From IMG/VR virus record IMGVR_UViG_3300033153_005382, positions 1-64,000 of that record: 64,000 nucleotides of DNA; one strand, given 5' to 3'. The notes under the pieces were generated by a model that worked only from the letters and a program-made list of their open reading frames with translations, did no database searches and was not told the DNA's origin. A program made the position numbers and the translations under genes. Below, in pieces: positions 1-64,000 of the stretch; the stretch's first letter is position 1; every line of letters starts with the position of its first letter. This stretch comes from a virus.

Positions 1-85
1 TGAGAAACTGATCCTCTGCTTTAGCTTCAATACACAACATGAATAACAACGACACTGTCCAAATAACCGATTGATGCAATTTCAT
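1..85 (-). CDS. Secreted or membrane protein, N-terminus only (runs off left edge)
   Basis: An ATG at 85 preceded by a GAGGAAGG ribosome site opens a frame that continues past the window edge. The 28 visible residues start MKLHQSVIW, followed by a hydrophobic stretch and a small-residue AKA site before an acidic residue. This is a classic Sec signal peptide, so the product is probably exported. Nothing of the mature protein is visible, so no function can be given. Confidence 0.6.
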   Translation of the reverse strand, partial: MKLHQSVIWTVSLLFMLCIEAKAEDQFL

Positions 86-113
86 GGCACCTTCCTCTCT
101 AACATCTTCTGGA

Positions 114-566
114 CTAGGAACCTACCCTAGCCTTCACTTCCTCGGTCATCAGGATTATGGTCTGTGTATCGGCCTCAATGGAATCCAACGACTCTTGCGA
201 CGTTGCATGTTCAGCACTTACCCGATCACAAAATTTGTGTATGTCTTCATTCAAACCTTCAACGGAATCCCTCGTCCTGGCGGAATTCGCAGCCATGGCC
301 TTCGTTGCGTCCGCAATAGTCTGCAACGAATCTCGATTGTCCTCACTGGCCGCAAGCACTGCATCATTCGTCTCAATCGAATTCTTCACGCTTTCTTGCA
401 AAGCGGAAATCAGAAACGCCCGTTCTTCTGTGAAGGGCACAATCGTACACTTCCAAACGACGAAACACAAAACGCAAACGGCTACTGTAGGCAGTCCTAC
501 TTGATTTATAAGCCGCAGCCAACTATTCAACACAACAGTACCACCGTTTACATTACTCATTGACAT
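114..566 (-). CDS. Small membrane-anchored coiled-coil protein, unknown function
   Basis: 150 residues. Residues about 22-43 form one hydrophobic membrane segment. Residues 50-150 are polar and rich in Ala, Ser, Glu and Asp with a heptad-like spacing, as in a coiled coil. The layout (short N-terminal tail, one transmembrane helix, long coil) resembles spanin-like or methyl-accepting-like anchors, but no family is recognised. A lysis-accessory role is possible but speculative. It lies between the SNase-like gene and an exported protein gene. Confidence 0.6.
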   Translation of the reverse strand: MSMSNVNGGTVVLNSWLRLINQVGLPTVAVCVLCFVVWKCTIVPFTEERAFLISALQESVKNSIETNDAVLAASEDNRDSLQTIADATKAMAANSARTRDSVEGLNEDIHKFCDRVSAEHATSQESLDSIEADTQTIILMTEEVKARVGS

Positions 567-586
567 GCCCCTTTTATCAAAAACCC

Positions 587-961
587 TTAATAGGGCACAG
601 CATACCCTTCTTGTACCATTGAATCATTTACATTCTTCCACCTCTCCGATCTACTATCATCCTCGATCCATATCGTAGCTAGGTATCGGCCATACTTCCC
701 GGTCCTGTCCTTGTGTGTCTCGATCGTTACTTCCTTGTTCAGTACCTTGACTTCTAACGCCTCACGAGCCTTTACGGCCTTTCGAGTCTCAGTCAATGAG
801 CGGGAACGTAACTCGGATGAGTCGATTCCTTTCAGTCTTAACTTGACATTCCGTGCCCAAATCCCCATACCCAAATCAACATCCGCTCGAACCGTATCTC
901 CGTCGTACACACTGATGATCCGAGCCTTATACCGATAACGAAACTGATCTGTCGATTCCAT
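587..961 (-). CDS. Staphylococcal-nuclease-like thermonuclease
   Basis: 124 residues, close to a bare SNase (OB-fold) domain. The family landmarks are present: VYDGDTV near residue 18 with metal-binding Asp22, the KLRLKGIDSSEL segment with Arg42, Asp47 and Glu50, and TGKYGRYLA with Arg92. These correspond to Asp21, Arg35, Asp40, Glu43 and Arg87 of micrococcal nuclease, so the enzyme should be active. Family members cleave single- and double-stranded DNA or RNA with Ca2+. No signal peptide is seen, so it would act in the cytoplasm, perhaps on host DNA. Confidence 0.85.
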   Translation of the reverse strand: MESTDQFRYRYKARIISVYDGDTVRADVDLGMGIWARNVKLRLKGIDSSELRSRSLTETRKAVKAREALEVKVLNKEVTIETHKDRTGKYGRYLATIWIEDDSRSERWKNVNDSMVQEGYAVPY

Positions 962-975
962 TACTCTTCCTTACA

Positions 976-1198
976 TTAACTCCGACATTTCGGGAACAAC
1001 AACCGTCTCACTGGCTTTTCTTTGATCCGCTGTCGAACAGGCCTCAGCCGATTCACAGCCTTGACCATTTTCCTGACAGGCTTTTCCTCGACGATACGTA
1101 CCGTGGCTCGTACTGGTGCTTTGATTATCACTGACCGACAAACACCATCCGTCACACGGGCCTCCAAGTGCGATCGACAAAACCAATACCTCAAGCAT
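976..1198 (-). pseudogene. Frameshifted small secreted basic PVR-repeat protein
   Basis: The ATG at 1198 has a good AAGGAG site and begins a signal-like peptide (MLEVLVLSIALGG). After about 14 codons this frame becomes featureless. The +1 frame then reads DGVCRSV and a basic tail with three PVR-containing repeats, ending at 976. Removing one C from the CCC run near 1158 joins the two halves into about 73 residues. Such PVR-rich mini-proteins look familiar from planctomycetes (recollection, not checked). A sequencing or assembly indel is as likely as a real mutation. Confidence 0.5.
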
Positions 1199-1212
1199 TT
1201 CTTTCTCCTTGT

Positions 1213-1599
1213 CTAACATCGTGGACCGAATCGCGGTCCGAACAACCTCACCCCTATCCACATAATCCACGCTACTGCAACACTGGTTCCATCTGCTAGC
1301 ATTGCATCCCGAAACATTCTATGCACTTTCCAACTCGGAATATCCTTCCTGTTCGTGCAATAGTAATCATGTACTACTGTCGCACGCCTGTACTTGCCAA
1401 TGAATGCTGGGAACAGTCGTCGTAGAAACCAACCGGTCGATGCTCCGTTTATGACCGTCCCTTTCCCAGCAATCCAAACTGTTCGTCCCCTATTGTCAAT
1501 GAACTTCACGTCGTCCAACAGACGCATATTCCTCGGATGATCGGATAGCCAAACAGTCCTGACCTCGTTGACGAACGTTCCGTAGTACGGCGACTTCAT
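1213..1599 (-). CDS. DUF1353 family phage protein
   Basis: 128 residues. The central INGASTGWFLRRLFP segment, the VVHDYYC motif and the C-terminal AW-IMWIGVRLFGP hydrophobic helix match the DUF1353 pattern, a small family common in phage late regions with no assigned enzyme activity. The conserved His-Asp-Tyr in VVHDYY could form an active site, but this is inference. It overlaps the upstream gene by 4 nt, so translation is probably coupled. Confidence 0.75.
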   Translation of the reverse strand: MKSPYYGTFVNEVRTVWLSDHPRNMRLLDDVKFIDNRGRTVWIAGKGTVINGASTGWFLRRLFPAFIGKYRRATVVHDYYCTNRKDIPSWKVHRMFRDAMLADGTSVAVAWIMWIGVRLFGPRFGPRC

Positions 1600-1835
1600 C
1601 GTTCCGTCCTCGTACTTCTTCGTTTAACCTTAATCACTCCGTCCCGAAATTGCTTGTACTGCACGACCTTGACGCCGAGACCGTCCATACACTTTAGCAC
1701 TGCCTTCCACTCTGCTGGACTTGGTGCGGTTAGAACTCCCATGATCTCTACTTCCTCACGATCGATGAATCGACAACTTGCAGTCCATCTATACGACTCA
1801 CCGTATGAACTGCCTTCATCGAAAACACGGACCAC
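1596..1835 (-). CDS. Hypothetical protein
   Basis: 79 residues from a GTG start. The frame stays open further upstream, and residues encoded there read naturally (EFEILSGVVRV), so the true start may lie up to about 10 codons earlier, overlapping the upstream gene. It is a mixed alpha/beta-looking sequence with a basic C-terminus (KVKRRSTRTER). No family is recognised. It overlaps the DUF1353 gene by 4 nt. Confidence 0.5.
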   Translation of the reverse strand: MVRVFDEGSSYGESYRWTASCRFIDREEVEIMGVLTAPSPAEWKAVLKCMDGLGVKVVQYKQFRDGVIKVKRRSTRTER

Positions 1836-1858
1836 ACCTGAAAGAATCTCAAACTCTG

Positions 1859-2149
1859 CTACGGCTTTTTTGCTAAGCCCAACGCCTTCAGCTTCTCACT
1901 CATTCCTAACGAATCGGCATACGATATACCATAGCCATTCAACGATTCAAGCAACTTGATCATAGCAGCTTGAACCGCGACTACATCCTCATACGTCATA
2001 TCGTGGTAATCGAGAACACAATCGAAGAACGGTTTCGTTGTTCCATCCTCCGTAATCTCCTCGATATGGAACGGTATTCCGATCGTATATCTTTTCACAT
2101 CCGCTTTCTTTACTTCGGTCGGCATCGGTTTACTCCGTTGTTTCGTCAT
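1859..2149 (-). CDS. Hypothetical protein
   Basis: 96 residues, charged and soluble, with a basic N-terminal 20 residues, a beta-rich middle (RYTIGIPFHIEEITEDG) and a predicted helical C-terminal half ending GLAKKP. It overlaps the upstream gene by 20 nt and sits in the run of small genes downstream of the protease. No family is recognised. Confidence 0.6.
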   Translation of the reverse strand: MTKQRSKPMPTEVKKADVKRYTIGIPFHIEEITEDGTTKPFFDCVLDYHDMTYEDVVAVQAAMIKLLESLNGYGISYADSLGMSEKLKALGLAKKP

Positions 2150-2636
2150 CGGAAACTAACTCCAACGTATACTGGGTATCTGTATCCACTGCTGTCTTAA
2201 CAGACGGCAACGTTACTGGTTTACTGAATGCTCCCGCCATCCAAGCCGGTACTGCAATCCCACTCGCTCCCAACGCACTGGCTAATACAAACGGAAGTGT
2301 CTTCGTTAGAAGCGACTGCTTCGGCTCCGAAGTCAGTTCGGTCGTGGCGACGGGAGAACGTACAACTTCTGCAGCCGGCGTGTGATAATGAACCTCGTCG
2401 CCAACTCGAATGTTCATGTCGCTGTCCTCCAATGCTAGCGGATCGCCTTCTTGACCTAGCGTTCCATCTTGCATCTTCAAAGCGCCTCGACGTACCATAT
2501 TGCGATCCTTCATCATCGCACTGAACTGGCCGAGCCTCTCAGCTAGCTTACCCTGGTACCACTGCCGCATCACTCTCTCTTGCGGCGTCTCCGTCGTTCC
2601 GTTGTCTGGCACGTTCCACCTCCTCGATTGCTTCAT
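2130..2636 (-). CDS. Hypothetical protein with one membrane segment
   Basis: About 168 residues from the ATG at 2636; an ATG at 2570 preceded by a GAGAG stretch would remove most of the overlap with the gene upstream. The N-terminal half is charged. Residues about 115-140 (LPFVLASALGASGIAVPAWMAG) form a hydrophobic, small-residue-rich helix, followed by an acidic tail. No family is recognised. Adjacent genes are also small and unassigned. Confidence 0.6.
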   Translation of the reverse strand: MKQSRRWNVPDNGTTETPQERVMRQWYQGKLAERLGQFSAMMKDRNMVRRGALKMQDGTLGQEGDPLALEDSDMNIRVGDEVHYHTPAAEVVRSPVATTELTSEPKQSLLTKTLPFVLASALGASGIAVPAWMAGAFSKPVTLPSVKTAVDTDTQYTLELVSDDETTE

Positions 2637-2730
2637 TAGCAAGCTGTTCGATCACTGCTGGTATGCCACGTGAGAAATACGCAGCATCCAGCGTGACCGA
2701 ATCTTTCACAATTCTTCCCAGATCCAACAT
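2548..2730 (-). CDS. Hypothetical small helical protein
   Basis: 60 residues, start at 2730 directly after the upstream gene. Residues 1-45 read as a helical protein (LDLGRIVKDSVTLDAAY and a following Glu/Ala-rich helix). The last 20 residues overlap the next gene in another frame by up to 89 nt. No family is recognised. The overlap makes the C-terminus less certain than the N-terminus. Confidence 0.5.
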   Translation of the reverse strand: MLDLGRIVKDSVTLDAAYFSRGIPAVIEQLANEAIEEVERARQRNDGDAARESDAAVVPG

Positions 2731-2732
2731 CG

Positions 2733-3011
2733 TTACTCCACGACGGTGGCCGGAACGGGACCGGACGGATTCACTCTCGACGCGACTTCCCGCACGCCTA
2801 CCGCCTCGGCTAGTGAAACAAGATCCTTGTCCTGCAGGTAGCTGTAATCAGCCGCCTTCGAGACTGTCACGGCGTCGTTCTGAAACCGTGTCATCGCTTG
2901 ACCCATACCGGCCATGTTCTGGTCGTGCAGGCCTCCGAACTGGGCAGTTGCTTCTGCCATTTCCAATTCTCCTTCTCCCGGAACGGGAATATCTAGAGTG
3001 TCATCAGGCAT
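2733..3011 (-). CDS. Hypothetical protein
   Basis: 92 residues beginning immediately after the stop of the secreted protease gene. It is acidic at the N-terminus, then Gln/Met/Ala-rich and helical (LHDQNMAGMGQAMTRF), then DLVSLAEAVGVREVASRV. There are no cysteines and no membrane segment. No family is recognised. Tight spacing suggests co-expression with the protease. Confidence 0.6.
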   Translation of the reverse strand: MPDDTLDIPVPGEGELEMAEATAQFGGLHDQNMAGMGQAMTRFQNDAVTVSKAADYSYLQDKDLVSLAEAVGVREVASRVNPSGPVPATVVE

Positions 3012-4199
3012 CTAAATACCTTTCTGACGAACTGGTACGAGGCGAAGCTTGAGCGGAGCTCCTCCGAGGTAATGTGTCGCCTCTTGAATCACATCACCCT
3101 CCGCATTTACCGTCTGCATTCGTACTGGTGGCAGTCGTCCGATTATCAATTGTATCTGTTCCTCGGTAAGTTCGATCAGTTCGCAGTCCTTACCAGGATC
3201 GCCCTTTTCGCCCTTCGGACCTCTTTCTCCAGACGGTCCTTGCTTGCCCGGCGGTCCTTGTTCACCTGGCGGTCCTTGTTCACCTGGCGGTCCTGGACAA
3301 CGAGCTAGCTCGGCTATTGCTTCTGTGTTCTTCTGTATCAGAATCAACAGCTTCCCATAATTGACCTGGACCGTATTATCAACTTCGTCCTCAGTCGATG
3401 CCTCTTCGTCTGTTCCCTCTTCCTCTTCGTCTGTTCCCTCTTCCTCTTCGTCTGTTCCCTCTTCCTCTTCGTCTGTTCCCTCTTCCTCTGACTGGTCCTT
3501 CGTTGTCAACTCGACTATCTTCTCTGTAATGCATACATAACAGGGACCGAATGTCTCGCCCTCATCGCCGCAACTCACCAAGCCGACTAGCTGTCCACTC
3601 CTTGTGAGAATCGGGCCTCCTGACATGCCATTGACGACTACGACTCGAATGCGTAATAGCCGTCTCGCTAACCGACCTACTGATCTTGCCCAACCCAATA
3701 ATGGACCTTGACGTTGCACCAACCGATCCTTGACATTGCCACATGCCCAAATCACCTCACCTTCAGCTGGATCCTTAGTCGCTATCGGAAAGGCAACGAT
3801 CCTAGGCGGGCATCGAATCAGCAACAAAGCGATGTCATTGTCGTGATCCACAATCTTTATCGTCGCCTCGTATCCATCTTTCTCACTACACCACACTACC
3901 GCCCTCACCGTATCTGTACTGAATCCATGAGCAGTTGTCGCTACGATTGCCAATCTTTCCTTCTCGTACACTCTCACAACGCATCCGGACTGAACTGACA
4001 CATACCCATTTGAATCGTAGAGACGAATCACCGGAATCGACGAATGACGATACTTTGCCTCGGGTTGTGTTCTAGAAACTGTTCCTCGCTGAGCCAGATT
4101 GCAACGGCCATTGATGCAATTCATCTGGGCCAACGTCTGACCTACAAACAGCAGAACAACCAACAGTATGACGATACCTGTTAGTGCTTGCCTTCTCAT
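3012..4199 (-). CDS. Secreted trypsin-like serine protease with acidic repeat and collagen-like stalk
   Basis: 395 residues. Residues 1-25 are a Sec signal peptide. Residues about 55-225 form a trypsin/HtrA-type fold with the catalytic triad His91 (TTAHGF), Asp122 (DHDNDIALL) and Ser193 (GMSGGP). Then come four near-perfect 7-residue acidic repeats (EEEGTDE), a helical linker, and about ten Gly-X-Y triplets (GPPGEQ type) before a 60-residue C-terminal domain. The protein should be exported; collagen triplets in phage proteins usually trimerise fibres. The architecture suggests a stalked protease in the envelope or on the virion. A TATAAT hexamer at 4249-4254 lies 50 nt upstream of the start, but no good -35 is visible. 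Confidence 0.85.
3401..3484 (-). repeat. Tandem 21-bp repeat, four copies (EEEGTDE)
   Basis: Four essentially identical 21-bp units lie in-frame in the protease gene and encode the acidic linker between the protease domain and the collagen-like stalk. Near identity at the DNA level suggests recent expansion, so copy number may vary between isolates. Confidence 0.9.
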
Positions 4200-4298
4200 C
4201 AGGTAGTTCCCCTTCTTATCGTCTCTTTATGCAACGACCCACAATGTCATTATAGGTGCATCGAAGCTTTTAGCCTATAGAGCTTCCAATGACTTACT

Positions 4299-5876
4299 CT
4301 ACTTGTAGAACGCCTCCAATCTCTTCTCAAGTCCCACCTCCTCGTACATTTTGTTCATCTCCTTGAACTCATCTGGCAAATCCTCCTCCTCCTCCTCGGT
4401 GAGCGGTTCGTTGTTCTCACATATCAAATCATCCGTTGGCGACAATCCTAGCCTCCATCCCAACAACTCTACTGCCCTGGGCAATGTCATAGTCATCGCA
4501 ATTCCTACGTCTGCATGACCATGTATGTCACTAACTGCTTTAAGCTTGTAACTGTTCGGTGGTTTGTGTTCGATGAAGAACTTGGCTATGTCTCTTCTGA
4601 GCCTTCCTTCTTGGTCCTCGTAACACTCCAACATACGTGCTTTCACTAACTGCACTAGACTCGTTGCCATTGCTGTCTGAAAACCTGGCATTGAGAACTT
4701 GGCTTCGGTCATCGGCACTCCCTCTTTTCGGAGCCTCTGTGCCATGAATGATCCTCCTGCAGCTGGATCGTAAAAACACGTCAGGAACCTAAAACTTTCC
4801 CATTGCTGTTTAACATGCACCTCCACGTCATTACTGTTCACTTCCAACTTATCTCCATTCGGAACCTCCGGTGCGAATCCCCTAATGCACATCACCTTGA
4901 CTAACTGACGTGTCCTATGCACTCCTACGATTACAACACCGGCATGATCTTTCGATACTCCTAAATCCACCCCACCCAAATAGACCCACCCTTCCTCCGG
5001 CTCGAACAGAGGTTCCTTCCTCCGAAAGCATCCTTCAACATCGTCCTCACTCAACGCATCGCCGACTCCGCTTACCCAACGTCCCCTCCACAACCGTTCA
5101 AATTCAGTCCCTATCGGATCGCGACGTCTTGCCTCTTCGATGTCCTCCTCCTTAGCCCAGGGGGCGGGACTGCTCCACTTTTGAACACACCACCGATCCG
5201 TATGCTTGAATGCATTCTGTCTCCACCTCCAAGCCGGCGTTCCTCGAATCCCTGCATTCGTTGCGATGATCACAACTGACCTTGCCGTTCCATCAGCGTT
5301 TTGCATGTGGTCTTCCATTGCCCTCCACTTTGCTACGTGAACCAATTCATTCAAGACTAACAGATCGGGTGTCTCACCATGTTCGGCTCCCTGACTGTCC
5401 GTTGCCTCAATATGCGTCCACACTTGCCTTCGCATCTTTTTATTTCTGATCGCTCCTTCGATGATCTCTACATACTTTTCCAGCCAAGGGTTGTAATACA
5501 AAATCTCAACTGCTCGATTTTGGACGATCTTCGCCTGCTTGTGATTTGACGCACATATCTGCACCTTGATCGGCTTGAACGGAAAACACATCAGCCACAA
5601 TACGCAAGTTGCGATGTCGTGATCTTTTGACGCTTTCTTTGTCCGCTCGATCCAAAACCTTCTGATCGGTGGTTCCGTCCCTGCTTGTATCGCTCTCAAC
5701 GAATCTTTCAACTTCCTAAATGTCTCCAACTGGAAGTCCTCAATACAATCGTCAAATAGTCTCCTACCCTCTGCGGATGGTATGATCAGTGACCTAGCAA
5801 AGAATACCGGATCCTTCCTACCCCTTCGCTCGATCTCCCTCATCGTCGCTTCCGACATTTCCTCTTTCGACACCAT
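4299..5876 (-). CDS. terL: Terminase large subunit (TerL)
   Basis: 525 residues, a normal TerL length. The N-terminal ATPase half carries a non-canonical Walker A region (RTKKASKDHD, near residues 78-87) and a Walker B-like LLVLNE (172-177), where the usual Asp is Asn. The C-terminal RNase H-like nuclease has three acidic residues in the expected contexts: Asp304 (GVDLGVSKDHAG), Asp370 (CFYDPA) and Asp456 (HGHADVGIA). TerL powers DNA packaging into the prohead and cuts the concatemer. It lies apart from the tail genes at the other end of the window. Confidence 0.9.
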   Translation of the reverse strand: MVSKEEMSEATMREIERRGRKDPVFFARSLIIPSAEGRRLFDDCIEDFQLETFRKLKDSLRAIQAGTEPPIRRFWIERTKKASKDHDIATCVLWLMCFPFKPIKVQICASNHKQAKIVQNRAVEILYYNPWLEKYVEIIEGAIRNKKMRRQVWTHIEATDSQGAEHGETPDLLVLNELVHVAKWRAMEDHMQNADGTARSVVIIATNAGIRGTPAWRWRQNAFKHTDRWCVQKWSSPAPWAKEEDIEEARRRDPIGTEFERLWRGRWVSGVGDALSEDDVEGCFRRKEPLFEPEEGWVYLGGVDLGVSKDHAGVVIVGVHRTRQLVKVMCIRGFAPEVPNGDKLEVNSNDVEVHVKQQWESFRFLTCFYDPAAGGSFMAQRLRKEGVPMTEAKFSMPGFQTAMATSLVQLVKARMLECYEDQEGRLRRDIAKFFIEHKPPNSYKLKAVSDIHGHADVGIAMTMTLPRAVELLGWRLGLSPTDDLICENNEPLTEEEEEDLPDEFKEMNKMYEEVGLEKRLEAFYK

Positions 5877-5889
5877 ACTTCACAAACCT

Positions 5890-6080
5890 TTACAGACGAT
5901 CTTTTCCCTGTTTATTCAAACACTTAGATACAACACGTCTAATCACCTTGTCTTCCGTACTGTATGTACTGCCTTCAGAACAAAAATGAAAATTCAACCC
6001 GCCACAGACAGGACACGCCTCGGTATTGTCCATATGATCAATGTGGCCTCATCTAGAGCATAGTCAGCGAATTCACCCAT
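5890..6080 (-). pseudogene. Small zinc-ribbon protein gene with a one-base frameshift
   Basis: The ATG at 6080 overlaps the upstream stop (TAATG) and starts MGEFADYALDE. After 11 codons the frame degenerates. The -1 frame continues GHIDHMDNTEACPVCGG with CxxC and a later FHFC, ending at 5890. One extra G in the GAGGCC at about 6048 would give a single 63-residue zinc-ribbon protein. Alternatively an internal ATG at 6033 alone yields a 47-residue product. A sequencing indel or a programmed -1 shift cannot be separated by reading alone. Confidence 0.55.
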
Positions 6081-6229
6081 TACTTCTTCTCCTCGATCAA
6101 CTGGGTTTCTTTCGTGCTTTCTTTCCTTGACTCGACGTGCATAGTTCTGACAGCTTCTTCCCTAGTCCAAAACGGACCTACTCGCTTGTCATCGCCGGTG
6201 TGCTTTGTGACTAATACAAAGTAAGCCAT
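6080..6229 (-). CDS. Hypothetical 49-residue protein
   Basis: ATG at 6229 (MAYFVLVTKH), stop TAA at 6080-6082, which overlaps the next start. The first half reads like a compact beta fold (YFVLVTKHTGDDKRVGPF) followed by a charged helix. No family is recognised. The head-to-tail TAATG junction supports real translation. Confidence 0.6.
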   Translation of the reverse strand: MAYFVLVTKHTGDDKRVGPFWTREEAVRTMHVESRKESTKETQLIEEKK

Positions 6230-6233
6230 GTGA

Positions 6234-6653
6234 CTACTCTCCTACGATTTCAATGTTCTTCTTCAACAAAAGGACAGTATTCTTGACTGCTGTTTGTAAC
6301 AGATCGTTCGACAGATCAAAATCCCTGACTCGTCCTGCTCTGGCTAATCCGGCAGTGACGCCGTCTACGATATGCTCTAACACATCGATCAAATTGACAT
6401 CGTCAGGAACTCCGTCCTCCGTTTCCAAATGATGCCTGCTACACACACGATGACTTCTCCACCACTCTTGTCGTTCGAAGCCTGACGAGAAGTCCTTGTA
6501 GAACTCATCTATCTCGGTAATCTTGTCTTCGTCATGTCTTGAAGCACACTGTACCAATTTATCGCACAACAGACCGATAACCTTAGCTACGTCTTCCCTG
6601 TGTAGAATACTGGCAACGAGTAACTCACTTTTTTGTGACTTTCGTATGGTCAC
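6234..6653 (-). CDS. Hypothetical phage protein, His/Asp-rich, HD-like
   Basis: 139 residues, all-helical in appearance. SRHDEDKI, FYKDF, EWWRSHR and SRHHLE give a spaced set of His and Asp residues that resembles small HD-like or DUF5662-type phage proteins, which are thought to bind metal. The second half (DVNLIDVLEHIVDGVTAGLAR) is a helical continuation. Phosphohydrolase activity is plausible from the residue pattern but not established. Confidence 0.6.
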   Translation of the reverse strand: MTIRKSQKSELLVASILHREDVAKVIGLLCDKLVQCASRHDEDKITEIDEFYKDFSSGFERQEWWRSHRVCSRHHLETEDGVPDDVNLIDVLEHIVDGVTAGLARAGRVRDFDLSNDLLQTAVKNTVLLLKKNIEIVGE

Positions 6654-6702
6654 ACGTCCTCATGTTATAAACAGATAATCGTCTGATCTTTACACTCATA
6701 TC

Positions 6703-7092
6703 TTAATCCTCCAAAGCGTTGCGTTCGTTTTCCCTATCACGATTTTCTTCAGCAGCGTCATGATCGGAATACTTTTCTGGATATCGCTCCCGTAGCTTTT
6801 TGATATTCTTCCTCATTACATCTTCCATACTGATCTCCAACGTATTACAAGCCAGAGCAATGTACCATAAGACATCGCCTAGCTCTTCGATCACGTTGCA
6901 TTCATCGAGCGACTGCCGGTAGAACATGAACCGTTTGAACTGATCCATCAGCTCTCCTACTTCACTTGACATGCCTATCAAAGCATGCCACAGACGAACA
7001 TCGTACTCGCCCATGTTTTCCAATCTACCCAAAACAAAATCCGCCGGTGATTCGGTCCTGGCTGCCAATTTCTGATACTCCCTACTATTCAT
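6703..7092 (-). CDS. mazG: MazG-like NTP pyrophosphohydrolase
   Basis: 129 residues, the all-alpha NTP-PPase fold. The metal-binding signature appears as SSEVGE (ExxE) and EELGDVLWY (ExxD) about 30 residues later. The family hydrolyses NTPs or dNTPs, or in phages lowers (p)ppGpp, to NMP plus pyrophosphate in the cytoplasm. It sits among small accessory genes, preceded by a hairpin at 7117-7168. The C-terminal 20 residues are highly charged and probably disordered. Confidence 0.85.
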   Translation of the reverse strand: MNSREYQKLAARTESPADFVLGRLENMGEYDVRLWHALIGMSSEVGELMDQFKRFMFYRQSLDECNVIEELGDVLWYIALACNTLEISMEDVMRKNIKKLRERYPEKYSDHDAAEENRDRENERNALED

Positions 7093-7116
7093 GTAATTCT
7101 CCTTTGTTAAACAGAC

Positions 7117-7168
7117 CTGGACAGCAGCAGGGATGCCCCGGGATAAGGTAAGCTACTACTGTCCAGGC
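7117..7168 (-). other. Intergenic hairpin upstream of the MazG gene
   Basis: Two 15-nt arms (7117-7131 and 7154-7168) are complementary. In the minus-strand RNA all 15 positions pair, two of them as G-U wobbles, around a 22-nt GC-rich loop. There is no U tract after it, so it is probably not an intrinsic terminator. A role in mRNA stability, processing or translational control of the MazG gene is possible. Confidence 0.55.
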
Positions 7169-7178
7169 TGGGGCGTTC

Positions 7179-7565
7179 TTACTCAACCAATCTCGCATGC
7201 TCCGAATCATCCCGTGCCTTCCAATGTCGATTAGGGTGACTTCCTTCTACAAATTCGACTAGTGCTAGATTAGCTACATCTACGAGGTCTTCTAGATTGC
7301 CTGTCTTTTCGTACAAATCCAAATGACGACGGATGCTTGACACCTGATCCCACTTCGATCCTTCGTTAAACAGACCATAGCGAAAAGCTCCTATAATCAA
7401 CCGTCGCCGCATCATCCACTCAAACGCTGGGGACCATCTGATCCGAATCAACTCCGGCAAGTCCGGCAGTCGTCTTTGATCAACATGACACCCTAAGCTT
7501 AGTAACAGATGCTCCCGCAAACATTCCGTCACTGTCGGCACTACAAAACTCCCGTATCTTTCCAT
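7179..7565 (-). CDS. Conserved phage hypothetical protein
   Basis: 128 residues, mainly helical. The run EWMMRRRLIIGAFRYG and later RRHLDLYEKTGN-LEDLVDVANLALVEF is a pattern I recognise from uncharacterised phage proteins. It resembles all-alpha dNTP-binding proteins in general composition, but no catalytic motif is seen. It overlaps the upstream gene by 25 nt. Confidence 0.65.
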   Translation of the reverse strand: MERYGSFVVPTVTECLREHLLLSLGCHVDQRRLPDLPELIRIRWSPAFEWMMRRRLIIGAFRYGLFNEGSKWDQVSSIRRHLDLYEKTGNLEDLVDVANLALVEFVEGSHPNRHWKARDDSEHARLVE

Positions 7566-7741
7566 CTGCTGCCCTTATGATTTAGTGCTTCCCACAACTC
7601 CGCACACCGCCAATGTCCCAAAAATCGCAGATACCACCGATGGCATCGCACACAATACCACTCCTCGTGAAACGCTCGTATGTACGTGAGAGAATTACAC
7701 CACGGACGTCCGACAGTTCCGTCCTTCATCTCTATCCCCAC
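7541..7741 (-). CDS. Small putative zinc-binding protein
   Basis: 66 residues with WYCVRCHRWY (CxxC followed by His) and a later Cys in HWRCAE, suggesting a single zinc site. It is rich in Trp. No family is recognised. The 3' end overlaps the next gene by 25 nt. Confidence 0.5.
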   Translation of the reverse strand: MGIEMKDGTVGRPWCNSLTYIRAFHEEWYCVRCHRWYLRFLGHWRCAELWEALNHKGSRWKDTGVL

Positions 7742-7762
7742 TCCCGCACAAACCCTATCGAC

Positions 7763-8020
7763 CTAGAGACTTTCTTCGTGCGCTCTCATCCTTCTCTTTG
7801 CAATGCTCTTAAGATAGCGGTCCGTTTGCCGATCTGTCATATACATCATAGCTTCCGAATCCAAATCCAACGATCTGTGAAACTCGTCTTCTGAGGGCCG
7901 CAATCTATGATAAATCTCCCGAGGCCAAAACCTAATCAACAACCATGATTGCTCGTAGACCGGAGTAATTGACCTACAGATATTCCAATACAATACAGCT
8001 ATCGACCTTCTTACTGACAT
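7763..8020 (-). CDS. Hypothetical protein
   Basis: 85 residues, basic and aromatic at the N-terminus (SVRRSIAVLYWNICRSI), with a charged helical C-terminal half (DRQTDRYLKSIAKRRMRA). No motif, membrane segment or family is recognised. Confidence 0.5.
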   Translation of the reverse strand: MSVRRSIAVLYWNICRSITPVYEQSWLLIRFWPREIYHRLRPSEDEFHRSLDLDSEAMMYMTDRQTDRYLKSIAKRRMRAHEESL

Positions 8021-8043
8021 AACTGTCTTCCTCGTAACAATGA

Positions 8044-8232
8044 TTACACTCGGTCCCTTCCCCGTTCCTGCAAGAACTTAAGAGTGCACTGCTCCGAACA
8101 GAAATCCCATTCCTGTTGACCAGAGTCGATAACAATCAACCATCCTACCCACACTCTCCCGACTGGTCTCATTGGCATCTGTTTACGCTGACTACATTGA
8201 TCACACATGCGCTCTACAATTTCACGTCGCAT
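8044..8232 (-). CDS. Small zinc-finger protein
   Basis: 62 residues. MCDQCSQRK (CxxC) near residue 9 and DFCSEQC (CxxxC) near residue 44 form a four-Cys site, as in MYM-type or TRASH-like small fingers. Such phage proteins often bind nucleic acid or host proteins; the target here is unknown. It overlaps the DHH phosphoesterase gene by 11 nt. Confidence 0.65.
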   Translation of the reverse strand: MRREIVERMCDQCSQRKQMPMRPVGRVWVGWLIVIDSGQQEWDFCSEQCTLKFLQERGRDRV

Positions 8233-9130
8233 GATCTTTCTCCAGCTTGTGTGTAATTTCTAAATCAAACGGCAATTCCCGACACCGGAAGCCTGCCGCA
8301 CCGGGGTGCCCTCCGCCGCCACACCGCTTGGCAATTGCTTCACAGTTAATCCCTTCCTTGTCTGAATACAGGCCCACGGTCCATACCTCCCCGTTCCAGT
8401 TGAATCCCATCATGCCGTCGTACTTTTTCGGGTCCCACACCGAATCGAAAAACTTGCTGCCCCGTCCGCCACGGTTAGCGGCGATCCAGCGAAGCCCTTC
8501 CCATTCCAGGGTGAAACAACCAGCACGGGCTCCGATCTCGTCTTCCCGAGACTGGTAGCGGAGGATGATTCTCCCCTTCTGCATCACCGGCAAGACATGA
8601 CTAGGGCTCCGGACGTAGGAGAGCAAGCCAGACCATTTGCCCTCGCAATCTTCCCGTGGGTCCATGTCATGCAGACGCAAACCATACTGGAACGGCAAGA
8701 CATCTTCATGATACCCGTGGTCCCACACGTCATATCGCCCAAGCAAACGCACCGCCCACGGTATCGGGGTAGAAGGAAAATAATACTCCCAGGCCAATTC
8801 ACACCCTGCCTTATTGACGTCTAGTACGACCTGTGTCGGACAGTTAAATAACCCGTGGTTTCTCCATTCATCGATGGCTGACTTGTGATGATCGATCCAT
8901 GTTATTTTACCTGCCACTGTAGATAGCCGTTTGAATTCCTCCCACGGCTGGATCGAGAAGTCAATCAGAGTGACGTGAGCCTCCTTGAATTCCTCCCACG
9001 GCAATTCCCATCCGTAGTTGGCCGGAATCAATTCGTACTTCTGGCCTATCCGCTCCATGTGCTTCGCGTAAATCGCACCGGAGCAGAATCCGTCCAAGTC
9101 AATTCCGTGGTACAGGCAGATGTTCTTCAC
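8222..9130 (-). CDS. DHH-family phosphoesterase (NrnB/oligoribonuclease-like)
   Basis: 302 residues. Motif I is YHGIDLDGFCSGA (Asp pair), an Asp sits in TLIDFS, and the DHH signature is WIDHHKSA. The DHHA1 domain near the C-terminus has CGGGGHPGAAGF, which binds the substrate. The family cleaves short oligonucleotides or cyclic dinucleotides with Mn2+. In a phage this could recycle nano-RNA or destroy cyclic-nucleotide immune signals; the sequence does not decide between these. Confidence 0.85.
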   Translation of the reverse strand: MKNICLYHGIDLDGFCSGAIYAKHMERIGQKYELIPANYGWELPWEEFKEAHVTLIDFSIQPWEEFKRLSTVAGKITWIDHHKSAIDEWRNHGLFNCPTQVVLDVNKAGCELAWEYYFPSTPIPWAVRLLGRYDVWDHGYHEDVLPFQYGLRLHDMDPREDCEGKWSGLLSYVRSPSHVLPVMQKGRIILRYQSREDEIGARAGCFTLEWEGLRWIAANRGGRGSKFFDSVWDPKKYDGMMGFNWNGEVWTVGLYSDKEGINCEAIAKRCGGGGHPGAAGFRCRELPFDLEITHKLEKDHAT

Positions 9131-9163
9131 TTCCCACTCCTTTTTCTATTTTGAACATTTCCT

Positions 9164-9859
9164 TTAATCGAACAACTCAAACAACACTGGAATCCGACGT
9201 TTCATTTCTTCATGTAGCGGTTCCATTATTTGCTGCATCTGTGGATGAGCCTTTTTGGAATCCCTCATCTTGAACACATGCCGCCACTCGGTCGGATTCG
9301 TTGTAATCACAATCTCCGTCTTCAAGTCGATCGGTAAGACTCCTCTGGCTTGTTGTGGTGTCCACCCCTCCTCCAACAATAGCTTGTAATTCGCTTCGCA
9401 CTCCAACATTGCTGCCAGCCAGCGGACGCTCGCCCCGTCTTCCGTTTCCGGTTCTGGTTCTATTGCATTCTTGTACACCCCGGTCCTTTCCATAGGCAAC
9501 GCTTTCCACTCGTGCGTCCCTGACTCAACTCCGCTAACCCATGGCGGTATGACAAACGTTACCCCTCCTCTATAATCGCAAAACCTTGTCGACTCTTGAG
9601 CGTACGATGCTATCCTATGCCGTACCAATTCGTGGGAAAATCCACGGTTCGCTATGAACCTCACACTGATACTCCCACCGTGTTCCAACATGGCATAGTG
9701 GCCACGCTTAACCAACATCTCACAGAACGGAACGCAAGACACCTCCGTAATCCTATCCTCCGACTTGTAACAGACCCTAGCGATTCTTTCGATCCGACGT
9801 AATATCTCCATCCCATCATCTAACTCCATTATCTCAAAACTCGGCTTGACTAGTATCAC
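9164..9859 (-). CDS. thyX: Flavin-dependent thymidylate synthase ThyX
   Basis: 231 residues from a GTG start at 9859, chosen because a GAGGAGG site lies 9 nt upstream and the start follows the previous stop (TAAGGTG). An ATG 12 codons earlier lacks such a site. The ThyX motif RHRIASYAQESTR (RHRx3Sx4SxR, residues about 80-92) is intact, and the C-terminal TTNPTEWRHVFKMR helix is typical. It makes dTMP from dUMP using FAD, NADPH and methylene-THF, feeding phage DNA synthesis. Confidence 0.92.
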   Translation of the reverse strand: MILVKPSFEIMELDDGMEILRRIERIARVCYKSEDRITEVSCVPFCEMLVKRGHYAMLEHGGSISVRFIANRGFSHELVRHRIASYAQESTRFCDYRGGVTFVIPPWVSGVESGTHEWKALPMERTGVYKNAIEPEPETEDGASVRWLAAMLECEANYKLLLEEGWTPQQARGVLPIDLKTEIVITTNPTEWRHVFKMRDSKKAHPQMQQIMEPLHEEMKRRIPVLFELFD

Positions 9860-9860
9860 C

Positions 9861-10544
9861 TTACCGATCCTCCTCAGCGGATTTCGATTCAACATCGATC
9901 ACGTCTTTCTCAACAGACGGTTCGATTTCTACCTGCAACAAGCTCACTGCCTTCAACAGATCGTCATCCGACACCTTCCTTAAATCTACCCCCGGCAACT
10001 CAACACCAACATTGATCTGCGTATTGATCAAACTTTCCTTGCCCACCGGAACAAGCCCCTTCAACCGGGCTAACTCCTTCAAGCAATCTAACTGTACCCG
10101 CAGCATATTCGGATCACCTGCTTGGCCTGTTACTTCCCTCACCTGTTTCTCTACAGTAACAAATCCTCTTCCTTCGCACGAACCACACCAATCTTCATCG
10201 CTGTCAAACCCTGATCCATTACACTCCTCACACTTCTCCTTCTCATACGTTATCCTCACCTTCTCCTTGTCTGTCCTTGACCTCTCGAATCCTACTACAG
10301 CTTTCTGGTAAACCTTAGTGACTCGCTCCTGTAACAGTTCGGCTTCGTAAAGTCCATCCTCCTTGTACTGTTGACGAAGATCATTCATTATCTTCTTTAC
10401 GTCTTGCGTCGCCATGGCCAGAGAAATCCCATGACGAATCGACAGCTCCGTCCGACTGGTTATTCCATTTAGAAAATCCGTACGTACTTTCCTCAACCGC
10501 TCCATCCTTTGTATTTCCTTACCGTCTGGCGGAGAACGTTTCAT
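9861..10544 (-). CDS. Terminase-small-subunit-like HTH protein with DnaJ-type zinc finger
   Basis: 227 residues. The N-terminus carries a helix-turn-helix-like region (GITSRTELSIRHGISLAMA) followed by a long helix, like small terminase subunits. Near residues 105-130 two CxxCxGxG repeats (CEECNGSGF and CGSCEGRGF) form a DnaJ-type zinc module. The C-terminal 80 residues are acidic. The small-subunit assignment is an inference from layout; a DNA-binding regulator is the alternative. It precedes groES with no gap. Confidence 0.5.
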   Translation of the reverse strand: MKRSPPDGKEIQRMERLRKVRTDFLNGITSRTELSIRHGISLAMATQDVKKIMNDLRQQYKEDGLYEAELLQERVTKVYQKAVVGFERSRTDKEKVRITYEKEKCEECNGSGFDSDEDWCGSCEGRGFVTVEKQVREVTGQAGDPNMLRVQLDCLKELARLKGLVPVGKESLINTQINVGVELPGVDLRKVSDDDLLKAVSLLQVEIEPSVEKDVIDVESKSAEEDR

Positions 10545-10820
10545 TTACTTCTTTATCCTAATCAACAGATTCTCCTCGGCTAGTATAGCAAACTCCTCCC
10601 CTTCGATCTCTACGAGACTGATGTCATACTTATTATACAAAACAATCTCGCCAACTCGAACCTCTTCGGTGTCTCTTCCAACAGCTACGACCTCGCCCCG
10701 TCCTGGCATTTGCCTCGCCTGGTCCGGAATGACTATTCCTCCCTCAGACATTTCCTCAGCGGCTTCCGGTCTTACCAACACTTTATCGCTTACTGGCAAT
10801 ACGTACTTCTCAATTTCCAT
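10545..10820 (-). CDS. groES: Co-chaperonin GroES
   Basis: 91 residues, normal GroES length. VSDKVLVRPEAAEE is the first core strand, EGGIVIPDQ is the mobile loop that docks on GroEL, and GEVVAVG, IVLYNKYD and ILAEENLLIRI complete the fold. Phage GroES proteins (such as T4 gp31) replace the host cofactor so that the chamber accepts the phage capsid protein. It overlaps the alpha-CTD-like gene by 11 nt. Confidence 0.92.
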   Translation of the reverse strand: MEIEKYVLPVSDKVLVRPEAAEEMSEGGIVIPDQARQMPGRGEVVAVGRDTEEVRVGEIVLYNKYDISLVEIEGEEFAILAEENLLIRIKK

Positions 10821-11109
10821 TAGAATCTTCCTTTCTGATTATACCTTCGAACTCCAAAGCCTCGAATATCTGCTCGATGATTCCTTTGCCTACGTTGACC
10901 TGATCAATCAATTTCCTCTTAGCAGTACAATTCTCCTGCCGTACACACTCACAACACGCCTTCGTTTCTGCACACGAATAGAACAGTTCCAACACTGTAT
11001 TTATTCCAACCTTCTCCAATATGTTCACAGTTCTAGTACTAAGATCCAATTCGCCTATCGGCATGGACAACACCTCCTCCGTGATCGAAACTTCTTTATA
11101 TTTGCCCAT
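10810..11109 (-). CDS. RNA polymerase alpha C-terminal-domain-like protein with Cys-rich insert
   Basis: 99 residues. MPIGELDLSTRTVNILEKVGINTVLEL (about residues 16-42) matches the start of the RNA polymerase alpha-CTD closely, and VGKGIIEQIFEALEFEGI matches its helix-hairpin-helix end. Between them lies an insertion with five Cys (46, 52, 53, 55, 61), possibly a metal site. The alpha-CTD binds UP-element DNA and activators, so this product could redirect transcription. A general HhH DNA-binding protein of the Rad50/Mre11 operon is the alternative. Confidence 0.7.
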   Translation of the reverse strand: MGKYKEVSITEEVLSMPIGELDLSTRTVNILEKVGINTVLELFYSCAETKACCECVRQENCTAKRKLIDQVNVGKGIIEQIFEALEFEGIIRKEDSNGN

Positions 11110-11695
11110 CGCTGCCTACCTCAATAACCTTTCCGAGAACAAACTCAGGGTACGCCTGATGATCAACATTGATAATGAACTGGAAATCAAGTCTCTCGGA
11201 CAATTCTTTCAGCATTCTCCTCAACCTTCGCCTGTACTCAATCCCACGTAAATTCTTGAACGGTTCGTCGAGAACTAACAACCTTCGTCGTTCAGGCCTC
11301 GCCAACAACACACATGATAGCCTCAGTCCAAACGAAACTACATCTACTACACCTCCTCCTACCTCATTCAACAAATCGTCGTACTCCTGTCCCTCCTTCG
11401 TCAAAACAAACCTGGCTGACGACCTTCCCCTCTTCTTCTCGAATATCAAGTCGAATCGGTATTCCGATCCAAATACAGCCTGCAAACACCGAGTTACCAA
11501 ATTCGCCACCTGTTTATGTACCTGAGCTTGTATTCCTTCTGCAATCGTCAAAACGATGTCTTTCGCCTCACTAACATTCTCTGCCTTCGTCTTTGCTTGA
11601 GAAAGATCCAACTTGCCAGCCTCCAACTGCTTGACAATCAATGATTTCATAGACTTCAACTCATCTGTTTTCTTCCGTACCTCAATCAAATCCAT
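11096..11695 (-). CDS. Rad50/SbcC C-terminal ATPase half
   Basis: 199 residues. A short coiled coil (1-60) is followed by the second half of an SMC-type ATPase: the ABC signature region LLNEVGGGVVDVVSFG (about 108-123) and Walker B LLVLDEPF (139-146). Walker A is absent and is supplied by the gene at 12854-13891. Together they should rebuild the Rad50 head that works with Mre11 in end processing and recombination. Confidence 0.85.
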   Translation of the reverse strand: MDLIEVRKKTDELKSMKSLIVKQLEAGKLDLSQAKTKAENVSEAKDIVLTIAEGIQAQVHKQVANLVTRCLQAVFGSEYRFDLIFEKKRGRSSARFVLTKEGQEYDDLLNEVGGGVVDVVSFGLRLSCVLLARPERRRLLVLDEPFKNLRGIEYRRRLRRMLKELSERLDFQFIINVDHQAYPEFVLGKVIEVGSDGQI

Positions 11696-11939
11696 CTAAC
11701 TTATCTCCCCACTTCTGATCAAACTCTTCCCAAGCTTCATCCAAATCCTCCTTTAGCTCCTCTTCCTCTTTCTTCAACTCCCCGAGCAATTCCTTGGCTT
11801 CCTTCAATGACTTACATCCAAACTCCTTCGCTATTGTGTTTCTAACAGCTTTCAGTTCTCCACTAGCCTTATCCCTCTCTGACCGCAAACACTCCACCTT
11901 CTTCTTTAACTGTTCGAACTGAGCTACAGTAATGTCCAT
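11682..11939 (-). CDS. Coiled-coil protein, probable Rad50 coil fragment
   Basis: 85 residues, almost entirely a charged heptad coil (EELGELKKEEEELKEDLDEA type). It lies between the Mre11-like gene and the Rad50 C-terminal gene, overlapping the latter by 14 nt and meeting the former at a shared base. It most likely supplies part of the Rad50 arm; this is inferred from position and coil character only. Confidence 0.6.
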   Translation of the reverse strand: MDITVAQFEQLKKKVECLRSERDKASGELKAVRNTIAKEFGCKSLKEAKELLGELKKEEEELKEDLDEAWEEFDQKWGDKLDGFD

Positions 11940-12850
11940 TACTTGACTCCCTCTAATGCCCTATACACACATCGGCTAACTTCCTGACTCACATTCAATT
12001 CCCTCATCGCCCTTTCGACAGCAGTCCTGAACGACAAGGTATCCGTCGTGATCCCCTCAACACCTTCAACAAACCCCTCCAGCAGTCTCACCGACTCCTC
12101 ACTCAACCCTTCCTCTCCTTTCGTCCTTGTCTCAATCCATCTATCTTTAGACGTGTCCAACTTGATCCGTTCAACATGTCCATTGTCATACAAAACCCAC
12201 ACGCTCGGATCGATCTCCGCTTCGTTTATACTTTGCGGAATCAAACATCCGCAATTCACAATCCGACACCCTCCGACCTTTGCGGTAAACGGCTTGTGAT
12301 TATCACCAAACACTGCAAAGTCATACCCCTCAAGTGCTTCCTTCCATCCGCCTATATGCTTTTCACTCGGCGCTCCTACAAACCCATACCCCTTCCTCCA
12401 AACCAACGAATGTATCAAAGCTATCTTCACATCCGTCCTTGCTGAAGGCCTTTCAACTACTCGTCCCCACGGAAACGACCAAACCTTAGCTGCAGATGAC
12501 AGATTTGTCACATGATCAGACCCCCAAAACTTTCCGCAGTACGACAGCGTAGCAAATGCAGTCCGATTCAATCCTTCATACTCGTGATATGGTAAATCAT
12601 GCTGTCCTGTAATTGACAACATCTTTGGGAGATTCTTTACAGCGAAATTGATCAACTCCGGTGGCGGGTTCCATTTATCGAAAACGTCGCCTGCGCACAA
12701 AACCGGCAATTCCCTTTCAACTACTATCCTCCTAACCTGATCCAACGTCCTTGCCATTGCCTCATACCAACTAGGTTCTGTCGTTCTCGCAATCGGACAA
12801 CTATGCCGCAGATGAACATCCGACAAGCACAAACACAAAGGTCTAGCCAT
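11939..12850 (-). CDS. sbcD: Mre11/SbcD-like nuclease
   Basis: 303 residues, calcineurin-like phosphoesterase. Motifs in order: LSDVHLRH (Asp11, His13), AGDVFDKW, TGQHDLPYH (GNHD variant), ALIHSLVW and FGDNHKPF. These form the di-Mn site for 3'-5' exo- and endonuclease action on DNA ends with Rad50. The C-terminal 80 residues probably bind the Rad50 coil. It sits between the two Rad50 halves, like T4 gp47 next to gp46. Confidence 0.9.
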   Translation of the reverse strand: MARPLCLCLSDVHLRHSCPIARTTEPSWYEAMARTLDQVRRIVVERELPVLCAGDVFDKWNPPPELINFAVKNLPKMLSITGQHDLPYHEYEGLNRTAFATLSYCGKFWGSDHVTNLSSAAKVWSFPWGRVVERPSARTDVKIALIHSLVWRKGYGFVGAPSEKHIGGWKEALEGYDFAVFGDNHKPFTAKVGGCRIVNCGCLIPQSINEAEIDPSVWVLYDNGHVERIKLDTSKDRWIETRTKGEEGLSEESVRLLEGFVEGVEGITTDTLSFRTAVERAMRELNVSQEVSRCVYRALEGVK

Positions 12851-12853
12851 CCC

Positions 12854-13891
12854 TCAGCTCTCCTTATGTCTGATTTCATTTCCACACAACGGACAAATCC
12901 CTTCCAATCTTCCTAATTCCTCTACCGACTCATCCAACCTCTTACTGTGTTTCATTACTTCTTCTTGACGACGAGACATCATCGTGACCAACTCAACTAA
13001 CCGTTCCGCTGACTTTTCCTTACCTCGCTTCTTCTTTACCATTCCCTCAAGCTTGTCCAAATCCGGCAGTTCAATAGTGGAGTTACCAGATAACTCAACA
13101 GTTCTTCTTATCAACTCCTCAAGCTGTCCACACCTTTGCTGGACCTCCCGATAAGATTCTGCCCTGGACTCCAATAACCGCGATGCTAGCCACACTTTTT
13201 TCGCTAGCTCTTGTCTCTCTTGGAGCGATAGCCACAATTCGATCCCAGAGGATAAACCCCCAGCTAGCCTCTGTTTTTCTTGCCACTGATCTGACAAAAC
13301 TTCAAGCCTCCTCAATCCCTTATCTACACTCGACACAAAGTCTAACTCCTTCAAAGCCTCTGTCCGTTCACTTACGACCTTCTCACACTGTCTAACATCG
13401 ACTTGTGCTTGTCGATGATCAACTGACAACCTCTCAACTACTAAATCAATAGACTCCAAATCAACGATTTCGTTTAGCCGGTGAGTCACCTCACTTCCTG
13501 TCAAACTCAACCAAAACGGGGCTTCGTGCTGTCCTTGAAAATTCGCCTCATCCATGGATAAGACCGACGATACTGTTTCAGGAACATCAGTCCCTATTGC
13601 CTTACACTTCTGTTCCTGCCCATTAGTTACTACTCCGTACGAATTCTCCTTTCCTTTGTGCCTAGTTACCTTTGAATCGTCCAACCAAACAGAAACAGTC
13701 ACCTCCTTACTTCCCATCCTAACAAACCCACTACCCCTCGGACGATTTGTTGCTACCCACTTCAATGCTCTCATTATCGTCGACTTACCACTGTCCGACG
13801 GTCCTATGATAGCAGTTATCATAGGATCGAACTGCAACCGTCGATCCTCGTAACACTGAAAATTCCGAATCTGCATCCTTGTCAACTTCAC
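12854..13891 (-). CDS. Rad50/SbcC N-terminal half ending in a zinc hook
   Basis: 345 residues. IRNFQCYED and Walker A IIGPSDSGKST (about 29-38) open the ATPase; FQGQHEAPFWLSL matches the Q-loop region of phage SbcC proteins. Residues about 165-325 are coiled coil, and the protein ends with the hook CPLCG (Cys333, Cys336). The chain stops where the arm would turn back, so the returning coil and second ATPase half must come from 11682-11939 and 11096-11695. Confidence 0.88.
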   Translation of the reverse strand: MKLTRMQIRNFQCYEDRRLQFDPMITAIIGPSDSGKSTIMRALKWVATNRPRGSGFVRMGSKEVTVSVWLDDSKVTRHKGKENSYGVVTNGQEQKCKAIGTDVPETVSSVLSMDEANFQGQHEAPFWLSLTGSEVTHRLNEIVDLESIDLVVERLSVDHRQAQVDVRQCEKVVSERTEALKELDFVSSVDKGLRRLEVLSDQWQEKQRLAGGLSSGIELWLSLQERQELAKKVWLASRLLESRAESYREVQQRCGQLEELIRRTVELSGNSTIELPDLDKLEGMVKKKRGKEKSAERLVELVTMMSRRQEEVMKHSKRLDESVEELGRLEGICPLCGNEIRHKES

Positions 13892-14010
13892 AATAGCTTT
13901 CCTGTTATCTTGACCTCACACGAATTCCTATCACCCATGACCTTTGGGATCGCCACATACTCCGATCCGGATTCTACAATCCAATCCGTCACTTCCTCTC
14001 TACCTTCCAT
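13888..14010 (-). CDS. Hypothetical 40-residue protein
   Basis: ATG at 14010 chosen for the AAAGGA site 9 nt upstream and because it clears the preceding stop. A GTG at 14073 would extend it by 21 residues and overlap the previous gene. The sequence reads as a small beta fold (SEYVAIPKVMGDRNSCEVKI). It overlaps the Rad50 N-half gene by 4 nt (ATGA). Function unknown. Confidence 0.5.
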   Translation of the reverse strand: MEGREEVTDWIVESGSEYVAIPKVMGDRNSCEVKITGKLL

Positions 14011-14030
14011 ATCGCCAATTCCTTTGTTAG

Positions 14031-14276
14031 CTATTTCATTGAACCTGTCAAGACACAACTCTGCATCTCCCACCTATTCAAATGACCTATCAACTCTACA
14101 CACCATTTTACTTCTCTTCGACGTCCCAATCTAAGCTTTCGAACACTATCCGCACCCAGCATGGCTTTCAATTCCTCCCTTTCCAATTCAACAACTCCCC
14201 CAAGTATCTCTACTTCGAACAATCCTTGTGGCTTTCTTTTGACTGTTCCTTTGCAATTAAACACACGTCTCACCAT
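14031..14276 (-). CDS. Hypothetical basic protein
   Basis: 81 residues, very basic, beginning MVRRVFNCKGTVKRKPQG and then alternating strand-like and charged segments. It could be a small nucleic-acid-binding beta fold, but no motif is certain. It lies between the RuvC-like and Rad50 genes, so a recombination accessory role is possible by context. Confidence 0.5.
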   Translation of the reverse strand: MVRRVFNCKGTVKRKPQGLFEVEILGGVVELEREELKAMLGADSVRKLRLGRRREVKWCVELIGHLNRWEMQSCVLTGSMK

Positions 14277-14288
14277 GACTATTCTCCT

Positions 14289-14786
14289 TTACCATTCTGA
14301 ATCGCCATTGATGTCTTTCCACGACAAGTCCAACAACCACAAAGCATCAGCTTGATTATCGTCTTCGATTTCCTCATCAGGCCAACGCTTCCTGGCACTC
14401 TTGACCATTGCTTCCTTGTCTCGTGATCCTTTTCCTTTTCCTTTGCCAACGGCATGATTCTTGATTTCTTCCAAATTGTACCCCTTATACTCAATCCCTT
14501 CTTTCTGTTCCACTATATACTCAATAATAGCTTGCATCTTAGTCTGCAACTTAACTGCTGAAAAACTGGCCCTAGGTCCGTGCCCAGCACTAACTGATTC
14601 GAAGACCACTACATCCACTAACGGAATCATCTCCATCAACTTCGACTCGAATCGTACTAGTCGCATCCCGCTTGACTCGTCTTTCTTCACCGTAAAGTCC
14701 CAAACGCCAGACAGGATGTCCGGTCCTTCCCCCCTGTAGGCCCAACCGGTCCGTGTGGCAAAATCAATAGCAAGTATTCGTTTCAT
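14289..14786 (-). CDS. ruvC: RuvC-like Holliday junction resolvase
   Basis: 165 residues, the usual RuvC size. RNase H-fold acidic residues: Asp7 in LAIDFATRTGWA, Glu in VVFESVSAGHG, and the Asp pair in EDDNQADALWLLD near the C-terminus. It resolves four-way junctions in replicating or recombining phage DNA before packaging. It overlaps the exonuclease gene by 4 nt and sits inside the RecA/SSB/Rad50 operon. Confidence 0.85.
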   Translation of the reverse strand: MKRILAIDFATRTGWAYRGEGPDILSGVWDFTVKKDESSGMRLVRFESKLMEMIPLVDVVVFESVSAGHGPRASFSAVKLQTKMQAIIEYIVEQKEGIEYKGYNLEEIKNHAVGKGKGKGSRDKEAMVKSARKRWPDEEIEDDNQADALWLLDLSWKDINGDSEW

Positions 14787-15622
14787 CGTATCTTACCTAC
14801 AAGACTTCCCATTCCTAAACACTCCATGACCCAATCCCACTTTTCCTTGTTTAACTCATCCTCACTCAACTCAACTGAATCTAATCCCACCATGGGCAAA
14901 ACAGTCAGTTTCAAATTCCTGTCTACTACATCAGTACCTAATGCAATCGCCTTGGCCTTCGCTGACTCCTTCTTCAACTCTCCCTTCAAAAACTTAACCG
15001 CAGTCTTCTCCCCAATTCCTTTGATGCCTGGAATCCCATCCGATTTGCAGCCAGCAAGTGCTTTTACAAATGCCCAACGTTCCGGTTCAACTCCCCACTC
15101 CTTAACAAACGACTCAGCGGTTTTTACCTTCTTCTTCACTGGATTCCAAACAACAACTCGATCGTTCAAACACTGCCACAAATCCTGATCCGTACTAACA
15201 ACTACCGCCTCATCATCTGTACTCGTTACTAGTCTTACACAAATACTCGCGATCAGATCATCTGCCTCAAATCCTTTCTGGTAGAACACGTTTTGAAACC
15301 CAGCATCCGGTAAGTAAACAGTCCGTAGGTTCTTCAACTGTGTTCTCAAATCCTGCCTCACGATCTGCTCCTCCGTACTCAACTCTTCCCTTGCTTTTCG
15401 TCTGCCTTGCTTATACTCAGGGTATACCTTCAACCTCTCATCGTAACCTCCATCGAAACAAAACGCTACATATCTCGTCGAGAACAACTCCTGCAACGAG
15501 ATAACATCCCTGAACACTCCGTACAACACTCCTGTAGCCATTCCCCCGTGACTAAGTCCTCCCGTCGTGTACATAGCCCGATAAGCTAAGTTACTGACAT
15601 CTAACACTAGCCAAGTCCTCAC
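14783..15622 (-). CDS. 5'-3' exonuclease (PolI N-terminal/FEN family)
   Basis: 279 residues. The GTG at 15622 is preferred: AGGAGG lies 5 nt upstream and GTGA overlaps the RecA stop. WLVLDVSNLAYRAM opens the fold, FEADDLIASI and VVSTDQDLWQCL carry metal-binding Asp residues, and GCKSDGIPGIKGIGEKTA is the helix-3-turn DNA-binding motif. It removes RNA primers and flaps. It corresponds to the 5' nuclease domain of DNA polymerase I, encoded separately here. Confidence 0.9.
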   Translation of the reverse strand: MRTWLVLDVSNLAYRAMYTTGGLSHGGMATGVLYGVFRDVISLQELFSTRYVAFCFDGGYDERLKVYPEYKQGRRKAREELSTEEQIVRQDLRTQLKNLRTVYLPDAGFQNVFYQKGFEADDLIASICVRLVTSTDDEAVVVSTDQDLWQCLNDRVVVWNPVKKKVKTAESFVKEWGVEPERWAFVKALAGCKSDGIPGIKGIGEKTAVKFLKGELKKESAKAKAIALGTDVVDRNLKLTVLPMVGLDSVELSEDELNKEKWDWVMECLGMGSLVGKIR

Positions 15623-16722
15623 TTGTACCTCCTCTCCCTTTCCACTACACAAGCTTTCTCGACAGCATTCCACGTGCCTTGCACTAACTCTTCGACGTCC
15701 TCAATCATGCCTTGCTGCTCAATTCGTTTGATCACAGACTCCCGACGTCCTGTGAATTCCGGTCCTATGCCGCTGACACTTATTATCCCGTTCTTCGTCC
15801 TCTTCCAGGTTCCTTCCTCGACAAGATAGTCCACCATACTTCCCGTATTATCAATCCCGTACGAATGCAATATAGGAATCTGAGCTTCCCGCATCCGTCC
15901 AGTAAACCGATTCTTCTTGACCTTGACCTTACTGATAATACCCAACTCCCGTTTCTTTCCTTTAACCTCCTTCGTAATGTGTCCTCCAACCGAAGCCCAC
16001 AACTCAACATGGGCATAGAACTCCATTGCCCTACCGCCGCTCCTAGTCTTCTTCGGCTCGAACAATCCTCCGCCTACGTTATCCCGCGTCTGATTCAAAA
16101 TGATCAGAATGGAATCCGTCCGCTCCAACTCACCAACTACCTTCCGCAAATTCCTAGATGAAATCTTAGCCTTACCATCTCCATAATCGCCCTTCTCCTC
16201 CCCCGACTTGCCTCGCCGACTTGCCCTCTTGTGTGCGTCAAACTTCTTCTCCTCCGGCATGGAAGTCAACGCATCGATACTATCCTCAACGAAAATGAAC
16301 GGACGTCCATCCTCAATTGCATCATCTAGATGGTAGTACATATCCTCCAACGTCCGTGAGAATATCGGCTCGCCTTCTTCGGTGTACGACGGTGCTTCTA
16401 ATCTTTCGACTACGGCCTTCCCGAAGTAGAACTCCAAATCCATTAAAGCGCCATTCTCTGAGTTATCATAAATCAACCGATGGCGTTGAAACCGCTTGCT
16501 GAGACACGCCTCGGCAAAACAAGCATGTGATAGCCATGTCTTGCCGGATGACGTGTCTCCTACAAAAAGAACGTACGTACCAGCTCCGAATCCTTTCCTC
16601 ACATCTCCGGTTATCGCCAAGTTCAACATCGTACTTCCGGTGTGCAAATATGCATCTTCTTTTGGAGTTTGACGTCTTCCACTAAGCAACTGGCGTTTCA
16701 ACTCTTCGCTTCGCTTGATCAT
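15619..16722 (-). CDS. recA: RecA/UvsX-like recombinase
   Basis: 367 residues from the ATG at 16722 (GAGG site, 3 nt after the previous stop). Walker A VGDTSSGKTWL, Walker B region FIFVEDSIDALTS and the LNQTRDNVGG segment (loop L1 and sensor Gln) follow the RecA order. A long Lys/Arg-rich insert around residues 165-190 replaces the usual loop. It would form filaments on ssDNA for strand exchange; SSB, UvsY-like, RuvC and Rad50/Mre11 neighbours support this. Confidence 0.88.
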   Translation of the reverse strand: MIKRSEELKRQLLSGRRQTPKEDAYLHTGSTMLNLAITGDVRKGFGAGTYVLFVGDTSSGKTWLSHACFAEACLSKRFQRHRLIYDNSENGALMDLEFYFGKAVVERLEAPSYTEEGEPIFSRTLEDMYYHLDDAIEDGRPFIFVEDSIDALTSMPEEKKFDAHKRASRRGKSGEEKGDYGDGKAKISSRNLRKVVGELERTDSILIILNQTRDNVGGGLFEPKKTRSGGRAMEFYAHVELWASVGGHITKEVKGKKRELGIISKVKVKKNRFTGRMREAQIPILHSYGIDNTGSMVDYLVEEGTWKRTKNGIISVSGIGPEFTGRRESVIKRIEQQGMIEDVEELVQGTWNAVEKACVVERERRYK

Positions 16723-16723
16723 T

Positions 16724-16930
16724 CTAATCCTCGTCCTGATAGGCCTCCACAAAACAAGCCTCGCAGGCGGGCAGCTGATACGGGACTATGCCAACCTGCC
16801 TGCATTTGCCCTCCTCGATTGGCTTCCCACATCCACAACATTTGAACCTTCCGTCCGGAAAAACATACTCATGGGACATCTCATCTTCCCAAGCTTCCAA
16901 ACGTTCGACTGGGTCTGGCAAACACATCAT
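16724..16930 (-). CDS. Small zinc-finger protein
   Basis: 68 residues. KCCGCGKPI and CEACF give a CxxC...CxxC site about 22 residues apart, typical of a treble-clef or DksA/TraR-like small finger. It is inserted between ssb and recA with 0-3 nt gaps. Its partner is unknown; DNA, RNA polymerase or a recombination protein are all possible. Confidence 0.6.
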   Translation of the reverse strand: MMCLPDPVERLEAWEDEMSHEYVFPDGRFKCCGCGKPIEEGKCRQVGIVPYQLPACEACFVEAYQDED

Positions 16931-18103
16931 CTAATCCCAATCGTCAAAATCGTCAACACTGGAATCTCCTGAATCCGTCTCGCCTTCGTCCCACTCATCA
17001 TCTTCCTTACTAGTCTTCCCTCCATCGTCATCAGAACCATCACCGGCTTGACTTTGCGTACCCGACCCCTTGCACGGCCGGCATTTAGCTCCCTTCGAAT
17101 CCTTGCCAAACCCCCGACACGCCTTGCACGGGTTGTTTGGGACGTTCCTCAATTCATCAATATCAACGACGTGCGTATCATCATCGTCATCTGTTACCTT
17201 AGCTTTTGTCTTGCTAGGGTTGTACTTGACAAAAGTCACCACCCCCATATCCTCATGGACAACTTCCGTTCCTTCTTCAAATTCAGTCTCGCTACTTTCA
17301 GTCTTCTTGGCCTCACTCCTCCTTGTCTTTCCCTTCTTTGAATCCTCTTCTTTGACCGGGTCCTTGGCCATTTCCTCTTCTTTCTCTGAATCGTCAATCT
17401 GTAGGAAAACGGACTTGATCTTATCATACGACTCAATCTTGACCATATCATCAAGATCGTACACTTCGTCGAGTATCGACTTATCGTAATTCTTCGTACG
17501 TTTCTTGAACCCGATAGCCGAGGCATTATAGAACGTTCGTCCTCCTCCCATCGCCTTCTCTTCAAAAGCAACCTTCAACGTCAATCCGTCTTCCAAATCT
17601 GGAAAGTACTCAGTCTCCTCATCTGGATCGGCATTCCGTACCTCAGCATCCAACCTCTTCCCAAAAGTATGAAAACTGTAATCCCACAACTGGATACCTT
17701 CTTCGCGATCTTCAACGTCAATGACGTTGAACAACTGCCTTTCCTTTGGAGCCAACGCCTTGATCTCTTCCTCATCAGAATCTGGATCCTTCGCCAGTCG
17801 AGCTCGATACTCGCATATCGGGCATGGCTTTCCGGCGCTCTTCGCAGGACACACATACCATTGATCATTCGGTCCGATGTTTCGATGGACATAATACGTT
17901 CGCTCGAAATGCCAGTCGCCTTTCTCGGCTTCCGGATTGTCATCGCCTTTCACTACATACGGGATCAAATCAATCCGACGGGTCCCTTCCCGATCGACCT
18001 TGAACATTTTGACATCACTGTCGATGTTCAACGTATTAGACGAAAATCCTACCTGGTGTCCTTCCGCCCTCTTCCTCGCCGAAACTCTCTTTTTACGTGC
18101 CAT
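16931..18103 (-). CDS. ssb: Single-stranded DNA-binding protein (gp32-like) with zinc modules
   Basis: 390 residues. A basic N-terminal arm leads to an OB-like core with an internal zinc site (YVCPAKSAGKPCPICEY, near residues 85-100), as in T4 gp32. Residues about 245-300 are highly charged. A DnaJ-type pair of CxxCxGxG motifs (CKACRGFG, CRPCKGSG) follows near residue 330, and the last 40 residues are strongly acidic, the usual SSB tail for partner docking. The added DnaJ-like module is not part of gp32. Confidence 0.75.
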   Translation of the reverse strand: MARKKRVSARKRAEGHQVGFSSNTLNIDSDVKMFKVDREGTRRIDLIPYVVKGDDNPEAEKGDWHFERTYYVHRNIGPNDQWYVCPAKSAGKPCPICEYRARLAKDPDSDEEEIKALAPKERQLFNVIDVEDREEGIQLWDYSFHTFGKRLDAEVRNADPDEETEYFPDLEDGLTLKVAFEEKAMGGGRTFYNASAIGFKKRTKNYDKSILDEVYDLDDMVKIESYDKIKSVFLQIDDSEKEEEMAKDPVKEEDSKKGKTRRSEAKKTESSETEFEEGTEVVHEDMGVVTFVKYNPSKTKAKVTDDDDDTHVVDIDELRNVPNNPCKACRGFGKDSKGAKCRPCKGSGTQSQAGDGSDDDGGKTSKEDDEWDEGETDSGDSSVDDFDDWD

Positions 18104-18127
18104 TACGTTTCTCCTGATATCTTGAAC

Positions 18128-18613
18128 TTAATCCCGACTACGTTGTCGGGGCTTTCGTCTCGTAGCCTTCCTCTCTACTGCTTCTACATCCTCCTTGTCT
18201 GAATTTTTTGCCCTTGGCTCACTGTAATAACTGGCTAACCACAAATCAACCAACTTACCTAACGCTGCTCTCCGATGATCCAATGCAGCCGTCATTGAGT
18301 TCGCTAAGTCCAACTGATACCGTGCATCGATCACTTCCTGACTTGCCTCTCCATATTTCGACTGTCGTACAATCGTATTACTGATCGAACCTTCAGTAAC
18401 CCTTGCCAAGCCAAACTTATCCGGATCCTCCCTGATCTCCTTATCTACCTCGGATTTTACTACGTCTAATCTCACTTTGGCCTCATCCAACTCACGTCGT
18501 GCGTCAGCAGCAATCCTCGCATACTTTCCATACAACGCTGACTGATTGATCCACTCCTGCTCCAAATTATACTCGTCGATCTCAAGGTCAGTTTTCTTGA
18601 TCACTGCTGCCAT
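18128..18613 (-). CDS. Putative UvsY-like recombination mediator
   Basis: 161 residues, helical. The N-terminal YNLEQEWINQSALYGKYARI and ADARRELDEAKVRLDVVKSEV pattern matches a phage family often annotated as UvsY-like, found next to ssb and recA as here. It would help RecA displace SSB. The basic C-terminal tail (RKATRRKPRQRSRD) could touch DNA. The assignment rests on pattern and context. Confidence 0.6.
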   Translation of the reverse strand: MAAVIKKTDLEIDEYNLEQEWINQSALYGKYARIAADARRELDEAKVRLDVVKSEVDKEIREDPDKFGLARVTEGSISNTIVRQSKYGEASQEVIDARYQLDLANSMTAALDHRRAALGKLVDLWLASYYSEPRAKNSDKEDVEAVERKATRRKPRQRSRD

Positions 18614-18792
18614 TCTGCCTCCTCCTCCTCAATTCTCTTCCGAACGAACCGTCTTAGTTTATTATAAACCTCAGACGGTTCTTCTTCTTCTTCGCACGTT
18701 GACTCAACACTGACGTCCACCCTTACTAATTCAAACTGTGCAATCGGTATCGTCCGCCCGAACGCATACCTCACTTTCGTATCCTTAACCAT
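18601..18792 (-). CDS. Conserved small phage protein
   Basis: 63 residues from the ATG at 18792, which has a GGAGGG site 7 nt upstream; a start at 18816 lacks one. The sequence RYAFGRTIPIAQFELVRVDVSVES is a beta-rich segment I recognise from uncharacterised phage proteins near replication genes, followed by an acidic helix. It overlaps neighbours on both sides by 8-13 nt. Confidence 0.6.
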   Translation of the reverse strand: MVKDTKVRYAFGRTIPIAQFELVRVDVSVESTCEEEEEPSEVYNKLRRFVRKRIEEEEAEWQQ

Positions 18793-19732
18793 ACTTCTTC
18801 CCTCCCACGACAGCATGACAGGACGCTACCAAACCAGCCCTCCCAGTATCGTAAAACGGGTCTGAAAAACAATCTATGACGAAACATGCGTGACTTGTAT
18901 TCTTACCTCCTTTCAATGCTACCGATGTCATATACGACAACACCAATCGTCGAATGCCTTCGGCATTCTCTTCCAACGCTTCTATGCCTGACAAAATCTT
19001 TGCTACTTCACTCCATCCTTTCCGTCCCATCAAAGCTCTAGCGACTTCGATTGCATCCTTCTTTGGTTCCGTTCTCGATAACACGTCGAGCTGGTCGTTT
19101 ACTGGTACATTGATCACCTGAGCCAACATCACCAACGCTTTCCTAGCACTGCCTTCAGCAAGATCGGCAATCTTGTCCGAAACGTCCTCCCCCAATACTT
19201 TCCCCTCTTCATGTGCTACACGATTGATAAGCTTCTTCAAATCACTCAGACCAATCGACTTCAAATCAACGATCGTTGCCCTAGTCTTAATCGTCACCCT
19301 TAGCTTGTGAGGATCGGTCGTACAGAACATAAAGTACACCCAATCAGGAGTATCCTCCAACAACTTCAAAAACGCTCCCTGGGCATCGCTAGTTAACTTG
19401 TGTGCCTCGTCACACAACCACACACGACAACCTCCTCCCATAGGCCTCATTCCCCATCGTTCCTCAATACGTCGAACCATATCAATTCCACGTTGACTAG
19501 CAGCATTCACTTCGATAAAGTTGCTTCCTGTACATTTCAACTTACTGACAAGGATCCTAGCCAATGTAGTCTTGCCTACACCAGACGGTCCCGTAAACAA
19601 CAAGAAGTGCGGAATGCCATCGCCTTTCCACATCGACCCCAATGACTTGACCGCTTCGACCTGTCCTACAATTTCCTTGATATTACACGGTCTGTGTCTC
19701 CTGTACAATTCGACAGCGTTCTCCTCACTCAT
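18785..19732 (-). CDS. DNA polymerase clamp loader ATPase (DnaX/gp44-like)
   Basis: 315 residues. ELYRRHRPCNIKEIVGQ is the standard N-terminus, Walker A is LFTGPSGVGKTT, Walker B is VWLCDEAHKL, CTTDPHKLRVTIKTR carries sensor 1, and GSARKALVML is sensor 2. The usual SRC arginine-finger motif appears as an IKTR variant, and the zinc module of DnaX is missing. It opens the phage sliding clamp (22539-23561) for loading. No separate small subunit is seen. Confidence 0.88.
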   Translation of the reverse strand: MSEENAVELYRRHRPCNIKEIVGQVEAVKSLGSMWKGDGIPHFLLFTGPSGVGKTTLARILVSKLKCTGSNFIEVNAASQRGIDMVRRIEERWGMRPMGGGCRVWLCDEAHKLTSDAQGAFLKLLEDTPDWVYFMFCTTDPHKLRVTIKTRATIVDLKSIGLSDLKKLINRVAHEEGKVLGEDVSDKIADLAEGSARKALVMLAQVINVPVNDQLDVLSRTEPKKDAIEVARALMGRKGWSEVAKILSGIEALEENAEGIRRLVLSYMTSVALKGGKNTSHACFVIDCFSDPFYDTGRAGLVASCHAVVGGKKYG

Positions 19733-21099
19733 ACCAATATCTCCTCCTTCTCAAACCAATTCGTTCTCGCTAACTCAAACTCCACCTCCAGCGGAGTTAC
19801 AACCCAATCCCAATGATCCCGTACATCCTGAGTCATTACCTGCTTCGCCTTGGCTATCCAATCGTCCAACTCAGACTCATGCACATCGGCCACTATGCTA
19901 TCGTGAATCTGCCCTATGATCCTAGTCCTTGCTTTTGTTTTTATCTGCCACTTCACCATCTGAATCAACGACCACAACAACAGATGAAACGCAGATCCTT
20001 GTATCGGTGTATTGTACAAATTATTACGCTTGTATACACCTTGACAAACAAATCCCGTCATCAACTTGAACCAACCCCTCTCTTGGTACTTCTTCCACCA
20101 CTTCTCCTTCCGATCTGACCACTCACTGAATCGTCCATGGAACGATTCCTCCACTTCCTTAATATGCTTTTCGAATGTTCCTTCCACTGGACTTTCATTC
20201 GGATCGCACACACCTCTACTTCTGATCCCTTTCTCCTCGAGATACTTGTACAAACCCATTTTCCCGTCGGCTGTCTCCAGCCCCGCATTCTCAATACTTG
20301 CCCATAAATTCTTCGCACAGTTGACGTAATACGATCCATACAACTGTGGGAACACAAACTGATTCTTGGCATAGAACCTAGCCAACTTCGTAACTTCTTC
20401 CATGAGGTAACATTCACCTGCCATGTCCCGATGTATATCTAGCGTCGGGTCTGACGCATACGCAATCATTGACGAATCCTTCCAAAAACATGCAGCCACT
20501 CGAAACTCCAATGCTCCGAAATCTACCTCCACCAACACATGGCCATCCCTCGGGATGAAACATTTCCTTATCAACCTTCCGATCTCTTCATCCCTGATCG
20601 GAATGTTCTGGAAATTCGGCGAATCGCAACTAGACCGATACGTCCTGGCCAAATGCAAATTGAACGACGGATGCAAGTACCCCTCACAAACCTCACGCTG
20701 TACTCCTTTCAGATATGTTGTCTGCAGTTTCTTCTTCTTCTCCAACTCTACGTATGTCTCAATAAACGGGTGATCGATTTCCTCTAACACTGCTGCGTCC
20801 ATCTTCTCACGTCCCTCCTTGGTCTTCTTGGTTGACTTGAAACCTAGCTCCCGAAACAATACTTCTCCCAACTGATAACGACTTCCTAAATGCGTTTTAC
20901 TTCCCCATCTCCGTTTCCACATTGCCCACACCTCCGTCGCCTTCAGTTCCTCAGTCATAAACTCGATGTCAGCTTTGACCTCTTGTATTGTCTTCTCCAG
21001 TCGATCCGTGTCTATTCTCATACCTGAATACTCTACTTCAGCTAGCGCTAACGACCCTTCATGAACTAGCTGATAAGCATCCTTAGTTACAGGTCTCAT
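19729..21099 (-). CDS. Family A DNA polymerase, polymerase domain only
   Basis: 456 residues containing only palm, fingers and thumb. Motif A is LVEVDFGALEFRVA, motif B is RFYAKNQFVFPQLYGS and motif C is GQIHDSIVADV (HDS instead of HDE). There is no 3'-5' or 5'-3' exonuclease domain; those are separate genes at 21333-22535 and 14783-15622. It overlaps the clamp loader gene by 4 nt. It is probably the replicative polymerase of the phage. Confidence 0.92.
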   Translation of the reverse strand: MRPVTKDAYQLVHEGSLALAEVEYSGMRIDTDRLEKTIQEVKADIEFMTEELKATEVWAMWKRRWGSKTHLGSRYQLGEVLFRELGFKSTKKTKEGREKMDAAVLEEIDHPFIETYVELEKKKKLQTTYLKGVQREVCEGYLHPSFNLHLARTYRSSCDSPNFQNIPIRDEEIGRLIRKCFIPRDGHVLVEVDFGALEFRVAACFWKDSSMIAYASDPTLDIHRDMAGECYLMEEVTKLARFYAKNQFVFPQLYGSYYVNCAKNLWASIENAGLETADGKMGLYKYLEEKGIRSRGVCDPNESPVEGTFEKHIKEVEESFHGRFSEWSDRKEKWWKKYQERGWFKLMTGFVCQGVYKRNNLYNTPIQGSAFHLLLWSLIQMVKWQIKTKARTRIIGQIHDSIVADVHESELDDWIAKAKQVMTQDVRDHWDWVVTPLEVEFELARTNWFEKEEILV

Positions 21100-21121
21100 A
21101 CTAAACCTTTCGAGTTAGACC

Positions 21122-21343
21122 CTATCCTTCCTCATCTTCCTTCTGTATCCTAGACGATCGTAAATACCTCCTAAGTTCGTCGACGAACTTTTGATCGGCG
21201 TACCATTCTAACATATCCAATGGCACTTGATCTACCGGTTGACCTTTGAACCTTCCAAACGGTATTGGCTGCTTCCCGAATCGCCTCGACTCCGCTACTG
21301 TCATCCTGCTTGACTTTTCCTTGATCTCATACTCACCACACAT
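21122..21343 (-). CDS. DUF3820-like small protein
   Basis: 73 residues. PIPFGRFKGQPVDQVPLDMLEWYADQ is the DUF3820 signature (putative quorum-sensing-regulated virulence factor fold), often found attached to or next to exonucleases. It lies between the polymerase and the UDG-exonuclease genes, so a nuclease accessory role is a reasonable inference. Confidence 0.7.
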   Translation of the reverse strand: MCGEYEIKEKSSRMTVAESRRFGKQPIPFGRFKGQPVDQVPLDMLEWYADQKFVDELRRYLRSSRIQKEDEEG

Positions 21344-22535
21344 TGGCCAACTCTTTCTTCTGGACTTCAGCTACTCGATACTCCACTAGAGAATCTAAAC
21401 CGTTATATAACAACAACTCCCTCAACGGAATCTCACCGATTCTATTCCTTCCGTTCCCTCCTTTTGCAGATAAATATGGCCCTATCCGCTCATCCCAAGA
21501 CGGAAACCCTAACCTCACATAAGCCTGAAACTTCGCAGACGTTATGCCTTGCCGATTATCCAACACATGTGCTGCTTGCATACAATCATGATCCCAACTT
21601 CTAACTCCGTATCCAAACTCGGCTTTCGTCCACCGCTCCTCAAACTTAATGTTCGATCCTATCTTCCTCACTTCGGACCTCAACAAACTCCCTGTGGCCT
21701 CTCTTGCAGGTGACTCCCACGGATATGCTATCGTCCGACGACCGTCGAAACATATTGAACAACTCACAATCCGTGCATCCTTCCCATCCGGCTTCAATCT
21801 ATCTGTTTCGTAGTCGAACGCAATCTGTTTACTTCGGTTTCCTTCCAATTGAATGATCTCCGATGCTGTCTCAGGACACTCGTATATCTCCACTTCCTTC
21901 TTCCAATCTGGAACCTCCTCCCATGGACTCCCAACGAGATCAAACGCTTCCTTCAAATGACGCAAAAAAATTACAGAGACAACTTTATTCTTCTTCTCCT
22001 CCCTCATTATGTACGACGAATGCCAGGTCGGACATACCCAAGCATTCAGTCGTTGTGACGGTATACGCCACCCGACCCAACGTCCTACTGGTCCTAGATC
22101 CCTCGACCAGTCTTCTGTTATCAATGACTTGACTGCCGACCCGCCTAGCAGAACGATCGTCTCCGGCTTCAACTCCTCAATCGTTCTGTCTAGGTTAGGC
22201 CGACAGCATTCGATGTATGTATCAACGATCTCGTTGCTTGGTGGTCTACATATTACAGCATTAGTCTTCCAACAATCTTCATCAAGATCCACTCCAATCT
22301 TGTCCAACTCGTCTCTGAACCGTTGGCCGGCTTTTCCTACCAATTGCACTCCTTCGTCATCTTCGATGCTGCCTGGCGCTTCAGCTACGACTAACACTTT
22401 TCTTCGTCCTTCTCCAGAGACCGGCATCTTAGGACTGCGACATTTTCTGTACAACCCACACTCCCCACACCTAGGTCGACGATTCTTGAATGGACTTTCC
22501 TTGAGCACCTCCTCACTGCTGAAAAACCCCTTCAT
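21333..22535 (-). CDS. Fusion of family 4 uracil-DNA glycosylase and 3'-5' exonuclease
   Basis: 400 residues, two domains. Residues about 20-200 match Fe-S UDG family 4: Cys23, Cys26 and Cys32, VLVVAEAPG, GKAGQRF, NAVICRPP and WHSS near residue 171 (HPS position). Residues about 235-400 match the DEDD proofreading domain of PolA: FDYETDRLKP, GSNIKFEERW, and NGLDSLVEYR. This looks like the N-terminal part of an SPO1-type UDG-exo-pol polymerase cut away from its polymerase domain. It may guide proofreading and uracil sensing for the split polymerase. Confidence 0.8.
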   Translation of the reverse strand: MKGFFSSEEVLKESPFKNRRPRCGECGLYRKCRSPKMPVSGEGRRKVLVVAEAPGSIEDDEGVQLVGKAGQRFRDELDKIGVDLDEDCWKTNAVICRPPSNEIVDTYIECCRPNLDRTIEELKPETIVLLGGSAVKSLITEDWSRDLGPVGRWVGWRIPSQRLNAWVCPTWHSSYIMREEKKNKVVSVIFLRHLKEAFDLVGSPWEEVPDWKKEVEIYECPETASEIIQLEGNRSKQIAFDYETDRLKPDGKDARIVSCSICFDGRRTIAYPWESPAREATGSLLRSEVRKIGSNIKFEERWTKAEFGYGVRSWDHDCMQAAHVLDNRQGITSAKFQAYVRLGFPSWDERIGPYLSAKGGNGRNRIGEIPLRELLLYNGLDSLVEYRVAEVQKKELANVW

Positions 22536-22538
22536 CTA

Positions 22539-23561
22539 TCAATCCTCCATTTCAGCTGTACATGTCACATACACCCACTCGTCTGTCTTGACTTGAATCC
22601 GTCCCGGTGCGATTATACACTCATTAGTCCGCATAACCACATCCTGCAACAATTCAGGATTAATCCTAAATCCAACCCGATCCCCATCGTAACTAACAGC
22701 CCTCGTCTCCTCATAGTACCCCATCGGCCCTTTTCCCGTTATCCGCAATCCTCCTTTCTTCAATTCTACAATCACTTCATCTCTCTGCAAATCCTCGTTA
22801 CTGAACACACAGCACTTCTCTACTGCTTCCTTCATTCCATCTGGTAACTCCATCTGCGATCCGTTGACTTCTAAATGCTTTCCTACATCAGGATACTTAC
22901 CCATGTACCTCCTGCACGAAATCGTACAGCCAGACTTGGCTTGGAAGTGTACCCAATCCTCGGTGGTGCTAATCTTACTAAACTCAAACCGAGATAGCAT
23001 CTTGGCACAAGTCGCCCTGATCAACACATCCTCATCTACCCGAGTCTTTATCCTATATCGACAAACCCGATAATCATCAGATGCTTCGATCCATTCTGGG
23101 CCGATATGGATACAAGTCAAGAAAAACTTGGTCTGATCGTCGCTAGCACACGACGCAGTAAAACTGATCGCGTCGTCAAATCCTGATGACAGTATCCGCC
23201 ACTTCCCGGGTGCCTCTACTTCGCTGACCGGAAGTTCTACCTTGGACATGAACTGCACAACAGCTTTCCTTTTAACCTTAGCCTCCTTCTCAAGTCGTCT
23301 GATGACTAATCCCTCATCGGTCTGTTCAATCTCAACTTCCTTACCTGGGATCTTCTTCAAGATCTTCAACAGCGGTTCCGCAGGGACAGCCCCGGCAATT
23401 CCTAATCCTACAGGTGCAACGCAGGCTACTTCCTCGTTGTACGTGAAAACTTTCCCGTCCTGAAAAACAAAGCAGTCGGACTGTTCCAACATTTCCTGAC
23501 GAGCCAATCCAGGACTGACCGACTCAAGCTGTTCTATAAATTCTTTCTTCCTGACCTTCAT
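22539..23561 (-). CDS. DNA polymerase III beta-like sliding clamp
   Basis: 340 residues, close to DnaN size. The N-terminal KKEFIEQLESVSPGL, the repeated beta-alpha-beta pattern, and DDYRVCRYRI in the middle with a C-terminal RINPELLQDVV segment match the three-domain clamp. Position directly upstream of the polymerase and clamp loader genes supports the call. It would tether the split polymerase to DNA. Confidence 0.8.
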   Translation of the reverse strand: MKVRKKEFIEQLESVSPGLARQEMLEQSDCFVFQDGKVFTYNEEVACVAPVGLGIAGAVPAEPLLKILKKIPGKEVEIEQTDEGLVIRRLEKEAKVKRKAVVQFMSKVELPVSEVEAPGKWRILSSGFDDAISFTASCASDDQTKFFLTCIHIGPEWIEASDDYRVCRYRIKTRVDEDVLIRATCAKMLSRFEFSKISTTEDWVHFQAKSGCTISCRRYMGKYPDVGKHLEVNGSQMELPDGMKEAVEKCCVFSNEDLQRDEVIVELKKGGLRITGKGPMGYYEETRAVSYDGDRVGFRINPELLQDVVMRTNECIIAPGRIQVKTDEWVYVTCTAEMED

Positions 23562-23740
23562 ACTTCCCTCCGTTCGGTCTTTTGCTTGATTGCATCGAAC
23601 ACTTCCTGCCTATGTACAGGCACTTCCTTGGGAGCTTCGATTCCAATTCTTACCTTGTCTCCCCGAATTTCGACGACTTGTAAAATAACATCATCGCCGA
23701 TCATTATTTTCTCACCTTTCAGTCTGCTCAACACTAACAT
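23558..23740 (-). CDS. csrA: Carbon storage regulator CsrA
   Basis: 60 residues, full length. MLVLSRLKGEKIMIGDD, VVEIRGDKVRIGIEAP and VPVHRQEVFDAI are the three conserved CsrA blocks; the RNA-contacting Leu4, Arg6 and the Arg of VHR are present. CsrA binds GGA in hairpin loops near ribosome sites and controls translation or stability. In a phage it may silence host genes or time phage genes. It overlaps the clamp gene by 4 nt. Confidence 0.95.
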   Translation of the reverse strand: MLVLSRLKGEKIMIGDDVILQVVEIRGDKVRIGIEAPKEVPVHRQEVFDAIKQKTERREV

Positions 23741-23900
23741 TATCCCTCTCCTTTCGTCTTTTGAACAATTCCCTCATACGTTCCGTTGGTTCTCCATCTT
23801 TGGCCAAATACCAATACGACGGCATCAAATCCAAATGCTTCCCGACAACGACATCCGGTGACTTTGTCTTACTATTACATCCCGAAAAATACAACCTCAT
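23712..23900 (-). CDS. Small protein resembling the N-terminal piece of a DpdA-type transglycosylase
   Basis: 62 residues. MRLYFSGCNS, then PSYWYLAKDGEPTERMRELFKRRKE, looks like the first 55 residues of phage TGT/DpdA-like proteins, which normally precede the LDSGA segment. Here that segment starts the gene just upstream (23897-24886), so the pieces appear split and in swapped order. It overlaps that gene by 4 nt and csrA by 29 nt. The relation is an inference from pattern. Confidence 0.5.
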   Translation of the reverse strand: MRLYFSGCNSKTKSPDVVVGKHLDLMPSYWYLAKDGEPTERMRELFKRRKERDNVSVEQTER

Positions 23901-24886
23901 GCCAACCTATCTCCATTCGCTTCGAACCTTGGCGGATTATCGGTCAAATAATTCGTCAACTCTTCAAAAAACCTAATGTTATTCCTACACCTCTCCCGAT
24001 AATCATTTATCACTCCTCCACTGTCCGCATCATCTAACTTACCTGGTTTCACTCCTGCTATCTCAAACCATTCCTCCACTGTCCTCAGCCTACTCCGATC
24101 AGTCTTTGTTTTCGATCCTACTAACCACGAATAATGGGTCTTCCCTGCGGATTTCGACTTGACCTTTGGTTCAACACTTCTGTCTCCGCATAATAATTCT
24201 GATTTCGTATCCTTCCGCATCGATGGTGATTCGTCACTAATGCTTACTACGTAAGGCTGATACCTAGGTAATCTGAAATCGAAAGAAAACTTCCCTTGCC
24301 GTTTCGGGGGTACATACACCTTGCCATACCCAGCCATCTTGGCCCAAGACGAACTGTCAACAGAATGCCACGGATATCTGGAAATCAAAGCAAATGACGT
24401 CATGGCAAACCCATGTGTCTTCACTTTAGGCTTTCCATTCTCACATAACATTCCGAACACCCTATCGCCCCACTTGGGATACACCCTCCAATTCGCCTCC
24501 TGGCCTACTCCTCCTATCCCAAGATAATCATACCCCTCCTTCAAATACCGTACCAACCACTTCTCATCAGTTCCCCAATGGATGACAGGTACAGGATTCA
24601 ACTTGTACTTATCCTCCATATACTTCTGAACCTTCCATGACATGTCGGGATTGAAAATAACGTCTACGGTCACGTAGTAATCCAACTCATCCTTGTGTTT
24701 CAGCAAAAACTCGCAATACGTATCAACATAATCCCAAAACTCCTCTGTCCGGTAATACTCAAACTGGTCTAATCTATTCTCGCTGCCTACTGCAAGCCTC
24801 TTTCCTTTCTTCATTACCCGTTCCGTGTACAGAGTATGAGCACCGGAATCCAAAAACGTCTTCCCTACGTTACATTGGCTCATCAT
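23897..24886 (-). CDS. dpdA: DpdA-like guanine/7-deazaguanine DNA transglycosylase
   Basis: 329 residues, TIM-barrel TGT-like. FLDSGAHTL carries the catalytic-type Asp, DYYVTVDVIFNP the next conserved Asp, VPVIHWGTDEKW and YLGIGGVG the substrate-pocket glycines, and KVKTHGFAMTS then YPWHSVDSSSWA the C-terminal signature of phage transglycosylases. DpdA swaps guanine in DNA for a 7-deazaguanine base. QueD, QueE and FolE genes in the same operon supply the precursor. The C-terminal 100 residues are less conserved. Confidence 0.75.
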   Translation of the reverse strand: MMSQCNVGKTFLDSGAHTLYTERVMKKGKRLAVGSENRLDQFEYYRTEEFWDYVDTYCEFLLKHKDELDYYVTVDVIFNPDMSWKVQKYMEDKYKLNPVPVIHWGTDEKWLVRYLKEGYDYLGIGGVGQEANWRVYPKWGDRVFGMLCENGKPKVKTHGFAMTSFALISRYPWHSVDSSSWAKMAGYGKVYVPPKRQGKFSFDFRLPRYQPYVVSISDESPSMRKDTKSELLCGDRSVEPKVKSKSAGKTHYSWLVGSKTKTDRSRLRTVEEWFEIAGVKPGKLDDADSGGVINDYRERCRNNIRFFEELTNYLTDNPPRFEANGDRLA

Positions 24887-26033
24887 ACCAACCTTCCACT
24901 AGCCCCATTACAGCCAACTGCCTCTTCCACGTCAAGTCAAACCTATTATGGATCCAAGCTCTATTCTGTATCGCATCCCTAGTCCATAGATCATCTCGAT
25001 CCAATGCACAGCAAACTTTCCTAGTGCAATCTTCCACATCCTGACGTTCGTACAAAAACCTCCGATCCCTCCGAAACGTTAACGGAAACGATCTGAAATA
25101 TGGATACAACGGATATGCACCAGCCACAGAAGCCTCCAACAACGTAAACGCTACAAAATCCTGCAAGGCCGTGTTGATCTGTACCCTTGCTGTACACAAC
25201 TCCGAATAGTACTCCTCCTTAGTACAATTCGTATGTACCTGCAACTGTCCCTTATGCACTTCCACTGCCTCATCCAACTTCTCTACTAATGCCAAATCAT
25301 TGGACCTCACTTTCTTTGATCCTGTACACACTACAAACTTTGTATCGGGCCTTTGTTCCAAAACCTTGGAAACAACCTTGAGAAAGAACAACGGATCTTT
25401 TTCCGTATCCCAACGGCTACTATACACAACCTTCTGAAGTCGTTCCATTTCCCATGCCCCTTCCCGCCATGGCATTCGTTCGTTGACCTCCTCAGTACAG
25501 AACGGAAGCCCTACAACGAACACTTTGGATTCCTGGGCAATCCCTCCTTGGACAACCAACTCTTTTAGCAAGGGATGTCCTACAAAAATGCCATCATAGA
25601 TCTTACCATACCCCTGCTCGATGGGTCGTATCCAATACTTCATCCCTGCCGTAAAATCAAATTCGTCAACTGACTGTGCCCACAACATTGAGTACATCTT
25701 AGGATATACTCCAATCTGATCAAACAGATAAGGTAACGCCTCGACACCTGGTGTCCAAAAGTCCTCAAAATAGATACAATCCTCACTCTTGATCTCGCCC
25801 CTATCCGTCAGTTCCAACAACTGCTCGACTTGGGAAAAACTCCACCGTGATCTTCCCACTGCATCAAGTACAACTCCCTTCTCTATTCCTACTTTCCCAT
25901 CCCTCACTCCTCCGATCCGTCGGTATTCGATCCCTACCTCACGCCATTTCCGTTCCATCCATCCTGTGACAGGATGACTCAACTGCCAAGTATACCTCTC
26001 CTTGTACGGTTCTAATGGCACATAATACAACAT
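24870..26033 (-). CDS. GT-B glycosyltransferase (family 4-like)
   Basis: 387 residues from the ATG at 26033 (GGAG 7 nt upstream). The C-terminal half has the GT-B donor-site pattern: VVYSSRWDTEKDPLFFL, TKFVVCTGS, and ALQDFVAFTLLEASVAGAYPLYP with the Glu-rich loop. The N-terminal half is less conserved. It lies between the DpdA-like and QueD-like genes, so it could decorate the modified base, though a surface glycan role is equally possible. Confidence 0.7.
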   Translation of the reverse strand: MLYYVPLEPYKERYTWQLSHPVTGWMERKWREVGIEYRRIGGVRDGKVGIEKGVVLDAVGRSRWSFSQVEQLLELTDRGEIKSEDCIYFEDFWTPGVEALPYLFDQIGVYPKMYSMLWAQSVDEFDFTAGMKYWIRPIEQGYGKIYDGIFVGHPLLKELVVQGGIAQESKVFVVGLPFCTEEVNERMPWREGAWEMERLQKVVYSSRWDTEKDPLFFLKVVSKVLEQRPDTKFVVCTGSKKVRSNDLALVEKLDEAVEVHKGQLQVHTNCTKEEYYSELCTARVQINTALQDFVAFTLLEASVAGAYPLYPYFRSFPLTFRRDRRFLYERQDVEDCTRKVCCALDRDDLWTRDAIQNRAWIHNRFDLTWKRQLAVMGLVEGWYDEPM

Positions 26034-26037
26034 ATCA

Positions 26038-26781
26038 TTACTCCACATCTACGTCCACATAGAAATCGGTCCTGTACAACGAATCGTTTTTCATAGTTCT
26101 ATATTCCCTATCGCTTGATTCCTCGATCCATACGATTTCTGTCTCAGTCTCCTCCTTCCTAAATCGCTGCCCATTCACTGTAATACTGCTCTCGTCTTCT
26201 ATAGTCAAAACATAGCCGTGACATGCAGCCTGGCCCAAAATCCTTTTAATTGTCGCCAGAGTATCCATTCTCAACTTCCGATCATTTCCTGCTCCGTAAT
26301 AGACAGCCTCTACCCTCAATCTCACACGATCGAACAGCTTACGAAATACATCAGGACTCGCACACCCAGGAACAAACAAAGTCCATAACCCCGATCTCGG
26401 ACCTTCCGCTTCTCGCCCTATGAAACACTTGCCTTTTTTCTCCCATGCTGGCAATCTATCCTGATCCCTCGTTACCTTCGCTCCATTCTCCCCGTCCTCA
26501 CTCACTTCAACCCAATCAGCAGTCAACGCCTCTAAAACACAATGCCCTATATCTTCGCACGAATGGTCAAAACGTGCTCCTTCAAACTTCGACCGAATGA
26601 ACCTTCTTAGTCTAGACTTGAACTGGAAAAACTCCACCTCCCTATCGCCATGTCCCACTCCCACTCCCACTTTGACATGGAATACATGGCGATGCCAGCC
26701 CCTCAAAAACGAAACCGCTTCGGGGGCTTCCTTCCACCGATGATGTCCAACAAACTGATCCGTGACCCAAACTTCGATCAT
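26038..26781 (-). CDS. QueD/6-pyruvoyl-tetrahydropterin-synthase-like protein with C-terminal extension
   Basis: 247 residues. Residues 1-110 resemble the tunnelling fold: VGHHRWKEAPEAV, HRHVFHVKVGVGVGHGDR and CEDIGHCVLEAL, with His residues suited to zinc. VSEDGENGA follows. Residues about 130-247 are unassigned. It differs from the canonical QueD at 30063-30554, so it is a second paralog in a 7-deazaguanine operon. One idea is a decarboxylase acting on 7-carboxy-7-deazaguanine (a DpdL-like role); this is inference. Confidence 0.6.
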   Translation of the reverse strand: MIEVWVTDQFVGHHRWKEAPEAVSFLRGWHRHVFHVKVGVGVGHGDREVEFFQFKSRLRRFIRSKFEGARFDHSCEDIGHCVLEALTADWVEVSEDGENGAKVTRDQDRLPAWEKKGKCFIGREAEGPRSGLWTLFVPGCASPDVFRKLFDRVRLRVEAVYYGAGNDRKLRMDTLATIKRILGQAACHGYVLTIEDESSITVNGQRFRKEETETEIVWIEESSDREYRTMKNDSLYRTDFYVDVDVE

Positions 26782-26823
26782 AATTCACTCCAATCCAATT
26801 AGAAACATTATCCATTATCAGCT

Positions 26824-27735
26824 TTAGCTCCTTATCACCGAAAAGAACTCCTGCCTCGTTAAGCCAGACTCTTGAAACACCCCTGTAAGACTTGACGTCA
26901 CCATTCTACAATCTTGCTTCCTTACTCCCCTGCACACAATGCACAAATGCTGTGCTTCCAAAACACACGCCGATCCTTTTGGATTCAACAATTCATCCAA
27001 TGCCTTGGTCACTTGCTGACACAACCTTTCCTGTATCTGCAGCCGTCTTGAAAAAACCTCCAGTACTCTCGCTAGCTTGCTCACTCCGATTACCTTCCCA
27101 TCTGGTATATACCCTATGTGAGCCCTTCCAACAAACGGTAACATATGATGCTCGCACATACTAACAAACTCGATGTCCCTGAGTAGTACCATCTCATCGC
27201 AAGCTCCGTCAGTAAACACCTTAACTACATCCTCAGCTGTCTTATTATAACCCTCAAACAATTCCTGGTACGACCGGACAACCCTCGCAGGGGTCTCCTT
27301 CAAGCCTTCCCGCTCCGGATCTTCCCCTATGTACTGAAGCAGTCTCCTGACATTGTCTTCCGGTCCCGCTTGACTCTTCATCCGATCCCACGGAAACGAC
27401 ACCCATTCATTGATAGATTCCTTTTGCTTATCCACCAACACGAAGAACGGACGATCCGGATGACGTTGCTTAGTCCTTCCACTGTCCAACACATCATCTA
27501 CCACAACATGGGCCTTCGCCAAATCATCTACAATTTCAAGCCGTGGTCCCTCCTGACTCCATCTCTTCTCATTCTGCTTCGCGATCGCAACAGCCTGAGC
27601 AGCGTATACTCCCGCTTTCGGCACTGGATATAAGAACAACGTTGAAGTCGGCAAAAACGGGACAATGTCTCGATGAAAAATCTCCCCCAACAGAGCGTTG
27701 GCTCTTTCGTCTACATCAGTCCAAGACAGCTTCAT
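26824..27735 (-). CDS. folE: Phosphoribosyltransferase-like domain fused to GTP cyclohydrolase I (FolE)
   Basis: 303 residues. Residues 1-115 contain a PRTase fold with the PRPP loop VVVDDVLDSGRTK (77-89). Residues about 122-303 are FolE: ETPARVVRSY, MCEHHMLPF (Cys194, His197) and LCIVCRGV (Cys265), equal to the zinc ligands Cys110, His113 and Cys181 of the E. coli enzyme. FolE makes dihydroneopterin triphosphate, first step to 7-deazaguanines. The PRTase part might handle the free base or a nucleotide; unknown. Confidence 0.88.
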   Translation of the reverse strand: MKLSWTDVDERANALLGEIFHRDIVPFLPTSTLFLYPVPKAGVYAAQAVAIAKQNEKRWSQEGPRLEIVDDLAKAHVVVDDVLDSGRTKQRHPDRPFFVLVDKQKESINEWVSFPWDRMKSQAGPEDNVRRLLQYIGEDPEREGLKETPARVVRSYQELFEGYNKTAEDVVKVFTDGACDEMVLLRDIEFVSMCEHHMLPFVGRAHIGYIPDGKVIGVSKLARVLEVFSRRLQIQERLCQQVTKALDELLNPKGSACVLEAQHLCIVCRGVRKQDCRMVTSSLTGVFQESGLTRQEFFSVIRS

Positions 27736-27784
27736 ATTTCTTCTCCATTTAAGTTACAACTCCTCGTCATTCCCTCTTTATCTC

Positions 27785-28027
27785 CTATCGAGACCCGGAC
27801 TTAGACCAAGATCGAGACCAAAACCGAGACCCGGACAGAGACCCAGACCAAGACCAAAACTGAGACTGAGACCAAGACCGAGACCGAGACTGAGACTGAG
27901 ACTGAGAACAAGAACTAGACCGAGACCAAGACCAAGACCGATACCGAGACTGCCACCGAACAAGAGGCAATAAACTACAGAAAGATCTACACTGTCGAAA
28001 TTCTGGTAAAAATCTCATCTGACTCAT
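27785..28027 (-). CDS. Ser-X dipeptide repeat protein A
   Basis: 80 residues. The ATG overlaps the queE stop (ATGA), evidence that this frame is translated. The start MSQMRFLPEFR resembles MRYLFEGSR of the other copies. After a Cys-containing segment the chain is (Ser-Arg/Trp/Gln/Gly)n ending SGSR. It is cationic and aromatic with no known family. Possible roles are nucleic-acid condensation or a membrane-active peptide, both speculative. Confidence 0.5.
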   Translation of the reverse strand: MSQMRFLPEFRQCRSFCSLLPLVRWQSRYRSWSWSRSSSCSQSQSQSRSRSWSQSQFWSWSGSLSGSRFWSRSWSKSGSR

Positions 28028-28701
28028 TCCAATCCAACCACTTTATGTAACTGCACACCTAGCCGATACCCCATCACCATTGATGCGGCAACGCATAAAT
28101 CCAGATTGGCCGCGTTCCTATCCTCATCTCCTTCGTCCATCGGCTGTACGAATAGCTCACCTCGATGCTCTCTCGGCGGTCGGTACACATTCAGCGGGAT
28201 ATAATCCCGATCCACACCCTCCTTGATCGACAACACATACTTCCAAACGATTCGGCCCCAAAATTCACAATCCCATTCCATCTCGGTCTGCAGGGGTGTC
28301 TTTGGGCTGCACACAATCGTCAAATCCATTGTGCTGGTCATTGGTCTTAGATCGGCTGCCCACTCACACAAATAAGTGCCGTTAGTCTCTATCTGGATCC
28401 TATAGCCCTCAGACCGGAGCCTACGAATCAGCGGCAACACATTCTGCATTAGCGGCTCCCCGCCCGTTAGCACTACCAACTTCCCCACTCCGCTGTGTCC
28501 ACTTCGACGGTCCTTTATCCGTCTGGCAATCTCATCCAAATTCAATACAGCACTTAATGAATAATCAGTGTCGCACCAAGCGCATTTCAAATTACACCCA
28601 GCAAGACGAACAAACACGGACGGCGTTCCTACTAGTGGCCCTTCGCCTTGGATCGAGGGAAAGATTGAATGCACCGCTAATTCATCATCGTTGTACTTCA
28701 T
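28024..28701 (-). CDS. queE: 7-carboxy-7-deazaguanine synthase QueE (radical SAM)
   Basis: 225 residues. FPSIQGEGPLVGTPSVFVRL opens the fold, and the QueE CxxxCxxC motif is Cys36, Cys40 and Cys43 (GCNLKCAWCDTDYS). VLTGGEPLMQ (SAM-binding GGE) and FVQPMDE near the end follow. It converts CPH4 from QueD to CDG with a 4Fe-4S cluster and Mg2+. The start has an AGGAGG site placed at the end of repeat gene B. Confidence 0.93.
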   Translation of the reverse strand: MKYNDDELAVHSIFPSIQGEGPLVGTPSVFVRLAGCNLKCAWCDTDYSLSAVLNLDEIARRIKDRRSGHSGVGKLVVLTGGEPLMQNVLPLIRRLRSEGYRIQIETNGTYLCEWAADLRPMTSTMDLTIVCSPKTPLQTEMEWDCEFWGRIVWKYVLSIKEGVDRDYIPLNVYRPPREHRGELFVQPMDEGDEDRNAANLDLCVAASMVMGYRLGVQLHKVVGLE

Positions 28702-28716
28702 ATCTCTAGCTTCCTC

Positions 28717-28854
28717 CTATCCTATCCTAGACCGATACCGATACCGAGACTGAGACCGAGACCAAGACCAAGACCGAGACCCAGACCAAGACCGAGACCA
28801 AGACTGAGACCTAGACCGAGACTGACACCGGGATCCTTCAAATAGGTATCTCAT
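28717..28854 (-). CDS. Ser-X dipeptide repeat protein B
   Basis: 45 residues: MRYLFEGSR, then alternating Ser with Cys/Gln/Arg/Trp/Gly, ending YRSRIG before TAG. AGGAG lies upstream of the ATG. The gene sits directly before queE and its stop region provides the queE ribosome site. It is one of five tandem copies. Confidence 0.45.
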   Translation of the reverse strand: MRYLFEGSRCQSRSRSQSWSRSWSGSRSWSWSRSQSRYRYRSRIG

Positions 28855-28863
28855 CCTAATCTC

Positions 28864-28959
28864 CTATCGAGACTGAGACCAAGACCAAAACCAATTCCGA
28901 GACCGAGACCAAGACCAAAACCGAGACCAAATTCTAGATCCAACAATGAGATACCTCAT
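28864..28959 (-). CDS. Ser-X dipeptide repeat protein C (divergent copy)
   Basis: 31 residues beginning MRYLIVGSR. Codons 2-4 are AGG TAT CTC against AGA TAC CTA in the other copies: three synonymous third-position changes. This supports selection on this reading frame. The repeat is short and degraded (WSRFWSWSRSRN). Confidence 0.5.
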   Translation of the reverse strand: MRYLIVGSRIWSRFWSWSRSRNWFWSWSQSR

Positions 28960-28968
28960 CCTTATCTC

Positions 28969-29178
28969 CTATCGAGACTGAGACTGAGAACAAGACCGAG
29001 ACCCAGACCGAGACCAAGACCGAGACTGAGACCGAGACCAAAACCAAGACCAAGACCAAGACCTAGACCGAGACCAAGACCAAGACCAAGACCAAGACCG
29101 AGACCCAGACCAAGACCGAGACCAAGACTGAGACCTAGACCGAGACTGAGACCGGGATCCTTCAAATAGGTATCTCAT
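28969..29178 (-). CDS. Ser-X dipeptide repeat protein D
   Basis: 69 residues, MRYLFEGS followed by about 30 Ser-X pairs (X mostly Arg, Trp, Gln or Gly). It has the same AGGAGATAAGG leader and TAG end as the other copies. An alternative frame from TTG would give Leu-Gly repeats but has no ribosome site. Confidence 0.5.
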   Translation of the reverse strand: MRYLFEGSRSQSRSRSQSWSRSWSGSRSWSWSWSWSRSRSWSWSWFWSRSQSRSWSRSGSRSCSQSQSR

Positions 29179-29187
29179 CCTTATCTC

Positions 29188-29349
29188 CTATCGAGACCCA
29201 GACCCAGACCAAAACCGAGACTGAGACTGAGACCGAGACTGAGACCAAGACCGAGACTGAGACCAAGACCGAGACCAAGACCAAGACCGAGACCCAGACC
29301 CAGACCAAGACCGAGACCGAGACTGGGATCCTTCAAATAGGTATCTCAT
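29188..29349 (-). CDS. Ser-X dipeptide repeat protein E
   Basis: 53 residues, MRYLFEGSQ then Ser-X pairs, ending SGSGSR. The leader, stop and spacing are identical to copies D and F, so the unit was duplicated as a whole gene. Confidence 0.45.
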   Translation of the reverse strand: MRYLFEGSQSRSRSWSGSGSRSWSWSRSWSQSRSWSQSRSQSQSRFWSGSGSR

Positions 29350-29358
29350 CCTTATCTC

Positions 29359-29610
29359 CTATCGAGACCGAGACCAAGACCGAGACCAAGACCGAGACCA
29401 AGACCGAGACCTAGACCGAGACCAAGACCAAGACCAAGACTGAGACCCAAACCAAGACCAAGACCAAGACCGAGACTGAGACCAAGACTGAGACCTAGAC
29501 CGAGACCGAGACCTAGACCGAGACCAAGACCGAGACTGACACCAAGACCGAGACCTAGACCAAAACCAAAACCGAGACTGAGACCAGGATCCTTCAAATA
29601 GGCATCTCAT
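29359..29610 (-). CDS. Ser-X dipeptide repeat protein F
   Basis: 83 residues, the longest copy, starting MRCLFEGSW (Tyr to Cys at position 3), then Ser-X pairs to WSRSR. It is the first copy in transcription order, about 45 nt after the upstream gene. A short orphan block of hexamers (29625-29650) lies between them without its own start codon. Confidence 0.45.
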   Translation of the reverse strand: MRCLFEGSWSQSRFWFWSRSRSWCQSRSWSRSRSRSRSRSQSWSQSRSWSWSWFGSQSWSWSWSRSRSRSWSRSWSRSWSRSR

Positions 29611-29655
29611 CCTAATCTCCTATCGAAACCGAAACCCAGACCGAGACCGAATACA

Positions 29656-29991
29656 TCACTTCTGCACTCTCGGCAGGTCATGGTCCCATAGGGTCGCATC
29701 AGTGATACACCCCCGAGAAATGATGACATCGTTAACAAATGGCTCGACTTCATTGAAGTCACCAGTCCGCAGAGCATCGGAAAACCTCCCCGTGTCTGCA
29801 ATCCAAGCGGTATCACTCAACACAATATCCGTATCCGTGATAGCTTTCACACGTCCGGTGTAATACATTGTCACCGTTCGGATTAGATAGCATTTCCCAA
29901 TCTCAAATGAATGGGACATCCCTTCTCGCAACAGCGACTCTCCTTGCAATTCCCGAACCAGCATAACTACATCTTTCAATTCGATTGACAT
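29656..29991 (-). CDS. Conserved phage hypothetical protein
   Basis: 111 residues. GKCYLIRTVTMYYTGRVKAI, SDTAWIADTGRF and RGCITDATLWDHDLPR form a pattern I recognise from uncharacterised phage or bacterial proteins with a compact beta fold. Function unknown. It stands between queD and the repeat mini-genes, and its stop lies in the frame that continues into the orphan hexamer block. Confidence 0.65.
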   Translation of the reverse strand: MSIELKDVVMLVRELQGESLLREGMSHSFEIGKCYLIRTVTMYYTGRVKAITDTDIVLSDTAWIADTGRFSDALRTGDFNEVEPFVNDVIISRGCITDATLWDHDLPRVQK

Positions 29992-30062
29992 TTTCTACTC
30001 TCCTGTTTGTGGTTTACTCGTTAAGAAACACTAACAGCTTGAAACGCACAACTTGCTAGAAA

Positions 30063-30554
30063 CTAACAATCCGTGTCTTGTCGCTCACTACCTTGATTCG
30101 ATACAAAATGATACTCGGCCCAGCTATCCTCAGTCTCCAGAATACGCACCTTAGTAACGTCGCACCCGTCGGTTACTACCTGTGCCCCTACTAACAATTC
30201 ATGTGCTTTCATGAACAACATCCGAGCCATATTCTCAGCGGTAGGCTTCAACGCACCGGTATTGAACAACTTGAACATCGTATCGATCGGCCCTGGTATC
30301 TCTCCAATCTTTATCAATTCTTCAATATCCGAATTCGTCAGCAAACACGCATGGTCCCAATGATCATCTATCCACTTGCCTACTGTCTCCGACAAAAGGA
30401 CGAAATCAAGAACCATGCCCGTATCCTCTAACGTTGATCTCGTCACAGTCACTTCGGCTACGTAACTGTGACCATGGACCTTTTCGCACTTGCCATTGTA
30501 ATCCGGCAACCGATGCGCTGCCTCAAACCGAAACCGCTTCGTTACTGTAAACAC
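30063..30554 (-). CDS. queD: 6-carboxy-5,6,7,8-tetrahydropterin synthase QueD
   Basis: 163 residues. FEAAHRLPDY gives zinc ligand His14, NGKCEKVHGHSY gives catalytic Cys23 and ligands His27 and His29, and MVLDFVLLSETV plus a late Glu (RILETE) complete the site. It converts dihydroneopterin triphosphate from FolE to CPH4, the QueE substrate. It is the first gene of the 7-deazaguanine block in transcription order. Confidence 0.92.
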   Translation of the reverse strand: MFTVTKRFRFEAAHRLPDYNGKCEKVHGHSYVAEVTVTRSTLEDTGMVLDFVLLSETVGKWIDDHWDHACLLTNSDIEELIKIGEIPGPIDTMFKLFNTGALKPTAENMARMLFMKAHELLVGAQVVTDGCDVTKVRILETEDSWAEYHFVSNQGSERQDTDC

Positions 30555-30578
30555 AGCTGTTCTCCTGTACCGAGTTGA

Positions 30579-31244
30579 CTACTCCTTCGTGCCTATCAGC
30601 TCGATTCTTGATGTAGTTCCTTCTTTCGTTACCTTAGCATATCCGTGCTTTTTCCAATACCCGACATGTCCCGAAATCCGACTCCTCGACAACCCCGTCA
30701 TCTCACACAACTCCTGAATTGTCTTCGGTCCGTCGGCTTTTACCATTGCTACGTTGATAGCAGCAGCCTCAGTTCCGAGACGATTCCCGAACTGATCCAC
30801 CTCCGCTGCTTTCTTGGCCTTCTTTGCTTTGGCCTTCTTCTTTGACTTCTTAGTCTTGCCCTCAGCTTCGTCCTCGACAACGGGAGTTTCCTCCTTCTCG
30901 GGTTCGTCCTTCTCTGGTTCGTCCTTCTCTGGTTCGTCCTTCTCTGGTTCGTCCTTCTCTGGTTCGTCTTCCAGAGGATCTTCAGGTACGGAAGTTTCCT
31001 CCTTGGACTTGACCAACTCGAACTGTCCTTTCGACTCTCGCAACGACTTCAACAACTTGTTCAATCGATCTCGTTCATCTTTGTCTTCAACAATGTCCTC
31101 GTCGATCTCCAAATCCTTGTAATCGTCCTCCGAAGCCAAAGTCTTGAACTTACGCTCCATCCGTGCCCGATTCCACTTGCCCGCCGACTTGTACCCAATC
31201 CCAATACAAATCGCTACTGCATCACTCTTCGTAATCGTCAACAT
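30579..31244 (-). CDS. DNA-binding protein with acidic repeat, Lys-rich linker and C-terminal winged helix
   Basis: 221 residues. Residues 1-45 are a small conserved domain (SDAVAICIGIGYKSAGKWNR). Residues 95-120 hold five DEPEK repeats. A Lys/Ala tract (KKSKKKAKAKKAKKA) follows. Residues about 155-221 form a helix-turn-helix or winged helix (TIQELCEMTGLSRSRISGHVGYWKKHGYA). It is likely a histone-like or regulatory DNA-binding protein. A TATAAT hexamer lies about 65 nt upstream. Confidence 0.7.
   Translation of the reverse strand: MLTITKSDAVAICIGIGYKSAGKWNRARMERKFKTLASEDDYKDLEIDEDIVEDKDERDRLNKLLKSLRESKGQFELVKSKEETSVPEDPLEDEPEKDEPEKDEPEKDEPEKDEPEKEETPVVEDEAEGKTKKSKKKAKAKKAKKAAEVDQFGNRLGTEAAAINVAMVKADGPKTIQELCEMTGLSRSRISGHVGYWKKHGYAKVTKEGTTSRIELIGTKE
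30901..30970 (-). repeat. 15-bp tandem repeat, four to five copies (DEPEK)
   Basis: Four identical 15-bp units (30901-30960) plus a partial fifth lie in-frame in the winged-helix gene. They encode alternating acidic and basic residues in an unstructured linker; copy number may vary. Confidence 0.9.
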
Positions 31245-31322
31245 CTTCCACCTCTTTCGTTACTACTGATTCGTGACAAAATCTGGATGACTTACTCATC
31301 CCTTACAAACTATTATAACCCT

Positions 31323-32747
31323 TCAATCGGATCTGGCCTGATTTTTCTTGACATTTTCAAAACTTTTTATACATGGGTTGCCTATATCCAAACAACCTGC
31401 CGTGATGCACATCCAACGTTCTGAATACTTGCCGTCCCGTCGAACTACCCAATTCAATCCTGTCATACACTTCTTTTTGAACTCGTCTGATACGTTCAAC
31501 CCTACCATTCCCGTTACATGAGCCAACTTTGTCTTACGTCCACTGAAATGCTTCCTTCCCAACGTCCGTTGCTTGTTCGTGTAAGCAGCCGCATTGGACT
31601 GTGTTCCTGTTACTACTAATGCATGCAACTCCTGACTCATACGTCTCAACTCTTTCCACGTCTTGTCTGTCTGTTCCTTCTCGTCCAAGATGCCCCTCGG
31701 TGGTGCTAGAATATCAGCATAGTCAATCAACACAATGTCTGGCACCCACCCTTCCCGTTCCCATTCATCTATGATGGTCCTAATCCCGTACACACTCAGC
31801 GTATCGTTCGGATGACAGGACAGCCGAAACATATCCCTCTGCCAACACAACTTTCGAACACGATTGTACACTTCCTTAACGGTCAGCCTCTCCTTTGCTT
31901 CCTTCTCCTCCCACTTGACATCTACTCCTCCTTCCTCAGTCATATACAACTCTTTCGGTACAGTGAATTTCTTCGGTCTAATGGGACGCCTCGAGAATCT
32001 TTCGGCCATCCGAGACATAATCTGATCCCTCGACATGTCTCCTACTTCGAACATGGCAACCCGTTTCTTTGCTACTAACCCTCTGAACCCAACATCCATG
32101 ATCCAGAACGACTTGAACGACTTGTCAGGGCCCATGAACCCAACGAAACAATCCCGTCCTAACGTCTCTCCGAAAAACCTACCGACGATTCCAGGATAAT
32201 ACACTATCGGCTCTTGTCTAGCCACGTTCAACACTTCCCGCCACGTCTCGAAGTCCTCTGCCAGTTTGATGGTGGATCCTTGTCCCATCTCCACTTTGTT
32301 CAAGCCAATCATCCGTGTGTAGGCTTGCTCTACTTTTCCCCGATCCAAATCCATTTCAGCTTCTTCCCACTCCCGCCGCAACATCGTAGACGTGAAGAAC
32401 TCCTTTGCTCTGTCGATTATGTAATCAGACGATACTCCTTCGTTGACTAACATAGTATCGTTGACACCCTCCAACACTCGTCCTACCAGATTCGCCCTAT
32501 CCTCGGGCACTCCTTTCTGATCGGCCCAAGTATGAAACATGGCATTCATACGCTTCCCTGGAGCTTGTCCATACTTGTCTAGAAACTTCAGACACCAACG
32601 TGCTAGCAAGTTTGCTTCTTCACTCGGGAACAATCCTTCGGGTCTCCATTGGCTGGCTATCCGTGACAAAACAATGGTATCTGTAATCATCCCGCCAAGT
32701 ATCAACTTCGCGTCTGTCGTTGATTTCTTTCTCACTCCCATGGTCAT
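31323..32747 (-). CDS. DnaB-like replicative helicase with degenerate P-loop
   Basis: 474 residues. The RecA-type core has GFMGPDKSFKSFW at the Walker A position (residues 204-215; the Gly before Lys-Ser is Phe), DIVLIDYADIL as Walker B and VVTGTQSN as the next motif, in DnaB order. The N-terminal 150 residues are helical, as in DnaB. It would unwind DNA at the fork. The altered P-loop may still bind ATP. It is next to the initiator and near the primase. Confidence 0.75.
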   Translation of the reverse strand: MTMGVRKKSTTDAKLILGGMITDTIVLSRIASQWRPEGLFPSEEANLLARWCLKFLDKYGQAPGKRMNAMFHTWADQKGVPEDRANLVGRVLEGVNDTMLVNEGVSSDYIIDRAKEFFTSTMLRREWEEAEMDLDRGKVEQAYTRMIGLNKVEMGQGSTIKLAEDFETWREVLNVARQEPIVYYPGIVGRFFGETLGRDCFVGFMGPDKSFKSFWIMDVGFRGLVAKKRVAMFEVGDMSRDQIMSRMAERFSRRPIRPKKFTVPKELYMTEEGGVDVKWEEKEAKERLTVKEVYNRVRKLCWQRDMFRLSCHPNDTLSVYGIRTIIDEWEREGWVPDIVLIDYADILAPPRGILDEKEQTDKTWKELRRMSQELHALVVTGTQSNAAAYTNKQRTLGRKHFSGRKTKLAHVTGMVGLNVSDEFKKKCMTGLNWVVRRDGKYSERWMCITAGCLDIGNPCIKSFENVKKNQARSD

Positions 32748-32760
32748 TTCGTCCTTTGCC

Positions 32761-33771
32761 TCAAAACACCTCCGTGGGACTGACTAGTCCTATTTCGTAT
32801 CCCAACGCTACTAACGCTGTATCCACGTCAGTCTGCGTGACTGGCTCACCGAAGGCCGACCAGCCCCTCTCCCCTAACCAATCTTCGACCTGTTCAGCCA
32901 TACTCTTATTTGTATTACTCCTCCCCTCATCTTCGTCTCGACCTTGCTTGGCTTGTCTGAACGCTTCCCAGTTCGTATACAAATCATCGGCCTTTCGTAC
33001 CCTCGGCACGTATGTCTTTCCGTAATTCTTACCTAACCACTTCAACACCTGACTGATCTCGGTGGCTGGTACGTTTCTGTCCTTCCGTAAGTTTGACAGC
33101 ACGATGGTCAGTCGATTCAATGACACTGGTCTCTTTCCATTCCTCGGTGCGACGATGTCTGCATCATGCTCGATCAGTATCGATCGTAACTCTGCTGCCC
33201 TTTGTCTGTCTCCCTCGGCGTTAGCTTTATCTAGTGGGGGAACCGAGGCGGCCGGAGGCCTGCCTCGCTTTCTTTTTCCTTTATTGTTATTATTTATATT
33301 GTTATTAATATGGAATACCGGATTTTCCGGAATTAGTTTACCGGGTTTTACGGAATTAGTATCCCCGGATTCTACGGAATTAGAATCTGGGGTTTTACGG
33401 AATTGGCCTTCGACATTTTCCTTCTCTTCAAGCAGTATATCTACTAGCTTTTTGTCGTTCAACTTGAAGTGTCTCTTCGGTGGCAATCCCTTTCTTTTCG
33501 ACTTGACGAGTTTCAACTTCGTCAGTTCTCTCAAAACCCTTGTCTGTCTTTCCTGTGTCAACTGTATCTCGTCTTCCATCTTTTTGATGGTACAGAAGAA
33601 CCAACCTTCTTCGTCTGAACCAACTGCCTTCCGATGGTTCAGCAGATACTGCATGACTACTCCGAGGTCGAGACCTATTGCCTCGATCAGCTTGAACGAT
33701 ACAGGAAACCATCTCCCTGTGAATGACAGATCGGTCAAATCGCGATCGTTGACGGTTCGGGTGGCACACAT
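32761..33771 (-). CDS. Replication initiator, winged-helix, lambda O-like
   Basis: 336 residues. Residues about 20-115 form a winged-helix region (LTQERQTRVLRELTKLKLV). Residues 118-180 are low complexity (Ser/Asn/Pro then NNNINNNN and a basic patch) and are encoded by the DNA that carries four iterons and an AT-rich stretch. The C-terminal part (LNRLTIVLSNLRKDRNVPATEI) is helical and probably meets the helicase. Gene order with DnaB-like helicase resembles lambda O-P. Confidence 0.75.
   Translation of the reverse strand: MCATRTVNDRDLTDLSFTGRWFPVSFKLIEAIGLDLGVVMQYLLNHRKAVGSDEEGWFFCTIKKMEDEIQLTQERQTRVLRELTKLKLVKSKRKGLPPKRHFKLNDKKLVDILLEEKENVEGQFRKTPDSNSVESGDTNSVKPGKLIPENPVFHINNNINNNNKGKRKRGRPPAASVPPLDKANAEGDRQRAAELRSILIEHDADIVAPRNGKRPVSLNRLTIVLSNLRKDRNVPATEISQVLKWLGKNYGKTYVPRVRKADDLYTNWEAFRQAKQGRDEDEGRSNTNKSMAEQVEDWLGERGWSAFGEPVTQTDVDTALVALGYEIGLVSPTEVF
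33281..33406. other. Predicted replication origin: four iterons plus AT-rich region inside the initiator gene
   Basis: Four copies of a sequence close to GGNTTTTACGGAATTAG have their GGAATTAG cores at 33329, 33352, 33376 and 33399, spaced 23-24 bp (about two helical turns). Next to them, 33281-33310 is a stretch of 30 bases almost all A or T, suited to unwinding. The placement inside an initiator gene copies the lambda O origin layout. Confirmation by replication mapping is not available here. Confidence 0.7.
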
Positions 33772-33807
33772 ATCAGAGACTCCCTACTTTGTCGATAAGT
33801 CCATGAA

Positions 33808-33843
33808 AAACCCGGCCCCTTTTTTGGCACGGGGGCCGGGTTT
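33808..33843 (-). terminator. Rho-independent terminator
   Basis: A 12-bp GC-rich stem (arms 33808-33819 and 33832-33843) with a 12-nt loop is followed on the minus strand by five T. It would end transcripts coming from the 34055-36731 genes. The arms start and end with A/T runs, so it may also work on the other strand. Confidence 0.85.
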
Positions 33844-34030
33844 GTTAGCAAGAGCAGAAAGCAAAGAAAGCAGAGTGCTCTTGATCGTCGATTTACTGAA
33901 ACTTAATGTGAATGACACTTCCTGTCTCTACTTTTTTTCTTTCTGTTTCATCTTGCTAACGGAGCCTTCATCGTGTGCCGTCCGATTCGCGTCCAATGCA
34001 ATAAGCTCTTCTTCTCCTCCTCTCCGTCCT
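33844..34030 (-). other. Untranslated segment between promoter and terminator, possible short RNA
   Basis: About 190 nt lie between a predicted start site (near 34024) and the terminator. No convincing gene is present; a 22-40 residue frame ending MKQKEKK exists but lacks a normal start and ribosome site. The arrangement would give a transcript of roughly 180-215 nt. Confidence 0.35.
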
Positions 34031-34058
34031 ATTATAGCCCCACACCTCAATGGGTCAA
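34031..34058 (-). promoter_or_regulatory. Sigma-70-type promoter
   Basis: TTGACC (34053-34058), 16-nt spacer, TATAAT (34031-34036) on the minus strand. It overlaps the stop codon of the gene upstream. Predicted start near 34024; the terminator at 33808-33843 lies downstream, before the initiator gene. Confidence 0.65.
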
Positions 34059-34429
34059 TAAGGCTTTTGCTTCTTCAACCTCATCCTTGCCCTTTGCAAG
34101 AGAAACCATTGCTTCTCCTCCTCTGCATTCAGAAACGACGGTGGTTCTTTGGGCAATGACTTGCCTTCTGGCAACGTTCCTTGTATGCTTTCGGTTTTCA
34201 TTTCCAACCATTTGATACAAGCACTTACGTTGCCTGATATGGCTGCTTGGTACATAGCTTCCTCTATGTTGTTCTTCTCGATATCGAGGACTTCTTTGGC
34301 CCACTCCGAGTCTTTCCTGAGCTCTAGACGAACTTCCCTTACGTCCATTCCTATGATCTCAGCAGCTTCTGTCCTTGTTGCTCCTCTTATGAGTTCTTCC
34401 GTGAACTGTTCACGTTCTTCTGGCGTCAT
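34055..34429 (-). CDS. Helix-turn-helix protein, terminase-small-subunit-like
   Basis: 124 residues. TEELIRGATRTEAAEIIGMDVREVRLELRKDSEWAKEVLD is a helix-turn-helix followed by a helix, and EAMYQAAISGNVSACIKWLEMKT is typical of phage small terminase or HTH_21-like proteins. Distance from terL (30 kb) leaves its role open; the protein at 9861-10544 is a second candidate. Confidence 0.55.
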   Translation of the reverse strand: MTPEEREQFTEELIRGATRTEAAEIIGMDVREVRLELRKDSEWAKEVLDIEKNNIEEAMYQAAISGNVSACIKWLEMKTESIQGTLPEGKSLPKEPPSFLNAEEEKQWFLLQRARMRLKKQKPY

Positions 34430-35070
34430 CTTTCTTCCTTTCTATCCACGACTGCTCCCCAATAGATCATCCTACCACCCTTGGCTATGTAAAACTTGGT
34501 CCTAACGATCCTCAATTCCGCCTCTTCGCAGAACTTTTGAAACCAAGGCAACACGACTTTTCGCCAGTAGAAGTTCCTCAACTTTCTTCTCTCGACTAAT
34601 GACAATCCTTTTACTTTCTCTCCCTCGGGTGTTCGGTAGTTTCCGTACCTTGTCAACGGTCCTAGCTGCCCATCAGTAAAGAACATCACTAATGGATATT
34701 CCTTAGTGGCTCCCCTCCAGAATGCATGGAAACTATCGTACGGGTAGGCCTGCGCATCGAAATCAGCCACGGAGAAGCCTACACCTTGGTACTTGAAGAA
34801 CGGCCATATGTCACAGTCGCCTGTCTGTGCGACTGCGTCTGGTAGACGTTCACGGAACACGTCTGTTTTCTTTTCGTCGATGTCTGCTGCGAATACGTCT
34901 CGTTCCTTGTACAGTGCTACAGCCGGATCGCCCTCACCGCAGAACGGGACATACACTGCCCCTTCTCCTGCCTTGGACAAGAGCATCTTCCGAAGTCCTA
35001 TCTTTCGGTAAATCTCTGCACTTTGTTTCTTGCCCTTGTCAATCGATATTGTACTTTGTTTCAGTTTCAT
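34426..35070 (-). CDS. SAM-dependent methyltransferase-like protein
   Basis: 214 residues. VYVPFCGEGDPAVALYKERDVFAADID matches motif I and the acidic end of strand 2 of a class I methyltransferase; SVADFDAQAYPYDSF lies where motif IV would be. The target is not clear; the layout is closest to DNA-type enzymes, but no DPPY-like motif is present. It overlaps neighbours by 4 nt on both sides. Confidence 0.6.
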   Translation of the reverse strand: MKLKQSTISIDKGKKQSAEIYRKIGLRKMLLSKAGEGAVYVPFCGEGDPAVALYKERDVFAADIDEKKTDVFRERLPDAVAQTGDCDIWPFFKYQGVGFSVADFDAQAYPYDSFHAFWRGATKEYPLVMFFTDGQLGPLTRYGNYRTPEGEKVKGLSLVERRKLRNFYWRKVVLPWFQKFCEEAELRIVRTKFYIAKGGRMIYWGAVVDRKEER

Positions 35071-35819
35071 TTCACTGTCGGAAACGCCTGGTATCGTTTA
35101 CCATCTAGCTTGTCCCGCGTATTTGCTCGTCCATGGCCGGAGGCTTGCTTATAGAAAAACGCAACCTCTGCTTCCCTACATTGTGCCATGACATCTCGTG
35201 CCCATTGCGTGTCATCGGGTCTTCCGTCGCTTTCTCCTCCGTAAATCACCCAATCGATTCCGTCCAACACTCCATTGCTTAAATCCAATGGACCGATTGC
35301 AGGTTCGTAACTCACGAACCTACATACAGCGGGCATCTGTCTCAACACATCGATCCGTCCGATACACTCCTGGGACTCAACCGTAACGCCCAACCAGACA
35401 TTCCTCCATGGTCCGTATTTCGTATCGAACCACATGCCATCAGGCATCATCCTGCTCATGTTCTCCGGTCTCTTCGTTAGCAACTGGAATGTCAGAGCGT
35501 CACACTCCCAAATCAAATCCCACATATCTTGTCTCATGTCGTGCAACTCTGGTCGATCTTCGAATACGTCCATTAGCGACCCAATGAACACAAGCTGTGT
35601 CCTACCTTCCTTCTTCGCTTTTCGATTCCACTTCCTAACATTAGCCCATGTCGACTTGGTTCGCTGTCGTGTTTTGTCGTTGCCCCACAAGTCCAATCCC
35701 ATTCGGTTCTTGGTTAACGTAACTGCGTAGCAATGCTTACAGCCTGGAGAGATCCTAGTACATCCCATCCATGGATTGAACGTGTTGTCGGTCCAACTGA
35801 TACCTGTTCCTTCTCCCAT
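35067..35819 (-). CDS. DUF5131 (phage Gp37/Gp68) family protein
   Basis: 250 residues. GISWTDNTFNPWMGCTRISPGCKHCYA is the family signature with a CxxxxxxCxxC-type cluster, followed by VFIGSLMDVFED, LLTKRPENM, WLGVTVESQ and WVIYGGESD. The family resembles radical SAM enzymes and is common in phages with no proven substrate. It sits in the primase-methyltransferase gene run. Confidence 0.9.
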   Translation of the reverse strand: MGEGTGISWTDNTFNPWMGCTRISPGCKHCYAVTLTKNRMGLDLWGNDKTRQRTKSTWANVRKWNRKAKKEGRTQLVFIGSLMDVFEDRPELHDMRQDMWDLIWECDALTFQLLTKRPENMSRMMPDGMWFDTKYGPWRNVWLGVTVESQECIGRIDVLRQMPAVCRFVSYEPAIGPLDLSNGVLDGIDWVIYGGESDGRPDDTQWARDVMAQCREAEVAFFYKQASGHGRANTRDKLDGKRYQAFPTVK

Positions 35820-35849
35820 CCTTAATCCTCCTTTGTCCTGAGATCAACA

Positions 35850-36731
35850 CTACTGACTAAGATACCTAGCCCTCAACTCTGCAATCTCCTCCTGATCCGC
35901 TTCGGCGGGATCATCGCCTGTTTCCAAATCATACACTTCTGTAACTCCAGGAGCTACGAGCAGTCTAGAGAACAACTTGTCCGCTCTTCTCCTTGCTACT
36001 ACTGATCGATCGAAACAAACGATCCGCCTCGGATAGGCGGATATTTCCTTCACCTGTGTAGGGCTAATCTCAAGACCGCTTATCGCTACGGCTCCCGGAC
36101 CGGTTGCCCATACGTCCAACGGTCCTTCGTGGACAATAATCGTATGTCTTGCTAAATCCGCCCCATACAATATGTCTTTATGTGACAACACTTCCTGATT
36201 CTTAGCGGCCGACAGATACCTCGGTTGCTTGTCGCCGATTGCCCGTGTAGTCCAACTTACTGTTGTTCCATTGACAATTATCGGTATGAACAACCGCCAG
36301 CTATGAGTCTTGGCTTGTCCTATTCCTTGGACATCCCACCGTAACCTAATCTCCTGCGGATCAAATCTCCTATTTTTCAGATACCGCAGATGGGCTTTTT
36401 CCAGATGACCTACCCCTTTGGGAATTATAACCCGGGATGGCCTTTCGACCTTTTGCTCATAGGCTAGCCTACCCTTAGTTAGCTGAAACACGATGTTTTT
36501 GACCCCTGCCCAGTTATTATGGGTCAACCTCATCAAAGCCTCACCTAACTTATGCTTTCCACATCGCCAACACGTACAAAAACCATCCGCTTCGCGGATG
36601 CCTAGGTGCCACGCCGAAGAATAACACCATGGACATTGCACACCTACCCAACCGTATCGTACATGCCTATGCGATCCTCCCTCCTTGTACTCGATCCTAT
36701 GTTCGACAAGATATTCCGTCAATGCGCTCAT
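35850..36731 (-). CDS. DNA primase (zinc finger plus TOPRIM)
   Basis: 293 residues. The N-terminal zinc finger is CPWC and CTCWRC (near residues 33-57). The TOPRIM part has IIVHEGPLDVWA (Glu motif) and later IVCFDRS (DxD-like position). It is short for DnaG and lacks a clear helicase domain, so it would work with the DnaB-like protein at 31323-32747 to prime lagging strands. Confidence 0.8.
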   Translation of the reverse strand: MSALTEYLVEHRIEYKEGGSHRHVRYGWVGVQCPWCYSSAWHLGIREADGFCTCWRCGKHKLGEALMRLTHNNWAGVKNIVFQLTKGRLAYEQKVERPSRVIIPKGVGHLEKAHLRYLKNRRFDPQEIRLRWDVQGIGQAKTHSWRLFIPIIVNGTTVSWTTRAIGDKQPRYLSAAKNQEVLSHKDILYGADLARHTIIVHEGPLDVWATGPGAVAISGLEISPTQVKEISAYPRRIVCFDRSVVARRRADKLFSRLLVAPGVTEVYDLETGDDPAEADQEEIAELRARYLSQ

Positions 36732-36753
36732 CTAGCACCTATTGACTTAAAAC

Positions 36754-36804
36754 AGCCCTGCCGGGAGTCGAACCCGGAACGATCCTAGCCAGCTAAGCAC
36801 GGCT
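36754..36804 (-). other. tRNA-like fragment without anticodon arm
   Basis: A 51-nt minus-strand element has 7-nt outer arms (36798-36804 and 36754-36760) pairing at 6 of 7 positions, a D-arm-like part (TTAGCTGGCTAGGA) and a perfect T-arm (CCGGG, TTCGACT, CCCGG). No anticodon arm is present. It may be a deleted tRNA gene, an attachment-site remnant or a tRNA mimic. Confidence 0.5.
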
Positions 36805-36991
36805 CATACGAGCATTCATCGTGACTGGCGCCTTTGTATGTTTTTTTTCAGATCGCGTCTTGTGTCTCATCGGTCATTTTGTTCTAGCTGGCCTACCGAG
36901 AATCTCCAGCTACTACCTTCGCAATGCGTATACCAATTTCGCTACAGAGCTGCCTTGTGTATTCTAGCGGTGGACAGCTTTCTCATGGTGG
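36805..36991. other. Non-coding segment with several hairpins
   Basis: About 190 nt without a convincing gene. It contains a 7-bp stem (TAGCTGG with CCAGCTA, around 36884-36912) and a stretch near 36920-36955 that looks like a tRNA D-arm (GCGAAATTGGTATACGC) but lacks a matching anticodon stem. These may be decayed tRNA genes; I could not fold a full cloverleaf. Confidence 0.35.
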
Positions 36992-37318
36992 TCATACACT
37001 GCCTCGCCTGACCTGGCTAGTAACAGTTGCTTCAACGTTGCCTGTCCTTGTAGGATCAGGACAACTCCACATTCCCCTAAGGGGACATTTCTGTTCTACA
37101 CCGCCTAATACACAAACCTCGATTGCGACGCCGTCGAGGGTGGCCGGATCGTCGAATTCGAGCCATGCTCGGTTACCTCGAATCGGTTTGCCGTTCGTTG
37201 TCATTTCGATGCTAGAACCGGCAAAATACAATCGCTGGCCGAATCCGCACCATTTACTGTCAAATCCAGCCTCTGCGAGTCACTCAACGAGTTCGTTTTG
37301 TAGTTCGATCGTTTCCAT
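36992..37318 (-). pseudogene. Gene interrupted by an in-frame TGA
   Basis: The ATG at 37318 has a GGAG site 8 nt upstream. Twelve codons (ending NELVE) are followed by TGA at 37280-37282, then the same frame continues for about 95 codons (LAEAGFDSKWCGFGQRLYF and on) to 36992. Trp would fit the stop position (TGG to TGA). It is GC-richer than most of the window. Either a nonsense mutation or readthrough; function unknown. Confidence 0.5.
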
Positions 37319-37358
37319 TGCTATTCTCCGTGAGTTAGAGTTTCAGTCGTCCAGTCAT

Positions 37359-37886
37359 TCACTCACCTACCGTGTCTCGTAATTCCGCGAAGAAGTCGAG
37401 CGTGCCGTGCATCTCGACACCGTCATCCTCGGCTGCCTCGTCGTTGGCACGGCTCGCCGCTGCCACCAGTTCGTCGTCAGTTGTCGCAGCGGTGATGCCG
37501 TATCCCTCTCGCGTTTCGTCCTTGCCGAGACATGTAATCAACCAGTCGCTCGCATCGACCTGCACGCGAGATGCCGCCTCGGTGATCCATTGCTCGACAA
37601 TATCCTTGTCGTCGTCGAACTCGTCATCACCTACGGTTTGCTCAACCGTGAACCCGGCCTCGTGCACTGTTCGTCTGGCATCCTCGACGGTGTCGAACGC
37701 GCCGCGAGCGTACGCTGACCAATCGTTGGTCGTGCCGAGCCAGCCGGTAATGAGTTCCTCGTCACTCTGGTTGGTGCGACCTGGAGTGTAGCAAATCTGC
37801 ATTACGTGCCAGGTGTCGCCGATGATGCTCCCGTCACTGGCTTTGTCATCGGGTCCAACGTACTTGCGTTCAATTAGGTAAAACAC
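37359..37886 (-). CDS. Hypothetical acidic protein, probably acquired
   Basis: 175 residues from a GTG at 37886 with GAGGAG upstream. MFYLIERKYVGPDDKASDGSI, GWLGTTNDWSAYARGAFDT and a very acidic C-terminal half (many Asp/Glu/Ala) are visible. Base composition is visibly GC-richer than the genes on either side. No family is recognised. It may form a transferred block with 36992-37318 and 37915-38106. Confidence 0.6.
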   Translation of the reverse strand: MFYLIERKYVGPDDKASDGSIIGDTWHVMQICYTPGRTNQSDEELITGWLGTTNDWSAYARGAFDTVEDARRTVHEAGFTVEQTVGDDEFDDDKDIVEQWITEAASRVQVDASDWLITCLGKDETREGYGITAATTDDELVAAASRANDEAAEDDGVEMHGTLDFFAELRDTVGE

Positions 37887-37914
37887 GGTCGTTCTCCTCA
37901 GGTTAGACAGTAGG

Positions 37915-38106
37915 TTACAAGACGAAGTCGTCGTAATCGAAGTCGGCGTCGTACACTCTTTCGATTTCCGCTCGCAGTAGCTTCGCGGTCGTCGGATCAA
38001 CCAATTCAATGGCGATCAGCGTCGCCTCAACGTGATTTTGCGTCAGAACTCGCCGGTGCCATTTTTCCTTTGCAGCAGTGCAGAGAGCGACGCCATCCTC
38101 ACTCAA
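37915..38106 (-). CDS. Hypothetical small acidic protein
   Basis: 63 residues from TTG at 38106; the start is uncertain because no good ribosome site is seen. The C-terminal part (ELVDPTTAKLLRAEIERVYDADFDYDDF) is helical and acidic. It belongs to the GC-rich insert. A TATAAT hexamer at 38109-38114 lies directly before the start. Confidence 0.45.
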   Translation of the reverse strand: MSEDGVALCTAAKEKWHRRVLTQNHVEATLIAIELVDPTTAKLLRAEIERVYDADFDYDDFVL

Positions 38107-38202
38107 CTATTATAAAACTTGCACAAGGTCTTGAGCCTTTTCATACACATCACCTCCTTCCTGATCTTGAGTCTTTCAGAAACAAACCTGTCTTTCCGTC
38201 CT

Positions 38203-38231
38203 ATTATAGTTATAGCCCCTTGTCCCGTAAA
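38203..38231 (-). promoter_or_regulatory. Sigma-70-type promoter
   Basis: TTTACG (38226-38231), 17-nt spacer, TATAAT (38203-38208), inside the end of the SNF2 gene. It would drive the GC-rich insert genes from about 38196. The -35 matches the consensus at 4 of 6 positions. Confidence 0.55.
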
Positions 38232-39565
38232 CCGGACAGCAGTTTGTCAAGAATATCAAAATTATTCTTGACCTTACGTCCGTCCAAAACTGCTGTGAGA
38301 ATCTCTTGCTTCTTCTGCAGAACCTTACACAACTTCTCCTCTATGGTGTCAGCCGCAACGAAGTACCTTACCCATACAGTACTTTCTGTTCCTATTCTCC
38401 AAGCACGATCCTCTCCCTGCAATGCTAATCCTGGCTGCCACGGCAGCTCGGCGAAACAGACGTTCCTGGCTACTTGTAATCCATCCAGTCCTACTCCTGC
38501 TGCCCTTAGATTACCAATGAACAACCGTACCTCTGAATCGCTCCGAAACTGCTTAACCGCCTCAATCCTCTTCTTGCTACTAGTTGATCCATCTATCACA
38601 ACTGACTTCCCTTTACAATTCCGCCTCAACGAATCAATAGCACCTGCGTGGATAGCAAACACTACAAGTTTCTCATCCGACCGTTCCAGAAACTCGTTTA
38701 TCCACTCGACTACGTATCGCATCTTCAACCTAGCTGCAAGTCTGACCAGATACCCGACCTTCGTCAATCCTTGTGAACGCTCGGCTTTCCTAGCTCGACC
38801 CTTATCCCATTCCTCTAGCCACTCTAGAAAATAACTATTCGCCTTCCGATACTCAGCCGGAGCCTTCATTGGCAACGGAATAACCGTTCTCACCTTTAGT
38901 GGAAACTGATCCAACACGTCGACTTTCCGACGTCTTACCATACACAAATCCATCAACTTGTCGTGCAATTCCCTTGTGTTCGACGCCCCATCGTACTTCC
39001 ATCCCCATGGCGTCATCTGCGGATTACAATACCGTTCAATGAACTTCCATCGGCTCCGAAACTCTCTTGGCTTCAACATCTTCAAAATCGAGTACATCTC
39101 AATGGTCCGATTCTCCATTGGCGTAGCAGACAATCCTAACACATACGGCACCCCTTTGGCCAAAGCATGACAAGCCATGGTCCGCTTCGCTTTCAAATTT
39201 GAAATCTTCTGACACTCGTCAATGATCAAAGTCCGAATTGGCAATTCCGTAAGCACTTTTAACCAATGAGTCAAGATGTCGAAATTCACAACTGTAAGAT
39301 CGACTAGGGGTAAACGCTTCCCTGGCCTCGTTCCCTCCAAAACTTGTGGCTTGACTCCTAACACCTTCTCTGCTTCCTTAGCCCATTGACATTTGATCGA
39401 GGCTGGACATACAACAACGGCTGGGGAGGCATCGTCCTTGTGCCTCCCCAGCCACCAAAGCGAACAGTTCGTCTTTCCAAGTCCAGGGTCCCACGCTACG
39501 AGAGCTCTTCCCTTGAACTCTTCGATCCTATCTAAATCCTCGACTTGGAAGTCGTACGGTTTCAT
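38210..39565 (-). CDS. SNF2-type DEAD/DEAH helicase
   Basis: 451 residues, two RecA lobes. Motif I is AWDPGLGKTN, motif II IDECQKI (DECQ), motif III LSATPMENR, motif V RLFIGNLRAAGVGLDG and motif VI GEDRAWRIGT. The architecture matches SMARCAL1-like annealing helicases without an added domain. It may remodel forks or displace bound proteins during replication or repair. Confidence 0.88.
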   Translation of the reverse strand: MKPYDFQVEDLDRIEEFKGRALVAWDPGLGKTNCSLWWLGRHKDDASPAVVVCPASIKCQWAKEAEKVLGVKPQVLEGTRPGKRLPLVDLTVVNFDILTHWLKVLTELPIRTLIIDECQKISNLKAKRTMACHALAKGVPYVLGLSATPMENRTIEMYSILKMLKPREFRSRWKFIERYCNPQMTPWGWKYDGASNTRELHDKLMDLCMVRRRKVDVLDQFPLKVRTVIPLPMKAPAEYRKANSYFLEWLEEWDKGRARKAERSQGLTKVGYLVRLAARLKMRYVVEWINEFLERSDEKLVVFAIHAGAIDSLRRNCKGKSVVIDGSTSSKKRIEAVKQFRSDSEVRLFIGNLRAAGVGLDGLQVARNVCFAELPWQPGLALQGEDRAWRIGTESTVWVRYFVAADTIEEKLCKVLQKKQEILTAVLDGRKVKNNFDILDKLLSGLRDKGL

Positions 39566-39753
39566 TTAATCTTACTTTCGGTTACTGCCTTGACTTCATC
39601 GAAGTGCTTCCTACACACAGTCACTCCGCATCCTCCTTCGACGTCGAACTCAACATACCCCTTGGCTGAGCACTGCACAGGCTTGCCCGCCCGATCCAAT
39701 CCGACTTCCCTCTGGCACTTGGCCTTACTCGGCTTTAGGCTCATCAACTTCAT
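39562..39753 (-). CDS. Small Cys-rich protein
   Basis: 63 residues from the ATG at 39753 (AAGGAG upstream, ATGA overlap with the previous gene). KCQREVGLDRAGKPVQCSAKGY and CGVTVCRKHF hold five Cys and one His, suggesting a zinc knuckle. Unknown role. Confidence 0.6.
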   Translation of the reverse strand: MKLMSLKPSKAKCQREVGLDRAGKPVQCSAKGYVEFDVEGGCGVTVCRKHFDEVKAVTESKIK

Positions 39754-39932
39754 AACGTGGTCTCCTTTTTGGTAGTCCAATACTCTCGATCGTCCCAATG
39801 CCTCTCGGTCCGATTCAGTCCCTTACGATCATCCTCTGCCTCTGTCTTTGTATCATATGGGCCATATGGCCCGTCCTCTTCGTCTCCTACGATCCACCAA
39901 CTATTTCCCATTCGTCTGACGGTAAATCGCAT
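39750..39932 (-). CDS. Hypothetical small protein
   Basis: 60 residues from the ATG at 39932, AGGAGG 7 nt upstream. MRFTVRRMGNSWWIVGDEEDGPYGPYDTKTEAE is a two-stranded sheet followed by a helix, a pattern seen in short phage DUF1508-like or arm-binding proteins. A TATAAT hexamer (39950-39955) is only about 20 nt upstream. Confidence 0.6.
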   Translation of the reverse strand: MRFTVRRMGNSWWIVGDEEDGPYGPYDTKTEAEDDRKGLNRTERHWDDREYWTTKKETTL

Positions 39933-39975
39933 AATCAATCCTCCTTTCTATTATAGCCTAGATCCTTGGAACGTT

Positions 39976-40503
39976 CTAATCAACTTCCCACTTCTTCGGC
40001 TCACTCTCCCGGTGCTCTTTCAACTCCTTCTGCAAATCCCTCAATATCAAATTCCACTGCTTCCACTTCCTACTGATCTTCCTCGCTCTCGGAGTCTCGG
40101 CCATTGTGGAGAACTTTACCCGACGAGGCTTTTGGGATTTTCCTATTTCGACGATGTCGTGCATGGGAACACCTACATATCGATGCCACAACTCAGTCAC
40201 AAACGTGGCGAACACTGGTCCATGCTGATATCCTTGCGTCAGTACATGAGCTACTTCGTGTAACACAACACACTTCGTCCATGACCACTCTGGCAGAACG
40301 ATTCTCCAACTACTAGCCCTAGCATCCCAATTTCTCCGACCCTTAACGACTCTCGGAGGATTCGAACCTGAACGATAGTCCTCCCAAACCTCTGCGACCA
40401 GGGATTTGCATTGCTCCCACGTCAAACGTTCCTCCAACTCCGGAAAGGTCTCACGAACCTTTTCCTCCCACCTATACACTGCACTCCTTTGACTATCCTT
40501 CAT
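39976..40503 (-). CDS. SprT-like zinc metallopeptidase
   Basis: 175 residues from the ATG at 40503, preceded by AGGAG and overlapping the upstream stop (ATGA). VVLHEVAHVLTQGYQHGPVFATFVTELWHRY has HExxH plus a third His 9 residues later, the SprT/SPRTN signature. SPRTN enzymes cut proteins crosslinked to DNA. The C-terminal 40 residues are basic. It could clear proteins from phage DNA. Confidence 0.8.
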   Translation of the reverse strand: MKDSQRSAVYRWEEKVRETFPELEERLTWEQCKSLVAEVWEDYRSGSNPPRVVKGRRNWDARASSWRIVLPEWSWTKCVVLHEVAHVLTQGYQHGPVFATFVTELWHRYVGVPMHDIVEIGKSQKPRRVKFSTMAETPRARKISRKWKQWNLILRDLQKELKEHRESEPKKWEVD

Positions 40504-41000
40504 ATGGCATCTCCTATCTCGTTGAACACATTGTGCCACCGACATAGTGACCACTTCCATTCCTTAAAACACTTCCTCACGGCTTCCTCTCGGTCCTGCT
40601 TTCTTAGCCATGACTTGACAATCTCATCGCTCGTCTCCGTGATGGCGATGATCAATTTCCTAGCATCGTCAGACAACTCGAACATCAAAGTCCTCAACCG
40701 GTCCTGTCCTTGACCTGGATTACCATCCATGGTAGACCCATTGTTCTTGAACCTCTGCGACTGCTTGATACACTTCTTACGTCGAATCAACAACCCTCCC
40801 CTCACCTGCCAATAGACCCAAGTCGAAAACTTCGTTCCCCGACTTGGATCATAGGTCAAATAGGCCCGCGTATACCACTCCATGGCGGTCCCGATACGAT
40901 CTTCGACTGAGCACTGATCACAACACTGAATCTGCCTAGCTAACTTGAAAATCAAAAGACGGACATCTTCATACGTTTCTTCCTTTGCTTCGGCAATCAT
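40500..41000 (-). CDS. Sigma-70 region 2-like protein
   Basis: 166 residues. Residues 35-70 (AMEWYTRAYLTYDPSRGTKFSTWVYWQVRGGL) align with sigma region 2, including the FSTW core that contacts the -10 element and RNA polymerase. The C-terminal half (LSDDARKLIIAI, then a helical basic part) may stand in for region 4, but no clear helix-turn-helix is visible. It may direct RNA polymerase to phage late promoters. Confidence 0.65.
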   Translation of the reverse strand: MIAEAKEETYEDVRLLIFKLARQIQCCDQCSVEDRIGTAMEWYTRAYLTYDPSRGTKFSTWVYWQVRGGLLIRRKKCIKQSQRFKNNGSTMDGNPGQGQDRLRTLMFELSDDARKLIIAITETSDEIVKSWLRKQDREEAVRKCFKEWKWSLCRWHNVFNEIGDAI

Positions 41001-41012
41001 GACCGCCTCCTT

Positions 41013-41300
41013 TCAGTCTATGACCCATCCGTCGTTCACTAATGACTCCACATCCTCATACTCCCACGTGTCTGCCCTCTGCAAAGCTTCCCTACTAATC
41101 GCAAACACATTGATCAAATACACTACCGGATACGCTTCCCTTGCCCCTTTCAGAGCAAAGACAATTCCCAGCTTTACCTCACCGTCCCTCGTTCTTTTTA
41201 CAGGGGCAGCAAGAAGTCCTCCCCAAGACCTCCAACGCTTAACATCCTTCAAGTACAAAAACGAACGTTCCCTTCTTGTAAGTCCTGCTACCGCAACCAT
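41013..41300 (-). CDS. Hypothetical protein
   Basis: 95 residues: GLTRRERSFLYLKDVKRW (basic), then a beta-rich middle (LGIVFALKGAREAYPVVYLINVFAI) and an acidic end. No family is recognised. Confidence 0.55.
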   Translation of the reverse strand: MVAVAGLTRRERSFLYLKDVKRWRSWGGLLAAPVKRTRDGEVKLGIVFALKGAREAYPVVYLINVFAISREALQRADTWEYEDVESLVNDGWVID

Positions 41301-41367
41301 TGCAACACTCCTTTCAATCCAATGTCTAAATTGTCAAACTCCTCTTCCCTGTTCCTACGATCGACTT

Positions 41368-41583
41368 CTACTGCTTCATCCCTACCGACAATCCATGACT
41401 GTGACCATGGTGGGCATGTGCATGGGCATGTCCCGTCTTATGCTTGACTGTGACCTCTCCACCGACAAGCTCTGCCAAGGCCTCAAGCATTTCATCAGCA
41501 GACTGATGGTTCTTGCCACTGACAGCATCAGTCTCGATCGTTATCGTACCGTCCTCTAATATCTCAAACTTGATCGTATCCAT
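41368..41583 (-). CDS. DUF2997-like small protein with His-rich tail
   Basis: 71 residues from the ATG at 41583 (AAGGAG upstream). MDTIKFEILEDGTITIETDAVSG is the DUF2997-type beta start, then HQSADEMLEALAEL, and a tail HAHAHAHHGHSHG. The His-rich end could bind metal. Unknown role; similar proteins are frequent in phages. Confidence 0.65.
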   Translation of the reverse strand: MDTIKFEILEDGTITIETDAVSGKNHQSADEMLEALAELVGGEVTVKHKTGHAHAHAHHGHSHGLSVGMKQ

Positions 41584-41638
41584 CAAATCTCTCCTTTCTT
41601 GGTTCCAACGAACATCACTCGGGATGGCCGCTGATTGC

Positions 41639-41827
41639 TCAACTCTGTCGACTGCAAGATACTGCAGTCCCGTAGGCCTTGATCTTGTCCTCCAAAACGA
41701 GATGCCACGGCTTTTTGATTTCCTCGATTACCTGTCTTAACAGCTCACCGAGTTTATCTCTGAACTCTGGATCGGCCTTGTTGACCATTCCAATAACAGT
41801 GCCGGGATACTGTTTCTTGTAATCCAT
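41639..41827 (-). CDS. Hypothetical small protein
   Basis: 62 residues, mainly helical (DPEFRDKLGELLRQVIEEIKK). No motif. AGGAGGAA site upstream of the ATG. Confidence 0.55.
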   Translation of the reverse strand: MDYKKQYPGTVIGMVNKADPEFRDKLGELLRQVIEEIKKPWHLVLEDKIKAYGTAVSCSRQS

Positions 41828-41838
41828 TTCGTTCCTCC

Positions 41839-42150
41839 TTAGAATCGACGGAGAACACCTCTCGTCTCAGTCTCGGATTTCCTTGTCCACATATTCATCT
41901 TAGCGACCCTATCCAACGCTGCAGACGAATATGCCCGTTTCAACTGGTTCAGCTTCGACTGCTGCCACTCCTCCAACTTAGCCTCCTGTCTTCTTAGGTC
42001 AATCTCAATTCCTTCGTTTTCCCTCGTCAACATTATCCTGTCCGCGTGCTCTGTAAACCCCCATCCTAAGTTCGTCAGAGCCTTGATCAACAAACCCTTG
42101 TGCTGAGCCTGAAACTCAACACTCATTGTCCTCACTTCGTAACACGGCAT
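41839..42150 (-). CDS. Conserved phage hypothetical protein
   Basis: 103 residues. MPCYEVRTMSVEFQA at the N-terminus and LKRAYSSAALDRVAKMNMW near the C-terminus are a pattern I recognise from uncharacterised phage proteins of this size. It overlaps the upstream gene by 35 nt. Unknown role. Confidence 0.6.
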   Translation of the reverse strand: MPCYEVRTMSVEFQAQHKGLLIKALTNLGWGFTEHADRIMLTRENEGIEIDLRRQEAKLEEWQQSKLNQLKRAYSSAALDRVAKMNMWTRKSETETRGVLRRF

Positions 42151-42538
42151 TGGATCGATCCTCCTTCTTGGACTGGTTCTCGTCTTGACTGACTATTTCG
42201 GACAGAATTTTCAGTTCAGGCAAAACAGTCTGTCCCAACTCCTCATTCAATCTCACCAACTCCTTGGCGATTATACCTACAGCATACCTCAACTGTTTCA
42301 CAGTTCCCATGGCCGTCCCCCCATTGGCTTTGCTTTTTGTCCTGTGCGGCCAATTCCCTTTGATATAGCCCTCCGACCTCATCGCTACTGCAAACGACGT
42401 CAACGCGGACTCGGTTGTCTCCGCTCCGATCTCTTCGTGAATCAGGTCTACGGCTTTGTCCCTTGTAATATCGCTCTCCTGTATTCGTTTCCAGTTGTTC
42501 TCCAGCCAACGACGAATCGCATACGCTTGACTGGCCAT
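42116..42538 (-). CDS. Hypothetical protein
   Basis: 140 residues from the ATG at 42538 (AGGAG 7 nt upstream); a longer start at 42604 is less likely. ASQAYAIRRWLENNWKRI and DKAVDLIHEEIGAETTESALTSFA give a helical, possibly helix-turn-helix N-terminus. The C-terminal 50 residues are charged. A regulatory role is possible. Confidence 0.55.
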   Translation of the reverse strand: MASQAYAIRRWLENNWKRIQESDITRDKAVDLIHEEIGAETTESALTSFAVAMRSEGYIKGNWPHRTKSKANGGTAMGTVKQLRYAVGIIAKELVRLNEELGQTVLPELKILSEIVSQDENQSKKEDRSNAVLRSEDNEC

Positions 42539-42624
42539 AACTTGTTCTCCTGTGTTACGGTTGCCTGAGTCCTCAAATATAACCCCTAACCCTATGGACA
42601 TCAATAGCCCTGCCTTACACTACA

Positions 42625-44100
42625 TCAGTTCAACTCCATCTTCCTCGTCCGAGTGTCCTTCTCGATCCTGAACAATCCAAGCTCCGATGCGGATAGGTAC
42701 CGGCCATCGCAATCCTTACGAAGCTTTTCGATCCTTTCCCTATCCTGCGTGTACACCGGTATGACATACTGAGCAGCTTCGGTCAAACTACAATCAAACT
42801 CATATGAGTTATCGCAGCAGTTCTCGATTTCTGCTCCAGTCCAATTCGTATCGTTCGGTATGTCTTGGTTCGGATCCAAGTCATACTTCCTAAGGTAATG
42901 CTGCCATATCGACTCCCGCTCCTCCTTGGTCGGAAGATCGACAAAGAAAGTACCGCAGCGAAACCTCCTCCTCAACTCCGGCGGGAGCGAACTAATCGAA
43001 TTGCACGTCGCGATCCAGAACGACTCCCCTCCAGTCACTGACGTCACTACCTTCAAATTCGACCGCATGGCCGTCTCTGACTCCCCAACGAGCGATCCCT
43101 TCATCCCATTGAGATCAAACGCAATGGTCGGTACTCCAGCTTGGTTTCCCATCGCCTTCGCAATCAATGACTTGCCAGTTCCAGGAGGGCCAATCAAAAT
43201 TATCCCTCGAACCTTGAAGTCCTGCATGTAGGTCAGCAACTGTTGCAGAAACCCCTGCGACACTCCTGACGAATCGCCGCCAGCGGTCGAACTGCCTGCG
43301 ATCATCTTCTCGATCTCGTCGATGAACACAATCCCTTTTGGTGGTTTCCTTCCGTCGATGACCATCTTGCCGAACTGTTTCAAGTTCGCCAGTCCTTGTA
43401 TGTCATCAAAACTCTCGTTGCCCTGCCAGATCGAAATTCCCTTCTGCTGTTCCACTTGCCGCCGCTTGGCTTCCCAAACTCCCTCAGCGTCGACACCGTC
43501 CTTTAGAATGTTCATTGCAACGATATTCTCAGCCGCTCCGAGCGGCAATCCTCTAACGGCATCTACGACCTGAGCCTTGGTCCTATCCTCCATCCGTGCC
43601 CTACCTTTGACGACTTCACTGGCCTGCTCGTCAAGCATTCCTACCATGCTGCCCAACGCCTCATCATCCGGATACTCCTCCTCGAGAATCACTACATCGT
43701 TTGCCAAACTGGCTGGCAGTGTCAAGGTCGCCCCTAACAAAACGACCATCCGTTGCGTTGCCTTATACGGATTCCTCAAATTCCAAATGCCCTGCCGAAC
43801 AGTCGACTCGTTCAGCCACTCATCCATTCCCAAGACGAACATCACGATCCCTTCGGGCAACTCGGGTGCGGCGTCCATCAACATGGCCGTTGGGTTGCCT
43901 ATGACCTCACTATTCGCATAGGCCATCCCAAGTTCGTTCACACCCCAAATACCCCGAATACAATCCCAAGCGACGACCGGCGTGTTGCCATTGACTGCTT
44001 CTGTAATCTCCTCGATGGTAGCTGTGGGATCGGGAGTCTCGACTCCTGTCAACGGTACGCCTGCTCGTCTGGCTCTTCTGAATTGCTCAACCAAACTCAT
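42625..44100 (-). CDS. AAA+ ATPase with circularly permuted core
   Basis: 491 residues from the ATG at 44100. The N-terminal 220 residues hold a Ycf46-like degraded domain. In the AAA+ core, Walker B (GIVFIDEIEK, about 256-265) comes before Walker A (LIGPPGTGKS, about 303-311), then KGSLVGESE, sensor 1 WIATCNS and RRRF. In normal AAA+ proteins Walker A comes first, so the core is permuted. It is next to a DUF3150-like gene, a pairing seen with MoxR-type ATPases. The target is unknown. Confidence 0.8.
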   Translation of the reverse strand: MSLVEQFRRARRAGVPLTGVETPDPTATIEEITEAVNGNTPVVAWDCIRGIWGVNELGMAYANSEVIGNPTAMLMDAAPELPEGIVMFVLGMDEWLNESTVRQGIWNLRNPYKATQRMVVLLGATLTLPASLANDVVILEEEYPDDEALGSMVGMLDEQASEVVKGRARMEDRTKAQVVDAVRGLPLGAAENIVAMNILKDGVDAEGVWEAKRRQVEQQKGISIWQGNESFDDIQGLANLKQFGKMVIDGRKPPKGIVFIDEIEKMIAGSSTAGGDSSGVSQGFLQQLLTYMQDFKVRGIILIGPPGTGKSLIAKAMGNQAGVPTIAFDLNGMKGSLVGESETAMRSNLKVVTSVTGGESFWIATCNSISSLPPELRRRFRCGTFFVDLPTKEERESIWQHYLRKYDLDPNQDIPNDTNWTGAEIENCCDNSYEFDCSLTEAAQYVIPVYTQDRERIEKLRKDCDGRYLSASELGLFRIEKDTRTRKMELN

Positions 44101-44168
44101 CACTATTCTCCTTATACTGGTGGAAAGACAAACGGCCCCTTCTCTGCTCCTACCTCACTCTCCTTGCC

Positions 44169-45041
44169 TCACTCGTCGAAGCTGAACTTCCGCTTCGTTT
44201 TCGTTACCAACCTTTCCAATCCTTTGGAAACCTCAGACAGTTCCTTGGTGACCTTGGCCTTCACATCACTCACCCGCAAGTCAGAAGCATCCTTGCCGTC
44301 GAGAATGTCCTGTGCCTTCGTGGCCAACGCTGCCAGTTCCCTGTCCTTCAACACATTCCTCTTGCTGAACAGATCCAAAAACTCCTTGACCTTCTCGACG
44401 GCTCTTGGGTGGAGCTTGCTCTTCGTTCCATCGGGGGATTCCTTAAGCTGACTAAGCAGATGCGTAATCAACTTGGACAGTCCGACTTGTAATGCAACAG
44501 AGACCTGACCTTCAGCCACCTCCCACTTGGCCTTTGCCTTCTTCAACTCCTTCTCGTACAACACTTCACCTAGCGTTGCGTTGTCAGGAGTCTGGAACTC
44601 GAGCAACTGCCAATCCAACCCAAACGCTCTTCGAATCCGCTCAACGCTTGGGAACTGCCGTTCGTCGAACTGTGACCTCAGCCTCTTCTTCGCGTCCTCC
44701 TTAATCGCTGGCCAATCCTTCGACAACTGCTTGGCAGCTTCGTCATACTCTTCCTTGGCCTTCTCCAATATCTCATAGCAATCTTCCAAGCAGTCGACTG
44801 GCATCAAGTACGTTCCGTTCTTAAACGGACTCGGCAACGCATACCGTGCCAACTTCTTCCTCACCGTGGTTCGTATCGATGCCGTCTTGTTGTAATACGG
44901 AGACCTGAAAATCTCCTTAGACATTTTCAACGAATCCGCATCAGCATCTACATCGACATCCGACAAAGATGCCGGTCGAGCCGCATTCGGCGTGTGAAAA
45001 TTCACATCCAACACCACCGTCGCTTTCTGTAACCTACTCAT
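44169..45041 (-). CDS. DUF3150-like protein, likely partner of the AAA+ ATPase
   Basis: 290 residues, mainly helical and charged. SIRTTVRKKLARYALPSPFKNGTYLMP and the later EEYDEAAKQLSKDW and FGLDWQLLEF segments resemble DUF3150 proteins that accompany MoxR/CobS-type ATPases. Together with 42625-44100 it could form a remodelling system; a VWA partner is not seen in the window. Confidence 0.55.
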   Translation of the reverse strand: MSRLQKATVVLDVNFHTPNAARPASLSDVDVDADADSLKMSKEIFRSPYYNKTASIRTTVRKKLARYALPSPFKNGTYLMPVDCLEDCYEILEKAKEEYDEAAKQLSKDWPAIKEDAKKRLRSQFDERQFPSVERIRRAFGLDWQLLEFQTPDNATLGEVLYEKELKKAKAKWEVAEGQVSVALQVGLSKLITHLLSQLKESPDGTKSKLHPRAVEKVKEFLDLFSKRNVLKDRELAALATKAQDILDGKDASDLRVSDVKAKVTKELSEVSKGLERLVTKTKRKFSFDE

Positions 45042-45083
45042 CTCTTTCTCCTTTTCAATTTCCTGAACCTAACTAACAATCAC

Positions 45084-45239
45084 CTACCCGTTCCGCTGAC
45101 TACCACCAATAGGTCTCAAACAGCCTAACTCCTCCAACTCCGTGATCCAACTCCTTTTTGTTCGCTTTGCTTTGGAAAGACCGACTCTCGTCCTTGCCCC
45201 ATTGTCTAATACAACGGTCTGTGAAAGAACAAACCACAC
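45084..45239 (-). CDS. Small putative helix-turn-helix protein
   Basis: 51 residues from a GTG at 45239 (GGAG 8 nt upstream; start uncertain, longer start at 45281). GARTRVGLSKAKRTKRSWITELEELGCLRPI reads as a winged-helix fragment. It overlaps the gene upstream. Confidence 0.4.
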   Translation of the reverse strand: MWFVLSQTVVLDNGARTRVGLSKAKRTKRSWITELEELGCLRPIGGSQRNG

Positions 45240-45619
45240 CGACGGCACTCCATCGACACATCTCCATAATCCAAAGTACATGTCGACTGATCCTCCCAGT
45301 CGTGTCCTTCAGCCCAACACTGTGATGCCGAGTACATCGAATCGACGAACCCTTGATACTCGACGATCCAAGGCAAACAAGTCAGACACCCGATCACTCG
45401 TCCCCACTTTCCTTTGTCGCCCCACGACTCGCAGATCTGATCCCAGTGGTCCTCGATAAAGCTTTGCACCGTCAGTCCTTCATAAGGCATTCCTTCTACC
45501 TCATGGGGCATTCCCGACGTGGCCTCCTCAATCCATTGTCCCATTTGTCTAGTCCAATCACTCTTGAACCGTGGAACCTGGACATTCGACTCATCTTGTC
45601 CTCGTACTTGAAAGCCCAT
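45206..45619 (-). CDS. Hypothetical protein with Cys pairs
   Basis: 137 residues from the ATG at 45619 (AAGGA 7 nt upstream). WGRVIGCLTCLPWIVEYQ and CWAEGHDWEDQSTCTLD and MECRRCGLFFHR give six Cys and two His, possibly two zinc sites. Unknown family. Confidence 0.55.
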   Translation of the reverse strand: MGFQVRGQDESNVQVPRFKSDWTRQMGQWIEEATSGMPHEVEGMPYEGLTVQSFIEDHWDQICESWGDKGKWGRVIGCLTCLPWIVEYQGFVDSMYSASQCWAEGHDWEDQSTCTLDYGDVSMECRRCGLFFHRPLY

Positions 45620-45633
45620 CGTTCTTTCCTTTC

Positions 45634-45849
45634 TCAATACGTGTAGAAGTAGCCACCATGGTTACAGCCTACCCGACCACACTTGATAACCTTAAAGTCC
45701 AACTCAATCTCCTGCAATGACATCTTGAACGTTCCCGTCAAGATGAACACCGTTCTTGTGTCCACCTTAATGGCCCGATCCAAGCCCACACTTATACGGG
45801 GATTCGGAATCCAAAACGCATCGCCGATTTCGAGTTCCCTGAACATCAC
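45634..45849 (-). CDS. Hypothetical beta-rich small protein
   Basis: 71 residues: FRELEIGDAFWIPN, then beta strands, then CGRVGCNHGGYFYTY. Such short proteins with a DxFW start are frequent in phages. No function is assigned. Confidence 0.55.
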   Translation of the reverse strand: MMFRELEIGDAFWIPNPRISVGLDRAIKVDTRTVFILTGTFKMSLQEIELDFKVIKCGRVGCNHGGYFYTY

Positions 45850-45858
45850 TGTCCTCCT

Positions 45859-46227
45859 TTATTCTGCCCCATCGAATACTCTTCCATGGGCGAAGTCGTC
45901 CCACCCGTCGGCAGCGTCCTTCTCCAAACTGACAACTGCCTTTTTGAACATATCGCTGAGCTCCTTCTCAGACTCAGCTGCATCTGCCAAACTGGCGAGC
46001 ATTACAAACTCCTTCCAGTTCAAGCAATCACCAACAAAATCCTCCGGGTCGTAGGGCAGTCTCTCGACCATTCTATCAATCACTACCTTGTCCACTTGAC
46101 CAACCGCAACAGCATTGATCAACTGGTACAACGAAACATCTGCATCCTCGTCGCCCCTGAACCAATCACCTCTCTCCCTACTTGATTGGATCCTGCCTTT
46201 CGAGAAATCAAATCTTGGTAATTTCAT
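45859..46227 (-). CDS. Hypothetical helical protein
   Basis: 122 residues. A basic N-terminus (KLPRFDFSKGRIQSSRERG) precedes an acidic helical body. No motif is recognised. The upstream frame 46208-46363 overlaps its start by 20 nt. Confidence 0.55.
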   Translation of the reverse strand: MKLPRFDFSKGRIQSSRERGDWFRGDEDADVSLYQLINAVAVGQVDKVVIDRMVERLPYDPEDFVGDCLNWKEFVMLASLADAAESEKELSDMFKKAVVSLEKDAADGWDDFAHGRVFDGAE

Positions 46228-46363
46228 TGATCAACCCTCCTCTTGTGTTACTTGTTCTGACGATTAACAACTGCTCAAAATCGTCGAGCAACGGGATACA
46301 CTGACCCAACTGCTCCCTGTCGAACACCATCGCCTCGTCTTTCATGCCGGGCATGAAACACAT
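46208..46363 (-). CDS. Possible 51-residue protein
   Basis: ATG at 46363 follows AGGAGG closely (spacing short; ATG codons 3 and 6 codons later are alternatives). MCFMPGMKDEAMVFDREQLG then LLDDFEQLLIVRTSN looks protein-like, and the end overlaps the next start by 20 nt, as usual here. Confidence 0.4.
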   Translation of the reverse strand: MCFMPGMKDEAMVFDREQLGQCIPLLDDFEQLLIVRTSNTRGGLINEITKI

Positions 46364-46392
46364 ATCCTCCTGGCTCCTCTTCCCTTCCTCAA

Positions 46393-46959
46393 CTAGAATT
46401 CGCCAACGAAATTGATCTCGTCGACCAGCCTGATTTCAGCTTCTTCCTCGTCCATTCCATACCCACCTACCATGCTCATCCAATATTGCATCAACCCATG
46501 ATAATAATCCTCCCAGGTCAACTCTGGCTTGGGTTTCCCTCCTTTGCTAGGCCATCCGTCATACGGCTCTGCCAGATGCTCACAACCGATGTTCGTCAAA
46601 GCCCGACAGCAGAGTTCCTGACAATACTCGTCGCCACTCTCACACCTCTTCTTCAGTTCCCACAAGCTGCTAATCGGCTTGTACTGAAGAACCTTGAACC
46701 GCACCCAAAAGTACGAGTTCTTCCTCACTCCTTCGCTGCCTTTGAACGTGGCCCAATGATCGCCTTTGTCGACGACTTGGATCCTGAACAACTTCCTGAT
46801 GTCCTTCTCTAGATCCTCCTCCGAGCGTCCATGCTTATAAAAGTATCCTCTCCGAACTGTCCACTCCCCTTCCTTCCGGTGGTTCGTGACATGTCCCTTG
46901 TCGTCATTGGAACCGAAATTCTCATGCAAGATCGTCCTGATTTCCTTAGCCGTTTTCAT
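46393..46959 (-). CDS. Hypothetical protein
   Basis: 188 residues. The N-terminal part (KTAKEIRTILHENFG) is helical, the middle beta-rich (YFYKHGRSEEDLEKD, FWVRFKVLQY), and a Cys cluster (CESGDEYCQELCCRALTNIGC) follows. The end is acidic. Unknown family. Confidence 0.55.
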   Translation of the reverse strand: MKTAKEIRTILHENFGSNDDKGHVTNHRKEGEWTVRRGYFYKHGRSEEDLEKDIRKLFRIQVVDKGDHWATFKGSEGVRKNSYFWVRFKVLQYKPISSLWELKKRCESGDEYCQELCCRALTNIGCEHLAEPYDGWPSKGGKPKPELTWEDYYHGLMQYWMSMVGGYGMDEEEAEIRLVDEINFVGEF

Positions 46960-47053
46960 GACTCATCTCCTTGGATTGTGCCCGCCTACCCTCGGACGGT
47001 TCGTGGAAGATCGACTCTGTCTCACTCTCCTTCAGGGTTTCGAGGTAACTCAT
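46946..47053 (-). CDS. Possible 35-residue protein
   Basis: ATG at 47053 opens MSYLETLKESETESIF, ending HENG at 46946 and overlapping the next gene start by 14 nt. No clear ribosome site is seen, so confidence is low. Confidence 0.3.
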   Translation of the reverse strand: MSYLETLKESETESIFHEPSEGRRAQSKEMSHENG

Positions 47054-47610
47054 TCAGCATGGGGTACCAATCCCCACAGACCCTTAAGGGCTAGCTCGGG
47101 CAGGAGTCGAATTCGACTCCTCACATAACGCCTGGTCCGTCGGGTTCTGAGAGTCTGTGCTCTGTGCTGTTTCCCAAACCTACTGAAGGCTTGCTCCGTG
47201 TTCGATAAGGTACGAGCAGAACGTTTACTGGAGGCCTGCTCCGTGTTCAACGTTTGCTGATTGACTGAGTCTACTGGAGGCCTGCTCCGTGTTCAATCTC
47301 AGCCGAGAACCCGACCCGCTACTTGCGTCGCGTTAACTAGATCCTGCTAGTAATACGTATCCGACTTACTCCTGCGGTGGGTCAGGGGACTGGTGGAAAT
47401 GCATTATCCCGAGCTATTTGGTTGCTTTCCCGGCTGGAAACTGGGCTTATTGACAATGCCAGTTATTGCGGGGGATCGACTGGGGGCCTGTCCCTTGTGT
47501 CTTGGCTGGGCGGGATGTTATTCGCTACTTGTGCCACCGCCTCAGCCCCCGTTTTCCTGGGGGACCTCGTCTTGGTCGATGCCGTCTGAATTGTGAAAGA
47601 ACCTGGCCTT
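47054..47610. other. Long non-coding region
   Basis: No supported gene in about 550 nt; open frames on both strands lack ribosome sites and family resemblance. It contains a perfect 20-nt palindrome (AGGAGTCGAATTCGACTCCT, 47102-47121), nearby short self-complementary parts (CCCTTAAGGG at 47082-47091) and three direct repeats. It would form the long 5' leader of the transcript from the promoter at 47652-47680, or a separate RNA. Confidence 0.5.
47181..47296. repeat. Three direct repeats of 25 bp
   Basis: TACTGGAGGCCTGCTCCGTG-type repeats lie at 47181-47205 (four differences), 47226-47250 and 47272-47296, spaced 45-46 bp. Three copies with 20-bp gaps of unrelated sequence do not make a CRISPR array; they may be protein-binding sites or hairpin-forming RNA elements. 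Confidence 0.75.
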
Positions 47611-47644
47611 GCCCCCTCCCCTGCCTCCCCCCTCCCCTGCCCCG
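47611..47644 (-). other. G-quadruplex-forming tract
   Basis: The minus strand has G runs of 4, 4, 6, 2, 4 and 5 separated by one to three bases, a very strong quadruplex pattern. It starts at or next to the predicted transcription start of the promoter at 47652-47680, so the RNA would begin with a quadruplex. Confidence 0.7.
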
Positions 47645-47651
47645 CATCTTA

Positions 47652-47680
47652 ATTATATACCTATATCCTATGACTGTCAA
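47652..47680 (-). promoter_or_regulatory. Perfect consensus sigma-70 promoter
   Basis: TTGACA (47675-47680), 17-nt spacer and TATAAT (47652-47657), an exact consensus. Predicted start near 47645, reading toward 46959. It is the strongest promoter I see in the window and lies about 100 nt after a terminator, in a gene-free region. It is likely an early promoter read by unmodified host RNA polymerase. Confidence 0.85.
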
Positions 47681-47780
47681 TAGGCTTTAACCTGTTGGTA
47701 TATAAAGATTTACGATACGACTTTTCGTTAATTTCCATGGATTCAGACTGCTTTTAGGGGTAAACGCATTATAATAACAC

Positions 47781-47809
47781 AAAACCCCACACCTTTGGGG
47801 GGTGTGGGG
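47781..47809 (-). terminator. Rho-independent terminator
   Basis: A 9-bp stem (arms 47785-47793 and 47801-47809; CCCCACACC with GGTGTGGGG) is followed on the minus strand by TTTTGTG. It would end transcription from the 47850-59832 gene block. Confidence 0.8.
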
Positions 47810-47849
47810 CTATTATTCCCTTGATTTCTGTACTACTAATGTATTTCTA

Positions 47850-48053
47850 TTACCGTGGGTTCCGGCCCGGTTTCGTTTGTCTATTACTCCTAAATACGTC
47901 CACTTCTTCCTTCTCCAACAGTCGCCTGCCTAACACACAAATGGCCGTCAATCTTCCGTCGGCCAAAAAGTGAAACACCCTTCCATAACTCACTCCGATT
48001 CTCTCGGCTGATTCTTTTACAGTCAAATACTCCCGTCCTCCGACCTCTATCAT
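47850..48053 (-). CDS. Excisionase/MerR-type DNA-binding protein (HTH_17)
   Basis: 67 residues. YLTVKESAERIGVSYGRVFHFLADGRLTAI is the helix-turn-helix plus wing of HTH_17 excisionase-like proteins, and RRLLEKEEVDVF completes the domain. It is the last gene before the terminator and probably regulates phage transcription; no integrase is visible nearby. Confidence 0.8.
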   Translation of the reverse strand: MIEVGGREYLTVKESAERIGVSYGRVFHFLADGRLTAICVLGRRLLEKEEVDVFRSNRQTKPGRNPR

Positions 48054-48154
48054 TGCCTTGCCTTATTCAATCGAATCTTGTGGAGTTTCTTCCTTGACAG
48101 ATTCTTCTTCCTACCAGCCTGTCGATGACCCTTAATCCTCCTCTTCCGCTTCAC
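48050..48154 (-). CDS. Possible 34-residue very basic peptide
   Basis: GTG at 48154, stop overlapping the next start (ATGA). The product is almost half Arg/Lys (MKRKRRIKGHRQAGRKK start). The coupling to the HTH gene supports translation, but the start is weak. Confidence 0.35.
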   Translation of the reverse strand: MKRKRRIKGHRQAGRKKNLSRKKLHKIRLNKARQ

Positions 48155-48329
48155 TACGAACCCCTTTCAGATTTCCCTCTGCCTTCACAACTGTCGATGG
48201 CCGACGTCCAAAACGATACGGCCACAACGGACAGTCCTCTGCACTACACTCACGTACCTCCTTTACGCTTCCACCGGAACAATCTACACACTTTGCTCGA
48301 ATGGTTTTTAACGGTGTCTTTATCCTCAT
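48132..48329 (-). CDS. Small conserved zinc protein
   Basis: 65 residues. TPLKTIRAKCVDCSGGSVKEVRECSAEDCPLWPYRFGRRP is a pattern frequent in phages and prophages, with four Cys for zinc. Role unknown. Its start lies 80 nt inside the gene upstream, in another frame. Confidence 0.75.
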   Translation of the reverse strand: MRIKTPLKTIRAKCVDCSGGSVKEVRECSAEDCPLWPYRFGRRPSTVVKAEGNLKGVRSEAEEED

Positions 48330-48591
48330 CTTCTTGCTCCCATTCTATCTTAACATTCCCCATATGCTTTCGCCACAACGAATCAAACTTCGTCGCACTT
48401 ACACAACTACTCCTAGGTACTACTATCTCAGTCATGGCCCCAGTCACGGACGTGTAATATCCATGCAACATCAATCCCACTGCTCCTACGACCCTGACCG
48501 TTGCGTATTCATCCCCTCTGCGAATCCGCAATTCGTTTCCCTCCTCCTCTGATAACCAATCCCTGATCCTAACTTTGAGCCAACGAAGCAT
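48250..48591 (-). CDS. Hypothetical protein
   Basis: 113 residues from the ATG at 48591 (AAGGAG upstream). WLKVRIRDWLSEEEGNELRIRRG, then beta-rich YATVRVVGAVGLMLHGYY, then a charged tail that overlaps the next gene by 80 nt. No family. Confidence 0.55.
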   Translation of the reverse strand: MLRWLKVRIRDWLSEEEGNELRIRRGDEYATVRVVGAVGLMLHGYYTSVTGAMTEIVVPRSSCVSATKFDSLWRKHMGNVKIEWEQEDEDKDTVKNHSSKVCRLFRWKRKGGT

Positions 48592-49216
48592 AACATCTCC
48601 TTCCCTCGTTCTCCCCATAGAACCTCTCAATTATAGATGACTCACTCTCCTTGACCCTAGACAACAGATCCTTGTTCCACTTCACTTCTACAAAACTGTG
48701 AGAACATGGGCCTTCATCTATTACCTGACGCCTAAATCCGACTAGTCCTAACAAGTCCGATAGATCACTGCTTATGGTCTCGTACCGTCCTATCCAATCA
48801 ACCCACTCTCCCTGATCCGGACCAACATATGATTCAATCAACCTAGTATACCACAATGGGTACCTCTCCAACATTACAAACACCCAATCGGCAAACGTTC
48901 CCTTTTTTGTTTCCCTGAAAACATCTAAAGCAGTAGCCAATGGATGCCACTTCACACACTTCGTCCTAACCGCAAACTTAGGCGGCTTCATACTAAACCA
49001 CATCCATACAGACTCGTAATACGATACAGGGTGTCTCACAAACGTCGCTACCATCTTGACATCTACCATCCGATGGCGATGCTTATGAGCATACAACCCC
49101 CACTTATCCGCACTCCATTGCACTTGAGCTTTATACCACGACTCGGCTTCGATGTTCCAGTTTGCTAACGATCTATTCAACCACTCCGTCCCTGTCCGCG
49201 GGATGTACTGGATCAT
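48569..49216 (-). CDS. Sulfotransferase-like protein
   Basis: 215 residues from the ATG at 49216. QYIPRTGTEWLNRSL sits at the PAPS 5'-phosphosulfate loop, and VATFVRHPVSYYESVW is the 3'-phosphate-binding RHP motif. Such enzymes move sulfate from PAPS to sugars or proteins. Weak overall similarity to Sulfotransfer_2; part of the glycan cluster. Confidence 0.6.
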   Translation of the reverse strand: MIQYIPRTGTEWLNRSLANWNIEAESWYKAQVQWSADKWGLYAHKHRHRMVDVKMVATFVRHPVSYYESVWMWFSMKPPKFAVRTKCVKWHPLATALDVFRETKKGTFADWVFVMLERYPLWYTRLIESYVGPDQGEWVDWIGRYETISSDLSDLLGLVGFRRQVIDEGPCSHSFVEVKWNKDLLSRVKESESSIIERFYGENEGRRCYASLAQS

Positions 49217-49230
49217 TAACCCTTTGCTTC

Positions 49231-49950
49231 TTATGAACCTTGACAAGTTCTCCTCCCTTCGACTATAAACTTGAACTTGCTCCAATCTGTCCACGTATTG
49301 ACAGATAACGGACACTTGGATACGTGTATAGCCTTAATCTCAATCCTACCCTCAATCCACGTCAACTGTTCCAACGACTCCTTTCTAGCATAGCTCGATA
49401 CCTGGTTGCCATTATTATACCACCACTCCAGAGCTACAGGATCCATCGCATACACTCCAACATGAATTTTAGCTCCCCGCATCCAAGCTCGGCTAAACCA
49501 ATGACATCTGCCATATGATTCCGTTACCTTCACAACACTATACCGTGCATAATCCTCGATTTCTGACGGTCCTACTATTGTATTAACTCCTCCATTTACC
49601 GAACAGGCCATCTTAACCTGCTCCGGCTGAATAAACGGCTCATCAACTTGCCAATTGACGATCCTCCTCCAGTCCGACAACCCACCTATTTCGTGAAACA
49701 GTCCTGCTATTCGACTTGTACCACAATCAAACTCACGATGTTCTGTGGTCTTGACAGTAATACCCTTTTCCTTACACAAATCCACTACCTCATTGTCTCC
49801 TGTCACAATCCATACGTTTTTCGTGAACTTGCTTGCCTGACTATGCGTCCATTCTAACAGTGTCTTTCCTCCTGCCACCAACATGGGTTTTCTTGGCAGC
49901 CTCGTGCTTTGATTCCTTACGGGAATTACAACTAGATCAGAAGTACTCAT
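49231..49950 (-). CDS. kdsB: KdsB-like CMP-sugar synthetase (cytidylyltransferase)
   Basis: 239 residues. VVIPVRNQSTRLPRKPMLVAGG is the nucleotide loop, NWQVDEPFIQP equals NVQGDEP of KdsB, HVGVYAMDP equals HIGIYGY, and LEQLTWIEGRIEIKAIHV completes the set. KdsB-type enzymes load Kdo or a related sugar acid onto CMP. It would supply an activated sugar for the neighbouring glycosyltransferases. Confidence 0.8.
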   Translation of the reverse strand: MSTSDLVVIPVRNQSTRLPRKPMLVAGGKTLLEWTHSQASKFTKNVWIVTGDNEVVDLCKEKGITVKTTEHREFDCGTSRIAGLFHEIGGLSDWRRIVNWQVDEPFIQPEQVKMACSVNGGVNTIVGPSEIEDYARYSVVKVTESYGRCHWFSRAWMRGAKIHVGVYAMDPVALEWWYNNGNQVSSYARKESLEQLTWIEGRIEIKAIHVSKCPLSVNTWTDWSKFKFIVEGRRTCQGS

Positions 49951-50488
49951 ATCGTTCGCACAGCTCCTCTTCCCTATGAACTATTTGTTGTCGTAGCCTC
50001 CGTACGTCCTTTGCCATAATTACACGCCTCCTCAACCGAGCCGGTATCTCAACCTCCTTCATTACGTCTAACACTCCTTCGTTGATTCCCAATGACGAGA
50101 AAAACTCATCCACATTCCATGGGAAATCTTCGCACCTAAGACACACTTCAGCTTTGTACTCCTCCAGTATGTCTACTAACTGCACTTCGCTTTGCATCAA
50201 GTAGCTTTGAACAAACTCCATCCACCCTGTCCTTCGCAGTCCCCTAAACTGCTCGACGCAACATCCTACACACTGTCTCTTGCCTTTTGTATACTTGTAA
50301 ACCTCTCTCAGCCAATCAAACGGATGACGAACTAGTCCTACTCGAAACGATTGGCTTCGTCTTGACGGTGGTCTATGCAAATCCCCTTCCCCTTCTTCCT
50401 TCAATCCTGCTGTAAATGCAGCTTTAATAAACCACTCCCCACCTGTTCCAATTGGACAGGCAAATTCAAACAATCCAAAGTCTATCAT
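49937..50488 (-). CDS. Sulfotransferase-like protein
   Basis: 183 residues. PIGTGGEWFIKAA lies at the phosphosulfate loop, and VGLVRHPFDWLREVYKY carries the RHP motif. It is short for the family. It overlaps the KdsB-like gene by 14 nt. Confidence 0.55.
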   Translation of the reverse strand: MIDFGLFEFACPIGTGGEWFIKAAFTAGLKEEGEGDLHRPPSRRSQSFRVGLVRHPFDWLREVYKYTKGKRQCVGCCVEQFRGLRRTGWMEFVQSYLMQSEVQLVDILEEYKAEVCLRCEDFPWNVDEFFSSLGINEGVLDVMKEVEIPARLRRRVIMAKDVRRLRQQIVHREEELCERYEYF

Positions 50489-50491
50489 ATA

Positions 50492-50701
50492 TCACCCCAA
50501 CAATACCTCATCATGGTTCATCTGATTCAACTCCTTTACCTCCCTCCTCCTAACCCACGTCGCAACTAATTCTTTCACCTCCTCACATGGCACATCAACT
50601 ACTTTCCGATTCGTCTTCCTGTCTATTATAGCCACGGTACCCTCGAAGCTTTCCTTAGCTATGAACTTGAACTTCTCACATTCTACGATCAACATCATCA
50701 T
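50492..50701 (-). CDS. Hypothetical small protein
   Basis: 69 residues; three ATG codons in a row (50701, 50698, 50695) after GAGAGG. LIVECEKFKFIAKESFEGTVAIIDRKTN is beta-rich, followed by a helical tail. A TATAAT hexamer (50625-50630) lies inside the gene. Unknown role. Confidence 0.5.
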   Translation of the reverse strand: MMMLIVECEKFKFIAKESFEGTVAIIDRKTNRKVVDVPCEEVKELVATWVRRREVKELNQMNHDEVLLG

Positions 50702-50705
50702 CCTC

Positions 50706-51251
50706 TCACTTTCTAAACCACCATATATCACCCTTCCTGATGTACTCCAACTTATATCCATCTTCCTCAACAAATTCATCAACCGGTATTCGAACCTCTG
50801 ATTCCTTATGCCCTAATCCCAAATAGTCATGTCCGATTGCAAATCCACCTCCTTTCACTTTTCTTACCCAACATCGCAAATCCTCCTCAACATCCTCAGC
50901 TTTATGGCTTCCATCGATGAACACAAAATCCAAAGACCCATCCTCGACTGTCTTGGAAGCCTTAGTACTTGACTCCCAAATAACCTCATACCGATACCCC
51001 GGAAATGCCGACAACCTCCGAATTGCTTCATCATGACATTTCGACATCTTCTCAACGCTGTAGTTAACAGTGCCTCCTCCGTGTCCTCTCTCCCATATAT
51101 CAACCAGCATCAATCGAAGTCCGGGGAACTCCTTCAACAACTTCGCTGATGTTCCTGCCTTCCAAACTCCAATTTCCGCACCTACCAATGGTCCACCTGG
51201 GAACTCCCTCTGCAACAACTTGTACAAAGACCGTCGGTACTTTGCCATCAC
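50706..51251 (-). CDS. Class I SAM methyltransferase (Methyltransf_24-like)
   Basis: 181 residues. GAEIGVWKAGTSAKLLKEFP is motif I, LMLVDIWE follows, and FVFIDGSHKAEDVEEDLRCW is the Methyltransf_24 acid-His segment. This family methylates sugars or small molecules. It probably methylates the glycan made by the surrounding genes. Confidence 0.75.
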   Translation of the reverse strand: MMAKYRRSLYKLLQREFPGGPLVGAEIGVWKAGTSAKLLKEFPGLRLMLVDIWERGHGGGTVNYSVEKMSKCHDEAIRRLSAFPGYRYEVIWESSTKASKTVEDGSLDFVFIDGSHKAEDVEEDLRCWVRKVKGGGFAIGHDYLGLGHKESEVRIPVDEFVEEDGYKLEYIRKGDIWWFRK

Positions 51252-52000
51252 AATCCCCTCCTTTGCTTTGGACTCTCGTAAACCCGTTTCGGATGTCTAA
51301 GCCTATAAACTCCCAGCAGATCGACCTTGGTAATCAGCCCCTTTTCCCGACAATTCTTTCGATACCTCATATCGCATCTACAACTCACAAACGTTCCATC
51401 TGGCGTCGGTGTCTGAAACGTCTTATCGTCTGGCAAGTAGCCTTCCGACCTTGCAAAATCTCCCCTCACTATCTGAACCCCACCGATAGCCTTATTCAAT
51501 TTCTTGTGAACAAACTCTTCCGGTTTGATGTCGATTGTCTGCGGATATCTGTGTATCTGTTCTACCCTCGCCGTTCCTATATCCCAATCACGATGTATCA
51601 TTGTGTTCTCCGGATACACCATTACAGTTCCATCTGGCCAGTCCAACCCTCCCAATGATTCCAAACACCCTTGGTGAAACACATAATCAACATCGGTAAA
51701 CCACACTATATCAGCCCGTGTATTCTTCGACGCTATGTTCCTTCCGATAGCCCGCCGTCCTACTCGACCGGGACTCAACGTTACTACCTGCAAATCCAAC
51801 CAACCATGGTGCCGAACAAAGTAGTTCAGTACTGCTCTCGTAGCCCTATCCTCTTCCGGACAACACACAATGGTAATTCGTACATCAACCTCCCGCTTAG
51901 CAGGATAATACAACACCAACGAACTCAATTGGTACATGAGCAACGAATCGTAATACGGTCGCTCAATCGACTGACAATGAGACACTATCTCTATCAACAT
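51248..52000 (-). CDS. GT-A glycosyltransferase
   Basis: 250 residues from the ATG at 52000. Beta-alpha-beta start, IGRNIASKNTRADIVWFTDVDYVF with the DxD motif, and GGVQIVRGDFARSEGY as the acceptor side. Resembles family 2-like enzymes. Overlaps the sulfotransferase gene upstream by 38 nt. Confidence 0.75.
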   Translation of the reverse strand: MLIEIVSHCQSIERPYYDSLLMYQLSSLVLYYPAKREVDVRITIVCCPEEDRATRAVLNYFVRHHGWLDLQVVTLSPGRVGRRAIGRNIASKNTRADIVWFTDVDYVFHQGCLESLGGLDWPDGTVMVYPENTMIHRDWDIGTARVEQIHRYPQTIDIKPEEFVHKKLNKAIGGVQIVRGDFARSEGYLPDDKTFQTPTPDGTFVSCRCDMRYRKNCREKGLITKVDLLGVYRLRHPKRVYESPKQRRGL

Positions 52001-52643
52001 CAAACTCCCTTTCGAACTTGTAGCCAAACCGATCTACATCCCTTTGGTAATATCTCCCTACTATCTCTACCAACTCCTCGTCGTAGTATGACTGATACCT
52101 CCTATGCTTTGACGTCCTACTGACAGGAAGCGGCACGTATGTCTTTCCGATCTCATCACAGAACCTTCTCCAATCCTCCTTCAACGTTTCAAATCGTAAT
52201 ACCTTATCGACGCCCCATTTTAACCAGGCTACCTGTGGGTTCACCTGTGAAAAACTCCGAACGTTTCGACTACTTACCGGCTTCACAAACCTACCCGTCG
52301 ATACTGTCCTTGCAAACAAATCGAAGGTCTTCAAACTTTGACTTGATCCTCGCTTCGGTGACCTCCTAGGACGAAACTCCGACAGATAAGCATACAGACT
52401 AACCAACCTATCCCATGGATTCCGTACCACTGCCAACTTGATCGACCTATCCCACCACTCCTGTGATATATACTTCTTTCGATAGTACCCTGCAGCTACG
52501 TGCCTCAAATCCGTAAAATCACACCACTCGTCCCAATCCTGTGGCCTCCTTCGCTGGTAACCTCCTCCGTTCTTCTTCATCCACTCCGTTATGGACGTTC
52601 CTGCTGTCTTCGGTATGTGAATGAATATCACCTGCTTGACCAT
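51963..52643 (-). CDS. Sulfotransferase (Sulfotransfer_2 family)
   Basis: 226 residues from the ATG at 52643. VIFIHIPKTAGTSI is the 5'-phosphosulfate-binding loop and LAVVRNPWDRLVSLYAY the 3'-phosphate-binding motif; both are intact, as in carbohydrate sulfotransferases. A 73-bp block is identical to the neighbour at 52646-53290. It transfers sulfate from PAPS, probably to a glycan. Confidence 0.88.
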   Translation of the reverse strand: MVKQVIFIHIPKTAGTSITEWMKKNGGGYQRRRPQDWDEWCDFTDLRHVAAGYYRKKYISQEWWDRSIKLAVVRNPWDRLVSLYAYLSEFRPRRSPKRGSSQSLKTFDLFARTVSTGRFVKPVSSRNVRSFSQVNPQVAWLKWGVDKVLRFETLKEDWRRFCDEIGKTYVPLPVSRTSKHRRYQSYYDEELVEIVGRYYQRDVDRFGYKFEREFDVDRDSVSLSVD

Positions 52644-52645
52644 AC

Positions 52646-53290
52646 TCAACTCCCATAACAATACTCAAATCGTTCTACGTCCTCCCGATAGAATCTACCT
52701 ACCTTTCTAACCAAATCATCAGTATAATACATCCAATAATCCCTACCTCGTCTCGACTTGTTCAACTTCCCCAACTTGGCTTGCGGCAACTCCGACTGCC
52801 TACAAAACTGACACCACTCATCCTCCAAATTCTCAAAACGAATCAAGACATCAACTTGCTTCCGCAGCCATTCTACCTGTGGATTCGCTTGTCCAAACTC
52901 CCTACAAGCTCTTCCACTAACTCGTCCTACCCATCTAGAACATCCCGAACATACCTCGGTGGCAAATTCCTCAAAACTTGTAAGATGTACATTTGACCGT
53001 TTCCAATGGCCCCGAAACCTAATCCCTTTCCAATAGGCATACAGACTAACCAACCTATCCCATGGATTCCGTACCACTGCCAACTTGATCGACCTATCCC
53101 ACCACTCCTCGGTGATATGTCCTTTCGATAAATACCACTCTGACGACAAATGGCCTAAGCTCGTAAACCAACATCCTTTGTCCCACTCCTTCGGTCTGTA
53201 TTTCTGAAACGTTCCGTTCCTTCGTCCATACGACTCAATGGACGTGCCTGCGCATCGCGGTACATGGACAAATATCACCTGTCTTGTCAT
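52646..53290 (-). CDS. Sulfotransferase (Sulfotransfer_2 family), paralog
   Basis: 214 residues. VIFVHVPRCAGTSI and LAVVRNPWDRLVSLYAY are intact. It is a tandem copy of 51963-52643 with low identity elsewhere but an identical 73-bp block around the 3'-phosphate motif. The loop carries RC in place of KT, so substrate preference may differ. Confidence 0.88.
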   Translation of the reverse strand: MTRQVIFVHVPRCAGTSIESYGRRNGTFQKYRPKEWDKGCWFTSLGHLSSEWYLSKGHITEEWWDRSIKLAVVRNPWDRLVSLYAYWKGIRFRGHWKRSNVHLTSFEEFATEVCSGCSRWVGRVSGRACREFGQANPQVEWLRKQVDVLIRFENLEDEWCQFCRQSELPQAKLGKLNKSRRGRDYWMYYTDDLVRKVGRFYREDVERFEYCYGS

Positions 53291-53844
53291 GCCGGCCTCA
53301 ACACCATAATCCGCTTCGTAAAGTATGGCCGTGTCAATCTATTCCTTAACCTACTAGTCTCCTCGTCATCTACCAACCAATCCCATTCCCTGAATCTAGC
53401 TGCTACGTACTCAGGCTTCCTATTGTTCACATGGCCATTGCCTCTCTGTCCAGGCTTTCCCCAAGTGACTATTAGCCCTTTCTTTGCCAACAAACTAACA
53501 TTGCGAAAAACCTCATCCTCAAAAGCTTTGGGAATATGCTCCCCAACATCGAGGAACAATCCCCAATCCTCAGCACTGTACGGAATTGTATCTGACGTCA
53601 AATCACAAAACTTGACAAGTCCTCCTGTAATCTCCTCTACGTCTTCGCCTCCGTCCAATCCTACAACTTTGTACCCCAACTCCTGGAACGCCCTCACATA
53701 CTGTCCAACGCCGCATCCAATGTCAACAATGGTCTCGTCTATCGGGATCAAATCCGCCAATGCCCTTACTAACTCTGCCTTAGGCCTCTTCTTCGTCCTC
53801 TTTCCCAAGCTGTTTCTTGAGAACCCTCCCTTTGCTCTCCTCAT
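53287..53844 (-). CDS. Class I SAM methyltransferase
   Basis: 185 residues. TIVDIGCGVGQYVRAFQ is motif I, VVGLDGGED follows, and DWGLFLDVGEHIP sits at motif IV, as in methyltransferases for sugars or phosphates. It resembles the N-terminal domain of the next gene and may be its duplicate. Confidence 0.8.
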   Translation of the reverse strand: MRRAKGGFSRNSLGKRTKKRPKAELVRALADLIPIDETIVDIGCGVGQYVRAFQELGYKVVGLDGGEDVEEITGGLVKFCDLTSDTIPYSAEDWGLFLDVGEHIPKAFEDEVFRNVSLLAKKGLIVTWGKPGQRGNGHVNNRKPEYVAARFREWDWLVDDEETSRLRNRLTRPYFTKRIMVLRPA

Positions 53845-53847
53845 GGT

Positions 53848-55179
53848 CTACCTCCTATGTCTAAATATCGGTTCGGGTCCCTTATCTACTAATCCCTTCA
53901 ACATTCCACACCTAGGCCTAATAAGACGCTGATCCGGCTGGAACGAATCCCAAAGCTCCTGCAACGTCATTCGACCGAATCTCTTATCGACGGAATACGT
54001 AATGAACTGCTCATCGCCTGCTTTCTTCTTGGGATACTTCTCTATCAATTCCTCATAGTCCTCGAAAAACCAATCCAGTAACTCAACACACGTGAAGTAC
54101 ATAAAGCATCCAAACAATCCTACCAACGGTGTCACCCGGGTCCAGCCATTGCCCTCCCTAGGCCGAAACCAAAAATAGCCTTTCTTGTAACTAATCAAAG
54201 GCATTTGCATCAACCGACCCAACCCTTTCTTTGCATACAACAACTCCATTACCCTGCCTTGATCGAATCCAAGAGCCGGATACGTATCCATATCCGTATA
54301 CAGCACCTCACCATATTCCTTCAACGCTTCCCTAACTAAGTACAACTTATTCCATGACAACACTCCACCCGACACCCTCATTATCGGTTCCGGATGTACC
54401 TCCACTATATTCCTAGCTCCCTTATCCTCTAACAGCTGCGTAGCCTCCCTTCCCATGGTATAATACACAACCGTCTCCTGTGCAAACTCCGGATTTCTGC
54501 GAAACGATTTTCGTAGGTCCTTCAAAATCTTCGGACGGGTCCGTTCAAAATCGCCACCATACAACACTCGCACAAACTTCATGGTTAAACCCTCCGACCT
54601 CCGAAAAACTAACAATCGCTTGTTCATCCTACTAAACTGTCCAGCTACCGCTCTAGCTTGCCTTGTCTTCTCCTCACTGAGACACCACCCCAATCGTCCA
54701 AACAAATTCGCTACGTATGATGCTTCCCTTCTATTCTTAGCCCTCCAATCAGGCGTCTTCTCATCTGCCCAAGCAACAACTAACCACTTCCTCGGAATTC
54801 TCGCTGTCCCTTTTGCTAGCTCCCACTCTAATTTCCTAGGGACATGCTCTCCTACATTCAACATCAATCCCCAATCCGCACATTTATCCCACTTTCCACT
54901 TCCTTCAGTCACGTCGAACTGAAAAGTCCTCCCCTCACTAATCTCCTCTATTCCTTCTGATCCATCCAATCCGAATATCTTGTATGCATTGGTCTTATGC
55001 ATACAAGTCTTTACCAGTTTGCCTGGCCCTGCTCCAATATCTACGACACTCGCTCCTTCGGGAACGATTGTCTTGATCATCTGATACATCAACCGACGTT
55101 TCTTCTTACCAACATTCAGTCTTGCATTCAACTGCTGCTCGGCTGTAAAAACGCCAGTATTGTCTCTCTCCTTATCCAT
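53848..55179 (-). CDS. Fusion of SAM methyltransferase and GT-A glycosyltransferase
   Basis: 443 residues. Residues 1-198: methyltransferase (VVDIGAGPGKLVKTC, GLDGSEGIEE, DWGLMLNVGEHVP). Residues 200-443: glycosyltransferase starting MKFVRVLYGGDF with DxD in VLYTDMDTYP and GDEQFITYSVD near the end. Methylation and sugar transfer on one chain suggest capping of a glycan. An internal Met at 200 could also start the second domain alone. Confidence 0.8.
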   Translation of the reverse strand: MDKERDNTGVFTAEQQLNARLNVGKKKRRLMYQMIKTIVPEGASVVDIGAGPGKLVKTCMHKTNAYKIFGLDGSEGIEEISEGRTFQFDVTEGSGKWDKCADWGLMLNVGEHVPRKLEWELAKGTARIPRKWLVVAWADEKTPDWRAKNRREASYVANLFGRLGWCLSEEKTRQARAVAGQFSRMNKRLLVFRRSEGLTMKFVRVLYGGDFERTRPKILKDLRKSFRRNPEFAQETVVYYTMGREATQLLEDKGARNIVEVHPEPIMRVSGGVLSWNKLYLVREALKEYGEVLYTDMDTYPALGFDQGRVMELLYAKKGLGRLMQMPLISYKKGYFWFRPREGNGWTRVTPLVGLFGCFMYFTCVELLDWFFEDYEELIEKYPKKKAGDEQFITYSVDKRFGRMTLQELWDSFQPDQRLIRPRCGMLKGLVDKGPEPIFRHRR

Positions 55180-55834
55180 CCCAATTTTCCGGATTGAACA
55201 CTTTGATAGGAGTAGTCCTTCTCGGAAACTTTCCTTCCGGTGGTGTTCCTCCTACGAAATCAGCTATCAATTTCCACAACACCAAATCCTTCATACTGAA
55301 CACATCCAAAACCAACAAACGTTCTGGTTCCCGTGCGAAGTACTCCTGAACTTCGCTAGAATGCCTAATAAACCCTTCCCTTAGTTGCTCCTTAGTCGGA
55401 GTCTCACTTCCATAATGTCTCTTGTGCAACATGTTACCGCGGCGAGGATCAGCTCTTCCTCCTGTTCCGATCTTTCCTTTAGCAGACTTCAACCATTGAT
55501 CTACTGGCCGCAACGTGAGAATAAACTTCGAGTCCTGCCTCTCCTCAGCCAACTGTCTCCAATGGAACGACGGCATGTGTCCGCAATACTCGTAAGTCTC
55601 ATACAACATCAAATCAATACGTCCTGCTTCCATCTTCTCGATGGCGTCATTGATACACAAAGTACAGCCTCCCGATCCATGAATAGCTTTCAAACCGAAC
55701 GACTTAAAAGCAACATAAACAGACCTTGTTGCAGTCCTTCCCATTCCTATCTCGAAATAACGACACCTCACCTCCTTCAGCAAAACTCCCCGATGCCTTG
55801 CACATGCCCACGGTCTGTTATATGGTCTGTTCAT
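55172..55834 (-). CDS. Sulfotransferase-like protein
   Basis: 220 residues. YFEIGMGRTATRSVYVAFKSFG holds the phosphosulfate loop, and FILTLRPVDQWLKSAKG the 3'-phosphate motif, a Sulfotransfer_4-like layout. ATG 3 nt after the preceding stop. Part of the glycan cluster. Confidence 0.7.
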   Translation of the reverse strand: MNRPYNRPWACARHRGVLLKEVRCRYFEIGMGRTATRSVYVAFKSFGLKAIHGSGGCTLCINDAIEKMEAGRIDLMLYETYEYCGHMPSFHWRQLAEERQDSKFILTLRPVDQWLKSAKGKIGTGGRADPRRGNMLHKRHYGSETPTKEQLREGFIRHSSEVQEYFAREPERLLVLDVFSMKDLVLWKLIADFVGGTPPEGKFPRRTTPIKVFNPENWDG

Positions 55835-55837
55835 GCT

Positions 55838-56018
55838 TCAATGCCTCGTAATCGAATGAATACAACTTGCGAAATCGTCCAACTTCTCCTTTCTTTGTAC
55901 TCGATGGTGCCTCATGTACCATAAATTCTCTCCCAACAAACTCCTCAAACTTCCCCTTAGGGTTCCTCCGCCTGTCCTAGGGGAGATGCAATAGCAGTAC
56001 TTTCGGATAACCCATCAT
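55838..56018 (-). pseudogene. Truncated, frameshifted sulfotransferase remnant
   Basis: ATG at 56018 overlaps the upstream stop (TGATG). Twelve codons (MMGYPKVLLLHL) run into TAG. With one C fewer in the CCCC at about 55978 the frame reads HLPRTGGGTLRGSL, a phosphosulfate-loop motif, and stays open for 60 codons to TGA at 55838. The second half of the enzyme is missing. Confidence 0.55.
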
Positions 56019-56965
56019 CAACTTTCTACTAAATCGAGATGTCGATTCTTCACACTATTCCTCCAATCTGCCATCCCTCCTACGTTGTCCTCCAAACACT
56101 GTCTATACACTGGCCACCACAGATTAAATCCCTTTGCAGACTTCTCTGGCCGACAACACGAATCGCCATGGTAATGACGGACTACAACATCCTCATCCCT
56201 CAGCCCTTTCGGCTGGTATATTGGTGAACAGTTGTATTGCCCTCCGCAGGCCACAGCTATCTTATCCATATGCATGGACAACATCAGATGCAACACCCGC
56301 TCATCCGCAATAAACAACCTGCCACACCTTTTCGTCCACTCATACCACGTTGGCAATACTTCCGATATGGGCTGTGCTGCCCATACTCCTCCGTTAACCG
56401 ACGGCCATTTGCTTTTGCTTGCCTTCAGAACATGCTCGGCTGGTACTGAACACTCTAACAACTTCCTAATCCTATCGTAAACCATTCCACTGTCCATCGT
56501 CCAATCGTTCCATTGCGTAGCACAAAACGACCGATCCTCTGCTATCTCGAACAGTATATCCAGCTTCCCGTGAATTGTAGTATCCGCATCTAAATACAAC
56601 AACGTGCCACAATCCAATTCCATCGCCAAATCAATCTTGTCGAGAAACTGTGCATTGCTTCCTACTCCATCCTTCCGTCTCAACTTGGGATGTCGTTCCT
56701 TCGCCTCAATCCCCAGCCGCCTATCCCTAGCTATGAACTCCTTCCCTATGGAAAACGATTCCGGCCAACAATAGACTTCAACTGTACCTCCCCAACCCGA
56801 CTCCCTCAACGTCCACAACGAACAAACCAAATATGGCAAATGGGCCGCTCCACTCATCAAATACACTACCCGACGATCCTTGCCTCCTTGAAAAACCACC
56901 GTGCGTGCCTGTGATTTTTCTTCCTGCGATGGTTCGAGGACTATATTGTCCGAATCCTTATTCAT
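56018..56965 (-). CDS. Glycosyltransferase, family 8-like
   Basis: 315 residues. VVYLMSGAAHLPYLVCSLWTLR start, CGTLLYLDADTTIHGKLD (DxD), PSVNGGVWAAQP and DERVLHLMLSMH are the expected GT-A landmarks. Likely adds a hexose from a nucleotide sugar. Confidence 0.75.
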   Translation of the reverse strand: MNKDSDNIVLEPSQEEKSQARTVVFQGGKDRRVVYLMSGAAHLPYLVCSLWTLRESGWGGTVEVYCWPESFSIGKEFIARDRRLGIEAKERHPKLRRKDGVGSNAQFLDKIDLAMELDCGTLLYLDADTTIHGKLDILFEIAEDRSFCATQWNDWTMDSGMVYDRIRKLLECSVPAEHVLKASKSKWPSVNGGVWAAQPISEVLPTWYEWTKRCGRLFIADERVLHLMLSMHMDKIAVACGGQYNCSPIYQPKGLRDEDVVVRHYHGDSCCRPEKSAKGFNLWWPVYRQCLEDNVGGMADWRNSVKNRHLDLVES

Positions 56966-57005
56966 CTGGTTTACCTCCTAGCTAGCCTAGGTATTTTCTA
57001 GAAAC

Positions 57006-57794
57006 CTAAGACCACATAGCTTCCTCAGCTTCCTTCCTGATATTAGCTATTGACAACCGCTGCAACCATCCTCGTCGCCTCATGTTCGGTCTAAGAATAG
57101 ACAATCCCATCCGTCTCGCACAGTACCACAAGTAACCATCCTGACTCGATACCGGTAATCTTCCATACCCGCATGTCTTCTCTGCCATCCTAATACACTT
57201 TTTCGTAAACTCCGTATTGAAAAACGCACACCAACTAATAATCCTCTTGTGTCCTAATCTATCCTTACCTTCTTGCGGTACCATCCTCAACGGTTCCGTT
57301 CCTTGAAACTCCGGCAGTCTTCTTTGACATTCCTCTGCCCATTCATCGAGCACTAACATTTGATTCGGCGGCTTAGTAAATGACCAACAATGTGCTACTA
57401 TAGCTGGATCATCGACAAACCAATCATCGCTTATCCAACTGTCCATTTCTTTAGCAACGACATCTGTATCCACCTTCAACCAATATGGTGTCTCAACGTG
57501 TGCTGCCATGTACACAAATCCGGACAGCATCTTTTCCCGCTGCGGATCCTCCCACCTATCCCCTGACTGTCCGAAATACGCTATCGGCCATGGTGGCCAC
57601 CTGAAAAAACGAACATTGTTACGTCCCACAACTTGGGACACATCCGATTCTTTTATCTCACCATCATCATAGAACACCAACTTAGGAACACTTGCCAGAC
57701 TCGGCTTGTTCCTCATCCATGTCGGCCACACGATCGATAGCTGTTTCAGATGCTTCCGATCGACTCCTATTACTATCGTATACTGCCATTCCAT
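57006..57794 (-). CDS. GT-A glycosyltransferase-like protein
   Basis: 262 residues. YTIVIGVDRKHLKQL start, TPYWLKVDTDVVAKE with DxD, and SWCAFFNTEFTKKC. Its first 113 nt overlap the end of the cupin gene in another frame, unusually long for this phage. Confidence 0.7.
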   Translation of the reverse strand: MEWQYTIVIGVDRKHLKQLSIVWPTWMRNKPSLASVPKLVFYDDGEIKESDVSQVVGRNNVRFFRWPPWPIAYFGQSGDRWEDPQREKMLSGFVYMAAHVETPYWLKVDTDVVAKEMDSWISDDWFVDDPAIVAHCWSFTKPPNQMLVLDEWAEECQRRLPEFQGTEPLRMVPQEGKDRLGHKRIISWCAFFNTEFTKKCIRMAEKTCGYGRLPVSSQDGYLWYCARRMGLSILRPNMRRRGWLQRLSIANIRKEAEEAMWS

Positions 57795-58179
57795 CCCATT
57801 CCCCTCCCGATTCTAGCCTAACTATATCATCAAACTCACACTTCCCTCCTTCCTGGTCTGGCCAATACACTTCAATTAGCTTTCCACTCTCGACTACATT
57901 GAACCGATGTTCTATCTTGCTTGGAACGACTAACATATAGCCTGACACAAGATCGGCCATTGTCCTTGTCCAGCCATTCCACACTTCAACAACGATCTTC
58001 CCCTCCTGAACGTAGAACATGTTTGCCCGGTGCTGATGGTAATGCCTAGAACATCTGTAGCCGGCTTTAACTTCCAAATGACTAACTGCTGCGTTCTCGC
58101 TCTCGAATATATGACACACCCTGCCCCACACCTTCTCTTCCCACTCAGTCTTCTTCAAATACGGTATCTTCTTACTCAT
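57682..58179 (-). CDS. Cupin protein, mannose-6-phosphate isomerase-like
   Basis: 165 residues. HLEVKAGYRCSRHYHQHRANMFYVQEGKIVVEV has the metal-binding His residues of the type II PMI cupin, and GYMLVVPSKIEHRFNV the second motif. It may isomerise or bind a sugar phosphate. The last 37 residues overlap the next gene. Confidence 0.8.
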   Translation of the reverse strand: MSKKIPYLKKTEWEEKVWGRVCHIFESENAAVSHLEVKAGYRCSRHYHQHRANMFYVQEGKIVVEVWNGWTRTMADLVSGYMLVVPSKIEHRFNVVESGKLIEVYWPDQEGGKCEFDDIVRLESGGEWDGMAVYDSNRSRSEASETAIDRVADMDEEQAESGKCS

Positions 58180-59332
58180 CTTTTTCCTCCCTCTTGCCTT
58201 TCTTCCTCTTATACTCCTTCTTCAACTCCGATCGCCTCTCCCTAGGCCACGTTAACCCGCAATCCAAACACTTGTCTTCTCCTATAATGCAATCCATCTG
58301 CACATGCCACGATTCGCACTTCGGACACCGACACTTCTCGTACCATCCTTTCAAATCAGGGACTTTCTCTACCCACCCCACGGCATCGTCTACTGCGGCG
58401 TCGAAGTCAACAAATGGAAAGGCCCTCAATCCACTGTACTGACAACAGTTGAATACCTCCAATCCAAACCGATCGAACACTCCTGTACTTTGCATCCGAA
58501 CCAACCACTTGTTCAACACCTCATACTGATGGTTATTCGACTTACATCCTCCTTCTCCTTTGCCTTGATTGAACGAATACACTTCGCCTGGCTTCATCCG
58601 AAAATCCACACCCACTAAATACACACGTCGTGACCCTAAATAATACAACAACCTTAGACCCAACAACATGGTCGACACTGTCTTTTCCTCTCCTGTCCTT
58701 TTTACACCGGAATCCAAATTGCCCCAAGCTGCTCCTTGATCAGTGAAAAACGAATCATCCGGTCTAAACCAACTATTCCTCTTGAACCTCCAGACATTAG
58801 GTACCTCTATCGTACGTCCATGTTCCACAAACGTATTCCCATTATACTTCCTTCTGATCATGCCCCGAGTAGACTTACTGACCTTCGGTCTTGGAACGAA
58901 TTTCATCACCCCGGGGTCAAGCCACACACTATGCGTAAACTTCAACGGAGGATCGGAACACACAAATGCCTGAGGCCTTACACCGAATCCAGCTGCGTTG
59001 TTCACTGCCAAGGAAAACGTGCCACGACGATTCAAAAGCTCCACTTTATCTTTACCTGACGGTCCTCCACATACTAAAAAACTAGGTTGTCCCTTCAGCA
59101 TTCCCTCCCACGCCTCGGCCTCCATTCCGGATGAACTTGTTACTAACAATGGATCAATCCACTTCTCCTTAAAATCCTCATCCGATCTAACTAGCCTATC
59201 TACACACTCCCCACACCATGGCAACCTTCCGCTCCTTGTCTTGCCTGCCGTACACTTCCCGAATTTCCGACACTGGAACCTTTTCTTTTTTGCTTTCCCT
59301 ATTTCCTCTCCCCGAAAGACGCACTCGTACAT
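58172..59332 (-). CDS. DUF115-like protein with N- and C-terminal zinc motifs
   Basis: 386 residues from the ATG at 59332 (AGGAGG 9 nt upstream). The first 60 residues hold several Cys (CVFRGEE, CRKFGKC, CGECVDR). The core, SFLVCGGPSGKDKVELLNRRGTF, SLAVNNAAGF and RVYLVGVDFRM, resembles DUF115/MAF-type sugar-transfer proteins. A zinc ribbon (CRCPKC, CLDCG) follows. It probably starts or controls glycan transfer. Confidence 0.65.
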   Translation of the reverse strand: MYECVFRGEEIGKAKKKRFQCRKFGKCTAGKTRSGRLPWCGECVDRLVRSDEDFKEKWIDPLLVTSSSGMEAEAWEGMLKGQPSFLVCGGPSGKDKVELLNRRGTFSLAVNNAAGFGVRPQAFVCSDPPLKFTHSVWLDPGVMKFVPRPKVSKSTRGMIRRKYNGNTFVEHGRTIEVPNVWRFKRNSWFRPDDSFFTDQGAAWGNLDSGVKRTGEEKTVSTMLLGLRLLYYLGSRRVYLVGVDFRMKPGEVYSFNQGKGEGGCKSNNHQYEVLNKWLVRMQSTGVFDRFGLEVFNCCQYSGLRAFPFVDFDAAVDDAVGWVEKVPDLKGWYEKCRCPKCESWHVQMDCIIGEDKCLDCGLTWPRERRSELKKEYKRKKGKREEKDE

Positions 59333-59346
59333 TGACAATTTCCTCC

Positions 59347-59823
59347 TTACCATAGTCGCTGCGGACATCCCATCAATCCGTTCTTCAGCCTCTTCTTACA
59401 TGGTATCTTGACCATGACCCGAAACCTATTACACATCCCCTCCGGCTGGAACAAACAAAGATCTTCCTTTTGATTATAACTCAAGCATTGACGACATAAC
59501 CTAATTGCAAACCTACGGTCTTCCCTATTATAGACCTCAATATTTTCCCTCTTCCCGCATCCCTGCGAACGTTTTGTCTTCGACTGTTTCGTCGAGCGTT
59601 TCGTTGACTTATCCTTAACAACAGATCCTCCCTTACGTTCTACTGTCATTGATATAGGCTGTGTCGGTCCCCTTCCCTGCTCGTACAAAACACGAAACCG
59701 AACATCGTCTACTACCATCTGACAGAAGTGCGGGAACATCTTACAATCAAAACGAGCACAATGGTAAGATCGTCCTCCTCCAAACATTAGACTACATGGA
59801 CAATCAGGCATCGACACACTCAT
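59347..59823 (-). CDS. Cys-rich hypothetical protein
   Basis: 158 residues from the ATG at 59823. MPDCPCSLMFGGGRSYHCARFDC and a later RLCRQCLSYNQKEDLCLF give about twelve Cys. A basic Ser/Lys stretch (STKRSTKQSKTKRS) joins two halves. Unknown; perhaps a zinc-bearing virion protein. It lies between tail genes and the glycan cluster. Confidence 0.55.
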   Translation of the reverse strand: MSVSMPDCPCSLMFGGGRSYHCARFDCKMFPHFCQMVVDDVRFRVLYEQGRGPTQPISMTVERKGGSVVKDKSTKRSTKQSKTKRSQGCGKRENIEVYNREDRRFAIRLCRQCLSYNQKEDLCLFQPEGMCNRFRVMVKIPCKKRLKNGLMGCPQRLW

Positions 59824-60907
59824 GGCTTCCAAGTTCAGTGATTATGATGTAAAACGAACCCGCCACCTCGTCATCGCAACAATCGCATCCGACTGATGGA
59901 TCAGCCCCCTCATAACCACTCAAAGGAAACCTCACCACCAACGGACTGCACGAAGTTACTTCCTGTTCCTCATAACAATACCCAATACAATAATCTGGCT
60001 CCCCGACGCATCCACCACCCGGATCTAACAAATTCGTCAACGTAAACTGTTTTCCTTCTTCATGGGGATAGGAACAGCAATCGGACCACTCGCACTTAAA
60101 CGTCCACGCAGCATCAGAACAAAACAATCCTTGATCTGACTTCCAAACACGGTCGCTGTGATCGTAATACAAACAAAAAGTAGCTCCGTCTAAATTAGCC
60201 TCACATCCTCCAAACGCATAGACCGTGGCAAGCAATGTCTGTGCTATGCAATAATCCTTCCCGTTCTCCTCACACATACATTGCTGAGTACAACACTGCA
60301 CTGGAGGCTCACCGGGAACTCGCTCGCCATAGAAATTTTCGAGCGTGAACGTTTCGAACTCTACCTTCTGTGCTCCCCCATTACCTACCCCCGCTTTCCT
60401 TCCTGTCGAAAATAAAGTCGGATTACAGTAATACAGTATGCTGCCTGGTGGGCTTGGATTCGGCTTGAACGAAAAGCTTTCATTGTTGATACATATCGTC
60501 AATCCCGACTCATCTTCAAGCTGACTAATAACTTCTTCATGGAGCAGACTGTTTGCTCCGCCCTCCCGCTTGTAAAATCTGATCGTCGTATTGCCTGCGT
60601 TCTGTTGTACCTCAACAAAATGGTAATTCTGCTCATCCACAGCATTGCAAATCAACCGTGGCATGTCGCCTACGTCCAACAACACATCAGCATTCACATG
60701 CTGCTCATTGTTTGCAGTTTGTATTGCAGTCAAAGCACACGCATTGGCAGTTCCACTCTCATCGAGAGTCGTCCCAGAATAGGACCAAGTCCCAGACTCC
60801 TCAGTCCAATCAGAACTTAGATCGGGAGACGGGTCATCGTCAAACTCGTCCGTAAAAACTGCACACGTTCGACAACAACAACTGGAAGCTGTTCTCCGCC
60901 GACTCAT
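59804..60907 (-). CDS. Cys-rich virion protein with lectin-like domain
   Basis: 367 residues from the ATG at 60907. MSRRRTASSCCCRTC is followed by a concanavalin/LamG-like beta-rich domain (about residues 18-190, DDPSPDLSSDWTEESGTW) and a Cys-rich second half. Similar CCC-headed proteins occur, as far as I recall, near tail genes in planctomycete-linked phages. It may bind host-surface sugars. Confidence 0.6.
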   Translation of the reverse strand: MSRRRTASSCCCRTCAVFTDEFDDDPSPDLSSDWTEESGTWSYSGTTLDESGTANACALTAIQTANNEQHVNADVLLDVGDMPRLICNAVDEQNYHFVEVQQNAGNTTIRFYKREGGANSLLHEEVISQLEDESGLTICINNESFSFKPNPSPPGSILYYCNPTLFSTGRKAGVGNGGAQKVEFETFTLENFYGERVPGEPPVQCCTQQCMCEENGKDYCIAQTLLATVYAFGGCEANLDGATFCLYYDHSDRVWKSDQGLFCSDAAWTFKCEWSDCCSYPHEEGKQFTLTNLLDPGGGCVGEPDYCIGYCYEEQEVTSCSPLVVRFPLSGYEGADPSVGCDCCDDEVAGSFYIIITELGSHECVDA

Positions 60908-60908
60908 T

Positions 60909-61598
60909 CTAACAAGCTCCCATTTCATCTCCACGGCAGCAGAGGTCGAATATCACTCCGATTACACCGGGATCATTTTCAATCGGCATCATCTTACACA
61001 TTCCAAACCCTCCAACGTTAGCCTCATGGCCTACCTCATTCCTGTCAGCAACGTATATATAGTTGTCACAATCGTAATCGTAACCTCCATCTCCGGACGG
61101 GTTCCAAACCTTAATGGCAGCTTTGACTTTATCCCCAGAGAACTGTTCGAGATTCTCCATCAACATAAACTCAACCGTCCCTTGCATTCCTACAATAGGT
61201 ACGAAACAGTCCCTCTGTTCGTCCCAATACACAATGATCAGATTACCTACCTGGTATCCAGGCGGCGTCCTGTTGACTCCCCGTTCATCCATGATCCATT
61301 CCTTATCATCGTCCGTGATCCACTTCCCCTCACTATTTCGAAACCAACGTAACTTGATCTTGTACAAGCCGCTGGTAGCACTATCTCCTTCCGCAGCCGT
61401 AAGATCACTTACCACTGCTACCGATGTTAACCGATTGAACTCCCCTGCCGAAGACTCAAACGATCCGCTATGGAAACCATCACTAAACGTTCCGGGTTTC
61501 TTTTGCTCGAACTTGTTGACATGGCGATACACTCTATCCATATCAACGGCTCTCAACGAGTCTCCCTTCTTCAATCCCTCGGGCAGATAGTCCTTCAT
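60909..61598 (-). CDS. Putative tail structural protein
   Basis: 229 residues. DYLPEGLKKGDSLRAVDMDRVYRHVNKFE, then beta-rich YKIKLRWFRNSEGKWITDDD. No named family; a position between tape measure and host-binding genes indicates a virion part. It ends 1 nt before the start of 59804-60907. Confidence 0.6.
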   Translation of the reverse strand: MKDYLPEGLKKGDSLRAVDMDRVYRHVNKFEQKKPGTFSDGFHSGSFESSAGEFNRLTSVAVVSDLTAAEGDSATSGLYKIKLRWFRNSEGKWITDDDKEWIMDERGVNRTPPGYQVGNLIIVYWDEQRDCFVPIVGMQGTVEFMLMENLEQFSGDKVKAAIKVWNPSGDGGYDYDCDNYIYVADRNEVGHEANVGGFGMCKMMPIENDPGVIGVIFDLCCRGDEMGAC

Positions 61599-61599
61599 G

Positions 61600-62562
61600 C
61601 TACGGTTCCCATATCTCTGTCAAATTGGTCTGGCTGTACATGTAATTGCCATCCACCAACAACTTCCTGTAGCCGTAATCCGGTCGCCAAATATGCTGAT
61701 GCGTCACCTCAACTCCTGCAGGTGACGTAAAATTCTTCTCCACAAACTTCATCTCTAGCCGAATCGGATTCTTCCCTGACCGTCCTCTCCGCCACGTAAA
61801 CTCAGTCGAAGCAGTAAACGACATGAACAAGATCGTATCAACTGGGGCATCGTGAAACAATGGCATGCTGCTATCATTTACCTTGCCCAGCTTTCCGCGT
61901 AACCTTCCCATTAACGTTCCATCCCAAAAATCAAATGGAATCCTCGGCCAACTGACGCTCCACTCAACTGATGTCTCAATCTTCGTGTTCGGTATGCTTT
62001 TTTCGGTTACCTCATCAGACTCGCCCGTACAAATCATATCACCGACATCGTTTTCATTACATTCATATGGTTCCGCATCATCGGGTAACTCCCACATAGC
62101 CTTTCCTGACAACGGACTTTTCAAGAACACACCCGTCGCAGATGAACTGACCGTCAAGAACGTAAACGGATTATGCGGATCCTGTTCCTCGTCGTTCTCG
62201 GGTGTCGGTCCGTATGATACGACCATCTTCATGTATGGACAATACGTTCCTTCAGGCGCTTCCGGATCATGTCCAAACGGATCACATGGTAAGCTGTCAT
62301 CAAAACTAACAAACCGTAGTCTATTAGGTACTAGAGTACCTAACCCCGGAATCACAGGCTGCTGAGGATAACGCAACGAACTTCCAAACACTACTGGTTC
62401 TGGAAACCCGAATACACACCAATCATACAAATCGGATGCCTGTATCAAATACTCTTCTGTGATCCGTGCATCCTCATACCCTACCTCCCCTTCGCCGGCC
62501 TTCAGTATTCGATACTTCAATCCAGCGCTATTTTCCAAACGCCAACTTCCTGGATCTTCCAT
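61600..62562 (-). CDS. Putative tail structural protein
   Basis: 320 residues, beta-rich. GLKYRILKAGEGEVGYEDARITEEYLIQASDLYDW opening and WSVSWPRIPFDFWDGTLMGRL later. Position directly after the tape measure suggests a distal tail or baseplate protein. No family motif is recognised. Confidence 0.6.
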   Translation of the reverse strand: MEDPGSWRLENSAGLKYRILKAGEGEVGYEDARITEEYLIQASDLYDWCVFGFPEPVVFGSSLRYPQQPVIPGLGTLVPNRLRFVSFDDSLPCDPFGHDPEAPEGTYCPYMKMVVSYGPTPENDEEQDPHNPFTFLTVSSSATGVFLKSPLSGKAMWELPDDAEPYECNENDVGDMICTGESDEVTEKSIPNTKIETSVEWSVSWPRIPFDFWDGTLMGRLRGKLGKVNDSSMPLFHDAPVDTILFMSFTASTEFTWRRGRSGKNPIRLEMKFVEKNFTSPAGVEVTHQHIWRPDYGYRKLLVDGNYMYSQTNLTEIWEP

Positions 62563-62573
62563 TCGAACCTCCC

Positions 62574-64000
62574 CTAGCTTAATCTTGCAATGGGTTCTCT
62601 CAAATTGAACTTCTGAAGCTCCCCTCGAATCTCCTTCTGTACTTCTGTCTGATGCTTCAACTCTTCGACAGTCTGTGCTGCTGGATCATCCTTCTTCAAC
62701 ATCAAATCCTGCACTTGCTGAGCAAACGTCAAAAACCCAACTTGGCCTGTTCCTATTCCTTCTTTTTGACCTGCTAATCTACGCAAATTACTAGTGTACG
62801 TTTTCTCGCTAATCTCCTTCCCTTCGTACATTTTCTTCAGCATATCGAATTCCTCCTTGATACGTTCCGCATCCGTCGTCCCTAATCTAACAAAACGTTG
62901 CTTGGCTAATTCCCACCTCTGTTCCTCTCTCCTCGCCTCCTCTACCTTCTTCTTAACCTCCTCCAACTTCCGTGCCCACTTCTCATACTCCTTCTCCATA
63001 TCATAAGTCACACCAGCCTTTCTTCCGAACAATTCTACTGCCCTTCCTACATCATCATACCCATTCGCTAGGAAAAACACCTCCTGCTTCAATTCCGAAA
63101 TCTCTGACTTGGCCTTGCCTATGGGCGTCCCTTCAAATGCCTTTGTCAGTGCCTCCCTCAATTGCACACCTGTAATCTCACCATACGCACGCAGCGCAAT
63201 TAACTGTCGTCTGTGATCACGAAAAGTCTCTTCCCACCCCTTCCTTGTAGCCTCCTTCTTCATCATCTGCATTTCTTCTTCCGATCCAAACTGCTGCATC
63301 AACTGAAGACGGTTCAACTTAGCAATGGCCTTCCCTAAGGGCAACTTCTCAAACCCTTCGCCTCCTAATTCGATATCAGGTCCTTCCTCAAACAATCCCA
63401 ACTCTGCATTCTTAACACCCCTAACCCAATTCTCCGTCTCCTTCTGAATCTCTTGGATTACTTCGACCCATTCATGGAATACACTCTCCTTAATCCTTTC
63501 CAACTTCATCTCACCCATAGCCTGAGCCGCTTCCTTGGCTGCATCGGTCACACTCGCCAATCCTTCCTTCACATCGTTAGTACCATCGGCCATCTCCGCA
63601 ATTACTACTCTAGCATCCCTCACTTCTTCTACTGTATCTCCTAACAAACTATTCATTGCATACAACGATCCTGCTGCAGCTGCGATGCCTATAGCCATTT
63701 GTGCCCAACCTTTTGGTCCAGACAGAGCCAGAATTAGTGTCTGAATTGCTACAGTCGTTTTCCCTAATGCGTTATAAACTCCTACAGCTATTGACAGTAT
63801 CTTCACTGCTGCCGCAGCAGACATCAACGCAATTCCATACTTCGCAACGTTCACTGCTAAATTAACGAAGGTTGTAATCAACTCCTTATTCTCTCCTATC
63901 CACACTCGAACATTCTCAGCTATCCGAATAGCGTTAACTTCAAACCGTTTAGCTGCCGGCATTAACATATCCCCAATCACCCTAGACGTAATACCCAACA
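62574..64000 (-). CDS. Tail tape measure protein, C-terminal part (runs off right edge)
   Basis: At least 474 residues; the frame is open at the edge. Two hydrophobic helical stretches (FVNLAVNVAKYGIALMSAAAAVKIL and MAIGIAAAAGSLYAM) are typical of tape measure proteins; these are followed by long charged coiled coils. It sets tail length and may help DNA entry. It is next to tail structural genes. Confidence 0.75.
   Translation of the reverse strand, partial: LGITSRVIGDMLMPAAKRFEVNAIRIAENVRVWIGENKELITTFVNLAVNVAKYGIALMSAAAAVKILSIAVGVYNALGKTTVAIQTLILALSGPKGWAQMAIGIAAAAGSLYAMNSLLGDTVEEVRDARVVIAEMADGTNDVKEGLASVTDAAKEAAQAMGEMKLERIKESVFHEWVEVIQEIQKETENWVRGVKNAELGLFEEGPDIELGGEGFEKLPLGKAIAKLNRLQLMQQFGSEEEMQMMKKEATRKGWEETFRDHRRQLIALRAYGEITGVQLREALTKAFEGTPIGKAKSEISELKQEVFFLANGYDDVGRAVELFGRKAGVTYDMEKEYEKWARKLEEVKKKVEEARREEQRWELAKQRFVRLGTTDAERIKEEFDMLKKMYEGKEISEKTYTSNLRRLAGQKEGIGTGQVGFLTFAQQVQDLMLKKDDPAAQTVEELKHQTEVQKEIRGELQKFNLREPIARLS

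Follow-up and report, generated by a model that had tools for sequence, protein, structure and literature searches.

What function does a gene-free stretch that carries a terminator, a promoter and a set of repeats have in the genome of an uncharacterised, 85-kb phage? The full virus record (IMGVR_UViG_3300033153_005382) is 84,861 bp long, and the window, the whole 64,000-nucleotide stretch of DNA analysed here, comprises its bases 1-64000. Gene prediction by codon usage over the 84,861-bp record gives ~112 genes, all of them on the minus strand with zero strand switches. The sequence-only reading had described 750 gene-free bases and had seen in them an early control region or a non-coding RNA. 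The stretch is indeed free of genes, and it is longer than described, extending over 890 nt (46960-47849). We consider it probable, at roughly 0.7, that 46960-47849 serves a lytic-type phage as its early control region, in which a host sigma-70 promoter would be followed by a leader of ~685 nt.

Terminator, promoter and G-tract

The earlier reading gave no strand for the features of the stretch, hereafter the island. All those that have a direction act on the minus strand, which is the strand of all genes. What the DNA itself shows is which elements are present, on which strand, in what order and how rare they are, along with the genes to either side. An intrinsic terminator at 47811-47783 (minus), composed of an 11-pair stem with seven G-C pairs and the tail TTTTGTGTTATT, follows the helix-turn-helix (HTH) gene that ends at 47850. 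Its stem scores on the plus strand too. This terminator probably closes the late-type gene block lying upstream.

About 100 bp downstream of this strong terminator and on the same strand lies a perfect sigma-70 promoter, TTGACA-17-TATAAT (47680-47652, minus; TTGACAGTCATAGGATATAGGTATATAAT), which matches the consensus at 12/12 positions with a spacer of 17. No other 12/12 site exists in the 84,861-bp record, and 0.03 are expected per shuffled genome. The predicted transcription start, 5-7 bases past the -10 hexamer, is 47645-47647 (minus). At this predicted start, from about +3 to +34 on the non-template/RNA strand, we find a G-quadruplex-type tract with five runs of 4-6 G (47643-47612, minus; GGGGCAGGGGAGGGGGGAGGCAGGGGAGGGGG). 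Nowhere else in the record do four runs of four or more G stand so close together, and 0.01 such tracts are expected per shuffled genome. The terminator, the exact promoter and the quadruplex tract at the transcript start that the sequence-only reading had claimed are thus all present, the latter two far beyond chance.

A G-quadruplex (G4)-forming non-template sequence downstream of the start raised the output of T7 RNA polymerase in vitro, via R-loops (PMC7341879). The island resembles this system in having a G4-forming non-template tract just downstream of the start; however, the published system is an in vitro one that uses T7 RNA polymerase and not the bacterial enzyme, and what is known here is the sequence arrangement only. 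We scanned viral contigs for perfect promoters with two G-runs, each of four or more G, within the next 4-14 nt, using C-runs as the control. The arrangement was found in 84 viral contigs, versus 22 for the C-run control, and after clustering of related sequences the counts were 26 for G-runs and 12 for C-runs, to be read against a same-strand G:C background of 14:9. The promoter-then-G-run arrangement therefore recurs in unrelated phages, not clearly in excess of background. In several of the 84 contigs, the promoter and G-runs stand before long ORF-poor stretches.

Gene blocks on either side of the island

On the minus strand, gene content suggests that the island is the boundary between a structural or late-type block upstream and a replication or early-type block downstream. 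The upstream block (minus) contains genes for the portal (79.7-76.9 kb), head morphogenesis (~75.1-74.3 kb) and the major head protein (72.0-70.4 kb), followed by further genes, a cytidylyltransferase gene, a sulfotransferase gene and, as its last member, the HTH gene (47850..48053, minus). The latter encodes a 67-aa excisionase-type HTH protein that matches TIGR01764 at 29.2 bits (cut-off 28.8), its other matches of the same type being weaker. The sulfotransferase and cytidylyltransferase-like genes are clustered at 48569-53290 of the window (minus), between the structural and the early genes, which suggests surface glycan modification.

The downstream block opens with a gene (46393..46959, minus) for a 188-aa protein of no known family. 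It is followed along the minus strand by a DUF3150-like gene and an AAA ATPase, further on by helicases, primase, initiator, DNA polymerase, clamp loader, SSB and UvsX, and beyond the replication genes by terminase and a tail-fibre-like gene. A family A DNA polymerase is found in two ORFs, 22535-21333 and 21099-19729 (minus; window 19729-22535), separated by ~230 nt and matching consecutive parts of phrog_17 (476-829 and 834-1235); a split gene and an intervening sequence are candidate readings. Positions 28702-29700 of the window (minus) are very repetitive, with steps of 12 and 18 bp and a strongly deviant AT skew (0.24), and probably encode a low-complexity repeat protein.

Early control is the best-supported reading because the island lies at the late/early block boundary, where the first block ends in a terminator and the second begins with the only perfect promoter; the labels early and late are assigned here from gene content alone. 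As expected of a sigma-70 early promoter, the hexamers are consensus with a spacer in the 16-18 range, and the promoter stands at the same-strand head of replication/early-type genes. The island resembles sigma-70 phage early promoter regions in that a consensus promoter heads the early block and a terminator parts it from the preceding block. It differs in that its one perfect promoter is followed by a G4 tract at the start and by ~685 nt of leader with three repeats. As an early control region, the island is real, well delimited and ordinary in kind, with repeats that have no known match.

From this arrangement we infer early timing and possible roles for the G-tract and the repeats. The terminator would stop transcription arriving from the late/structural block, and unmodified host RNA polymerase would read the consensus sigma-70 promoter, starting the early block. 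The G-rich transcript start may hold the non-template strand open as a G4 or R-loop, giving more output or protecting the 5' end. The transcript would then run via the ~685-nt leader into the gene at 46959 and on into the replication genes, while a regulator would bind the leader repeats, as DNA or RNA. The island would thus be a compact promoter-leader unit that marks the probable early transcription start of a poorly known phage group and parts its late from its early gene blocks. Were a regulator to bind the repeats, or were output in a bacterial system raised by the G-tract, the island would be a natural case of G4-assisted early transcription in a phage.

The leader and its repeats

Since the minus strand has no terminator from the predicted start to the gene at 46959 (none was found within 46960-47645), the RNA is best taken as a ~685-nt untranslated leader (46960..47645, minus). 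The AAGGAG ribosome-binding site of the 188-aa gene lies at 46967..46972 (minus), 7 nt before the ATG at 46959. At 685 nt the leader is long for a plain promoter region, which counts against the early-control reading. It has no coding signal: codon scores are near or below zero in all island frames versus 0.06-0.18 for neighbouring genes, no convincing family match was found for the longer island ORFs, and no small leader ORF has a ribosome site, save the real start at 46959. These scores and the missing family match argue against a decayed or unrecognised gene, as does the 46-bp repeat spacing, which breaks the frame. In favour of such a gene, which we find hardly credible, an Arg/Gly-rich peptide of 40 aa would be encoded by a frame that begins at the predicted start, and part of the repeats is spanned by a frame of 66 aa.

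A free-standing non-coding RNA, the other half of what the sequence-only reading had proposed, is likewise unsupported because the leader has no internal terminator, searches of Rfam at gathering and permissive thresholds gave chance-level matches only, and the folding energy of the whole leader lies at the mean of the shuffles (z 0.05). Stable or conserved structure, or an Rfam match, would be expected of such a gene and neither was found. The early-control half of the proposal stands as the best-supported reading.

Three direct repeats lie in the leader. In the order of the RNA, they occupy 47269-47296, 47223-47250 and 47178-47205 (minus), each 28 nt long by the repeat tool. The outer copies are 96% and 79% identical to the middle one, the third being the diverged copy (79%), and the spacings are 45 and 46 bp. 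Three repeats of 25 bp at this spacing had been claimed, and the three copies of ~28 nt recovered here are far beyond chance: the 23-nt repeat core, with at most 3 mismatches, occurs 3 times in the island versus 0 in 100 shuffles, and no other copy of it was found in the whole record. A CRISPR-like array was rejected, the spacers being just 17-18 nt. The 20-nt perfect palindrome that had also been noted is present at 47102-47121 (AGGAGTCGAATTCGACTCCT). In RNA it would form an 8-bp hairpin (-13.5 kcal/mol, z -3.4); alone it is weak and modestly beyond chance, as a palindrome of at least 20 nt arises somewhere in 6/100 shuffled genomes.

The leader could alternatively be a structured cis- or trans-acting RNA, a tandem array of extended hairpins that bind a phage or host factor and, for example, cause RNA polymerase to ignore downstream terminators. 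Each 45-nt unit would be one hairpin, having in common an inner ACGGAG-CARGC-CUYC-A-GU and differing in the outer stem of each copy. If the inner hairpin is kept constant, each copy's own flanks together give -38.6 kcal/mol, whereas shuffled flanks average -24.5 (p 0.002; p 0.01 versus random genomic flanks), and the other five ways of assigning flanks to copies all do worse; the stable hairpin of the palindrome also favours this reading. However, copies 1 and 2 account for most of the flank effect; copy 3 favours a different fold, and the pairing of its outer arms does not exceed the average. The array (z 0.5), like the whole leader, folds no better than shuffles, and since the plus strand gives folds of similar quality, there is no pointer to RNA. 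The hairpin model and its test were also devised after inspection of the sequence, and the Rfam and terminator results given above tell against this reading too. We regard a structured RNA as unlikely and the repeat hairpin model as a suggestive lead.

Antitermination sites are found in early leaders, as with lambda nut and HK022 put. The island is similar in that its early transcript would contain, in the untranslated part, elements that may form hairpins, but it differs in having three copies, 350-470 nt from the start, with weak structural support and with no N-like protein identified. It is highly improbable that the leader represents a novel type of early leader in phages, in which the transcript is capped by a G-quadruplex and a tandem array of three protein-binding RNA hairpins, with outer stems that differ yet remain paired, controls read-through of the entire early block. 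Within an early control region, the most likely role of the repeats is to be recognised by a regulator, as DNA or RNA. The 67-aa HTH protein could, as a speculation, be their ligand.

Replication, recombination and distant relatives

Among the known ingredients of transcription-dependent replication origins are direct repeats, AT-rich DNA and a G-rich tract near the promoter, and the island has all three. The repeats could accordingly act as iterons, the AT-rich 47640-47780 as an unwinding element and the G-rich transcript as an R-loop primer. We nevertheless judge an origin in the island to be very unlikely: a DnaA box is absent from it, the sign of the GC skew is unchanged across 47.6 kb, and a better origin candidate is predicted at 33317-33404. 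There, an array of four 23-24-bp iteron units (3.8 copies, consensus CCGGATTTTACGGAATTAGTATC) lies inside a minus-strand, lambda-O/DnaD-like initiator gene (33771-32761) whose N-terminal part is matched by initiator profiles. The units recur at 23, 24 and 23 bp without keeping the codon register throughout, lie in the part of the gene encoding the segment after the profile-matching one, and were found nowhere else in the record. The iterons of lambda O occupy a corresponding place in their initiator gene. Iterons next to or inside an initiator gene, the mark of an iteron origin, are therefore found at 33317-33404 and not at the island. A promoter-like site matching at 11/12 positions (34058-34031, minus) precedes the initiator gene.

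Excisionases bind direct repeats, and a TIGR01764-type HTH gene lies directly upstream of the island. The repeats and palindrome could on these grounds be a recombination or attachment site bound by the neighbouring protein. Such excisionase-type HTH proteins are, however, often plain regulators, and neither a tyrosine (PF00589) nor a serine (PF00239) recombinase, as would accompany an attP site, was found in the record in searches with positive controls. The chance of an attachment site thus appears minimal. A partitioning site was rejected, as no ParB was found in the record with a working control.

The early-control reading gains no support from conservation of any element, as far as the relatives that could be found are concerned. 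No meaningful relative of the island DNA was found by blastn in phage and plasmid collections, and neither 2.9 million viral contigs nor 84,980 genomes contain the exact degenerate repeat core. The phage population is represented by further contigs at 100% identity, none of which, among those retrieved, reaches the island. Apart from these, the best relatives found via the flanking and conserved proteins are distant and lack the repeats, those of the AAA ATPase showing 32-46% identity.

One of them, Tunturiibacter phage Tunturi_3 (PP885686.1), encodes an AAA ATPase relative of 34% identity, and upstream of its gene 1,660 nt of non-coding DNA contain a terminator, direct repeats and a promoter matching at 10/12 positions. 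Tunturi_3 differs in that its repeats (13 and 18 bp) are unrelated ones, its DNA shows no similarity to the island, and its genes lie on both strands. Many strong promoters are spread across the same region rather than one standing at its head, which would also count against the early-control reading. The analogy is thus a loose one. In the Tunturi_3 stretch (78677-80336), a 13-bp unit is repeated four times in tandem and occurs again as a distant inverted copy; there are also two 18-bp repeats and a DnaA-box-like site, TTATCCACA. In another relative (G004), several near-perfect promoters at ~11.7-42.4 kb have TTGACAAAGCTTT in common and form a repeated promoter cassette.
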